Part shown: in pieces, positions 1-40,426 of the stretch
Position numbering within the stretch: the stretch's first letter is position 1
How the letters are laid out: each line of letters opens with the position of its first letter
DNA from: Calothrix sp. C42_A2020_038
GTDB taxonomy: Bacteria > Cyanobacteriota > Cyanobacteriia > Cyanobacteriales > Nostocaceae
Assembly: GCA_015272395.1 (NCBI GenBank)
Contig: JACYLQ010000004.1
Span: forward strand, 1 to 40,426
Length of the DNA stretch: 40,426 nucleotides
Reading direction: 5' to 3'
Made by a program: the position numbers and the translations under genes
The notes under the pieces: model-generated
The model's database searches: none
What the model was told of the DNA's origin: nothing
Seen by the model: the letters and a program-made list of their open reading frames with translations, nothing else

Positions 1-60
1 AAGACTGTCGGGCGAGGGCGAAAGCCCCCGTGCTTCAGCCGGGGCTTAGCTTACACTTTT
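1..60. repeat. GC-rich hairpin repeat fragment at the left edge
   Basis: The first 60 bases hold complementary GC-rich arms: AAGCCCC-type sequence at about 20-30 and CCGGGGCTT at 40-48. The wording resembles the hairpin inside the MITE near 39,380-39,425 (GGGGCTTTCAGCCTAC there, GGGGCTTAGCTTACAC here). It may be the end of a related mobile element that is cut by the window edge. No gene was seen in it. Confidence 0.35.
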
Positions 61-194
61 GGTTATCTTATACTTTTCTAGCTTTTATTATTCTGCATAT
101 GCTCGCATACTGGAAAGTAGTCCGAGCAAATTGGAGGCGGTTTGTCAAATTTGTAGATAAAAAGTCTGTGAATAATTTGACACCGTAAATAGTG

Positions 195-353
195 AAATTT
201 TACTGTAAGTTAAACTATTGCACTTGCATCAGTAACACTAACAATAGTTGTATGGTTAGAAGTTATCGTATCAGTATTTGTTGTATTATTGCGTGCGGTA
301 TCTTGTTCTAAATAAGCGCTAATTACAAGTGGAGTTGTATCTAAGATAGGGTC
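195..353 (-). pseudogene. relic of an Ig-like/cadherin-type repeat protein
   Basis: Read leftward from 353, the strand encodes a stretch starting DPILDTTPLVISAYLEQDTA and ending TTIVSVTDASAIV, then an in-frame TAA at 212-210 and LTVKF. This strongly resembles one repeat unit of the large cyanobacterial surface or secreted proteins built from tandem bacterial Ig-like domains (units of the type DTTAPVI...DTITSDPTI...VTDASAIASF). There is no start codon, an in-frame stop lies directly upstream of the first Asp codon, and another interrupts the unit, so it is a decayed fragment. The rest of 1-448 shows no coding sequence. The family match is from memory of the repeat consensus. Confidence 0.5.
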
Positions 354-448
354 TTACTGATAAATAACAACTGAACTGCCAGTCTACTTGAACATTAAAA
401 CTTTAAAAATGCCAAAAAGCGATTTAATGGGCACGAAAATATCGTAGA

Positions 449-521
449 TGGAGTTAAGCGGATTCGAACCGCTGGCCCCTACAATGCCATTGTAGTGCTC
501 TACCAACTGAGCTATAACCCC
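449..521 (-). tRNA. trnA-GGC: tRNA-Ala (anticodon GGC)
   Basis: The minus strand folds into a full cloverleaf of 73 nt. The acceptor stem is GGGGTTA/TAACTCC, the D arm reads TAGCTCAGTTGGTAGAGC, the anticodon stem is CTACA/TGTAG around loop ATGGCAT, and the T arm carries GGTTCGAATCC. The anticodon is GGC, which reads GCC alanine codons. CCA is not encoded. Confidence 0.96.
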
Positions 522-677
522 GTAAAGGTTTTACAATTATATCTTAATAATTTGACAAAAAGTATGTCAATCTTTTTTGCGACAGAAAACCTCAACAACA
601 TTGATACCGGATATTTTTGATGAGAAAAATTAATCGCACTGAGAACAAATTTTAATATACGGTTATCTATAAAATCC

Positions 678-866
678 CTACAGTTGTAGCAGGTAGCTCA
701 TACAGTGACCCATCAAAAAGTAAACAACAAGCATTCCTGCTGCTGCCATTGCCACTAGTGTACCTGCCAGCATTAGGGAAAATTCCTTAAGTTCTACAGC
801 TTTTTCCATCAGGTGTAGCGACCAAGCGACCAGCGCTACATCAAAAACTAATATAGGTATCAACAT
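678..866 (-). CDS. small two-helix membrane protein, unknown function
   Basis: This 62-residue protein is almost entirely hydrophobic. Helix 1 covers about residues 2-18 and helix 2 about 30-54, separated by the charged stretch MEKAVELKEF, so it is probably a small integral membrane hairpin. It lies between hisF and tRNA-Ala, transcribed in the same direction as hisF with about 95 bases between them. The upstream sequence is AT-rich with only a weak purine-rich stretch before the ATG. I do not recognise a family. It could be a real small cyanobacterial gene, but the size and weak ribosome binding site leave room for doubt. Confidence 0.55.
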   Translation of the reverse strand: MLIPILVFDVALVAWSLHLMEKAVELKEFSLMLAGTLVAMAAAGMLVVYFLMGHCMSYLLQL

Positions 867-962
867 TTTCTTAATAAAAGTTATTTCTTCTTCATCAAGC
901 TTAACACTAATTTTGATAACTGTGTCTAACCACGTTTTAGTGGTTAGATTTTAATAGCGAAA

Positions 963-1736
963 TTAGGTATACATACGAACTGGAACTTTGTTTTTGTTGA
1001 GATAGTTTTTAATTTCGCTCACACTCAATTGTCCGTAATGTAACAGTGATGCCAGTAGAGCAGCTTCAGCTTTGCCAGAGGTAAGTGCTTGGTATATGTG
1101 TTCGCAAGTTCCGGCGCCACCGGAGGCAACAACAGGAATTTGAACCGAAGAGGCAATTTTGCGCGTAAGTTCCAAATCATATCCGGCTTGAGTTCCATCA
1201 GCGTCCATGCTTGTAACTAAGAGTTCTCCGGCACCGCGTGCTTCGACTTCTTGTGCCCAAATGAGGGCATCAATACCTGTATTTTCTCTACCACCCCTCA
1301 CATAAACATCCCAGCCTGGATTATCTGGGTTTTGTCGTTTTCGGGCATCAATTGCAACAACTATGCACTGGGAACCAAAACGATCACTAGCACGGTTGAT
1401 AAAATCAGGGTCACGCACTGCCGCAGAATTAATACTAACCTTATCTGCGCCGGCTCGTAACAGATTTTTAACATTTTCTAAGGATTGAATACCGCCGCCG
1501 ACAGTGAGGGGAATGAAGACCTGTTCTGCGGTTTGGTAAACAACATCAAGAATCGTGCCCCGGTCTTCATGAGTAGCTGTAATATCAAGAAATACTAACT
1601 CATCAGCTCCTGCCTCGTTATAAACCTTCGCTAGTTCCACTGGGTCGCCCGCATCTTTGAGGTTGACAAAGTTAACTCCTTTAACAACTCGTCCCGCCTT
1701 TACATCCAGACACGGTAGAATCCTTTTAGCTAGCAT
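963..1736 (-). CDS. hisF: imidazole glycerol phosphate synthase, cyclase subunit HisF
   Basis: HisF is the cyclase half of IGP synthase in histidine biosynthesis. With ammonia from HisH it converts PRFAR to imidazole glycerol phosphate and AICAR in the cytoplasm. The 257-residue (beta/alpha)8 barrel has the family length. The catalytic aspartates are both present: Asp11 in [14 protein letters not shown] and Asp130 in IVVAIDARK. Phosphate-binding loops are visible as TVGGGIQ near residue 78 and VASGGAG further on. An AAGGAG ribosome binding site lies about 14 bases before the ATG. No other his gene is in the window, as expected for the scattered his genes of cyanobacteria. It runs divergently from ruvB with 115 bases between them. 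Confidence 0.98.
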
Positions 1737-1851
1737 GAGAATTTTTACACTCCTTGGTAATTGCCCGGACTTAAAATTTTAAATAATTTTAAATTGGCAG
1801 GCGTACATAAAAAGAAAAAATTATTTCGTATTCCCTACTACCTACTCAACT

Positions 1852-2970
1852 ATGGCTATCATCTCCTCAAGGCAACAGTCACAACCTAACGGTGAACAAC
1901 CAAAGCGACAGCGGAACGCCAAAAAATCAGCGGTGCCACCGAGAGAGAAAGAGAATAATCTTTTGCAACCAGAAGCGGAAGTTGACGAACAAGGCAAGCA
2001 AGAGGAAAGTATTCGTCCACACCGCTTCGATGACTACATTGGTCAAAAAGACTTAAAAGATGTATTAGAAATAGCAATTAAAGCAGCCAAGTCAAGGGGT
2101 GAAGTTCTCGATCATTTGTTACTATATGGCCCCCCAGGACTTGGTAAAACTACAATGGCGATGATACTAGCATCTGAGATGGGTGTCAATTGCAAGATCA
2201 CAAGCGCTCCTGCTCTAGAACGTCCGCGCGATATTGCGGGACTGCTGGTTAATCTAAAACCAGGTGATGTTTTATTCATTGATGAAATTCACCGTCTATC
2301 ACGGATGGCTGAGGAAATTTTATACCCAGCAATGGAAGATTACCGTTTAGATGTCACTGTTGGGAAAGGCACTAGTGCCCGTACTCGTAGCATTCCTTTG
2401 TCCAAATTTACTTTGGTTGGCGCCACAACACGAGTTGGAGCATTAACTTCACCACTTCGTGACAGGTTTGGTTTAGTTCAGAAACTAAAATTTTACGAAC
2501 CAGACGAACTCAGCAAAATTGTTATACGCAGCGCTCAACTGCTTAATACTCCCATCAACGAAGAAGGCGCCGCAGAAGTTGCTCGGCGTGCGCGCGGGAC
2601 ACCACGTATTGCAAATAGATTACTAAAACGTGTGCGTGATTACGCAGAGGTGAAATCATGCGGAGAAATCAATCGACAAGTTGCAGCCGAAGCGCTGGAG
2701 CTATTTCAAGTAGACCCTTGCGGTTTAGATTGGACAGACCGCAAAATGTTGAGTGTAATAATTGAGCAATTTAATGGCGGTCCAGTTGGACTAGAAACCC
2801 TTGCCGCAGCAACAGGTGAAGACACTCAAACAATAGAAGAAGTTTATGAACCTTACCTCATGCAAATTGGTTATCTAAGTCGAACACCGCGCGGGAGAAC
2901 TGCCACGCAAGCAGCATATAAACATATGGGTTTTAAAGCCGCAGCAAACGAGCAATTATCTCTTCTTTAA
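1852..2970 (+). CDS. ruvB: Holliday junction branch migration ATPase RuvB
   Basis: RuvB is the AAA+ motor that, with RuvA, drives branch migration of Holliday junctions during recombination and repair. The 372-residue protein begins with about 50 residues of Gln-, Lys- and Glu-rich low-complexity sequence that the short bacterial forms lack. The core starts at [11 protein letters not shown]. Walker A is GPPGLGKT (93-100), Walker B is LFIDEIH (141-147), sensor 1 is LVGATTR, and an arginine-finger region follows in PLRDRFG. The C-terminal winged helix contains [16 protein letters not shown]. ruvA and ruvC are not adjacent, which is usual in cyanobacteria. A short hairpin repeat follows the stop codon. 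Confidence 0.98.
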
Positions 2971-2983
2971 CTCTGACCTAACC

Positions 2984-3004
2984 CCCTTCCCTTGAAGGGA
3001 AGGG
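2984..3004. repeat. intergenic hairpin repeat after ruvB
   Basis: Arms CCCTTCCC and GGGAAGGG enclose the loop TTGAA, a perfect inverted repeat 14 bases after the ruvB stop. There is no T-run, so it looks more like a cyanobacterial interspersed palindrome than a classic terminator, although it could stop or stabilise the ruvB transcript. Confidence 0.6.
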
Positions 3005-3155
3005 ATAGAATTAAATTCACTGCCCGAAATGACCTGTATGTTGGGGTCTCTCCCTCGTGAAAGGTTTTTAACCCAAGCGTAAAGTACATGGCGCCATCAT
3101 AATTCTTAAACGAAGCGTATAATCTAAAAGCGTCACACACCCCACAGCAAATCAA

Positions 3156-3953
3156 ATGGTTAAGTTAATCACTATAATCTTCAGCTTATTTTTAGTATTT
3201 GGATGGACTCAACCTGCTAAAGCGGAGTCGCATTTAACCCCTGAACAGATACAGTTACGTGACGAATTGGGAAATAAAGCCTTTGCTGCTACGGATAAAG
3301 GTGATTTTGTAACGGCAGAAAAGTATTGGACACAAATGCTAGAACAAGACCCAAGCAACGCAGCAGTTTGGAGTAATCGCGGTAACTCGCGCGTTAGTCA
3401 AAATAAATTGCAAGAAGCTTTGAAGGATTATAACAAAGCAGTTGAACTGGCGCCGAATGCAACTGACCCATATTTAAATCGCGGTACCGCATTGGAAGGT
3501 TTGGGACGTTGGGAAGAAGCAATAGCTGATTATAATCATTTACTTGAGCTTGACCCCAATGATGCAATGGCATACAACAACCGAGGTAACGCTGAAGCAG
3601 GTCTAGGAAAATGGCAAGAAGCTATTGCTGACTATAAAAAATCAGCAGATATTGCACCCAACTTTGCTTTCGCGCGTGCTAACTATGCTCTAGCATTATA
3701 CGAATCTGGTGAGAAAGACGAAGCAATCCACCAAATGAAAAACATTCTTCGCAAGTATCCAAAATTTGCCGACATGCGCGCGTCACTGACAGCAGCACTT
3801 TGGGAAAAAGGTCAACAAGGAGAAGCTGAAAGTAACTGGGTTGCCGCAGTAGGTCTTGACCCCCGCTACAAAGATATAAATTGGGTTAAGAACGTGCGTC
3901 GTTGGGCGCCAAGTATGGTAAGTGCATTAGAGAAATTTCTGAAATTGCAGTAG
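3156..3953 (+). CDS. secreted tetratricopeptide-repeat (TPR) protein
   Basis: The 265-residue product starts with a signal peptide: MVKLITIIFSLFLVFGW, with a likely cut after AKA at about residue 23. It is therefore probably periplasmic or in the thylakoid lumen. Five or so TPR units follow from about residue 36 to 205, with clear consensus repeats such as NRGNSRVSQNKLQEALKDYN, NRGTALEGLGRWEEAIADYN and NRGNAEAGLGKWQEAIADYK. The last 60 residues (NWVAAVGLDPRYKDINWVKN) are a conserved-looking tail. TPR proteins act as scaffolds for protein assembly, and no partner can be named from context. No strong ribosome binding site precedes the ATG. The gene stands alone on the plus strand between hairpin repeats. 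Confidence 0.85.
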   Translation: MVKLITIIFSLFLVFGWTQPAKAESHLTPEQIQLRDELGNKAFAATDKGDFVTAEKYWTQMLEQDPSNAAVWSNRGNSRVSQNKLQEALKDYNKAVELAPNATDPYLNRGTALEGLGRWEEAIADYNHLLELDPNDAMAYNNRGNAEAGLGKWQEAIADYKKSADIAPNFAFARANYALALYESGEKDEAIHQMKNILRKYPKFADMRASLTAALWEKGQQGEAESNWVAAVGLDPRYKDINWVKNVRRWAPSMVSALEKFLKLQ

Positions 3954-4000
3954 TGGTTCGTGTCATCAGTTTTGGTAGTATAAATAATAATGTCTTGTGA

Positions 4001-4020
4001 GTCAGGCAGGTATGCCTGAC
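4001..4020. repeat. hairpin repeat (GTCAGGCA/TGCCTGAC)
   Basis: Eight-base arms GTCAGGCA and TGCCTGAC flank the loop GGTA, downstream of the TPR gene. Related hairpins with AGGCA/TGCCT-like or CACAGG/CCTGTG arms occur at 16930-16951 and 29736-29760, so this is one copy of a dispersed family. Confidence 0.6.
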
Positions 4021-4095
4021 CACTGCACAACAATTCCAAATAATTGTCAACTTAGAAAACTCAAGTATTTTTGCTATAAAGAATAATTATAAATT

Positions 4096-4917
4096 ATGGC
4101 TGATTTAATTCCAAAAATCATCCTTTCTAATGGTATGGAAATATTTTATAAAAATCGAGAGGAGGTTGAGTTTTTATGCAAAGAAATGCCTCTGTACCTC
4201 AAAAATGGCATTGAGCTACATGAAGGCGCCACAGTTTTTGACGTTGGAGCAAACATTGGTTTATTTACATTACATGTAAGTAAATTGTATAATCACAACA
4301 TAAGTATTTACGCTTTTGAACCAGCTCCAGCAATATATAACATTCTTGAACGCAATATCCAGCGTTTGAAATCAGAAAAAATCAAAGTTTTTCCCTATGG
4401 GCTTTCACATACTTCTGGAACTGTAAACTTTGCTTACTATCCTAATTGTACTGGTTGGTCAACTTTATATCCCGATGATTCTCAGTACCAGCGATATTTA
4501 ATCAAAAAGCTTGCTCTTGATAATCTTAACGAGGCACCTGATTTTATTCGCTGGTTACGTTGGCTACCTAATTTTTTACGCGCGTTTATTCTCGACCAAA
4601 AAATCAATAAAGCGTTTCAAGCTACACAAGTAACTTGTCATCTCAAAACGCTGTCAGAAATAATACACGAGCAAAATATTGAACAGATTGATTTAGTGAA
4701 AATAGACGTAGAAAGAAGTGAACTAGATGTGCTGCTAGGTATTGAAGCACAAGATTGGCAAAAAATAAAACAAGTTGTTCTAGAAGTTCATGATTTAAAT
4801 AATCGAGTTACAAAAGTTACAGATTTATTGATGCAAAACGGTTTGAACAAAATTACTATTGAGCAACAAAGTTTTTTGAAAAGTTCCGAGTATTTCAACG
4901 TGTACGCTTTACGGTAG
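4096..4917 (+). CDS. FkbM-family SAM-dependent methyltransferase
   Basis: The 273-residue protein carries the SAM-binding motif VFDVGANIGLFTLH (about 47-60), an acidic second motif (AFEPAP) and the FkbM signature DLVKIDVERSELDVLLGI near residue 200, followed by VVLEVHD. FkbM-family enzymes usually O-methylate sugars or other secondary metabolites, often in glycan biosynthesis, but the substrate cannot be read from this protein. The gene is more AT-rich than its neighbours and has no adjoining polysaccharide genes, so it may have been acquired by transfer. It ends convergently with the CHAD gene. The start ATG is preceded by AT-rich sequence without a clear ribosome binding site. Confidence 0.88.
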   Translation: MADLIPKIILSNGMEIFYKNREEVEFLCKEMPLYLKNGIELHEGATVFDVGANIGLFTLHVSKLYNHNISIYAFEPAPAIYNILERNIQRLKSEKIKVFPYGLSHTSGTVNFAYYPNCTGWSTLYPDDSQYQRYLIKKLALDNLNEAPDFIRWLRWLPNFLRAFILDQKINKAFQATQVTCHLKTLSEIIHEQNIEQIDLVKIDVERSELDVLLGIEAQDWQKIKQVVLEVHDLNNRVTKVTDLLMQNGLNKITIEQQSFLKSSEYFNVYALR

Positions 4918-4939
4918 TGTATAGAGGTAAGGAATATAG

Positions 4940-4959
4940 AGACGTTACATGTAACGTCT
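4940..4959. repeat. 20-bp perfect palindrome (AGACGTTACA/TGTAACGTCT)
   Basis: A perfect 20-bp palindrome 23 bases after the FkbM stop. It shares its outer AGACG/CGTCT arms with palindromes at 22288-22315 and 24541-24568, while the inner bases differ but stay complementary. Confidence 0.8.
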
Positions 4960-5052
4960 TCTAAAAAACTTCTTTCAGGGTAAGCTTTTTGAGCGATTAA
5001 CAACTGGGTGTTACCAGCAGACCTAGCTTTTTTAGTTTCTTTTATCACTGTT

Positions 5053-5068
5053 GGGGGGAAGTCCCCCC
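5053..5068. terminator. G6/C6 hairpin between convergent genes
   Basis: Six G and six C residues flank AAGT, forming a very stable short hairpin between the convergent FkbM and CHAD genes. There is no T-run on either side, so termination is only inferred from its position. Confidence 0.4.
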
Positions 5069-5160
5069 ATGACCCGCTCTACAGAGTGTCGATGTTTATA
5101 CAACCTAACAAAATTAATGACATAAACCACTAGATTTTTACAAATGATTTAGAGCCATAT

Positions 5161-6177
5161 TTAATTGTCCTCCACTTGCAATGATACAGGGTTTAAGATT
5201 GCCAGATGTAGTTGATTGCGTGTTTCAGCTTGCGTATAACGTCTTTGTATCGGCGCCCATTGTTGCCAGAGTTGATGACGTTTATCGACAATTAAACTGG
5301 TAAACGTAGGAAGTTTTTCGGTAAAGTTCTCACCAAACACATCAACTAGCCAATCTTCTAAAACATCACTATCGTGAATCTCCCCTAAAACATCTTGAAT
5401 ATTTTTGATTTCGTTAAGATAATCTCCGTAGGACTCAGCGTAAAAATCAGCAAACAACTCCATTTGATAACGCAGACGTTTAGCTTGTTTTCTTAAACTA
5501 TGGAGAACTTCATGATTACCTGCTAAATTCTGCTCGACTTGTGTATTTGTCATTCCTTTCGGATAACTTCTCAGTAAAGAAGTCATACTCAATGCTGCAC
5601 TGTTGTTAGTTACTACTGGCATTCCAAATTGCCAACCTGGATGTAACAAAAAGTAACTGACTTCGGGTAAAAGCAAATCTGGCAATGCTAAATCGATTTG
5701 AAGCGGCGCCATTTCATGGTAACTTGGTTCTTCCAGCCAATGGTCAAGCGAAGTTTTGAGTGATTTGTAACGCGAATCTTTGAGTGTTGCTTTCACATCT
5801 GTAACAGCTTGCGCGCGCTGCTTATCAATTGCATCGAACACTGTTTGTAAATGCTTCTGCTCTTGAGGTGGCAAAGGAGGCTGAAACTTTTCTACAGTTT
5901 CTTTGAGTACGTCTAAATCCCTTAGATTACCTAAGCGACGAGCAATCTTACCAATATTACGATTTGTAACGGCTTTTGGTAAATTCACAACAAATTCAAA
6001 CCGAGTTACTACTGTACGCAGGCGCCGCATTCCTACTCGCATCTGATGCAATGCTTCTGGGTCTTCATCCTTTTTAACCGTTTTTTCCCACTTCAAAGTT
6101 TTCTTGAAGTGCTTTTGAATTGCTTGATATGCATAGTCTCCTAATGTTCTGACAACAGGTTTTGCTGCTAATGTCAT
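5161..6177 (-). CDS. CHAD domain protein (polyphosphate-binding)
   Basis: CHAD domains are helical, His- and Arg/Lys-rich modules that bind inorganic polyphosphate. Here the 338-residue protein has the two typical repeats. The first contains DPEALHQMRVGMRRLRTVVT (about 42-61) and the second EVLHSLRKQAKRLRYQMELF, followed by YLNEIKNIQDVLGEIHDSDV. The basic residues of the HxxRVxxRRLR and HxLRKxxKRLRY motifs are intact. No triphosphate tunnel (CYTH) domain is attached, unlike in many bacterial ygiF-like proteins. It is a single-gene unit, divergent from the DUF3616 gene across about 470 bases. A role in polyphosphate storage or granules is inferred from the family. Confidence 0.92.
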   Translation of the reverse strand: MTLAAKPVVRTLGDYAYQAIQKHFKKTLKWEKTVKKDEDPEALHQMRVGMRRLRTVVTRFEFVVNLPKAVTNRNIGKIARRLGNLRDLDVLKETVEKFQPPLPPQEQKHLQTVFDAIDKQRAQAVTDVKATLKDSRYKSLKTSLDHWLEEPSYHEMAPLQIDLALPDLLLPEVSYFLLHPGWQFGMPVVTNNSAALSMTSLLRSYPKGMTNTQVEQNLAGNHEVLHSLRKQAKRLRYQMELFADFYAESYGDYLNEIKNIQDVLGEIHDSDVLEDWLVDVFGENFTEKLPTFTSLIVDKRHQLWQQWAPIQRRYTQAETRNQLHLAILNPVSLQVEDN

Positions 6178-6649
6178 AAGTCACGCCTGATATACTAGTA
6201 GAACATCTCTGATTAAATGAGGTTTTTAACCAAACCGATATTCCGTGTCATTAATAGTAATGGAACAATTGATAACAAATAATGAATTGTTTTAAAAGTG
6301 GTGTCAACTAAAGTTGCAGTTCATAACCATCATTTGTCATTCTCTTTTACTGTTCCTCAGAACTATTTACTGGAATATAAACCTAGCTTTGAGACATTCC
6401 GTTACCTCTTATTGCTAATAACTTCGCTTGTATGAATTCATACAAACAAATTTATTCCATTAACAGCCCATACTATTTAATCACAAGTATATATTAAATC
6501 TATCTTAGGTCATATATTTGCTTCACCATATTTATTAATAGTATAAATTTGTTTAAAAACAATCAAAATTCTTAAGCGCAATTATCATGATAAAAGAGTC
6601 AAATAAAGTGCATAATAATATTTATTATTACGTAGAATATTGAATTACA
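6178..6649. other. AT-rich divergent intergenic region
   Basis: This 472-base stretch separates the divergent CHAD and DUF3616 genes and should hold both promoters. It is strongly AT-rich. I see no convincing open frame, tRNA or repeat, and no promoter hexamers that I would defend. Confidence 0.5.
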
Positions 6650-7726
6650 ATGCATAGCAATCGAGCAATTCAGCAAATCTTACTGAGCTTTAATGAAAGT
6701 TTCAAAGAACACCGAGAAGATATTTCGGCAGTTTTATTACAAGAATCTCATTTATGGTTAGGTTCTGACGAAACATCTACAATTGAGCGTTTAAGTGTAA
6801 TTGATGCTAATAATTTTGGTGAACATCAGCAGTACCAAGTAGCAAATTTTATCAATTTACCAGCAGTGTCTGAAGAAGAAATAGACATCGAAGGTTTAGC
6901 CTATAGCAATTACTATTTATGGTTTGTTGGTTCCCATAGTTACAAACGCAAAAAGCCAAAACCAGACAAAACTGATGTCAAAAATGTCCAAAGGCTAGCA
7001 AAAATCGAAACTGAACCAAATCGTTATATCCTTGGACGCATTCCTTTAGTAGGAGGAGAGTTATTTACTTCTTGTCCACATCCACAAAATGCAACTCAAC
7101 AGTTAAGTGCAGCAAAGTTAGAGTTAACCCCAACAGGTAATGTGTTAATCGATGCTTTGACTGAAGACCCTCATCTCGGCGCCTTTATCAAAGCACAAAT
7201 TCCCGGTAAAGACAATGGTTTTGATATTGAAGGTATCGAAGTTGAGCAAAATAAAATTATTCTCGGTTTACGTGGTCCGGTATTACGCGGTTGGGCAGTT
7301 ATGTTAGAAATTGAACTAGAAGCAACGGATACAGGACTACTAAAATTAGCGCGCGTTGGAGATGCTTATTACAAAAAGCATTTTTTATACCTCAACGGTT
7401 TAGGGATTCGGGATATATGTCGTGATGGTAGCAACTTACTAATCTTAGCGGGGCCAACAATGGACTTAGATGGGCCTGTACAAGTTTATCGATTACACGA
7501 TGGTTATAATTTACAAGAAAATACTCTACACCAACCAGAAGTTGTACTTAACATCCCTTATGGAAACCGCGATGACCATGCAGAAGGAATAACATTATTT
7601 GAAAAAGAGCTTGGACAATCATTATTAGTTGTCTACGACTCACCGTCAAAGACTAAAAGAGTTATTGGAGATACTGGGGTGTTTGCAGATATCTTTAAGT
7701 TATCAGACGACGCAGGCGCCAAATAA
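6650..7726 (+). CDS. DUF3616 domain protein
   Basis: A 358-residue cytoplasmic protein without signal peptide or membrane segments. It matches my memory of DUF3616 proteins: DIEGLAYSNYYLWFVGSHSYKRKK in the middle of the N-terminal half, then NGFDIEGIEVEQNKIILGLRGP, LLILAGPTMDLDGPVQVYRL and a C-terminal DDHAEGITLF motif. The repeated 'DIEG(L/I)' and 'AEGI' phrases suggest a beta-propeller-like fold, as in related phytase-like or strictosidine-synthase-like families, but this is inference. No function is established that I know of. It is followed by murF about 130 bases later, with no sign of functional linkage. Confidence 0.8.
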   Translation: MHSNRAIQQILLSFNESFKEHREDISAVLLQESHLWLGSDETSTIERLSVIDANNFGEHQQYQVANFINLPAVSEEEIDIEGLAYSNYYLWFVGSHSYKRKKPKPDKTDVKNVQRLAKIETEPNRYILGRIPLVGGELFTSCPHPQNATQQLSAAKLELTPTGNVLIDALTEDPHLGAFIKAQIPGKDNGFDIEGIEVEQNKIILGLRGPVLRGWAVMLEIELEATDTGLLKLARVGDAYYKKHFLYLNGLGIRDICRDGSNLLILAGPTMDLDGPVQVYRLHDGYNLQENTLHQPEVVLNIPYGNRDDHAEGITLFEKELGQSLLVVYDSPSKTKRVIGDTGVFADIFKLSDDAGAK

Positions 7727-7853
7727 TACTACAAAATTTTTGTGAAGATTAGTTGAAGCACTGATATAGAATTATTCATATTTAAGCTTCGTGATATATT
7801 TGAGTGCAATTATCAGCATAGATAAATTTGTGATTTATAACACACTAAGTAAA

Positions 7854-9209
7854 ATGCCCTGTTCTGCATCCCTCACTCAGTTAATTGAAGCTACTGGTGC
7901 CAAGCCAATTAACGTCTCAAATACAGCTTTAAATAGTATAAATATAGGTATACAAACAGACACGAGATTACTGAAACCTGGTGAAATATTTGTAGCTTTG
8001 CGTGGTGAAAAGTTTGATGGTCACGGGTTCGTGCCGATGGCAATTGAAAAAGGCGCCTTAGCAGCAATTGTTGATTTTGAGTATCAGAGTCAGGGATTAC
8101 CTGTACTACAAGTAAAAAATACACTGAAAGCATACCAAGATATCGCGCGTTGGTGGCGGGATAGTCATGATATTCCAGTAATTGGTGTCACTGGTTCTGT
8201 TGGTAAAACGACTACTAAAGAATTAATAGCTGCTGTTTTAGCAACACAAGGTAAGGTTCACAAAACTTATGCGAACTTTAATAATGAAATTGGTGTACCG
8301 AAGACTTTATTAGAGATTGACAACTCGCACGATTTTGCTGTGATTGAAATGGCAATGCGTGGTAGAGGGCAAATTGCTGAATTGACTCATATTGCCCGTC
8401 CCACAATTGGAGTGATTACAAATGTGGGAACCGCGCATATTGAGTTACTTGGTTCTGAAGAAGCTATTGCTCAAGCAAAGTGTGAGTTATTAGCTGAAAT
8501 GCCTAACAATGGTGTGGCTATTCTTAATCATGATAATCCTCTGTTGATGGAAATGGCAGCAAAGGTATGGCAAGGTGAAGTGGTTACATATGGATTATCG
8601 GGTGGAGATATCCACGGCAATCTTATAGATAACCATACCATCGAGGTTGCGGGTATGCGATTACCTCTGCCTCTTGCTGGACGCCATAATGCGACCAATT
8701 ATCTAGCTGCTTTGGCTGTAGCAAAAGTACTTGATATTAGCTGGTCTTCATTACAATCAGGTGTAGAAGTAAATATGCCTTCTGGACGTTCGCAGCGGTT
8801 TACCTTACCTAATGATGTAATAATTTTGGATGAGACATATAATGCGGCGCCGGAAGCAATGTTAGCAGCATTGAGTTTACTAGCAGAAACACCAGGTAAA
8901 CGTCGCATTGCTGTATTAGGTGCAATGAAAGAGTTAGGTGAGCGCTCGCATCAATTACATCAGCGTGTTGGGGAAATGGTCAAAAGTCTAAAATTAGATG
9001 CGCTGTTGGTATTGGTTGACGGGCAAGATGCTGAAACTATAGTTAAAAGTGCAGAAGGAATACCATCAGAATCTTTTACTTGCCATACTGAAATGGCAGC
9101 GCGGTTAAAGTCTTATGTACAGGCAGGAGACCGTTTACTATTCAAAGCTGCACACTCGGTAGGGTTAGATAAAGTAGTCAACCAATTGCGCGCGGAATGT
9201 AGTTGCTAA
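7854..9209 (+). CDS. murF: UDP-N-acetylmuramoyl-tripeptide--D-alanyl-D-alanine ligase MurF
   Basis: MurF adds D-Ala-D-Ala to the UDP-MurNAc tripeptide, the last cytoplasmic step of peptidoglycan precursor synthesis. The ATP-binding loop GVTGSVGKTTTKE is at about 111-123, followed by family motifs YANFNNEIGVPKTLL, ANGxHA-like residues in GRHNATNYLAALAVAK, and DETYNAAPEAMLAAL. I place the start at the ATG at 7854, which gives 451 residues and the normal MurF N-terminus (PCSASLTQLIEATGA). The frame stays open 21 codons further upstream to an ATG at 7791, but those residues do not look like MurF. A strong terminator follows the stop, shared with clpC. Confidence 0.95.
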   Translation: MPCSASLTQLIEATGAKPINVSNTALNSINIGIQTDTRLLKPGEIFVALRGEKFDGHGFVPMAIEKGALAAIVDFEYQSQGLPVLQVKNTLKAYQDIARWWRDSHDIPVIGVTGSVGKTTTKELIAAVLATQGKVHKTYANFNNEIGVPKTLLEIDNSHDFAVIEMAMRGRGQIAELTHIARPTIGVITNVGTAHIELLGSEEAIAQAKCELLAEMPNNGVAILNHDNPLLMEMAAKVWQGEVVTYGLSGGDIHGNLIDNHTIEVAGMRLPLPLAGRHNATNYLAALAVAKVLDISWSSLQSGVEVNMPSGRSQRFTLPNDVIILDETYNAAPEAMLAALSLLAETPGKRRIAVLGAMKELGERSHQLHQRVGEMVKSLKLDALLVLVDGQDAETIVKSAEGIPSESFTCHTEMAARLKSYVQAGDRLLFKAAHSVGLDKVVNQLRAECSC

Positions 9210-9273
9210 ATTTCATACTCCTTTTTTCCATGATAACGCTAATGTTATCAAAATTTAGCATTGCTCATATAAA

Positions 9274-9298
9274 AAAGGCACGGTAATACCGTGCCTTT
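9274..9298 (-). terminator. rho-independent terminator between murF and clpC
   Basis: Twelve-base arms AAAGGCACGGTA and TACCGTGCCTTT form a near-perfect hairpin between the convergent murF and clpC genes. Read on the minus strand the stem is followed by a run of six T, so it is a strong terminator for clpC. In the plus direction the T-run is shorter, so it can also serve murF. A weaker 7-bp hairpin (TGATAAC/GTTATCA, 9231-9250) lies just before it. Confidence 0.85.
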
Positions 9299-9323
9299 AT
9301 CGTATTCAAACTAAGGTTAGGAT

Positions 9324-11777
9324 TTAGCCAACATTGGCTAGTAGTAACTCAGGTGTTTCTAATTTTATGACTTGCACTTGACCGTCGTCGTCTACATCAA
9401 CCACTGCTGTATCTCCATCGAGAATTTGACCTGCGAGCAATGCTTCCGCGAGAGAATCTTCCAACAGACGCATAATTGCTCGACGTAATGGTCTGGCGCC
9501 ATAGCTTGGGTCATAACCTTGTTGTACCACACGGTCTTTAAAACGCTCGGTAACTTGAAGGGTAATACCTTTTTCAAGTAGACGGTTAGAAACATCTTTG
9601 AGCATGATGTCAGCAATTTGCTTAACTTCGTCTTTATTGAGTTGGCTAAAGACAATGATGTCATCAAGACGGTTAAGGAACTCAGGACGGAAGAAAGCTT
9701 TGAGTTCTTCGTTAACTAAGTTTTTGATACGGTTGTAGCTTGCTTCAGCCGCATCCTCAAACTGGAACCCTAAACCACCGCCACCTTTTTCGATGATTTT
9801 GGAACCGATGTTCGAGGTTAAGATAATTAAAGTGTTTTTGAAGTCAACTTTTCTACCTTTAGCATCGGTGAGGTGTCCGTCATCTAGCAATTGCAGCAGC
9901 ATATTGAATACATCGGGATGCGCTTTCTCAATTTCGTCAAAAAGCACTACCGTGTAGGGTTTGCGGCGAATTGCTTCGGTAAGTTGTCCGCCTTCATCGT
10001 AGCCTACATAACCTGGAGGTGAACCGATGAGTTTGGAAACGGTATGACGTTCCATGTACTCGGACATATCAAGACGAATCATCGCATCTTCGGCGCCGAA
10101 GAAATATGCAGCCAGAGCTTTTGCCAATTCAGTCTTACCGACACCAGTAGGACCAGAGAAGATAAAGCTAGCAATTGGTCGGTTCGGATTTTTCAAACCA
10201 ACGCGCGCACGTCGAATAGCACGGGACACAGCAGTAACAGCTTGCTCTTGTCCAATTAAACGCTGGTGCAATGTATCTTCGAGATGCAACAGCATTTCCG
10301 ACTCAGACTCAGTAAGTTTGTTAACAGGAACGCCAGTCCACGAAGCTACAATTTGTGCAATATCTTCTTCGTCAACAGTAGGGTTACTAATAAACCCATT
10401 TTCTTCAGCTTTGAGTAGTTCTTCAAGCTCAAGTTCTTTATCGCGGAGTTTTCCAGCTTTGTCAAAGTCTTGAACGCGAACAGCTCCTTCTTTGTCCTTA
10501 CTAACCAACAAAAGTTCGCGTTTGATTTCACGACTTGCTGCGTTTTGGGAATTTCGCAAACGCACACGCGAACCTGCTTCATCGATTAGATCGATAGCTT
10601 TGTCGGGTAAGAAACGGTCTGATATGTATCTATCAGACAATGTTGCAGCTGCATACAATGCTTGATCAGAGATTGTTACGCGGTGATGCTGCTCATAAAC
10701 CGAGCGCAAACCATATAATATCTCGATAGTTTCTTGTACTGAAGGCTCACCAACCATAATCGGTTGGAACCTTCGTTCTAAAGCTGCATCGCGCTCAATG
10801 TGCTTACGATATTCATCGAGAGTTGTTGCTCCCAAACACTGTAGTTCACCACGCGCTAACGCTGGTTTGAGAATATTAGCAGCATCCATGCCACCCTCAA
10901 TTCCCCCAGCACCGACCAAAGTGTGAATTTCATCTATCACGAGGATGATATTTCCAACGTTGCGGATTTCCTCCATGATTTTCTTGAGGCGTTCTTCAAA
11001 GTCGCCACGGAAGCGTGTACCAGCGACAAGCAAACCCATATCAAGGCTAATTACCTGCTTGCCCATAAGAATATCGGGCACATCTTGGTTAATAATACGC
11101 TGCGCCAAACCTTCAGCGATAGCAGTTTTACCAACACCTGGTTCACCGATAAGGACAGGATTATTCTTAGTACGACGACCGAGAATCTGAACGGTACGCT
11201 CAATTTCTTTTTCACGACCGACTACCGGGTCAAGCTTACCTTCCTGTGCAAGCTTAGTTAGGTTTTTACCAAATTCTTCAATAGTCAAATTTTGCTGGTT
11301 GCGACGCGGACCGCTACTGCCTGCACCCGGAGCAACCGCTACTTCTTCACCCAAACGGCGAATTACAGCAGTGCGGACTTCCTTGAGGTCAATACCCAGA
11401 TTCTGTAACACTTTAGCAGCAACACCTTCGCCTGCATCAGTTAAACCTAAAAGTAAATGTTCAGTGCTAATGTAATTGTTGCCTAATGTACGTGCTTCTT
11501 TAAAAGCTTGCTCAAATAAACTTTTAACTTTAGGGGTAAAAGGAATTTCTGGTGGTACAAAACCAGAACCTCGACCAATAATTTTTTCTACCTCGCGACG
11601 CGCATCTTTGAGGGTAACGCCCATGTCACTCAGCACTTTGGCGGCAACACCATTTCCTTCTCCAATTAGCCCTAGGAGAATTTGCTCAGTGCCGACAAAA
11701 TTGTGCCCCAGGCGGCGTGCCTCCTCCTGAGCTAACATGATTACCCGAATGGCTTGGGAAGTGAAGTGTTCAAACAT
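9324..11777 (-). CDS. clpC: ATP-dependent Clp protease ATP-binding subunit ClpC
   Basis: ClpC is the Hsp100 unfoldase that feeds substrates to ClpP/ClpR, and is essential in cyanobacteria and plastids. The 817-residue protein has the full architecture. Two Clp-N repeats occupy about residues 1-150 ([20 protein letters not shown] first), and the first AAA+ domain has Walker A GEPGVGKT and Walker [13 protein letters not shown]-type middle domain follows ([20 protein letters not shown]), then the second AAA+ domain with GPTGVGKT and [11 protein letters not shown]. The C-terminal D2-small domain ends [15 protein letters not shown] is the region tied to ClpP docking in this family. A GGGAGG ribosome binding site lies about 15 bases before the ATG. 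The gene is monocistronic with its own terminator. Confidence 0.98.
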
Positions 11778-11997
11778 AAGCGGGTTATTGCCTCCCTTGC
11801 TGTTAGACTTTGGATGATAATGAATCTCACCCTCAGTTAAAGTTGTTTGTACTTTCTTAAAGACAATGTATCTTTATTTTAAGCACAGTGACAGTAGTGA
11901 GAGCCGTATGCCTAGAGTTGTATTAGCCGCCTACTTAAGTAATAGGCTCTAGAAGCCAATTTCTAAGCAATATTTCTATCGTTAGGAGTTAGCTGTT

Positions 11998-12037
11998 AAT
12001 TCATAACTCTTAACTCATAACTCATAACTCGTAACTA
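11998..12037. repeat. short tandem heptamer repeats upstream of the DUF3288 gene
   Basis: About five to six near-copies of a 7-base unit (AACTCAT / AACTCTT / AACTCGT) run head to tail immediately before the ATG at 12043. This is the style of the STRR heptamers known from filamentous cyanobacteria. Similar arrays lie at 15345-15378, 22323-22350 and 38482-38520. Confidence 0.8.
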
Positions 12038-12042
12038 AAATT

Positions 12043-12324
12043 ATGACGAAAGACCAACAACATCCCCTATACAATCGCGACCGCCCCATTGTTGAAAGTT
12101 TACAGAAAGGGGAGCCATCTGATATTAACTTAGCAGAATTAGCGCGCTTGCGTGTACGTTATAATGGTTTTCCTGGCGCCCGTGATATTCAAGCAGATCT
12201 AGATACAATTTTGCAAAATTGGGGTTTAACAGAGGAGCAGTTGTTTGAACGTACCCGCACGATACATAGTACAGGGGGTATCTACAAAAGTCGTGGTAAG
12301 CGCGAAGAACAAGATTGGAATTAG
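12043..12324 (+). CDS. DUF3288 family protein
   Basis: A 93-residue soluble protein starting MTKDQQHPLYNRDRPIVESL, with the conserved middle NLAELARLRVRYNGFPGARD and a charged C-terminus. It matches the cyanobacterial DUF3288 family as I remember it; no function is known to me. The heptamer repeats fill the region where a promoter or leader would lie. The gene ends only four bases from the convergent CadD-like gene, so the two transcripts probably overlap at their 3' ends. Confidence 0.85.
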   Translation: MTKDQQHPLYNRDRPIVESLQKGEPSDINLAELARLRVRYNGFPGARDIQADLDTILQNWGLTEEQLFERTRTIHSTGGIYKSRGKREEQDWN

Positions 12325-12328
12325 CTGT

Positions 12329-12976
12329 TCAGCTGAAAATTGACTTGAATAATTCAAAGCTTCCACTGTCTGCCAAAATATAAATTCCTAACCCTATTAA
12401 CACAATTGGCGCCACTATACTCCCATATTTAGAAAAAATATGTGTTACACCACTATGACGTGTAAAAAAGTATCCTAAATAACACCAAACAGCGATCAAA
12501 ATGTAGAAAACAACAAGAGTCATTAGCAATTGCCAAATGTTACTACTCGCAAACAAAGGTATATAAGTACTGATACTATCACCGCCGTTTGCAAGCGCGA
12601 CAGCAGCTACGTTGTAAGTTTGAGGTACCAGTAAGTTAGCGAATACAGTGTTGGTTTGATCGAAATCAACTGTATTTACAGCTTGAATTTCATCATCGTC
12701 ATGATCACCTTTGATTAATTGGTAGATACCAACAGCTATAGGTATAAAACCTAACAAACCAACTAGAGAAGGTTCGATGATTAAACCACCAAAGAAGCCA
12801 GGTAAACTAGCTATGATTAAAGCAGTAAAACCCAGATACTGTCCGATGATAATATGACGTTTACGAAAATTTTGATTTACTTGTGCGAAAAATAACATCA
12901 ATATTATTATATCATCGATATTTGTTGCGACAAAGGCAGCGGAAGCAGAGGCAATTACACCTAGAAACAGGTTCAT
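12329..12976 (-). CDS. CadD-like cadmium resistance transporter family protein
   Basis: A 215-residue membrane protein with five or six predicted helices, belonging to the cadmium resistance transporter (CadD) branch of the LysE-type exporters. The N-terminal helix carries the conserved acidic pair in VATNIDDIIILMLFF (Asp21-Asp22), and the mirror motif VALANGGDSISTYIPLF lies after the cytoplasmic loop rich in Asp (KGDHDDDEIQ). The family exports cadmium and possibly other cations, but substrate is not certain from sequence. It starts 12 bases after the end of the MCE gene on the same strand, so it may be the last gene of the mla-like unit, perhaps by chance. No metal-sensing regulator is near. 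Confidence 0.87.
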   Translation of the reverse strand: MNLFLGVIASASAAFVATNIDDIIILMLFFAQVNQNFRKRHIIIGQYLGFTALIIASLPGFFGGLIIEPSLVGLLGFIPIAVGIYQLIKGDHDDDEIQAVNTVDFDQTNTVFANLLVPQTYNVAAVALANGGDSISTYIPLFASSNIWQLLMTLVVFYILIAVWCYLGYFFTRHSGVTHIFSKYGSIVAPIVLIGLGIYILADSGSFELFKSIFS

Positions 12977-12987
12977 TATGATTTAAT

Positions 12988-14463
12988 CTATTTTTTGATA
13001 ATAGTATCCCCTTTCAAATTCTTAATCTTATAGTCTTGAGCTAGTCTTGCGGATTCGCTATTTTGCTTGAGAACGCGCGTTAACCGATTTAACGCTTGTT
13101 TACGCTGCAAAGTTTCTTTCGCTTCTGAAACAGGAGAAATTTCTAAAACTGGAAAAATTTGATTTTCTTTGAATGTAGTAAATGTGTTAGTAGGTGCTGG
13201 TACTTGTATTTTGGCTTGAGTATTTTTCATCATCTCAAGAGTACGCGCGACTTGTACTTGCTGCTCAACTTCTTGAGTAGAAGAAACTAAGCTACTTAAA
13301 CCATTGACAAGTTGGCGAAGATTACTGCGGAATTTGGGGTCTCCTGTTAACTCATCCAGGTCAGAGGTAATTTTTTGGGTATTTTCAAACGTGACTCTTG
13401 CTGAGTCCAAAGTTTGTTGGAGAATAACAGCATTTTTGGGGTCAGTGAGATTTTGTGATGCGTCACGTAAATTTGCTGATGCTTGTGCTGCGTTTGCAGA
13501 AAGAGTTTCAAAATTTTTAATAATTTCACCTTGAGTTAAACGGTTAATTGCAGGTGAAAGGTTATTAGCTGCTAAACGCAGTTGGTTACTGCTTGCAGAA
13601 ATATTATTCAGGGTTGCAACTAAAGAAGAACGGTTTGTAGTCACAAGACTATCAAGGTTGCTAAGTAACCTGTTAGCTTGATTCGCTGTAGAACGAAGTT
13701 CAGACGCCGTAGTACCAAACTGATTTGCAGTAGAACCAAATTGGTTGAGAGTTTTATCCGCAGTTGCACTTAGTTGCGCTGTTGAAGCGCTGACTTGATT
13801 TGCTGCACGTTGTACAGAAGTTGTCACACCAGAAGTTGTGTTGAGTTGATACTGCGCGGTTTTACTCAACGCTGTTAAACTTTTACTCAATTCCGCAACA
13901 TTAGCAGCAGCTAATGCGCCTTGTTCAAGGGTACGGTTAAGATTTTGATAAAATTGCTCGTTGGTATATCTATTTGCTAATTCAGTTGTTGAACGCAACA
14001 CTTCGTCTACATTAACGCCGATTTGACCTTCTAAACGCGAATTATTACAAACGATTTGTTTGTTGTCACAATTTTTTTCGAGAGGTTTTCCAGCAATGGC
14101 TCCTTCAGGAATTTTTGATAAAGGTGTAATATCAATAAGGCTTTCGGCGATTAAACCGCTTTGATTTGCTTCGACTTTAACATCCCGTGGAATAACCAAG
14201 TCTGGTTGAGAAATTTCGAGTTCAACCTCAACATTATTCGGACCAGGTCGAATTGCAGAAATTCTACCAACTTTGACACCACGAAAACGAACTGGGGCGC
14301 CTCTTTGCATCCCACCAGCGTTAGTAAAGTCAACAAAGACTGTGTACTTATTTTGACCAGTACTATAACGATTGAGCCATAGGAAAATTAGCCCAAATAC
14401 AGCAATTCCAGCTAAGAATAATAATCCTACCGTACCTTCCCGTACTGTCCGCAATGAACGCAT
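12988..14463 (-). CDS. MCE/MlaD-family lipid-transport substrate-binding protein
   Basis: This MCE protein has one N-terminal membrane anchor (GTVGLLFLAGIAVFGLIFLWL), then an MCE domain (about 40-120) with KYTVFVDFTNAGGMQRGAPV and VRFRGVKVGRISAI. A long Ser-, Thr-, Asn- and Gln-rich helical region (about 170-440) probably forms a periplasmic coiled coil or tunnel. Such proteins bring lipids between membranes with an ABC transporter; the plastid counterpart is TGD2. I start at the ATG at 14463 (491 residues), because an AGGAGA ribosome binding site lies just before it. The frame is open another 29 codons upstream, but that part consists of the intergenic TTTGGAT repeats. It follows its ATPase gene by about 93 bases. 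Confidence 0.9.
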   Translation of the reverse strand: MRSLRTVREGTVGLLFLAGIAVFGLIFLWLNRYSTGQNKYTVFVDFTNAGGMQRGAPVRFRGVKVGRISAIRPGPNNVEVELEISQPDLVIPRDVKVEANQSGLIAESLIDITPLSKIPEGAIAGKPLEKNCDNKQIVCNNSRLEGQIGVNVDEVLRSTTELANRYTNEQFYQNLNRTLEQGALAAANVAELSKSLTALSKTAQYQLNTTSGVTTSVQRAANQVSASTAQLSATADKTLNQFGSTANQFGTTASELRSTANQANRLLSNLDSLVTTNRSSLVATLNNISASSNQLRLAANNLSPAINRLTQGEIIKNFETLSANAAQASANLRDASQNLTDPKNAVILQQTLDSARVTFENTQKITSDLDELTGDPKFRSNLRQLVNGLSSLVSSTQEVEQQVQVARTLEMMKNTQAKIQVPAPTNTFTTFKENQIFPVLEISPVSEAKETLQRKQALNRLTRVLKQNSESARLAQDYKIKNLKGDTIIKK

Positions 14464-14556
14464 TTTATCTCCTTTCCTATAATTTTGGATTTTAGGTTTG
14501 AAGTTTCCAATTGAACGTAGGGTAATCACAATCCTAAATCCAAAGTCCAAAATCGT
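14464..14556. repeat. TTTTGGAT-type repeats between the ABC ATPase and MCE genes
   Basis: The 93-base spacer contains ATTTTGGATTTTAGG at the left and its imperfect inverse CCTAAATCCAAAGTCCAAAAT at the right. Together they can form a long hairpin inside the transcript. The same TTTGGATT wording recurs at 20689-20753, 24442-24500, 28892-28925 and 39200-39240. Confidence 0.6.
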
Positions 14557-15339
14557 TTACCCTACAACATGAATCGGCCCAGCGATACTTCCACTCATAA
14601 ACTGGCGAATCAAAGGATTATCTGTAGTATCCATATCAGTGATATTACCCTGCCATTGCACCTTGCCTTGGTAAAGAAACACAATCCTATCGGTTGTGCG
14701 CCTTATTGTACTATCCTGGTGGGTGACAATAGCATAGGTACTACAAATTCCTTGAGTACATTGCAGTTGGCGAATCAAATCTTCGATAACAGTTGAAGCG
14801 ATAGGGTCGAGACCAGCTGTAGGTTCATCATATAACAAAACTTCCGGGGTCTCTTTTGGGTTATCAGGGTTAGATATAATCGCACGAGCAAAACTCGCGC
14901 GTTTACGCATTCCCCCCGAAAGTTCTGAAGGATATTTATCTCCACTTCCTGCTAAACCAACCATCTCTAATTTTTCATGCACTATCTCTCGAATTCGCTG
15001 TCTCGATAGCTTAGAGTGTTGATAGAGCAAGAATCCAACGTTTTCTTCTACAGAAAGCGAGTCAAATAATGCAGCTTGTTGAAACACCATGCTAATTCCC
15101 ACTGGGTCATCACCATCCTCAATTAAGCCTTTTCTTCGCACTCCTTGTATATAGATTTCTCCGCTGTCTGGTGCTGTTAATCCTGCAATGATTCGTAAAA
15201 TAGTCGATTTACCAGTTCCCGATGGACCAATAATTCCTAGTGCTTCACCTTGATTTATTGTCAAATCGACATTATCCAATACTTTATTATTGCCAAATGC
15301 TTTGGAAACACCTCTAAGTTCGATTAATGGTTCAGTCAT
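14557..15339 (-). CDS. ABC transporter ATPase, MlaF/TGD3-like (lipid transport)
   Basis: A 260-residue ABC ATPase with Walker A GPSGTGKST (38-46), Q-loop in SMVFQQAALFDSL, signature LSGGMRKRASFARAI and Walker B VLLYDEPTAGLDP. The LSGGMRKR signature and the short helical region fit the MlaF/TGD3 ATPases that energise MCE lipid transporters, and an MCE gene follows directly in the same direction. The permease (MlaE/TGD1) is not in the window, so it must be encoded elsewhere if the system is complete. It runs divergently from the CrtISO-like gene across 40 bases filled with heptamer repeats. Confidence 0.93.
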   Translation of the reverse strand: MTEPLIELRGVSKAFGNNKVLDNVDLTINQGEALGIIGPSGTGKSTILRIIAGLTAPDSGEIYIQGVRRKGLIEDGDDPVGISMVFQQAALFDSLSVEENVGFLLYQHSKLSRQRIREIVHEKLEMVGLAGSGDKYPSELSGGMRKRASFARAIISNPDNPKETPEVLLYDEPTAGLDPIASTVIEDLIRQLQCTQGICSTYAIVTHQDSTIRRTTDRIVFLYQGKVQWQGNITDMDTTDNPLIRQFMSGSIAGPIHVVG

Positions 15340-15344
15340 GGTTA

Positions 15345-15378
15345 AATTAACTATTAACTATTAACTACTAACTACTAA
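15345..15378. repeat. heptamer tandem repeats (TTAACTA) between divergent genes
   Basis: Five near-perfect 7-base units (TTAACTA / CTAACTA) fill the whole 40-base gap between the divergent ABC ATPase and CrtISO-like genes. Both promoters must therefore lie in, or overlap, the repeats or the coding sequences. Confidence 0.85.
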
Positions 15379-15379
15379 C

Positions 15380-16918
15380 ATGTCTAATTTTGATATCTCT
15401 AATTTTTTTGATGTCGTAGTTATTGGTAGCGGTATCGGTGGATTAACAGCAGGAGCTTTGCTCACGCGTTATGGAAAGCGTGTGGTTGTATGCGAAAGTC
15501 ATACAATTGCTGGTGGTGCTGCACATAGTTTTAGACGACGTGGTTTTGAATTTGATTCTGGTCCTTCATTCTATTGTGGTCTTACAGGCGCCGATAGTCT
15601 GAATCCTGTAAAACAAGTACTAGATATTTTAGGCGAATCACTCAACGCTGTAGGTTATAACCCATTAGGACACTACCATTTTCCAGAGAATAGTGTTCCT
15701 ATTTATAGCGATAATTATTTGTATCTACAGGAAGTAGCTAAAGTTACACCTCAAGGAGCAACAGAACTGAAGCGTTTTATAGACAAAATGCTGCCATTAT
15801 ACGAAGCGATGAAGGGCATTCCAACTATAGCTTTACGTTCAGACTGGCAGTTAATTCCGATTCTACTGAACAATTATTTGCCTTCACTACTAAAAATGCT
15901 ACCGAATCTACCCCTGATCCAAAGTTCGGTCGGTAATGTGATGGATACAACAGTAAAAGACCCTTGGGTGCGGCGATTGATTGATTTAGAATGTTTTTTA
16001 CTATCTGGATTAAAAGCACATGGTACAATCATACCAGAAGTAGCATTTATGCTAGGAGAGCGTTCAAAGGCAGGTGTTGAATACCCTGTGGGAGGGAGTG
16101 GAGCAATTGTAAAAGCTTTGGTTAATGGTTTGGAAAGTTGGGGTGGTAAGCTACTTTTAGGCTGTCATGTCGAGCAAATTTTGGTCGAGTCAAGACAAGT
16201 AGTTGGAGTCAAGTTAACAAATAATCAGATAATTAAGGCACCAATAGTTATATCAAACGCGACAGTTTGGGATACTTATACAAAGTTATTAAATGCTCAC
16301 GAACTACCAGCATCTTATCGTCACAAAGCTTTACAAACTCCAACAGTAGACAGCTTCATGCATTTACACTTGGGTATACGCGCGTCAGGTTTAGAAAACT
16401 TAACCGGACACCACGTGGTAATTCATGACTCAAAGCAAGATATTACCATTCCAGGAAACACCTGCATGATATCAATACCTAGCGTCTGGGATGCAAGCTT
16501 GGCGCCAGAAGGACATCATGTAGTTCATGCGTACACATTAGAACCATATGCAGGATGGGAGAGAAATGAAGAGTATGAAGCGAAGAAACAATTGAAAGCA
16601 CAAACCTTGTATAAAGCGTTAGAACGAATCATACCTGATATTCGCGAACGTGTAGTGTTAGAACTTATCGGAACACCATTAACACACGCACACTATTTGC
16701 GGAGATATCAGGGAACCTATGGACCAGCGATTGAAGCAACAAAAGGAATGTTTGAAGGTGCCAGTACACCCATCAAAGGATTATACCGTGTTGGCGACAG
16801 TACAATGCCTGGTATAGGAGTGCCCGCAGCCGCAGCTTCTGGAATTTTATGCGCGAACACTTTGACAAGTCCAGATATTAGAAAAAATATATCAAGTATC
16901 AATAATAGAGGTATGTAG
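15380..16918 (+). CDS. FAD-dependent oxidoreductase, CrtISO/phytoene desaturase family
   Basis: A 512-residue flavoprotein with the N-terminal dinucleotide-binding motif DVVVIGSGIGGLTAGALLTR (11-30) and the conserved AGGAAHSFRRRGFEFDSGPS segment. Near the C-terminus it has GLYRVGDSTMPGIGVPAAAASG, the FAD-contact motif of the carotenoid isomerase/desaturase superfamily. The family acts on carotenes and related polyenes (isomerisation or desaturation), but this protein differs from classic CrtH at the N-terminus as I recall it, so it is probably a paralogue with unknown substrate. No carotenoid genes are adjacent. A hairpin at 16930-16951 follows the stop codon. Confidence 0.85.
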   Translation: MSNFDISNFFDVVVIGSGIGGLTAGALLTRYGKRVVVCESHTIAGGAAHSFRRRGFEFDSGPSFYCGLTGADSLNPVKQVLDILGESLNAVGYNPLGHYHFPENSVPIYSDNYLYLQEVAKVTPQGATELKRFIDKMLPLYEAMKGIPTIALRSDWQLIPILLNNYLPSLLKMLPNLPLIQSSVGNVMDTTVKDPWVRRLIDLECFLLSGLKAHGTIIPEVAFMLGERSKAGVEYPVGGSGAIVKALVNGLESWGGKLLLGCHVEQILVESRQVVGVKLTNNQIIKAPIVISNATVWDTYTKLLNAHELPASYRHKALQTPTVDSFMHLHLGIRASGLENLTGHHVVIHDSKQDITIPGNTCMISIPSVWDASLAPEGHHVVHAYTLEPYAGWERNEEYEAKKQLKAQTLYKALERIIPDIRERVVLELIGTPLTHAHYLRRYQGTYGPAIEATKGMFEGASTPIKGLYRVGDSTMPGIGVPAAAASGILCANTLTSPDIRKNISSINNRGM

Positions 16919-16929
16919 GTTAGATTGTG

Positions 16930-16951
16930 GCATAGGCATCCCTGCCTGTGC
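16930..16951. repeat. hairpin repeat (GCATAGGCA/TGCCTGTGC)
   Basis: Nine paired bases, including one G-T pair, flank the loop TCCC 11 bases after the CrtISO-like stop. It is a member of the hairpin family also seen at 4001-4020 and 29736-29760, and it may act as a transcript end. Confidence 0.65.
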
Positions 16952-17168
16952 AAAAGTATACGGAATACTAAGTTTCTGCACTATTAGCTCTAATCACACT
17001 TTTCTCCAACTTAACTTTATTATATAAATCTTGCATTGTAATTTGAATGATATGTTGCTGCAAAATGACCATTAGTGTTACAAAATAAGGAAATGATAGA
17101 TATTTACAGGTTTTGTCGCATGTCTTATAAATGATGACAAGGCTAAAGTCATTCTTCAATTTGATAGT

Positions 17169-19328
17169 ATGCTCACTTATCCCAATTTAGAACAAGCGCT
17201 TAAACATCACTTCGGTTACGATAATTTTCGCCCTGGACAGCGACAGATTATCGAAGGCGCCTTACAAAATCGGGATTTATTGGTGATAATGCCAACAGGT
17301 GGAGGAAAATCACTATGCTTTCAGTTACCTGCGTTGATGCGGAAGGGGTTAACGGTAGTGGTGTCACCGTTGATAGCGTTGATGCAAGACCAAGTCGAAG
17401 CATTGCAAAAGAATGGGATTTCAGCAACATTTCTTAACAGTAGTTTAAATTTACATCAAACACGGTTGCGCGAACAAGGAATTCTCAATGGTAAAATGAA
17501 GTTGCTTTATGTGGCACCAGAACGGTTGATGAGTGAGAAGTTTTTACCGTTCCTGGATTTAGTTCAGCATCAAATTGGACTTTCGAGTTTTGCCATTGAC
17601 GAAGCACACTGTGTATCTGAGTGGGGACATGATTTTCGTCCAGAATATCGTCAATTAATATCACTGCGTCAAAGATATCCAAATGTCCCAGTCATTGCAC
17701 TGACTGCAACAGCTACCGAACGAGTGCGTTTGGATATTATTAAACAATTAGGTTTAAAAGAACCAAATATTCACCTGACGAGTTTTAATCGTGAAAATTT
17801 ATACTATGAAGTTCGTACTAGAACCAAGAACGCTTATACAGAACTGTTAGAAATGATTCGTGAAAGTGACGGTTCAACGATTATTTATTGTCTGACTCGT
17901 AAACAAGTAGACGAATTGACTTTTCAACTTCAACATAGCAAGATACCTGTTTTACCTTACCACGCGGGTTTGTCTGATGAGGAACGTAGTACTAACCAAA
18001 CTAGGTTTATTCGTGATGATGTGCGTGTGATAGTTGCGACAATAGCTTTCGGGATGGGAATTAATAAACCGGATGTTCGTTTAGTAGTTCATTACAACTT
18101 ACCTCGAAATTTAGAAAGTTACTATCAAGAGTCTGGACGTGCAGGACGAGACGGAGAAGCGTCACGGTGTACATTATTCTATAGTCTTGGGGATATCAAA
18201 ACTATCGAATGGAGTATCGCGCAGAAAACTGATCAACAAGAACAAAAAATCGCTCGTCAACAGTTACGGCAAGTGATAGACTATGCTGAAACTAATGTTT
18301 GTCGTCGCACGGTTCAACTTGGTTATTTTGGCGAACGTTTTATCGGAAACTGTGGTAAATGTGATAACTGTCGTAATCCTCGACCAACTCAAGATTGGAC
18401 GTTGGAAGCGATGAAGTTTCTGTCATGTGTTGCCCGTTCCAAAGAGAAGTTTGGCATGACACATATTATAGATATATTGCGCGGTGCCAAAACAGAGAAG
18501 ATTAAGTTGTATGAACACGATCAGCTTTCCACTTATGGTATCGGCAAAGATAAAACAGTAAGTGAATGGCGAACACTAGCACGTTCTCTATTACAACAAG
18601 GTTTTCTCGAACAAACTACCGACGGGTATTCTGTTCTTAAACTCAATGCATACAGTTGGGAAATTATGCGGCGCCAGCGTACTGTATCTATAGTAGTACC
18701 AGCAGCCAAAAAAGTCAGTTTGCAAGAAGATAGTACTAATAATATAGAAGTAGAATTACTTTTTCAAAGGTTACGTTCATTGCGTAAGAAGTTAGCCGAT
18801 GCTCAAGGTGTGGCGCCGTATGTTATATTTGCTGATACGACTTTAAAATTAATGGCGCAATCGCGTCCGCAGACGAAAGAAGCATTTAGTAAACTCTCAG
18901 GAGTGGGTAGCCATAAGTTAGCTGAGTATGGTAGTCAGTTTATCCAAGAAATTTGTGCATACTGTCGAGAAAATAATCTATTATCAGCTACACCAGATAT
19001 CATTCCTAAAGTTAATCCCTCTGCAACAACGACAGAACTAGTAAGTCTACAAATGTATAGAGAGGGTTTATCAGTAGAAGAAATCGCCAAAAAGCGTAAT
19101 TTTAAACCTTCTACAATCATGCGTCATCTGATTGATTTAATGGAAAAAAATCACGATATAGATATTAACGTACTAATTCCTGTTCAAAAGCAGCAGACTA
19201 TTTGGAAAGTTTTAGATACTCTTGGAGATGTTTCGCTTACTCCCATCAAAGAGTATTTAGGTGATGAGTACAGTTATGAAGAAATACGTCTAGTTAAAAG
19301 TAAATGGCGCCGAAAAATTAAAAATTAG
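17169..19328 (+). CDS. recQ: ATP-dependent DNA helicase RecQ
   Basis: RecQ is a 3'-5' helicase for repair and restart of replication. The 719-residue protein has helicase motif I MPTGGGKSLCFQLPAL (Ser/Lys of the P-loop at 47-48), motif II DEAH (144-147) followed by CVSEWGHDFRPEY (the aromatic-rich loop typical of RecQ), and motif VI QESGRAGRDGE. A zinc-binding segment ends CGKCDNC. The RQC winged helix and HRDC domain follow, and the HRDC region contains KLSGVGSHKLAEYG. The last 110 residues (YREGLSVEEIAKKRNFKPST and onward) look like the extra helix-turn-helix domain found at the C-terminus of some bacterial RecQ proteins. It contains four GGCGCC words. Confidence 0.96.
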   Translation: MLTYPNLEQALKHHFGYDNFRPGQRQIIEGALQNRDLLVIMPTGGGKSLCFQLPALMRKGLTVVVSPLIALMQDQVEALQKNGISATFLNSSLNLHQTRLREQGILNGKMKLLYVAPERLMSEKFLPFLDLVQHQIGLSSFAIDEAHCVSEWGHDFRPEYRQLISLRQRYPNVPVIALTATATERVRLDIIKQLGLKEPNIHLTSFNRENLYYEVRTRTKNAYTELLEMIRESDGSTIIYCLTRKQVDELTFQLQHSKIPVLPYHAGLSDEERSTNQTRFIRDDVRVIVATIAFGMGINKPDVRLVVHYNLPRNLESYYQESGRAGRDGEASRCTLFYSLGDIKTIEWSIAQKTDQQEQKIARQQLRQVIDYAETNVCRRTVQLGYFGERFIGNCGKCDNCRNPRPTQDWTLEAMKFLSCVARSKEKFGMTHIIDILRGAKTEKIKLYEHDQLSTYGIGKDKTVSEWRTLARSLLQQGFLEQTTDGYSVLKLNAYSWEIMRRQRTVSIVVPAAKKVSLQEDSTNNIEVELLFQRLRSLRKKLADAQGVAPYVIFADTTLKLMAQSRPQTKEAFSKLSGVGSHKLAEYGSQFIQEICAYCRENNLLSATPDIIPKVNPSATTTELVSLQMYREGLSVEEIAKKRNFKPSTIMRHLIDLMEKNHDIDINVLIPVQKQQTIWKVLDTLGDVSLTPIKEYLGDEYSYEEIRLVKSKWRRKIKN

Positions 19329-19351
19329 CAATGAGTATTTAAATTGAATTT

Positions 19352-19837
19352 GTGAATTTGGAATTTTTAATTCGTTTAGCTCGACCTGAAGATGCGGAAC
19401 AAATGCACGATGTTCACGTTAATGCAGTACGTCAGCTTTGTACAGCGGACTATACGATAGAACAAATAGAAGCTTGGGTAGGTTATCTTGACCCAGAAAC
19501 ACGTCGGCAATATATACTTAATGGCGCCGAAGATGAAATATTGTTTGTAGCTGATAGAAATGGGATTATAGTGGGCTTTTCATGTTTTGATATGAATGGC
19601 GAAATTAGCGCCATTTATGTTCATCCACATTATACAAGAAGAAGAGTAGGTCAGCAGCTACTCAAGGCAGTTGAAACAAAAGCGCTAGGGTACAACTATA
19701 AGAAGTTAGAAGTTTCAGCTTCGATAACAGCTATTCCTTTTTATCAAACGCAAGGTTATAAGTTAATCGAATATTCATCACACACCTTACTTTCTGGGGT
19801 TAAAATACCGTGCGCTGTCATGGAAAAATATTTGTAA
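19352..19837 (+). CDS. GNAT-family N-acetyltransferase
   Basis: A 161-residue acetyltransferase. The frame begins with IRLARPEDAEQMHDVHVNAV, the typical GNAT beta1-alpha1. ISAIYVHPHYTRRRVGQQLL is the acetyl-CoA pyrophosphate-binding segment and FYQTQGYKLIEYS is the C-terminal GNAT motif. The start is GTG at 19352 or TTG at 19358; there is no ATG in a suitable place. The acceptor cannot be predicted. It starts 23 bases after the recQ stop on the same strand, so the two may be cotranscribed. A hairpin at 19940-19968 lies downstream. Confidence 0.87.
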   Translation: MNLEFLIRLARPEDAEQMHDVHVNAVRQLCTADYTIEQIEAWVGYLDPETRRQYILNGAEDEILFVADRNGIIVGFSCFDMNGEISAIYVHPHYTRRRVGQQLLKAVETKALGYNYKKLEVSASITAIPFYQTQGYKLIEYSSHTLLSGVKIPCAVMEKYL

Positions 19838-19939
19838 AACTAACGCTGATTAAATAAAATATTAAATTTTCTATATACGTATATTATAAATGTTAAATTT
19901 GTTAGGAATTAAAACAGGGATAAATATAAGTAACAAGAA

Positions 19940-19968
19940 GTAACTCGGTTTACTTAAAACCGAGTTAC
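19940..19968. terminator. 12-bp stem hairpin between convergent genes
   Basis: Arms GTAACTCGGTTT and AAACCGAGTTAC enclose a five-base loop, between the end of the GNAT gene and the end of the first small membrane protein gene. Its position and its A/T-rich stem top suggest a bidirectional transcript end, but there is no long T-run. Confidence 0.6.
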
Positions 19969-20009
19969 GCATTCCGTGAACTAGCTGTGTTGATACTATT
20001 ATGGAAATA

Positions 20010-20183
20010 TTAACTTTCAGTTTGAAAAAGCTTAACTTCTGATTTCGATTGGTCTGATTTCACTTGCAAAACTGATTTGACTTGATTATCTTTAGCAGTC
20101 ATTAGCGTGGATAACAACTTTGGCAAAGTCACACAAATAACTGCACTTACTAGAGTTAGGAGTAAACCATCTATTAAACTCAA
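20010..20183 (-). CDS. small single-helix membrane protein, paralogue 1
   Basis: I place the start at a TTG at 20183, giving 57 residues beginning MSLIDGLLLTLVSAVICVTL, followed by PKLLSTLMTAK and a charged hydrophilic tail. A GGGGGA ribosome binding site lies just upstream of the TTG. This start lines up exactly with the ATG start of the neighbouring paralogue at 20650 (MNLVDIVLLTLVSTITCVVL), and the two share 14 of the first 29 residues. The frame is open 17 codons further up to an ATG at 20234, but that part has no counterpart. One helix (residues 3-27), then a cytosolic or lumenal tail. Function unknown. Confidence 0.65.
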   Translation of the reverse strand: MSLIDGLLLTLVSAVICVTLPKLLSTLMTAKDNQVKSVLQVKSDQSKSEVKLFQTES

Positions 20184-20362
20184 AGCTTCCCCCTTTTGGT
20201 TTGATATAAATTCTATTCCTTTAGTTTGCAGCATTTCTACTACTAAACGATAATCTCAGAGTTTTGAATTTCTTTTGATTACCATAAGCTGATATTAATA
20301 TAAATTATTGTAAACATTTGTTGATAAATATTTGATAAGTAATATTGAAGTTTATATTCAGA

Positions 20363-20392
20363 GGGAGATACAACCTTTATAGGCAATCTCCC
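20363..20392. terminator. hairpin downstream of small protein paralogue 2
   Basis: Arms GGGAGAT and ATCTCCC are separated by 16 bases, 15 bases after the stop codon of paralogue 2 on the minus strand. No T-run follows, so it is a weak candidate for a transcript end. Confidence 0.4.
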
Positions 20393-20407
20393 CACCAAGT
20401 CATTCTA

Positions 20408-20650
20408 TCAATGTGGAGAACATCTCTCACAGAAATGGGGACTGAATCTACATGATGGAGTGTTTGTCAAGACGTTGCTTCTACAAAATGGAAAACTAGT
20501 AACTTGTGGTTTATCTTTTTGCAAAATAATAACGTGATTCTGTTTTCTAGAATTCACATCAAGAGCCAAAATCATTGAAATCATTCGCGGCAATACAACA
20601 CAGGTAATTGTGCTGACAAGAGTTAATAGTACAATATCTACTAAATTCAT
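20408..20650 (-). CDS. small single-helix membrane protein, paralogue 2
   Basis: An 80-residue protein starting MNLVDIVLLTLVSTITCVVL, then PRMISMIL, with one membrane helix at residues 3-27. An AGAGG ribosome binding site lies eight bases before the ATG, so the start is well supported. The first 29 residues match the neighbouring gene to the left, so the pair arose by tandem duplication. The C-terminal 30 residues contain four cysteines and have no counterpart in paralogue 1. They may be a read-through extension after loss of the original stop. No family is recognised. The genes are about 225 bases apart, each followed by its own hairpin. Confidence 0.65.
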   Translation of the reverse strand: MNLVDIVLLTLVSTITCVVLPRMISMILALDVNSRKQNHVIILQKDKPQVTSFPFCRSNVLTNTPSCRFSPHFCERCSPH

Positions 20651-20760
20651 CTTTACACCTCTTAGTGAATCGTAGTTGCTGTGTGGGTTGTAGATTTTAG
20701 GTTTTAGAGCTTGGATGAAAAATAATCCAAAACCTAAAAGTCAAAATCTAAAACTTGCAT

Positions 20761-20830
20761 AACCCCTCTCCTACAAGGAAACGAGAGCAAATATACTCCC
20801 CCTTCGCGTTTGAGGAAACTCGGTTGGAGA
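20761..20830 (+). repeat. dispersed repeat, copy 1
   Basis: ACCCCTCTCCTAC followed by AGCAAATATACTC and a second G/T-rich half matches, in opposite orientation, the sequence at about 24640-24710. The copy here has lost much of the internal hairpin (AAGGAAACGAG in place of GAGGAGAGGGG). Confidence 0.7.
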
Positions 20831-20897
20831 AGGTTATGTTTTTCGTATGCTTTTCCACATCAAGTGAAAAGTCAGGATTGTTCAGAGGGGATTAATG

Positions 20898-20954
20898 GAG
20901 ATGCAATTAAATTGCATCTCGACTTAAAACCCGTTTTCTGTGGGAAAGCGGGTT
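20898..20954. other. two tandem perfect hairpins
   Basis: Hairpin 1 (20898-20920) has arms GAGATGCAAT/ATTGCATCTC with a 3-base loop. Hairpin 2 (20928-20954) has 11 paired bases, AACCCGTTTTC against GAAAGCGGGTT with one G-T pair. They stand 250 bases upstream of small protein paralogue 2. They could be part of a leader, a small RNA or a terminator of something lost. No gene touches them. Confidence 0.6.
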
Positions 20955-21267
20955 GAACAAGCATTAATATTTACTTATACAAGTTTAACACAACATAGAT
21001 TTTTATCGATAGATAAGCTAGTTAGAGATTGACAACAAGATAAGCACGATTGTGTAGTTCAAGTTTGTAACGTTGACTCGAATTGGGGAATATACTGGAG
21101 ACAATACTATACTGAATCTCTAAGTAGTTATAGAGTGAGTTAGCGATATTGAGATATAAGCATGACTCAACTTGATTTGGGAGTTATAAATCGCACGAGC
21201 TTTAGCCAGCAAAGTATCTAGTAGATTATTTGGATTGTCAGACACTTGAAATCCAGTAGCAAAGTAA

Positions 21268-21384
21268 TGTCCTGGGGTCTTAGCTATTGGTGAACCAAAG
21301 CTAAGGCGTGAAGTGGCTTTAACTTATACACAGTTACATGAAAAAATTCAGTATTGTGCGATTGGTCTTCGTCAATATCTTTAA
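21268..21384 (+). pseudogene. possible relic of a long-chain acyl-CoA synthetase
   Basis: Translation gives GEPKLRREVALTYTQLHEKI then QYCAIGLRQYL and a stop at 21382-21384. The phrase LTYTQLHEKIQ...GL matches the N-terminal region of AMP-binding fatty-acid ligases (typical wording ...PEVKLTYTQLHEQIQ.FAAGLQ). A stop lies just upstream in frame and nothing similar continues downstream, so it is at best a fragment of about 35 codons. The match is from memory and short. Confidence 0.35.
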
Positions 21385-21835
21385 GCATTAGGCAGTTGAG
21401 AAAATTCTCAACTATTTCCGAGATAAAAAACCCTACCCTTGAAAGTCTCCTACTCTCCCTTCCCGCATCTGGGAAGTTAGGTTTTACATTGGTTTTTCCA
21501 CATAACGTGAAAAGTCAGAGAATTAAAGAATTTCAAAGTATGTATACAAAAAGACAATGTTACACTGGCAGGCAGCCAAAAAATAAACTTGGAGAGTAAA
21601 ATAATCCAGTATTTATTTCGCTAAGAAGTTAACCAAGAGATACAAAATCGTTCCGAATATCGTCTGAACGAACGTATAGGTTACTTTTAGGGTCATTTTG
21701 ACTTGAAAATGGCTTAATGAAACAAACATCGAAGCAAAGACGACATGTTGTGATGGAACGCTATCGCGATACTATTAACAACATGTTCGCCCCTGCCTTC
21801 ACAATTGTTAACTAACGAGTGAACGTGAAACCTTT

Positions 21836-22282
21836 ATGGATGTCTCCAAACAACTACTTTTAAAACGTGCTGTCAACGTCAAAGCAATTGTTACCCCGCT
21901 TTGGAAAGAGGAAGTACAACAGCAACTTCAAGCTCAAATTATCCAAATTGACCAACAACTACAACAGCTTGATGTTCAAGGACAGCGGGCAATAACAGAA
22001 ATTCAAAAGCAAGGTTTACAACCACCCGGACCTCAAACCTTACAGCAAATAGACAATATTCAAGCACAGGTCAACGAGAAAAAAAGCGAATTACTAGAAC
22101 AAAAGAACCAAAGCTTACAAAATTTACAGCAAGTTCAGCTATTAGAACTTGACCAAGAAGTTAACCAATTTCAAATGGAAGGTTTCTTCCGCGTTGAACC
22201 AGGAGATAACTTAATTAGTAAGTTACAAGTTGAAATAGTGCTTCGCGATGGAGTAGTCGAAGAAATTCGCGGAGACGTTTAA
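21836..22282 (+). CDS. YlqD-family protein
   Basis: A 148-residue soluble protein matching the YlqD family as I know it. It opens MDVSKQLLLKRAVNVKAIVT, has a long Gln- and Leu-rich central helix (about 25-115, likely coiled coil, with several QQLQ-type stretches), and ends in a small beta-rich domain containing FRVEPGDNLISKLQVEIVLR and DGVVEEIRGDV. The family occurs in Firmicutes and cyanobacteria; its function is not established. It is followed six bases later by a 28-bp perfect palindrome that may close the transcript. Confidence 0.82.
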   Translation: MDVSKQLLLKRAVNVKAIVTPLWKEEVQQQLQAQIIQIDQQLQQLDVQGQRAITEIQKQGLQPPGPQTLQQIDNIQAQVNEKKSELLEQKNQSLQNLQQVQLLELDQEVNQFQMEGFFRVEPGDNLISKLQVEIVLRDGVVEEIRGDV

Positions 22283-22287
22283 AAGGA

Positions 22288-22315
22288 GTAGAGACGCGAT
22301 TAATCGCGTCTCTAC
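22288..22315. repeat. 28-bp perfect palindrome (GTAGAGACGCGATT/AATCGCGTCTCTAC)
   Basis: A perfect 28-bp palindrome starting six bases after the YlqD stop. It belongs to a family with 4940-4959 and 24541-24568, which share the AGACG/CGTCT arms while the centre differs in a complementary manner. This type of GTAGAGACGCGAT...ATCGCGTCTCTAC hairpin is common in Nostoc-like genomes as I remember. Confidence 0.85.
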
Positions 22316-22354
22316 ACTCCACACCTTATAACTCCTAACTTTTAACTCCACTCA

Positions 22355-22855
22355 TCAACACTCATAATTCTTCTTACACACCACACCATTTTGTTTTCCG
22401 ACCCAGACTATTTGCCACATTGGAGGAGAACTCACAAGAATTGTTCTTCCAAAACTACTGAGTTCGACACGATAGCGAACTGCGCTACGGTTTTTAGCTA
22501 GGTCATTTTGAGTAATTGTGACTAGAGCTTGGTTAGGTTGTGGGTAAACAACCTCAACTTTTCGAGGTTTACGCTCGATGCCATTGGTATCAAATGCATC
22601 CATTGCTAGTGATGCTGGGTCAGTACCTTGGAGCGTAGATTTTATACTCTCTAAAGGTATAGCTTTATACTTGGCACGTTCTTGCTCGGCTGCGACATTA
22701 GCAGCTTGAATCGCCACAGGGGGTTGCTGCGCTTGCGCGTTGTGACTGGCATTGACCAGCGTAGAGGAATTACGGTTATAAAAAATAGCACTAGCGCTGA
22801 TTGTGGCAAAGATACTTAGTATCAAAATTAAAACTATCTTTGACTTTGCCGACAT
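22355..22855 (-). CDS. secreted or membrane-anchored protein of unknown function
   Basis: The 166-residue product starts with a hydrophobic segment (KIVLILILSIFATISASAIF, about residues 6-25) that is either a signal peptide or an N-terminal anchor. A Gln- and Ala-rich linker follows, and then a compact region with VEVVYPQPNQALVTITQNDL and YRVELSSFGRTILVSSPPMW. The end carries two cysteines (CKKNYEC) that could form a disulphide outside the cytoplasm. No family is recognised with confidence. It lies convergent to the YlqD gene and divergent from the pyruvate dehydrogenase E2 gene with 277 bases between. Confidence 0.8.
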   Translation of the reverse strand: MSAKSKIVLILILSIFATISASAIFYNRNSSTLVNASHNAQAQQPPVAIQAANVAAEQERAKYKAIPLESIKSTLQGTDPASLAMDAFDTNGIERKPRKVEVVYPQPNQALVTITQNDLAKNRSAVRYRVELSSFGRTILVSSPPMWQIVWVGKQNGVVCKKNYEC

Positions 22856-23132
22856 AATAAAAACGTTGGTTGAAACGGTTTATTTAATCATCAACTTTGC
22901 ATTCTAAGACTGTATGCCGGATTTCCTCCTACTGCTTTGTGTATAAATTTGGTTTTGGGTAATGGTGGGGAGAGGCATTAACTATTTTATTTTCAATTTC
23001 CTATCCCTAGTTTTAATCTTTGAATAAAAGAAATAGACACAAATATGATATGAATTGTTCCTCGCGCGCTTTGTCGAGCTACAATTCGATGTGGCACAAT
23101 GCATAAATTATCGATTAACCTAACCACTAAAG

Positions 23133-24413
23133 ATGAGCATTTACGAAGTATTCATGCCCGCGCTTAGTTCCACCATGACCGAAGGTAAAATAGTCTCCTG
23201 GGCGAAATCACCTGGTGACAAAGTGGAAAAAGGTGAAACTGTGGTGGTTGTCGAGTCTGACAAAGCTGATATGGATGTAGAATCCTTTTATGAAGGATAC
23301 CTTGCTCACATCATAGTTCAAGCTGGTGAGTCGGCACCTGTTGGACAAGCGATTGCTTTCATTGCTGAAACCGAAGCAGAAATTGCTCAGGCCGCAGCAC
23401 AAGCTAAACCGACTGCACAAACCCTAGAACAACCACTTGAGAAAACAACAAACGGCGCCACTGCAACTGCAACATTACAAACTACAACAGTTTCTCAAAA
23501 TGGCTCTAACCATCGTGAAGGTAGAATTGTAGCTTCACCACGAGCGAAGAAATTAGCCAAAGAACTAAAAGTAGATTTGAGTAGCATCAAGAGTGGTAGT
23601 GGTCCATTTGGTCGTATCGTCGCTTCCGATATTGAAGCTGCCGCAGGTAAAGTTTCAACAACTACAACAACTGTTACTCCTGTTGTCGCACCTGCACCTT
23701 CAGTGACAAGAACAGCACCAGCAACTGTTGCAGCAGTTCCCGGTACAACAACACCGTTTAACACGCTGCAAAACGCAGTTAACCGAAACATGGTTGCTAG
23801 CTTGGCAGTTCCTGTTTTTCGCGTTAGCTACACTATTACCACCGACGCCCTCGATAAACTGTACAAGCAGCTTAAATCAAAAGGTGTGACAATGAGTGCG
23901 CTATTAGCGAAAGCTGTAGCAGTGACGTTGCAAAAACACCCTCTATTAAATGCTAGCTATTCTGACCAAGGAATTGTGTATCACCCTAGCATTAATATCG
24001 CTGTTGCAGTTGCGATGGACGATGGTGGACTGATTACACCTGTATTACAGGGTGCCGATCAAACTGATATCTATTCGCTTTCGCGTAACTGGAAATCACT
24101 AGTAGACCGTGCGCGCGCAAAACAACTTCAACCCGACGAGTATAGTACTGGGACTTTTACAATTTCCAATTTGGGAATGTTTGGTGTTGATACATTCGAT
24201 GCCATCTTACCACCTGGACAAGGTTCAATACTCGCAATCGGCGCCTCGCGTCCTCAAGTTGTAGCAAATGCCGAAGGTATGTTTGGTGTTAAACAACAAA
24301 TGCAAGTTAATATCACCTGCGACCATCGTATTATCTATGGCGCCCATGCTGCAGCTTTCTTGCAAGACTTGGCAAAGCTTATTGAAACTGATACACAGTC
24401 GTTGACTATGTAA
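23133..24413 (+). CDS. pdhC: dihydrolipoamide acetyltransferase, pyruvate dehydrogenase E2
   Basis: E2 transfers the acetyl group from lipoamide to CoA in the pyruvate dehydrogenase complex. The 426-residue protein has a lipoyl domain with the lipoylation Lys44 in ESDKADMDVE. A Pro/Ala/Thr-rich linker follows, then a peripheral-subunit-binding domain (VASPRAKKLAKELKVDLSSI and GPFGRIVASDIEAA, about 130-167), a second linker and the catalytic domain. The catalytic histidine is in CDHRIIYGAHAA near residue 398. The usual HxxxDG aspartate is Tyr here; I recall the same DHR(I/V)(I/V)YGA form in plastid and cyanobacterial E2 proteins. E1 genes are not near. Confidence 0.93.
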   Translation: MSIYEVFMPALSSTMTEGKIVSWAKSPGDKVEKGETVVVVESDKADMDVESFYEGYLAHIIVQAGESAPVGQAIAFIAETEAEIAQAAAQAKPTAQTLEQPLEKTTNGATATATLQTTTVSQNGSNHREGRIVASPRAKKLAKELKVDLSSIKSGSGPFGRIVASDIEAAAGKVSTTTTTVTPVVAPAPSVTRTAPATVAAVPGTTTPFNTLQNAVNRNMVASLAVPVFRVSYTITTDALDKLYKQLKSKGVTMSALLAKAVAVTLQKHPLLNASYSDQGIVYHPSINIAVAVAMDDGGLITPVLQGADQTDIYSLSRNWKSLVDRARAKQLQPDEYSTGTFTISNLGMFGVDTFDAILPPGQGSILAIGASRPQVVANAEGMFGVKQQMQVNITCDHRIIYGAHAAAFLQDLAKLIETDTQSLTM

Positions 24414-24729
24414 TATTGTGCTGTTTCAGTACGTGATACCATTTTGGATTTTAGATTTGTCGCGCGACAATGAATAGATTTTGTTTGGATTTGAAAATGC
24501 TTATACTGTTTCTTGATGAAGATGCACTGTATTTCCGACCGTAGAGACGTGACATGTCACGTCTATACAGAATTTATTTGGCGCAACTTCACATAGAATT
24601 GGTATTACACAGTAAAAAAACACACCCCAAACCGAACCCCCAACAGATTTACCTCGCACGAGGAGTAAGAGTATATTTGCTCCCCTCTCCTCGTAGGAGA
24701 GGGGTCGGGGGAGAGGTTCTTGATTTACA
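24414..24729. repeat. repeat-filled intergenic region after pdhC
   Basis: These 316 bases contain TTTTGGATTTTAG-type repeats (about 24442-24500), the 28-bp near-perfect palindrome at 24541-24568 and the second copy of a dispersed repeat at about 24640-24710, whose core hairpin is CCCCTCTCCT/AGGAGAGGGG (24684-24706). No gene is credible here; a short frame on the minus strand is made of the repeats. Confidence 0.7.
24541..24568. repeat. palindrome GTA(G)AGACGTGACA/TGTCACGTCT(A)TAC
   Basis: The inner 20 bases (24545-24564) are a perfect palindrome. With one mismatch it extends to 28 bases. It is a family member of 4940-4959 and 22288-22315. Confidence 0.8.
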
Positions 24730-25323
24730 TTAATCACGGTATACTGTTTTACCATCACCGGGCAATATTGTTAATGACCTTGGGCTAATTTTTTCTCCAA
24801 CTGTAACTTCAATGTCTCCATCCCAAACTTCTACAGACATAACCTTTTCACCAGTACCTTTGTAGTCAAAGTATTGGCATTTTTCTGCTGCTCGTTTCAT
24901 TGTTAAGCCAGTACGAGTCATTCTAGCTTTACCAGAGTCTATACATGTATATGTTTCTCCTTCAAAGTTCAGTTGTGGTGGTGGGTCTTTACTAACATCA
25001 AGTTGGTTTATTGGTTCGAGTAACGCGACTTCAACACGTTCATCTTCTTCAACAGATAACCAAGCTATTTTGTCTTTGTTTTGTAATAAATATTCGTACC
25101 AGTAATAAGCACCTACTTGATAAGTCAATTTGCCTTCAACTACCCAATCTACGTCCAGATGCTGGACTATATCACCAATTTCTAAGTCAAATATAGTACG
25201 TATCAGCGTCATTTTTTTAGTAGATGTGTTTTGGCTTTGTTTTAATAATTTAAATATTCGTTGATGTTGTGTATAAATAACAACAGCACTTACAAGAATG
25301 ATTCCAAACCAAACATATGACAT
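24730..25323 (-). CDS. DUF4178 domain protein
   Basis: The 197-residue protein has one N-terminal membrane helix (about 3-19, YVWFGIILVSAVVIYTQ) and then a DUF4178-type beta-rich domain: IFDLEIGDIVQHLDVDWVVE, GKLTYQVGAYYWYEYLL, AWLSVEEDERVEVALLEPI and GTGEKVMSVEVWDGDIEVTV. Function is unknown. It is the last gene of a four-gene leftward unit, only 10 bases after the spermidine-synthase-like gene. I recall DUF4178 genes being found next to membrane-bound spermidine-synthase-like genes in other bacteria, so the pairing is probably functional. Confidence 0.85.
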   Translation of the reverse strand: MSYVWFGIILVSAVVIYTQHQRIFKLLKQSQNTSTKKMTLIRTIFDLEIGDIVQHLDVDWVVEGKLTYQVGAYYWYEYLLQNKDKIAWLSVEEDERVEVALLEPINQLDVSKDPPPQLNFEGETYTCIDSGKARMTRTGLTMKRAAEKCQYFDYKGTGEKVMSVEVWDGDIEVTVGEKISPRSLTILPGDGKTVYRD

Positions 25324-25333
25324 TTTGTTTATC

Positions 25334-26914
25334 CTAGTTATTATTTCTAATTCTTGATTCTTGGAGCTGGTAACGAACGATAATAGGATGAGTGAGACGG
25401 TTAATTTCGACGTTACCTAGCTCAATATCTTTGGGTAAATCAAATATATGTTGTAATAGTGAAGTAGTGAGAAATCGAGTTGGGACTTCAAGTTGTAGTT
25501 TAGCTGTGTCTATATTTTGACGTGAAGCCAAAACAAAACCCCAAGGACCAAAAGAGGGAACATCAGCAACGTAAGGGTATACTTTGAGTCCGATATGGGT
25601 AATTGTCGCGGTTATGCAACTTATAACTTTTGGGGTGAAAAATGAGCTTGATGCTTGTGTTACCAAAACACCATTTTCAGTAAGGCGCCCCATCAAACGT
25701 CGATAAAACCCATCTGAGTAAAGTTTAGCTAAATTATCACGGTCAGGGTCAGGAAAGTCTGCAATGATAACATCAAATATATAGGGTAATTTTGGCGCCT
25801 GAACAAAAGCATCGGCGTTAATGACTTGGACGCGGGGGTCTTTTAATGAGTTAGCGTTAATTTGAGCAAGTTGAGGATAACGAGTTGCTAATTTGACAAT
25901 TGTAGGGTCGAGTTCGATTAATACAACACGCTCAACTTCTTTCCATTTCAAAACTTCCCGCACAGCCATTCCATCACCAGCACCCAACACAAGTATATTT
26001 TTACGCTGCGGTACAGCACTCATGGCTGGGTGAACCAATGCTTCATGGTAGCGGTATTCGTCAAGAGTAGAAAATTGTAAGTCACCGTCGAGAAATAACC
26101 GTAGGTCTTTACCTTGACGAGTTAAAACAATACGTTGATAAGTTGATTGCACTCGCTTAATAATTGGAGCGTTGTATAAATTGTTTTCGAGTTTGTTGCC
26201 TAGGGGTATTGAAACTGGTGCCAATATAAGGAGAAGGACTGCTAAAATCAATCCGATATATCCCCAACGACGCATTGACGGAAAACGCTGTCCAATTGTG
26301 AATGCCATTAAAGCAGGAAAGGCACCTAACACAAATGCTGTGGGAAACATACCCAGCCAGGGTAATAAAAGTAAAGGAAATGCCAGTGAACCTAATAAAC
26401 CACCCAAATAATCAAGTGCCAGTACTCCAGAAATTGCATCCCGCACACCATCAACAACCTCAAGTAACCGCGCTAGTATTGGCGCCTCTAACCCTGCTAA
26501 AATTCCCAAGAGAATAGTAACGAAAAACAAAGCTTGCCATATAATCGAACTATCTGCCACAAACAACGCAAATAACCCCATTGGCAGTAGAGCAGTCAAA
26601 GGTGCAATAGCAAGTTCGATTTTAATAAATGCGGAAAGCATTTCGCGTTGCAACGCTCGTCCCTGCTGGTTTGGTGCGATAAACCTGCTGATATATGAGC
26701 CAATACCCATTGCTGCCAAGAAGCCACCAACTGCTAAACCATATGCTAAAGCTTGGTTGCCCATTAGATAGCTTGCTAAGTTGCCCAGTAATAGCTCAAC
26801 AGCTAACCCTGTACCTGATGACACTGCTGCTGCTAACAGTAACACTCGTCGCTGTGGTTTGTCTAAAAACAGACTATTTTGATTTATGTAATTTTCTCCT
26901 GTTTCGGTGCCCAT
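25334..26914 (-). CDS. membrane-anchored spermidine synthase-like protein
   Basis: A 526-residue protein with two parts. Residues about 25-235 form six or seven membrane helices (for example VELLLGNLASYLMGNQALAY, VLDYLGGLLGSLAFPLLLLP). The rest is an aminopropyltransferase-type Rossmann domain with the nucleotide motif NILVLGAGDGMAVREVLKW, the acidic VVLIELDPTIVKLA and the catalytic-region IIADFPDPDRDNLAKLYSD. Cytosolic SpeE proteins lack the membrane part. Related fused proteins occur in many bacteria and need not make spermidine; the substrate is open. It is tightly linked to the DUF4178 gene downstream and to a small secreted protein gene upstream. Confidence 0.9.
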   Translation of the reverse strand: MGTETGENYINQNSLFLDKPQRRVLLLAAAVSSGTGLAVELLLGNLASYLMGNQALAYGLAVGGFLAAMGIGSYISRFIAPNQQGRALQREMLSAFIKIELAIAPLTALLPMGLFALFVADSSIIWQALFFVTILLGILAGLEAPILARLLEVVDGVRDAISGVLALDYLGGLLGSLAFPLLLLPWLGMFPTAFVLGAFPALMAFTIGQRFPSMRRWGYIGLILAVLLLILAPVSIPLGNKLENNLYNAPIIKRVQSTYQRIVLTRQGKDLRLFLDGDLQFSTLDEYRYHEALVHPAMSAVPQRKNILVLGAGDGMAVREVLKWKEVERVVLIELDPTIVKLATRYPQLAQINANSLKDPRVQVINADAFVQAPKLPYIFDVIIADFPDPDRDNLAKLYSDGFYRRLMGRLTENGVLVTQASSSFFTPKVISCITATITHIGLKVYPYVADVPSFGPWGFVLASRQNIDTAKLQLEVPTRFLTTSLLQHIFDLPKDIELGNVEINRLTHPIIVRYQLQESRIRNNN

Positions 26915-26968
26915 ATTTTTGTAACACGTATTTCACTGATTTCACGGAAATGGTAATCTAAACTCTAG

Positions 26969-27202
26969 TTACTTTCCGCTTCCTGGCCCACCACCTTGGA
27001 AACCTTCATAGGTACTGCGACTATAGGTAGAAATCCAAATTCCCCCAGAAGTGTATCGTCCAGATGGGTTTGTTCCTGCGCGCGGTGAATAATTTGGTTG
27101 TTGTTCTTGACGTAGTATCAGTGCGGATGAGTTGGTAATACTGGCATGAATTGCTGAAAACGCAATTAAGACAGTTGCGATGAATAAAATTTTGGTAGTC
27201 AT
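26969..27202 (-). CDS. small secreted Gly/Ser-rich protein
   Basis: A 77-residue protein with an N-terminal signal-like helix (KILFIATVLIAFSAIHASI) and a mature part rich in Gly, Ser, Tyr and Pro (SPRAGTNPSGRYTSGGIWIS, ending GGGPGSGK). It sits between the 327-residue membrane protein and the spermidine-synthase-like gene on the same strand with short gaps (20 and 54 bases), so it is probably part of the same operon. No family recognised. Confidence 0.7.
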   Translation of the reverse strand: MTTKILFIATVLIAFSAIHASITNSSALILRQEQQPNYSPRAGTNPSGRYTSGGIWISTYSRSTYEGFQGGGPGSGK

Positions 27203-27221
27203 ATAATTGTTAATATTTGAG

Positions 27222-28205
27222 TTAGGTAGCAGCTAAATGAACTACATCAACAGGTAAAAGAGTACGGGCACCATCACGAACTATTAGTTTTGTTCGGTCA
27301 ATAGGTTCATCAGGATGAATTTCTACGTGAAAACCGTAAGAACCACGTTCAGATATAACAAATAATTTTTCTAGTTTCCCTACAGCATTGATAAACTCAC
27401 CGTCTTCGATTTTACGGCTAACACCAATATCAGTGGATTCACAGTATACCTGTTCTCCGTAGGCATCATTTATAACTAGCCTAATTTCTAGTCGTTGAGG
27501 TACCGTTTCATCAGCTTCAACTTCAACTCTAAGACGTACTAAACGATCTTGACCACCCAATGTTCCACGTCCCGTAGGGTCGCTGTCATTAATTGTTTCA
27601 AATATCGCGCGTTTACCGCTTTTACAAGTAGCGTACATAGCTACTAACGCGAATATAAAACAGATAACTATCCCCAGCCATAAATATCCAATATCAATTA
27701 CCCCATTCCTGACTTTAACCCGAAACGATACAGGATTGTTTAATTCTTTACCTGCTGTTGTCCCATAATCAAGCAATGCAAGCGCAACTGTCAATTTTTC
27801 GTCTTGCTTGGCACGAACATCTAATCCACCAAGGGTATCTTGTTCAGACCAGCTTCCCGACTCTCCGTCTTCGTACCAAGTTCCGGTTTCACTCCATCCT
27901 TGTTTGATACCCGATGCTATTACTTTTCCTGCTTGGTCGAGCAATTGAATTTCAAACGCAACCCACTCATTAGCATTTATTTGTGCTTCCGCATCCACAC
28001 GCAGGGCACCGAGTGCATTAGATTTCAATTCGACTGGTTCAAGTTTAACAGGTTCATCATCTTGAACCGTTACTATTTTATTTAACAGTGTTCGTTGCCA
28101 AAAAGGTGAAATAATTAACGTTAAAAAAATTAATATAAATCCATTGAAGGCGCCCCAAGCCCACCAATCTATGAAACGGCTTGTTCGCTTTGTTTCCGTA
28201 GACAT
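27222..28205 (-). CDS. two-helix membrane protein of unknown function
   Basis: The 327-residue protein has a first helix at about 12-33 (WWAWGAFNGFILIFLTLIIS) and a second near 175-195 (IGYLWLGIVICFIFALVAMY). The loop between them is a beta-rich domain of about 140 residues containing ESGSWSEQDTLGGLDVRAKQ, and the C-terminal domain is also beta-rich (RLEIRLVINDAYGEQVYCES). It is the first gene of the leftward unit with the small secreted protein, the spermidine-synthase-like protein and the DUF4178 protein. I do not recognise a family; a structural or sensing role next to the membrane enzyme is only a guess. Confidence 0.8.
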   Translation of the reverse strand: MSTETKRTSRFIDWWAWGAFNGFILIFLTLIISPFWQRTLLNKIVTVQDDEPVKLEPVELKSNALGALRVDAEAQINANEWVAFEIQLLDQAGKVIASGIKQGWSETGTWYEDGESGSWSEQDTLGGLDVRAKQDEKLTVALALLDYGTTAGKELNNPVSFRVKVRNGVIDIGYLWLGIVICFIFALVAMYATCKSGKRAIFETINDSDPTGRGTLGGQDRLVRLRVEVEADETVPQRLEIRLVINDAYGEQVYCESTDIGVSRKIEDGEFINAVGKLEKLFVISERGSYGFHVEIHPDEPIDRTKLIVRDGARTLLPVDVVHLAAT

Positions 28206-28280
28206 TTGCTTTGTATAAATTAAAAAATATCAGATTGATTTCATATTAACCTCCAATTTTTAAAAATAGGGAAAATCGTA

Positions 28281-28389
28281 GGGTGTGTAACGCTACAAAC
28301 AAATTTGAACTCAGAAGTTGAAATAGTTGATTACCATTAGGACATTTATTGTCGTTTATCGTTGAAGTTGTTTGTGTTGTTACGCACCC
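28281..28389. mobile_element. MITE-like inverted repeat next to the rsr fragment
   Basis: GGGTGTGTAAC (28281-28291) and GTTACGCACCC (28379-28389) are inverted copies with one G-T pair. Just inside, ACAAACAA (28295-28302) and TTGTTTGT (28368-28375) are perfect inverses. The whole 109-bp unit can fold into a long hairpin and resembles the GGTGCGTTACG-type repeats of cyanobacteria. It ends four bases before the stop codon of the rsr fragment. Confidence 0.65.
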
Positions 28390-28393
28390 CACA

Positions 28394-28757
28394 TTACAAA
28401 TCTGTTGCTAACATTTGGATAAAACGCGGTGCGCTAGGGTCAAAACCAGCTAAGTCCCACGACATAGAACACTGAGGGTCAACAAGTGAAATATCGTTCG
28501 GCGCCAAAGTTACATATACAGCTTTTGCCTTTGGGTTAACTTTGCGGTGATATTCCGCCAGCGCTTGACTTGGATGTTTACGTCCTGCCCAGCTTTCGCA
28601 GTCTGTCCAAAAACAAATCACATCCGCTTTGAATTGATGTTTAATCATCCAATCATAAGCTACAGATGCATCTGTACCACCGAAGTTATGATCACTTGCT
28701 TTCTTAATTGCTGAACTGAAGGAATCTTTTGCAGTAATACGGAGGTTAATAAATTCT
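28394..28757 (-). pseudogene. rsr: C-terminal fragment of Ro60/Rsr (TROVE-vWA) protein
   Basis: About 120 codons encode the end of a Ro60-type vWA domain: NLRITAKDSFSSAIKK, HNFGGTDASVAYDWMI, VICFWTDCESWAGRKHPSQA, KAVYVTLAPNDISLVDPQ, SWDLAGFDPSAPRF and a normal end. Intact bacterial Rsr proteins have some 500 residues with an N-terminal TROVE ring that binds RNA. Here the TROVE domain and the first MIDAS motif (DxSxS) are missing, while the MIDAS Thr (GGTD) and the Asp of FWTD remain. The frame stays open to a GTG at 28888, but those 43 codons are the tRNA-like RNA, so it is not a natural N-terminus. It is best seen as a truncated gene fused to that RNA. Confidence 0.8.
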
Positions 28758-28761
28758 GTGA

Positions 28762-28888
28762 GGTGGCGGAGCAAGAATTGAACTTGCGACCTCGCGAACT
28801 TAAGTCGATAACCCTCATTCATTCGTCCCGTGAAGGCAATAAAGTCGAACAAGGATATTCGCGCTCTAACCACTGAGCTACCCGCCAC
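28762..28888 (-). ncRNA. tRNA-like RNA with a 59-nt anticodon loop, Y-RNA candidate
   Basis: The minus strand shows a full tRNA body. The acceptor arms are GTGGCGG (28888-28882) and CCGCCAC (28769-28763). The D arm is GCTC-AGTGGTTA-GAGC (28878-28863). The stem in the anticodon position is GCGAA (28862-28858) with TTCGC (28798-28794), and the T arm is GCAAG-TTCAATT-CTTGC (28787-28771). The loop of the anticodon stem is 59 nt (28857-28799) instead of 7 and can form a further 7-10 bp stem. It contains GACGAATG (28827-28820), which fits the GNCGAANG element I recall for bacterial Y RNAs. Y RNAs bind Ro60/Rsr, mimic tRNA and are encoded beside rsr, and this one adjoins an rsr fragment. Confidence 0.7.
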
Positions 28889-29137
28889 GTGAATTTTGGA
28901 TTTGAGATTATGGATTTGAGATTTTCGTGAAATCTATTGCATCCTTATTTAGATTTTGTTTTCTTCATTGTTTGCTCCTCAAGCTGTGTTGTTTGTTATG
29001 AAAATAAAGTAAGCCCTACACCTTCCCCTAAGCTACTTTCACTTTAAAAGCTTATAACCTAGTCACAGCAAATTTTCTAAACCTAGGGGAAACCATTTTC
29101 CTAGGGGTATTCCCCTAACTTTAATCGTTTCGCATTA
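28889..29137. other. leader region with repeats and a possible rsr start relic
   Basis: Next to the tRNA-like RNA the sequence holds two copies of a 14-base TTTGGATTTGAGATT unit (28892-28925). At 28968-28945 on the minus strand an ATG with a good GAGGAG ribosome binding site opens a seven-codon frame (MKKTKSK, then TAA), which may be what is left of the rsr start or a leader peptide. Two CCTAGGGG copies and CCCCTA form a hairpin at 29084-29116, downstream of the DUF2141 gene. Confidence 0.45.
29103..29116 (-). terminator. AGGGG/CCCCT hairpin after the DUF2141 gene
   Basis: AGGGG-TATT-CCCCT forms a tight hairpin 22 bases after the stop codon of the DUF2141 gene (minus strand). An extra CCTAGGGG copy at about 29083-29090 allows an alternative pairing. 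There is no clear T-run. Confidence 0.45.
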
Positions 29138-29614
29138 TCAGCGATTTAAAAAATATTGCAGTTGAATTTGGATATTTGTACTTGCTCCTGCAACTAAAAC
29201 CGCAGACTCGCCAAATTTTGGTGGGCCTGTACGAATCGTTGGGTTGTTAGAAAATCCAAAACCTTCTGTTGGAATACCAAGAAGGTTTCGGTTGAGGACA
29301 CCGTCGTTATTAACATCATGAATAACTGCAATCGCATAGTTACCTGGTTTCAAGTTAGGAAAAGTAATATTTTTAGGTGTTTCAACAATTTTGGTACATT
29401 CTGCTTGCAGCGCGCGCTTACCATCATTAGGAAAACCTCTACTACTAGAAAATACAGTTACACAAACTTGACCTTTCTGACTTTTTAAACCATTAATACT
29501 AATCTTTAAATTACCATTGAAACTGGCGTCTGCTTGATAAGGCAATAGTACCAAATTTGCGATAGTACTTAAAACTAGAATGACTACGTTAAGCTTTAGC
29601 TTCATTAGCTTCAT
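29138..29614 (-). CDS. secreted DUF2141 domain protein
   Basis: A 158-residue exported protein. A signal peptide covers about residues 1-31 (LNVVILVLSTIANLVLLPYQ, cut near ADA-SF). The mature DUF2141 domain shows LKISINGLKSQKGQVCVTVF, NLKPGNYAIAVIHDVNNDGV and LGIPTEGFGFSNNP, which together form the conserved Ig-like/carboxypeptidase-regulatory-type fold of this family. The DVNNDGVL stretch looks like a calcium-binding loop. The ATG four codons later is an equally good start. Function is not established. A single-gene unit. Confidence 0.88.
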   Translation of the reverse strand: MKLMKLKLNVVILVLSTIANLVLLPYQADASFNGNLKISINGLKSQKGQVCVTVFSSSRGFPNDGKRALQAECTKIVETPKNITFPNLKPGNYAIAVIHDVNNDGVLNRNLLGIPTEGFGFSNNPTIRTGPPKFGESAVLVAGASTNIQIQLQYFLNR

Positions 29615-29735
29615 CCATTACAAATCAAAATATTTATCAATTATCGATGAGAGCAGTTGAAAAGTCATGTATTATTCGATAACATAATCTAAATTGCTTG
29701 TTGTTTCACATTACCAAGCAGCACAAGATAGTCTA

Positions 29736-29760
29736 AGCACAGGCCAAAGGCACCTGTGCT
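29736..29760. repeat. hairpin repeat (AGCACAGG/CCTGTGCT)
   Basis: Eight-base arms flank a nine-base loop, 12 bases after the HlyD stop codon on the minus strand. It belongs to the dispersed hairpin family at 4001-4020 and 16930-16951 and may mark the end of the exporter operon. Confidence 0.6.
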
Positions 29761-29771
29761 ACAAAAAACTT

Positions 29772-31328
29772 CTATCGAACTTTTTTGAGGTGATCAGCTT
29801 GATTTGTGAACATGTCAGTAATTAAGTTAATAACTCTGCGTTCTTCACGAATTTTAATATTAGCAGTTATTGACATACCAGATTGTAAGCCAATTACTCT
29901 GTCTTTGATATTGAGCTTTTGTTTTTCTAAAGCTACTGTAGCGGGGAAACGATAGAATTGATGCGTTTGGTCAGGCGCCAATGCATCGGAACCTATCCAT
30001 GATATATTACCTTTGATTTCTCCAAATTCACTGTAGGGAAATGAATCAACTCGTACATCGACTTTCATTCCTTCTCGAACAAAGCCAATGTCTTTATTGG
30101 TAATATAAATTTCTCCTACGTAATTATCATTGGGCACAATTTTCAGCAATTGCTGTGTAGGACTTGCCACGAAGCCAGCATTTTTAGCTTGCAAGTCAAA
30201 AATTGTTCCAGCAATAGGTGCCCGTACTTCTTGGTATTTGATATTTAACTTTGCTTGAGCTAGTTTGCTATTCGTATCAGCTAAACGCTGCTCATTTTCT
30301 AACAAGATTTTGCTGAATTGACTATCGATTTCAGCAATATTTTTCTTATTATCGGCTATTTTTTCAAGAATATTCTTGTTAGAAACAGCTACAGTATTGG
30401 TGGTTTGCTGGCGCCCTTGTTCCATTTTATATTGGAGACGCTGCTGTTCTTCAAGTAAGGTAGCAATTTCTGCGTTACGACCTTGAACTTTTTGCTGCTG
30501 CTGCAAATATTGAAGTTGAGCAATAGCTCCTTGTTCAGCTAGAGGTTTGAGCTTACTCAAAATACTTTGTTCAATCTGCAAATTCACTCTCGCATCATTG
30601 ATTCTGACTTGATTTTGTGCTAGTTCTTTTCTAACTTGCTCAACTTCTAAACGTGCAGCAGCAGTACGAGTATCGAGTTCCTGCTTTGCAAATTGCAAAC
30701 GCTGCTGCTCATCGTTATCAAGTTGTTGACCCTCACCTGTATTACCTAACTGTTTTCGCAGTAATTGATTTTCAGCCAATAGTGCAGTGCGACTTTTGAG
30801 TAGAAACAAAACTTCGCGAGGTAATCGATTTTGTACCAACTCAATTTTTCCTGGTGCCAGTGAATCAGTAGTAGTTAAACTACGGTAAAGTTGATTTTGC
30901 TGCAATAGACTTGTACGAATCTTTTGCAATGACTCAACTTCGGCTCTAGTTCCAGCAGAATCAAAAGTCAACAGTAAATCGCCTGGTTTGACTTGTTGCC
31001 CATCCTTAACATAAACTTCCTTAACTATTCCACTAAAAGGTGCCTGAATCTCTTTGATAGCGCCTTGGGGTTTTAACTGTCCAACTGCTGGTACAACCTG
31101 CTCAATTTTAGCAACACAAGCCCAAATAATACCAAAACAAGCAACACCCATCAAAGATACCATAATCGCACGCGACCATACAGGAGATTGACGCAATACA
31201 ACTGCTTGGTCAAAGTTGTAATTATTACCTTTTGGATTACCTTTTGAATTACCTTTTGGTGATGATGTTTTTGTCACCATCGGGAAGTCGCGTGCGTCGC
31301 GTATTGAACCGTTTTGTTTAGTTTTCAT
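29772..31328 (-). CDS. HlyD-family secretion adaptor (membrane fusion protein)
   Basis: The 518-residue adaptor links an inner-membrane ABC exporter to an outer-membrane channel. One membrane helix lies at about 52-72 (AIMVSLMGVACFGIIWACVA) after a charged cytosolic N-terminus with repeated KGNxKGNP. The first biotinyl-lipoyl half contains GAIKEIQAPFSGIVKEVYVK and DGQQVKPGDLLLTFDSAGTR. A long alpha-hairpin follows with extended Gln/Leu/Glu heptads (about 130-370). The second lipoyl half contains IKYQEVRAPIAGTIFDLQAK, and a beta-barrel end contains GMSITANIKIREERRVINLI. It follows the exporter gene by 102 bases, so both form one type I secretion operon. The outer-membrane channel is not in the window. 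Confidence 0.93.
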   Translation of the reverse strand: MKTKQNGSIRDARDFPMVTKTSSPKGNSKGNPKGNNYNFDQAVVLRQSPVWSRAIMVSLMGVACFGIIWACVAKIEQVVPAVGQLKPQGAIKEIQAPFSGIVKEVYVKDGQQVKPGDLLLTFDSAGTRAEVESLQKIRTSLLQQNQLYRSLTTTDSLAPGKIELVQNRLPREVLFLLKSRTALLAENQLLRKQLGNTGEGQQLDNDEQQRLQFAKQELDTRTAAARLEVEQVRKELAQNQVRINDARVNLQIEQSILSKLKPLAEQGAIAQLQYLQQQQKVQGRNAEIATLLEEQQRLQYKMEQGRQQTTNTVAVSNKNILEKIADNKKNIAEIDSQFSKILLENEQRLADTNSKLAQAKLNIKYQEVRAPIAGTIFDLQAKNAGFVASPTQQLLKIVPNDNYVGEIYITNKDIGFVREGMKVDVRVDSFPYSEFGEIKGNISWIGSDALAPDQTHQFYRFPATVALEKQKLNIKDRVIGLQSGMSITANIKIREERRVINLITDMFTNQADHLKKVR

Positions 31329-31430
31329 ATGTACAAATAATTACTCTTTTTCTCTTGCTTGACGTTATGCAGCATCCCTTCGCTCAAGGGCAACACGAGT
31401 GTAGTTCGTTATATATAGTGATATAAATAC

Positions 31431-34400
31431 TTAACCCGCCCCTACTTGTTGTTGGTTATAGAGATAATAATAATTACCTTTTTTCGCGATTAATTCTTCG
31501 TGATTTCCATATTCAGCCACCCTTCCTGCTTCCATTACGAGTATGGTATCAGCGTTGCGGACAGTATTAAGCCTGTGGGTAATAAAAAAGACTGTTGTAC
31601 CTTTGAAGGCATTGGCTAAATTCAGACAAACTTGACGTTCAGTAGGATAGTCAAGGGCGCTAGTTGCTTCGTCCATAACCAAAAGCTTGGGCTTTTGTAA
31701 AACAGAACGCGCGATAGCTATACGCTGTCTTTGTCCCCCGGATAGTGCGGCGCCTCTTTCGCCAACACGGGTATTATAACCATTGGGTAAACTCATAATG
31801 AAATCATGGGCAACTGCTATTTTCGCAGCTTCGATGATTTCTTCGGTAGTTGCATCTGGATTGGTTAAAGCTATATTTTCTTGGATAGTACCGTCAAATA
31901 GTAATGTATCTTGAGGAACTACACCTATCTGGCGCCGTAGCGAGTAAAGTTCAACCTTAGATACATCGTAACCGTCAATTAATATCCTACCGGCTTCTGG
32001 TTCATATAGACGAATAAGTAATTTTGTCAGCGTACTTTTTCCGGCGCCACTTTGCCCAACGATACCGACAAATTGACCTGCTGGAAATTCAATACTGACG
32101 TTATTTAGCTGGAGTGCGGTACCTTGATTAAATCGAAACGAAACGTTTTCATATTTAACTGTACCTCGAATTGCTGGCAAAGGAATATTATCTCTGTCTT
32201 GTTCTGCTTCTTGAGGTGTATCAACAATATCGCTAAGACGCTCTAAAGATAATGCAACTTCTTGGAAACTTTGCCACAGTTGTGCAAGACGCAATATGGG
32301 ACTAGTTACGTAACTGGAGATGATTCTAAAAGCAATTAATTCACCCAGTGTTAACTCACCTTGAAGAACCAAATAGGCACCCGCCCACAATACCATTAAA
32401 GCACTCAACTTGTTGAGAAAGTTACTAGTTGAACTAGCAAGAGTAGATGTGATAACAGTTTGAAAACCTGCACCAACAAATCGTGCGTATTTTTCCTGCC
32501 AAGTAAACCGCGAATGTAACTCGATATTTTGTGCTTTTACGGTTTGAATACCTGACATTACCTCCACTAGATACGACTGTGTTTCAGCATTGCGTTCTGC
32601 TTTCGCTCGCAGTTGACGGCTAATGAGAGGAGACGCAACAATAGTCAATATAATAAATATGGGAATAGTACCTAATCCCACTAAAGTCAATTGCCAGCTA
32701 TAAAACAGCATGACAATGATGTAAACTACTGAAAAGATTGCATCCAAGCCTACAGTTAACGCAGTACCAGTAAGGAACTGACGTATATTTTCTAACTCAT
32801 TGATACGGGTCGAAAGTTCACCGACAGGTCGCTTTTCAAAATAACGCAGTGGCAACCGTAACAAGTGGTCAATAATTTGTGACCCTAAACCCATATCAAT
32901 ACGGTTGGTCGTATCAACGAATAAATACGTTCTGAGTGTAGTTAATATTGATTCAAATAAACCTATAAATAGTAACAGAGTACCTAAAATATGTAGTGTA
33001 CCTATACTATTTTGAGTAATTACCTTATCAATAATTAGTTGGATAACAAGTGGGTTAGCGAGTGCGGCTAACTGAACAAAGAATGAAGCGACAAAAACTT
33101 CGGTTAATACACGCTTGTGCTTTGCTAAATAAGGTACAAACCAACTCAAACCAAAGCGTTGTTGAGGTGTTTCTTTGGTGGTAGAAATTAATAATACCCG
33201 AACTTGTGGTGGGTAGCTACTTTCTTCGACTTCTAATTTATTGATAAACTCGCTTGGCTTAAAGCGTTTAATACCTTGTGATGGTATACCTGCAACTATA
33301 TGACGTTCGCTGGCTTCGTATAAAACCACATAACTTTCACCATAGCGAACTAAAGCAGGAGTGGGAATACGGGTTACAGATGTAGCAGGTATATCGACAA
33401 GTTGGGGTTTGAGTCCAATCAACTGTGCCATGTACGCGCACATCTGAAATGATACTGTACCCTGGCGCCGAACTTGTTCATTTAAGACTCGACGTACAAC
33501 TTCTTTGCGAAAAGGTATAGACAAATGCTTGGAAAGCATTTGGAAACAAGCATAAATACTGTTGATTTCACCTTTACCACCAAAAAAAGGATACTTTTGA
33601 TTATTTGCGACATTTACTGGTGGTAATATTTCTTCTTCGGATGCATAAGGTATATCAACTTCTATCTTGTCTTTATCCTGTTCTATGATAGATAAGTTAG
33701 AGGGAGTTATAACAGGTTGCGGTTGCTCGTCAAGAAAATCTAAATCTTCTGAAAGCAAACCAATTAAACGAACTTTTGTATTACCTTGTATTTTTATCTT
33801 ATTATTAGAAGCATTGAGCAATTCCAGACGAGTCCCAGCAGAATAATTATCAACGTTGCCAGCACTGCTAACAAACCAGTTCAAATTACTGTCAAGTTGC
33901 TGAAGCTGAATATTCGATGAAGGGTAAAAAACGCGCGCTTGATTGTAAACCTGTTCAGTCAGTTCTTTAAGATTAATGTTACCATTCGCTTGAATTTGTG
34001 GTTGTGCAGCGAGAATATCAAAAACCTCTGCGATGTAACATTGATTTTGTACTGCCTGAGCGAAAGCAGGATACATCGTTAACAAATGCGAATACTCACT
34101 CAAAGAAAAAGTCAAACATGTTACTTCGCTTGAAGCAATCACAGTTTCACAAGCAACCGAACGTAATGTATTAACAGCGCCAATTACAGACCCTTTTTCG
34201 AGTAACTTCAGGGTAATAGGCATTTGTGTACGGGAGTCATACCCAAGTAATCTGGCTTTACCTTCGTAAATAATTGCGATACTGTTAGTAACACGGTCTT
34301 TCGCAATTATTTTTTGTCCAATTCGATAACGTAAAGGTTGAATCTGTTCAGCAAGGCGTGTAATTACCTCTGGTGGTAATACATTAAAACCATCAAGGTT

Positions 34401-34439
34401 AGTCAGAAATTCTCTGAACGAGCTTTTAATATAAGTCAT
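31431..34439 (-). CDS. ABC exporter with cNMP-binding and degenerate C39 peptidase-like domains
   Basis: A 1002-residue exporter of the bacteriocin/type I kind. Residues about 10-135 resemble a cyclic-nucleotide-binding fold (YRIGQKIIAKDRVTNSIAII). About 285-420 are C39 peptidase-like: SIYACFQMLSKHLSIPFRKE holds a possible active-site Cys, but the later HF/HY-type histidine is replaced (GESYVVLYE), so it looks inactive and may only bind cargo. Six membrane helices span about 440-720. The ATPase has Walker A GQSGAGKST, signature LSGGQRQRI and Walker B LLVMDEATSALD. The layout resembles HetC and related cyanobacterial exporters. The HlyD gene follows; no leader-peptide substrate is evident nearby. 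Confidence 0.92.
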   Translation of the reverse strand: MTYIKSSFREFLTNLDGFNVLPPEVITRLAEQIQPLRYRIGQKIIAKDRVTNSIAIIYEGKARLLGYDSRTQMPITLKLLEKGSVIGAVNTLRSVACETVIASSEVTCLTFSLSEYSHLLTMYPAFAQAVQNQCYIAEVFDILAAQPQIQANGNINLKELTEQVYNQARVFYPSSNIQLQQLDSNLNWFVSSAGNVDNYSAGTRLELLNASNNKIKIQGNTKVRLIGLLSEDLDFLDEQPQPVITPSNLSIIEQDKDKIEVDIPYASEEEILPPVNVANNQKYPFFGGKGEINSIYACFQMLSKHLSIPFRKEVVRRVLNEQVRRQGTVSFQMCAYMAQLIGLKPQLVDIPATSVTRIPTPALVRYGESYVVLYEASERHIVAGIPSQGIKRFKPSEFINKLEVEESSYPPQVRVLLISTTKETPQQRFGLSWFVPYLAKHKRVLTEVFVASFFVQLAALANPLVIQLIIDKVITQNSIGTLHILGTLLLFIGLFESILTTLRTYLFVDTTNRIDMGLGSQIIDHLLRLPLRYFEKRPVGELSTRINELENIRQFLTGTALTVGLDAIFSVVYIIVMLFYSWQLTLVGLGTIPIFIILTIVASPLISRQLRAKAERNAETQSYLVEVMSGIQTVKAQNIELHSRFTWQEKYARFVGAGFQTVITSTLASSTSNFLNKLSALMVLWAGAYLVLQGELTLGELIAFRIISSYVTSPILRLAQLWQSFQEVALSLERLSDIVDTPQEAEQDRDNIPLPAIRGTVKYENVSFRFNQGTALQLNNVSIEFPAGQFVGIVGQSGAGKSTLTKLLIRLYEPEAGRILIDGYDVSKVELYSLRRQIGVVPQDTLLFDGTIQENIALTNPDATTEEIIEAAKIAVAHDFIMSLPNGYNTRVGERGAALSGGQRQRIAIARSVLQKPKLLVMDEATSALDYPTERQVCLNLANAFKGTTVFFITHRLNTVRNADTILVMEAGRVAEYGNHEELIAKKGNYYYLYNQQQVGAG

Positions 34440-34726
34440 TTAGATTCGAGATTCGGATTACCGTAGAGAACTTATCATATACATGTATCCTGAAAGTAGA
34501 TTTTAAAACACTTTAATCTACTCTTACAGGATTTTATCTGTTATATTTTTTGCTAGAGTGTTTCACCCTAATATACAGAGATTGTCTCAGATTTGGTATT
34601 AATGATTAGTTGCCTAATTATTATAAAATAGTTAAGATTCAGTTAAAGATGTCGATACTCATCAACACATTAAACGTAAACGCTACTGTTTAAATATTGA
34701 AATAAGCTTTATATATTGTCTCTTAT

Positions 34727-35959
34727 TTATCTTGCTTTTCTTGCTGTCCTCAATTGTTGCACCAGTTCGCGCAAGTTCCAGATAGCTTCTTCAATCTCTA
34801 CGTATCCAAACCGTGCATTCCAGATACCTTGATGAGACATGCGCTGTTCTACTTGCTCAAAAAGTTGTCCAAATGTATAAGCTTGCATCAACTCTTGTAA
34901 TAACCATTCAGTATCAACTCCCAAGGTATCTGAAATAAATGCGACTTGATTTGGGCATAGCAGAGAACCATTCAAAACGCAAGACCATATTTTTCGGAGT
35001 TGTTGACGCGCGCGTAAGCGTGTCTCAATAGCTTGTGCAGACTCAACCAGAAACGCTTGGTTTTGTCGTCCCATCTTTGTCCATTGATTAAGTTGTGATG
35101 CTAAACCGTTATTAGTACGTCCGGTTTGTCTTGCTGAAGTTGTCACTCTTACCAATGGACTATGACGAAACCGGGCGTTTGCTCGCACCAAAGCATTATA
35201 AAAAGCGACATCTTCAGGAGTTGGCACAGCGGGTAAACCACCTGCGAGTGCGTACATTTCGACAGTAACAGCTAATGAAGCACCGTAATGTTGATAATGT
35301 CTGGGGAAAGGGTCAACAGGGTCAGGGTCAAGATAACTTTCCAATTCTGCAATCAAATATCTATAACCGACCTCGCGTAAAAAACAAGCTCTTGCATAAG
35401 GGTCTAACTCCGCACGACCAGCAGAACTGGTAATGATTCTTCCTCCAACTGCATCGGCGCCATGAGTTATTTCATAAAGATTAGCAGCAATCCAAGTGGG
35501 ACTGACCTGAGAGTCACCATCAGTTGAAGCTATTATCCCTCGCTTACGTCCGATACTACTTAGACGAAAATAAGCTTCGTCCATCAATAACTGACGTACT
35601 CGACCGATATAAGCTTCTTGAGGAGGGAGAGTAATTTCAACTAGATGTAGTTCTAGGTCTTGATGATTTTGGGCAAAATTTCGAGCAATATCTACCGAGT
35701 TATCAGTGCAATTGTTCAAAAGAACTACTATTTCATAACGTTGAGGATTTAAACGCTGTCCTTGCAAGTCAAATTGATGCGCTAAAGCTGACAGTGTATG
35801 CACCAATGTTTGAGCTTCATTGCGAACCGGAACTATTACGCAAACCTCGCAACTCCGCAATGGTGCCTTGTGAACTAATACAGTCGAAATCTCTTCGTTA
35901 AGTTTTGCCGCTGAAAAGTCAGCAACTACTTGTAGATGCTTACTTTCCATGAAAACCAT
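34727..35959 (-). CDS. family 2 glycosyltransferase
   Basis: The 410-residue protein has a GT-A fold N-terminal domain. CEVCVIVPVRNEAQTLVHTL opens the nucleotide-binding half, YEIVVLLNNCTDNSVDIARN follows, and the metal-binding DxD is in ASTDGDSQVSP (TDGDS). An EDVAFYNAL motif in the second half corresponds to the catalytic ED of GT2 enzymes. The C-terminal 130 residues are helical and basic and are not a known domain to me. No membrane segments. Product is unknown, but the type usually transfers sugars to lipids, polysaccharides or small molecules. It is followed by the exporter operon after 287 bases without an obvious feature. A second ATG lies three codons in. Confidence 0.9.
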   Translation of the reverse strand: MVFMESKHLQVVADFSAAKLNEEISTVLVHKAPLRSCEVCVIVPVRNEAQTLVHTLSALAHQFDLQGQRLNPQRYEIVVLLNNCTDNSVDIARNFAQNHQDLELHLVEITLPPQEAYIGRVRQLLMDEAYFRLSSIGRKRGIIASTDGDSQVSPTWIAANLYEITHGADAVGGRIITSSAGRAELDPYARACFLREVGYRYLIAELESYLDPDPVDPFPRHYQHYGASLAVTVEMYALAGGLPAVPTPEDVAFYNALVRANARFRHSPLVRVTTSARQTGRTNNGLASQLNQWTKMGRQNQAFLVESAQAIETRLRARQQLRKIWSCVLNGSLLCPNQVAFISDTLGVDTEWLLQELMQAYTFGQLFEQVEQRMSHQGIWNARFGYVEIEEAIWNLRELVQQLRTARKAR

Positions 35960-36114
35960 CGCTTTGTCCCCAGAAAAATAAACTTATGGCGTTCATCTAA
36001 AATTGAAATTATTTTGAGTTTTGTAAATATATTTTGTAGTTATTATTACTTTTATTCAATCCATCTACAGGATTATTAGTCATGTTTAATTTTCTACCAA
36101 CGGATATAGCAATT

Positions 36115-37320
36115 TTAACAGTACTCGGCCTTCTTAATTATTTCTTGTATAGCTTTAGCTAAACGGTAATATTGGTCTAATGTATTGTAAATCTGTGCTG
36201 AAATCCGTATTAGCAACTTAGGTTGCTGATGCCACGGAACTACTTGGACTTCTATTCCATATTTATCGAATAATTCATCATGAAGCGATATATAAGTATA
36301 ATTTGCTGATAAAGATGCAGGCGCTAGTAAAGTAGCCATTGAGCCAATCATATTTTCTGGACATGGTGGCATCATATCCAATGTTTCACAAACTATCTGT
36401 CTTGCCTGCAAAACTAAGTCATGGTTGCGCTGCATTAATTCGTTCCACCCACCAGGCAAAAGTGAATCCATAAATTGTATAGCTTCACCAACACATATAT
36501 ATGCCGTTGGGTCATCAGTACCCATCCAGTCGAATTCTAATTGAAAACGACTTTTATGTGTGAACGTAGAATTAGCGCCATGACTAATAGTTAAAGGACG
36601 TATTCGTGACTGTTTGTCTCGTTTGACAAATAGAAACGCTGCTCCTTTAGGTGCACATAACCATTTATGACAATTTCCTGTGTAATAGTCCGCACCAATT
36701 ACCTGTAAATTTAAAGGCAACATTCCTGGTGCATGGGCGCCATCTACTAATACATCAATATTCAGCGATTGTAATTTTTTTACTAGCTGCTGAATTGGAA
36801 ATATTAACCCAGTTTGACTTGTTACGTGGTCTAAAAGCACTAAACGGGTTCTAGATGACACTTTTGCTAAAACAGCTTGAATCACTTGCTCTGGAGACTC
36901 AATCGGAAAAGGTACATCCGCAACTACTACCCGCGCGTTGACACGACTTGCAACAAACATCAGTGCATTACAACAAGCATTATACTCATGATTGGTTGTC
37001 AATAATTCATCATCGGGTGAAAATTTTAGTGAACGAAGTACAGCATTGACTCCTGTTGTTGCATTAGGTAAAAATACCAAATCTTCTGCATCTGCACCCA
37101 CAAATTCAGCAAGCTTCTTCCTTGAATTATCCAACAACGGTTCCCATTCTCTACCAAAAAATCTTAATGGCTCATTCTCCAATTGCGAGCGTAACCTTGT
37201 CTGTACTTCTAAAACAGGTCGTGGACAAGCACCAAACGAAGCATGATTCAGAAACGTAACATTTCGATCCAACAACCAATGCCTTTTAATATAAGAGGAA
37301 TGAAGCTTAAAATTTTGCAT
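36115..37320 (-). CDS. class V aminotransferase, isopenicillin-N-epimerase-like
   Basis: A PLP enzyme of about 401 residues. TFLNHASFGACPRPVLEVQT is the typical N-terminus of CefD/CsdA-type proteins; PNATTGVNAVLRS binds the phosphate; HEYNACCNAL, LLDHVTSQTGLIFPI and VDGAHAPGMLPLNL follow; and the PLP lysine is in GNCHKWLCAPKG. I start at the ATG at 37320, because an AGGGTGAGG ribosome binding site lies about 10 bases upstream; an in-frame GTG four codons earlier is less likely. The substrate is unknown; family members act as epimerases, lyases or desulfurases. It is upstream of the GT2 gene by 155 bases. No thiol-relay or sulphur genes are near. Confidence 0.9.
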   Translation of the reverse strand: MQNFKLHSSYIKRHWLLDRNVTFLNHASFGACPRPVLEVQTRLRSQLENEPLRFFGREWEPLLDNSRKKLAEFVGADAEDLVFLPNATTGVNAVLRSLKFSPDDELLTTNHEYNACCNALMFVASRVNARVVVADVPFPIESPEQVIQAVLAKVSSRTRLVLLDHVTSQTGLIFPIQQLVKKLQSLNIDVLVDGAHAPGMLPLNLQVIGADYYTGNCHKWLCAPKGAAFLFVKRDKQSRIRPLTISHGANSTFTHKSRFQLEFDWMGTDDPTAYICVGEAIQFMDSLLPGGWNELMQRNHDLVLQARQIVCETLDMMPPCPENMIGSMATLLAPASLSANYTYISLHDELFDKYGIEVQVVPWHQQPKLLIRISAQIYNTLDQYYRLAKAIQEIIKKAEYC

Positions 37321-37370
37321 CTCAAACCTCACCCTCTAGTTAAAAACACTTTTGACTCTAATTGCTTGAA

Positions 37371-37442
37371 CTCCCCAGGCAGGATTCGAACCTGCGACCA
37401 ATCGGTTAACAGCCGACCGCTCTACCACTGAGCTACTGAGGA
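37371..37442 (-). tRNA. trnN-GUU: tRNA-Asn (anticodon GTT)
   Basis: The minus strand folds into a 72-nt cloverleaf. The acceptor is TCCTCAG/CTGGGGA with one G-T pair, the D arm is TAGCTCAGTGGTAGAGC, the anticodon stem is GTCGG/CCGAT around CTGTTAA, and the T arm is GCAGGTTCGAATCCTGC. The anticodon GTT reads asparagine codons. CCA is not encoded. Confidence 0.96.
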
Positions 37443-37827
37443 ATGTGGCGCACGATTAATAATATTAGAGGTAAAATTAAAAAATGGCAAGTGGTAAACG
37501 AATTTTTTTTTGTTTTTCTGTGTAAGCTTACAGCCAAACGCTTTTATCACCCGAATTCCATACGACAGGAGGCAGCAATGCTTACGGGCAGAAGGAATAA
37601 TAATTTTATACAAAGCCTAAGAACACCGTTGACCAACTAGTGGTTCATATCATAATTTTTTTTGGGTCAGCCATCCTGCCTGTTCCACAACACTACTAAT
37701 TAACGATATAGTCAACAATAACTAGTAACTCCTTAATGATTTCATTAAGGAGTTACAGAACAGTAGTCATCAGTCCACATACTGTATAAATATATTTGTA
37801 TAAATTACAAGCATTGAGTCGAAGGAC
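37443..37827. other. intergenic region with one strong hairpin
   Basis: These 385 bases between tRNA-Asn and the NYN nuclease gene hold a perfect 14-bp inverted repeat (GTAACTCCTTAATG/CATTAAGGAGTTAC, 37725-37756, 4-base loop) downstream of the nuclease gene. A partial copy of the GGCA/TGCC hairpin family lies near 37665-37686. No convincing gene. Confidence 0.6.
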
Positions 37828-38376
37828 TCAAAGTAACATTCGCAACTCAGCTAAACGCTGGCGCGCCTTGTCATCTATTGAATTGGCTAAAAATCTACCG
37901 TTGGATTGTTTGCGTGGATTATACTTCTGACGCGCACGACAAACAGTAGCTTCTACTTCGTGGCAAAGCTGTAGCGCCGACATCCATTCGGCGCCGTAAC
38001 CTTGTATCATCAACTGCTGGGCACGGTCAGATGTAGCGACTATGACACGCGCTATAAGCGACTGAGCAACTTGATGACGGTAAGATGCACAAGATTTTTC
38101 TATATATGTATCTGCAGTTTGCCCAAACTCTGTATAATATACAGATACAAGTTCAGTTATAATTTCTCGATTACTGCAAGTATTTTGGTACTGAGCATCA
38201 AAAATAATTTGAGTTTGATAGCCTTGAAAAGCACTGTAACTAGTCATTGATTCAACTAGCTCACCACGTGCCGCTTCAAGCCCAACAGTATCACGAGTCT
38301 TTTTCAAGCAAGACCAAGCACCTATAATATTGTAGCCGTCCACTAGTAGAACGGCTGGTGGAAGAGAACGGGACAT
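37828..38376 (-). CDS. NYN-domain (YacP-like) RNA-processing nuclease
   Basis: A 182-residue protein of the YacP/NYN branch of PIN-like nucleases. The N-terminus AVLLVDGYNIIGAWSCLKKT carries the first metal-binding Asp, followed by IIFDAQYQNT, TADTYIEKS and RVIVATSDRAQQLMIQGYGA with the later acidic residues. The basic C-terminus (RARQKYNPRKQSNGRFL) may bind RNA. In B. subtilis the YacP-like protein Rae1 cleaves mRNA at the ribosome, but a similar role here is only inferred from the family. It runs as a single gene with a downstream hairpin at 37725-37756. Confidence 0.9.
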   Translation of the reverse strand: MSRSLPPAVLLVDGYNIIGAWSCLKKTRDTVGLEAARGELVESMTSYSAFQGYQTQIIFDAQYQNTCSNREIITELVSVYYTEFGQTADTYIEKSCASYRHQVAQSLIARVIVATSDRAQQLMIQGYGAEWMSALQLCHEVEATVCRARQKYNPRKQSNGRFLANSIDDKARQRLAELRMLL

Positions 38377-38525
38377 GGTTTATAATCACGTATTTTCTAG
38401 AGTTAACAAAATCGTTCATAACTCTTATAGTAATCTAAGTCCCTCTTGTAACATTGTGTTACATAAAAACAAAAAATTAAGTTATGACTTAAGAGTTCTT
38501 ACTCCTAACTCCTAACTCAGAATTT

Positions 38526-39200
38526 TCAACTTTCCAAATGCGTTTCCATTAATCGGTCTTTAAGCCTATCTGCTTCACCTTTATCAATGAGAACGCCTTT
38601 TTCGAGTAGAAAAGCTCCATCACAGTAGTTTAGTTCATCTAAACGGTGTGTTACCCATAGGGCAGTAATGCCACGGTTTTTAACCAAGCGACGAACACTA
38701 TCGACTAATTCCAGTTGGCTATCGGGGTCGAGTAATGCGGTTGGTTCATCCAACAATAAAACCTCACAATTACGTGCCAAGGCGCCTGCAATAGCGACAC
38801 GCTGTTTTTGCCCACCGCTCAAAGCATAAATTGGGCGCCGTTGCAAGTAAAGCAAATTCACTGCGCTTAATGCTTCTTCAACTCTGGCTCGAATAGTTTT
38901 TGGAGGTAATTTCTCTTCAACTAATCCGAATGCGATGTCAGCACCAACTGTAGGCATCACAAGTTGATGATCGGGGTTTTGAAACACAAAACCGACAGGT
39001 TGTAAAGTTCGGATTTCACCAGAAGTAGGAACCAATAGCCCAGCTAGTAGTCTTAATATAGTTGACTTACCACTGCCGTTAGTACCCAAAAGCATCCAAA
39101 ACTCACCCTTGGGCACGTGCAACGAGCAAGATTTAATCACAGATTGTCCAGAAGGCCAATTAAAGTTTAAATCTTTGACTTCGATACCTAGTTTTTCCAT
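38526..39200 (-). CDS. ABC transporter ATPase, ECF/CbiO-like
   Basis: I start at the ATG at 39200 (224 residues: MEKLGIEVKDLNFNWPSGQS). An open frame 12 codons further up is only the TTTGGAT repeat. Walker A is GTNGSGKST, the Q-loop is GFVFQNPDHQLVMPTVG, the signature is ALSGGQKQRVAIAGALA and Walker B is VLLLDEPTALLDPDS. The FQNPDHQLV phrase is typical of energy-coupling-factor or cobalt/nickel (CbiO, BioM) ATPases. No permease or S-component is adjacent, so its partners lie elsewhere and the substrate is unknown. Heptamer repeats (38482-38520) follow the stop. Confidence 0.92.
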   Translation of the reverse strand: MEKLGIEVKDLNFNWPSGQSVIKSCSLHVPKGEFWMLLGTNGSGKSTILRLLAGLLVPTSGEIRTLQPVGFVFQNPDHQLVMPTVGADIAFGLVEEKLPPKTIRARVEEALSAVNLLYLQRRPIYALSGGQKQRVAIAGALARNCEVLLLDEPTALLDPDSQLELVDSVRRLVKNRGITALWVTHRLDELNYCDGAFLLEKGVLIDKGEADRLKDRLMETHLES

Positions 39201-39246
39201 ACCGTAAAAATTCAAAATCCAAAATTTCAAATCCAAAATTCATAAT

Positions 39247-39440
39247 CAGGACTCACGCAAGTGGCGTGTAAAAATCGTAAGATATGTGACGCAACAACAA
39301 AAACTATTAGGAGCTACAAGCCTATCTGACACTTTAAAGAAATTGTCTAGAATGGGACGGGCAGGATAAATCCTGCAACAGCGGCTTTCATCCCCTGGCT
39401 AAAGCCGAGGGGCTTTCAGCCTACTTTTTTGTAAGTCCTG
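39247..39440. mobile_element. 194-bp MITE with 5-bp target duplication
   Basis: The ends are CAGGACTCAC (39247-39256) and the inverse GTAAGTCCTG (39431-39440). The pentamer ATAAT flanks both ends directly (39242-39246 and 39441-39445), as expected from a target-site duplication. CAGGACTTAC-like termini resemble transposon ends that I remember from Nostoc-type genomes. Inside are two hairpins: GCAGGAT/ATCCTGC (39362-39377) and a 9-bp stem with one bulge around CCCCTGGCTAAAGCCGAGGGG. It encodes no transposase, so movement would need one from elsewhere. It lies between the ABC ATPase gene and the UPF0367 gene. Confidence 0.8.
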
Positions 39441-39530
39441 ATAATTTTGAATTTTGAATTAATACAGGACTAGAGCTGTATCAGGTTACTAGCAACTCAC
39501 AGCGTAAGTCTTGTAAGTATTGTGTATTGC

Positions 39531-39803
39531 TTATTCAGCAGTAACAGCGAAGAAACCAGGTGGTCTACCAGTACCCACAGCCGAACCTTCTTTCTGAGTT
39601 ACTTGCACTCCAGAAATTTCACTTGCTCGAACAGCAATCTTTTTCTCTGTTTTACCTTCACACTTTAGCTCTATAATATCTGGATTTCCAGAACGCATAC
39701 CTGTAATGATCAGTTGGTAAACCGCTTCAGCATCTTCAGCAGACTTACGCTGTATCGAAACAGGGAAAGCAGTATTTCTTACGGTTAAATCGATTGTGAA
39801 CAT
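39531..39803 (-). CDS. UPF0367 family protein
   Basis: A 90-residue protein with the features of UPF0367 as I remember it: MFTIDLTVRNTAFPVSIQRK at the start, EAVYQLIITGMRSGNPDIIE in the middle and GTGRPPGFFAVTAE at the end. The family occurs in cyanobacteria and in some algal plastids; function unknown. It lies between the MITE and a divergent small frame, about 550 bases from psbD. Confidence 0.88.
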   Translation of the reverse strand: MFTIDLTVRNTAFPVSIQRKSAEDAEAVYQLIITGMRSGNPDIIELKCEGKTEKKIAVRASEISGVQVTQKEGSAVGTGRPPGFFAVTAE

Positions 39804-39857
39804 TTAGTCTTCATACAATTTAAATCTCAGCAATCATTCTAGCGCGCTCAATCAATT

Positions 39858-40040
39858 ATGAGCGATCAGAAACCATCACAGTGGCTTCAAGACATATCTA
39901 AAGCTTGGAACTTATGGCAAACTTCAAGTTGGCTAAATACAGCCAAGCGAGCAAGGATACCCACTCCACAACAGTTTAATTTTAATCTATGTACAAGAGC
40001 GCAACTTAAAAACTGCTGTAACATATTAAATCTTATTTAG
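39858..40040 (+). CDS. possible small protein, unknown function
   Basis: A 60-codon frame starting MSDQKPSQWLQDISKAWNLW. It has amphipathic character and a Trp-rich N-terminal half, then a less protein-like end. No ribosome binding site is obvious and no family is recognised. It is divergent from the UPF0367 gene by 54 bases. It could be a real small gene, a truncated remnant or chance. Confidence 0.3.
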   Translation: MSDQKPSQWLQDISKAWNLWQTSSWLNTAKRARIPTPQQFNFNLCTRAQLKNCCNILNLI

Positions 40041-40353
40041 TTCTAATGTTCTACATTAATCACGGCACTCTGCACTTGTTGCTTAACCTTTGATAAATTT
40101 TACTCATTCTTAATATTTATAGATAAACGCTGTAATCTTTGCTCTGTAAGCTTTTTTGCACTGAGGTGTGTAAAGTTAGATTAAAAACCCACTGGAAAAA
40201 ATACTAATTTGCTTCTAATATAATTAGAGAAAGGTAAAAAATTGTAAACTGGATTTGACAGCCAGTTAACTATCTGCCTGTAGCCAATACTTTTATTTTG
40301 GTACACAGGTAGGTAAAATTCCTGTAATTATAAAATTCTGGAGATTCGCTCAA
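40041..40353. promoter_or_regulatory. psbD upstream region with an inverted repeat
   Basis: These 313 bases precede psbD and should hold its promoter and long leader. AACTGG/CCAGTT (40247-40267) is an inverted repeat that encloses a TTGACA (40255-40260), a candidate -35 box or operator. No good -10 hexamer was found at the standard spacing, so the assignment is weak. Confidence 0.35.
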
Positions 40354-40426
40354 ATGACCATTGCAGTAGGACGCGCCCCCAAAACCCGTGGGTGGTTTGA
40401 CGTACTCGATGACTGGTTGAAACGAG
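40354..40426 (+). CDS. psbD: photosystem II D2 protein PsbD, N-terminal part
   Basis: The last 73 bases encode [20 protein letters not shown] followed by WLKR, the conserved N-terminus of D2, which pairs with D1 in the photosystem II reaction centre in the thylakoid membrane. The gene runs off the window after 24 codons, so pigment-binding residues are not visible. A TGGAG ribosome binding site lies about 11 bases before the ATG. psbC usually overlaps the 3' end of psbD in cyanobacteria and probably follows. Confidence 0.95.

Follow-up and report, generated by a model that had tools for sequence, protein, structure and literature searches.

A tRNA-shaped unit in the window

The window, by which we mean the whole stretch of 40,426 nt analysed here (contig JACYLQ010000004.1 of Calothrix sp. 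C42_A2020_038), carries on its minus strand, at 28763-28888, an RNA unit in which a whole tRNA body bears a Ro-type arm. This assignment is based on the match to the Rfam tRNA family RF00005, on the score of our own model R1 and on 76% identity to a unit that precedes an intact rsr gene. Read from 28888 to 28763, the tRNA body consists of an 8-bp acceptor stem, a D arm and a T arm. The 5' strand of the acceptor, GTGGCGGG (28881-28888), pairs with the 3' strand at 28763-28770, which was placed by the alignment of 68 units and is without an encoded CCA; all eight pairs covary among the 68 units. The D arm (28863-28878) and the T arm (28771-28787) were assigned from the same alignment and from RF00005, which matches 28887-28763 on the minus strand with 40.7 bits (E 2.3e-5), above the family cut-off of 29 bits, and spans the large insert described below. 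This match bears out the original prediction, made from the sequence alone, that the acceptor, D and T arms are intact.

The anticodon arm is not that of a tRNA. There is no continuous 5-bp stem leading to a 7-nt decoding loop; a 52-nt insert (28808-28859), identified by its match to the insert-core model R2, separates tRNA position 28 from position 29. According to the supported pairing, the outer anticodon stem, positions 27-28 (28860-28861), pairs with 28793-28794 as 27:43 and 28:42; the insert follows, and positions 29-31 then pair with 39-41 to close the loop CTTAAGT (28804-28798), giving the anticodon-like hairpin CGA-CTTAAGT-TCG (28795-28807). The stem GCGAA/TTCGC, which had been proposed to close a 59-nt anticodon loop, is an alternative pairing without support from relatives. 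The related claim that no usable anticodon exists has to be divided: an anticodon hairpin with a 7-nt loop is present, but it is probably not a decoding one. Within the insert, TTGCC (28839-28835) pairs with GGGACGAATG (28829-28820) to form a Ro60-type helix (28820-28839), a conserved covarying hairpin in the relatives and a candidate binding site. The predicted element GACGAATG is present in the RNA. R2 matches 28805-28855 with 46.4 bits (E 1.3e-8), the window row being within the R2 training set. The idea that a whole tRNA beside rsr has a Y-RNA-like element built into it stands as to the embedding but not as to the site, which is the anticodon stem and not the loop.

The checks by known RNA models, which had been suggested with the prediction, gave a divided result: RF00005 was positive as above, and the Y RNA families had no match in the window region up to E 10. 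The intron families likewise had no match in window positions 28300-29200 up to E 10, and a DNA search of the window unit against plasmids gave none. ARAGORN called a tRNA neither for the window unit nor for the units at a second locus of the same genome (L013). R1 scores the window unit, which is one of its 68 training rows, at 109.8 bits and an ordinary tRNA-Asn in the window at 52.9 bits. Taken alone, the window unit is not significantly more stable than its shuffles (folding z -1.63; 14 of 200 shuffles as stable), which counts against the Y RNA reading. That the window RNA is more than chance is indicated by the 76%-identical unit before an intact rsr and by the strong covariation among the 68 aligned units. 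Immediately upstream of the unit (28890-28925) is a short repeat of the AATCTCAAATCCA type, and 13 other places in the genome match solely that stretch.

A remnant of rsr, the Ro60 orthologue, begins a few bases past the 3' end of the RNA, as had been predicted. It lies on the minus strand at 28394-28759 and comprises 121 residues of the vWA domain; the similarity to PF25045 (Ro60 vWA domain) starts from about 28759 and covers profile positions 49-163 of 165 (E 1.1e-22). Compared with the intact rsr of 534 residues at L013, which is preceded by two tandem units, it is without roughly the first 410 residues. A sequence search of the assembly found the 76%-identical relative (E 4e-17) on this other contig. 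Since an intact rsr with tandem units is present elsewhere in the genome, the window looks like a second, decayed Y-rsr locus. The window copy by itself might be a dead relic of a duplicated Y-rsr locus that is no longer expressed, and with an RNA abutting so truncated a gene we regard this as a real possibility, though somewhat less than an even one; on the other side, the window RNA retains all arms and, in the R1 alignment, nearly all model pairs. A DNA search of the array at the intact locus against phages gave no match. Elsewhere in the window, two adjacent minus-strand ORFs (29772-34439) read as an HlyD-type fusion protein and a peptidase-containing ABC exporter, and a small ORF at 26969-27202 ends in GGGPGSGK.

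Distribution of the units and linkage to rsr

The distribution of the insert was compared with that of rsr in two genome sets. In the order, 58 of 243 genomes have the Ro60 vWA family, 58 the R2 insert and 56 both; the insert occurs in 2 of the 185 genomes without rsr (G084, G128), and the 2 rsr genomes without it (G042, G160) both have partial vWA matches. Among 291 genomes of the class, which are partly the same genomes, 58 have rsr, 55 the insert and 52 both, leaving 6 rsr-only and 3 insert-only genomes, so that the insert is present in 3 of 233 genomes without rsr. Because R2 was trained partly on genomes of the order, its sensitivity there was helped, whereas the low rate in rsr-free genomes was not. 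R2 models the insert core, and permuted inserts (see below) lie outside it; two of the six rsr-only class genomes were opened, and one has two units (G266) and the other at least one unit with a permuted insert (G280).

Whole units were then counted at the rsr loci themselves. R1 matches of at least 100 nt are present at 54 of the 58 rsr loci of the order; of the 223 matches with E no higher than 1e-4, a few are ordinary tRNAs. Three of the four loci without such a unit have rsr near or over a contig end (L047, L049, L089), and the insert hits belonging to the fourth (L065) are on another contig. Outside the order, 18 loci picked from 48 rsr genomes (16 with and 2 without an R2 hit) all gave R1 matches of at least 100 nt. 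The same arrangement thus occurs upstream of intact rsr genes in relatives, where the original prediction had counted an absence of homologues near rsr as evidence against itself, and the form that it had called unusual is the ordinary one at the rsr loci of the order. Named organisms with units include Dulcicalothrix desertica PCC 7102, Calothrix sp. PCC 7716, Nostoc strains, Chlorogloeopsis fritschii PCC 6912 (locus L145) and Prochloron didemni.

A pattern scanner of our own found 139 units in 49 of the 58 loci, at least two units in 39 of these 49 and at most 11; it missed nine loci, in five of which R1 found units. The acceptor end lies 35-42 nt upstream of the rsr start in 20 of the 49 loci. 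Matches to the core pattern number 158 upstream of rsr and 23 downstream. One insert core (G169:C3:861365-861415) was observed about 3.2 Mb from the rsr of its genome, so copies can occur away from rsr. This distant core and the insert hits in genomes without rsr (two in the order, three in the class) count against the Y RNA reading. The first ORF after rsr, examined in 7 cyanobacterial loci (8 extracted), had no gene in common. Location beside rsr and co-occurrence with it are what is expected of the genes of Y RNAs.

Covariation and the acceptor stem

The 68 aligned units share a structure of 33 pairs, in which 95.8% of the cells are paired and 26 pairs have changed on both sides. The double-changed cells number 349, compared with a shuffle mean of 95.8, and sliding the partner columns by 1 to 3 positions about halved the pairing. 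The outer anticodon pairs 27:43 and 28:42 covary with 18 and 19 double-changed cells, respectively, and the inner pair 31:39 with 30, while positions 29-30 are a nearly invariant CG. Positions 15 and 48, which form a tertiary contact in tRNA, are GC in 45 and AT in 16 of the 68 units. This covariation, the covarying tertiary pair of the tRNA and the copy on a viral contig described below support the view that the units are structured RNAs.

Since the scanner demanded at least 6 of 7 acceptor pairs (besides T8, GG in the D loop and TTC in the T loop), its own acceptor counts, 113 of 116 perfect within units and 16 of 58 between units, are biased. A second set was drawn from 80 named loci, some of them from the same genomes as in the other locus set, where acceptor pairing was not required; 305 cores, less 72 without a T arm and 55 without a D arm, left 178 units. 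All seven acceptor pairs are formed in 164 of these 178 units, and a G-C eighth pair is present in 144. For neighbouring units that differ, the acceptor is perfect within its own unit in 81 of 91 cases and with the neighbour in 11 of 91. An acceptor strand taken from another locus, however, pairs perfectly in 65 of the 178, because acceptors are alike across loci, and this counts against the Y RNA reading.

Among the 139 scanner units, 110 have an 8-bp acceptor and 29 a 7-bp one. CCA follows directly after one further base in 52 (42 of the 110 and 10 of the 29) and stands next to the eighth pair in 10 more of the 8-bp units; it is absent in both registers in 77, a further point against the Y RNA reading. 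By eye, tRNA-Leu-like bodies with a long variable arm were seen in some units of L054, L055, L072 and L090, and a tRNA-Glu-like D arm in some units of L067, L068, L086 and L087. The unit bodies look as if several kinds of tRNA had been captured.

The insert and its Ro-type helix

The core of the insert reads approximately CCTTnTTCA..CTTGCC-loop-GGCCGAAGAAT.GAGGGTTATCG. Its helix, TTGCC/GGC-C-GA, matches as a motif the animal Y RNA site in having a bulged base, the Ro60 site of animal Y RNAs being given as GGUCCGA with a bulged base (PMC11277228). The bulged Ro60-binding helix of a Y RNA is thus present as far as sequence and covariation can tell.

A minority of the units have a circularly permuted insert, in which CCTT forms the last strand, with the anticodon-like hairpin at the far end of the insert. 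The scanner found 11 of these, and a hand count over more loci gave about 21 (L060, L062, L067, L071, L075, L080, L082, L084, L086, L091, L094, L096, L195-L197, L199, L200, L204 and L208-L210), omitting normal units that the pattern picked up in L056, L077, L079 and L099.

The anticodon-like hairpin

A 3-bp stem with a 7-nt loop directly follows the insert in 55 of 125 distinct normal-type units, a proportion that counts against the Y RNA reading. Control frames shifted by 1 to 3 bases gave 0 to 27 such hairpins over the same 125 units, the figure of 27 coming from the two-base shift. U33 is present in 54 and a purine at position 37 in 52 of the 55 hairpins, while positions 34-36 are variable. 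Twelve permuted units with a 7-nt loop, counted by hand, have U33 in all 12 and a purine at 37 in 11. In the permuted units this loop is remote from the tRNA body and is still retained, which suggests selection on the loop itself.

These hairpins raise the question of whether the units are working tRNAs that bear an intron, the insert being cut out and the halves joined, for example by RtcB, to yield a decoding tRNA. When the insert was removed, ARAGORN called a tRNA in 84 of 129 cases, and some of the loops are identical to standard anticodon loops. The anticodon positions, however, vary freely, with A34 in 10 of the 55 hairpins, and 35 of the 125 normal-type units have no 3-bp hairpin at any loop size tried, and others have loops of 5, 6, 8, 9 or 10 nt; the free anticodon, the A34 and the 35 units without a stem all argue against spliced, decoding tRNAs. 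Moreover, the distribution of the insert tracks rsr and not a need for tRNA, and in the permuted units, where the loop lies away from the tRNA body, removal of the insert would not rebuild a tRNA. We therefore consider intron-bearing tRNAs very improbable and return to a Y RNA carrying an anticodon-like loop. The conserved U33 and purine at 37 suggest that this RNA may also meet enzymes of the anticodon loop, perhaps as a decoy for anticodon nucleases. The YrlA RNA of Salmonella has been suggested to compete for an anticodon nuclease, though it is not cut by it, according to PMC7790460, and the whole-tRNA units, with their anticodon-like loop, would be better suited to this. Even so, a decoy role appears doubtful to us.

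Leaders of rsr, viral loci and published expression

Directly before the rsr start, 45 of the 56 loci with enough leader (43 of 56 with an earlier pattern) have a near copy of the Ro site, TTGCC-loop-GGC(C/T)GGAG, which covers the ribosome-binding site. At the intact locus of the same genome, this leader hairpin lies at L013 3335-3361, and the same hairpin is found in most rsr leaders examined. With the named loci added, it is present in 114 of 135 windows, whereas 50 shuffles gave 9.6 on average and at most 16; 8 of the 135 windows were misplaced, 7 of them scored as misses and 1 as a hit. On inspection by eye, ten further misses resemble this hairpin with A as the bulged base, and L056, L077, L085 and L097 are without it. 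A Ro-type hairpin in this position suggests that Rsr limits its own translation.

It may be asked whether the units, too, are only a cis-acting rsr leader, that is, a tRNA-like control element within the mRNA and not free RNAs. They do lie just before rsr on the same strand, and a related hairpin occurs in the leaders. Such a role is nevertheless hard to reconcile with arrays of up to 11 scanner-found units, with the units that come after rsr, with the unit far from rsr in G169 and with a window copy that is present without a working rsr, and we think it highly unlikely. Free, Rsr-linked Y RNAs remain the preferred reading.

Units are not confined to cellular genomes. The 104-kb IMG/VR contig IMGVR_UViG_3300018954_000017 (L180) carries an rsr gene (62% identity) directly preceded by three whole-tRNA units, which R1 scores at 90.0, 89.6 and 77.8 bits. 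An RNA ligase gene (phrog_968, E 1.2e-97; PF09414) lies upstream of the units, and the stretch from ligase through units to rsr occupies 2245-5590. On two other viral contigs, an apparent free-standing Y RNA was seen by eye before rsr, at about 3845-3915 of L181 and about 3910-3980 of L182; its open ends seem to carry the Ro helix, and it has the same stretch GGTTATC.

Two published data sets mention cyanobacterial TROVE genes. Erythromycin treatment of Chlorogloeopsis fritschii PCC 9212 was followed by a sharp rise in the mRNA of a TROVE gene, whose cause the authors call unknown (PMC6424891); the analysis there, of the RNA-seq set GEO GSE123329, had discarded reads mapping to tRNAs. In a cyanobacterial coculture under far-red light, the most strongly induced genes included one for a TROVE protein (log2 fold change 4.5) and one for RtcB (3.5) (PMC11423583). 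These inductions, of genes that may be the ones behind an array, fit a role of cyanobacterial Rsr in RNA repair.

Proposed function and meaning

Comparison among the relatives shows a predicted fold of a whole tRNA whose open acceptor has 7 or 8 bp and whose tertiary pair covaries, a bulged Ro-type helix, an anticodon-like hairpin, genes that lie beside rsr and occur together with it, and tandem arrays. We consider it highly probable that the units are Rsr-linked Y RNAs of this shape. The best overall explanation is very likely that they represent a cyanobacterial Y RNA, partner of Rsr, which is built as a complete, non-permuted tRNA with a Ro60-binding hairpin on the anticodon stem, forming a three-way junction.

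A possible course of events can be outlined. The array and rsr would share a transcript from which RNase P and RNase Z would cut out the units, and CCA would be added to the cut units; processing by tRNA enzymes is in our judgement probable. Rsr would hold the GGCCGA/TTGCC helix in the extra arm. The tRNA body might then serve as a handle that brings a tRNA-binding or RNA-degrading partner to Rsr, or that keeps such a partner off; in Deinococcus, PNPase is the partner tied to Rsr. By binding the look-alike hairpin over its own ribosome-binding site, Rsr could limit its own synthesis, an autoregulation to which we give an even chance. The window copy would be the second locus, with a decayed rsr; its RNA, which is predicted still to fold, could serve the distant Rsr.

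Several consequences follow from such an RNA. The tRNA mimicry of bacterial Y RNAs is known, but from a permuted form; an RNA that keeps the whole tRNA and adds an arm to it offers a direct route between tRNA and Y RNA. The whole-tRNA form predicts that such RNAs are produced by tRNA enzymes, and the many natural variants per locus would allow the purpose of the tRNA part to be studied. Through the anticodon loop, the viral RNA ligase cassette and the published joint rise of TROVE and RtcB, a connection of Ro60 with tRNA damage becomes testable, and the copy in the rsr leader predicts a simple feedback loop. A more far-reaching view is that cyanobacteria and at least one phage run Ro60 on whole-tRNA RNAs that are CCA-tailed and perhaps aminoacylated, bear Rsr at a three-way junction and present their anticodon loops as bait for enzymes that cut anticodons, and that permuted YrlA arose from tandem arrays, or gave rise to them, by a cut in the Ro loop and closure of the acceptor, which would connect tRNA with Y RNA. 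We offer this as a speculation that is rather unlikely to hold as a whole.

Comparison with YrlA and other known systems

Bacterial YrlA is described as a circularly permuted tRNA (PMC11472068, PMC8394870). The consensus of RF02553 has the T arm before the D arm, with Ro-type strands flanking them. This family is YrlA (Y RNA-like A), with 6CU1 as its Salmonella structure. Nothing in the Calothrix genome exceeds its cut-off of 69 bits, and the matches in the array of that genome (17.4 and 16.1 bits) are below a match elsewhere in it (21.3 bits). Across the gap between units, however, RF02553 matches at full length in 4 of 7 other arrays (L055, 40.5 bits, E 1.7e-5; L060, 32.0; L094, 31.7; L083, 31.4), all below 69 bits. 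Such scores need care, because the scan also gave unrelated sub-threshold matches (such as Plastid-ycf2, 35.2 bits opposite the tRNA arms). The between-unit matches nevertheless indicate the same circular order of elements, with YrlA and the whole-tRNA units cut at different points.

These matches would allow the arrays to be processed between the units into ordinary permuted YrlA RNAs, each running from one Ro loop to the next. Besides the low scores, such processing is opposed by the pairing of the acceptor strands within units, by the 10 of 49 loci in which the scanner found a single unit and by spacers of 15-299 nt, which would fall in the acceptor loop; we consider it very improbable. As unpermuted RNAs, the units share with YrlA the tRNA-like D and T arms, an acceptor-like stem, the Ro-type strands, a gene beside rsr and the same circular order, as judged from the consensus. 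YrlA differs in being permuted, with the T arm before the D arm and its acceptor closed, in ending at the Ro stem and in having no free CCA end, whereas the units have an open acceptor that pairs within each unit; a small loop caps their Ro hairpin, and they retain an anticodon-like hairpin. We infer from this comparison that one of the two forms was derived from the other through tandem copies. Our literature search by title and abstract found no paper describing tRNA-shaped cyanobacterial Y RNAs; its scope did not take in the survey of Chen et al. 2014, who reportedly recorded Y RNAs near Ro60 in more than 250 species.

The Y RNAs of animals and Deinococcus share with the units a bulged Ro60 helix of GGUCCGA type, and in Deinococcus, too, the gene adjoins rsr; unlike the units, they have the Ro helix at the ends of the RNA itself and no whole tRNA body. 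tmRNA, too, is a longer RNA with a tRNA-shaped head, but the units have no mRNA part or tag, both their D and T arms are standard, and their matches to tmRNA are weak and sub-threshold. The laboratory tRNA scaffold, in which a foreign RNA is placed in the anticodon arm of a tRNA, has in common with the units an added RNA in that arm; the units, however, are natural, their insert lies in the stem, and an anticodon-like loop survives.
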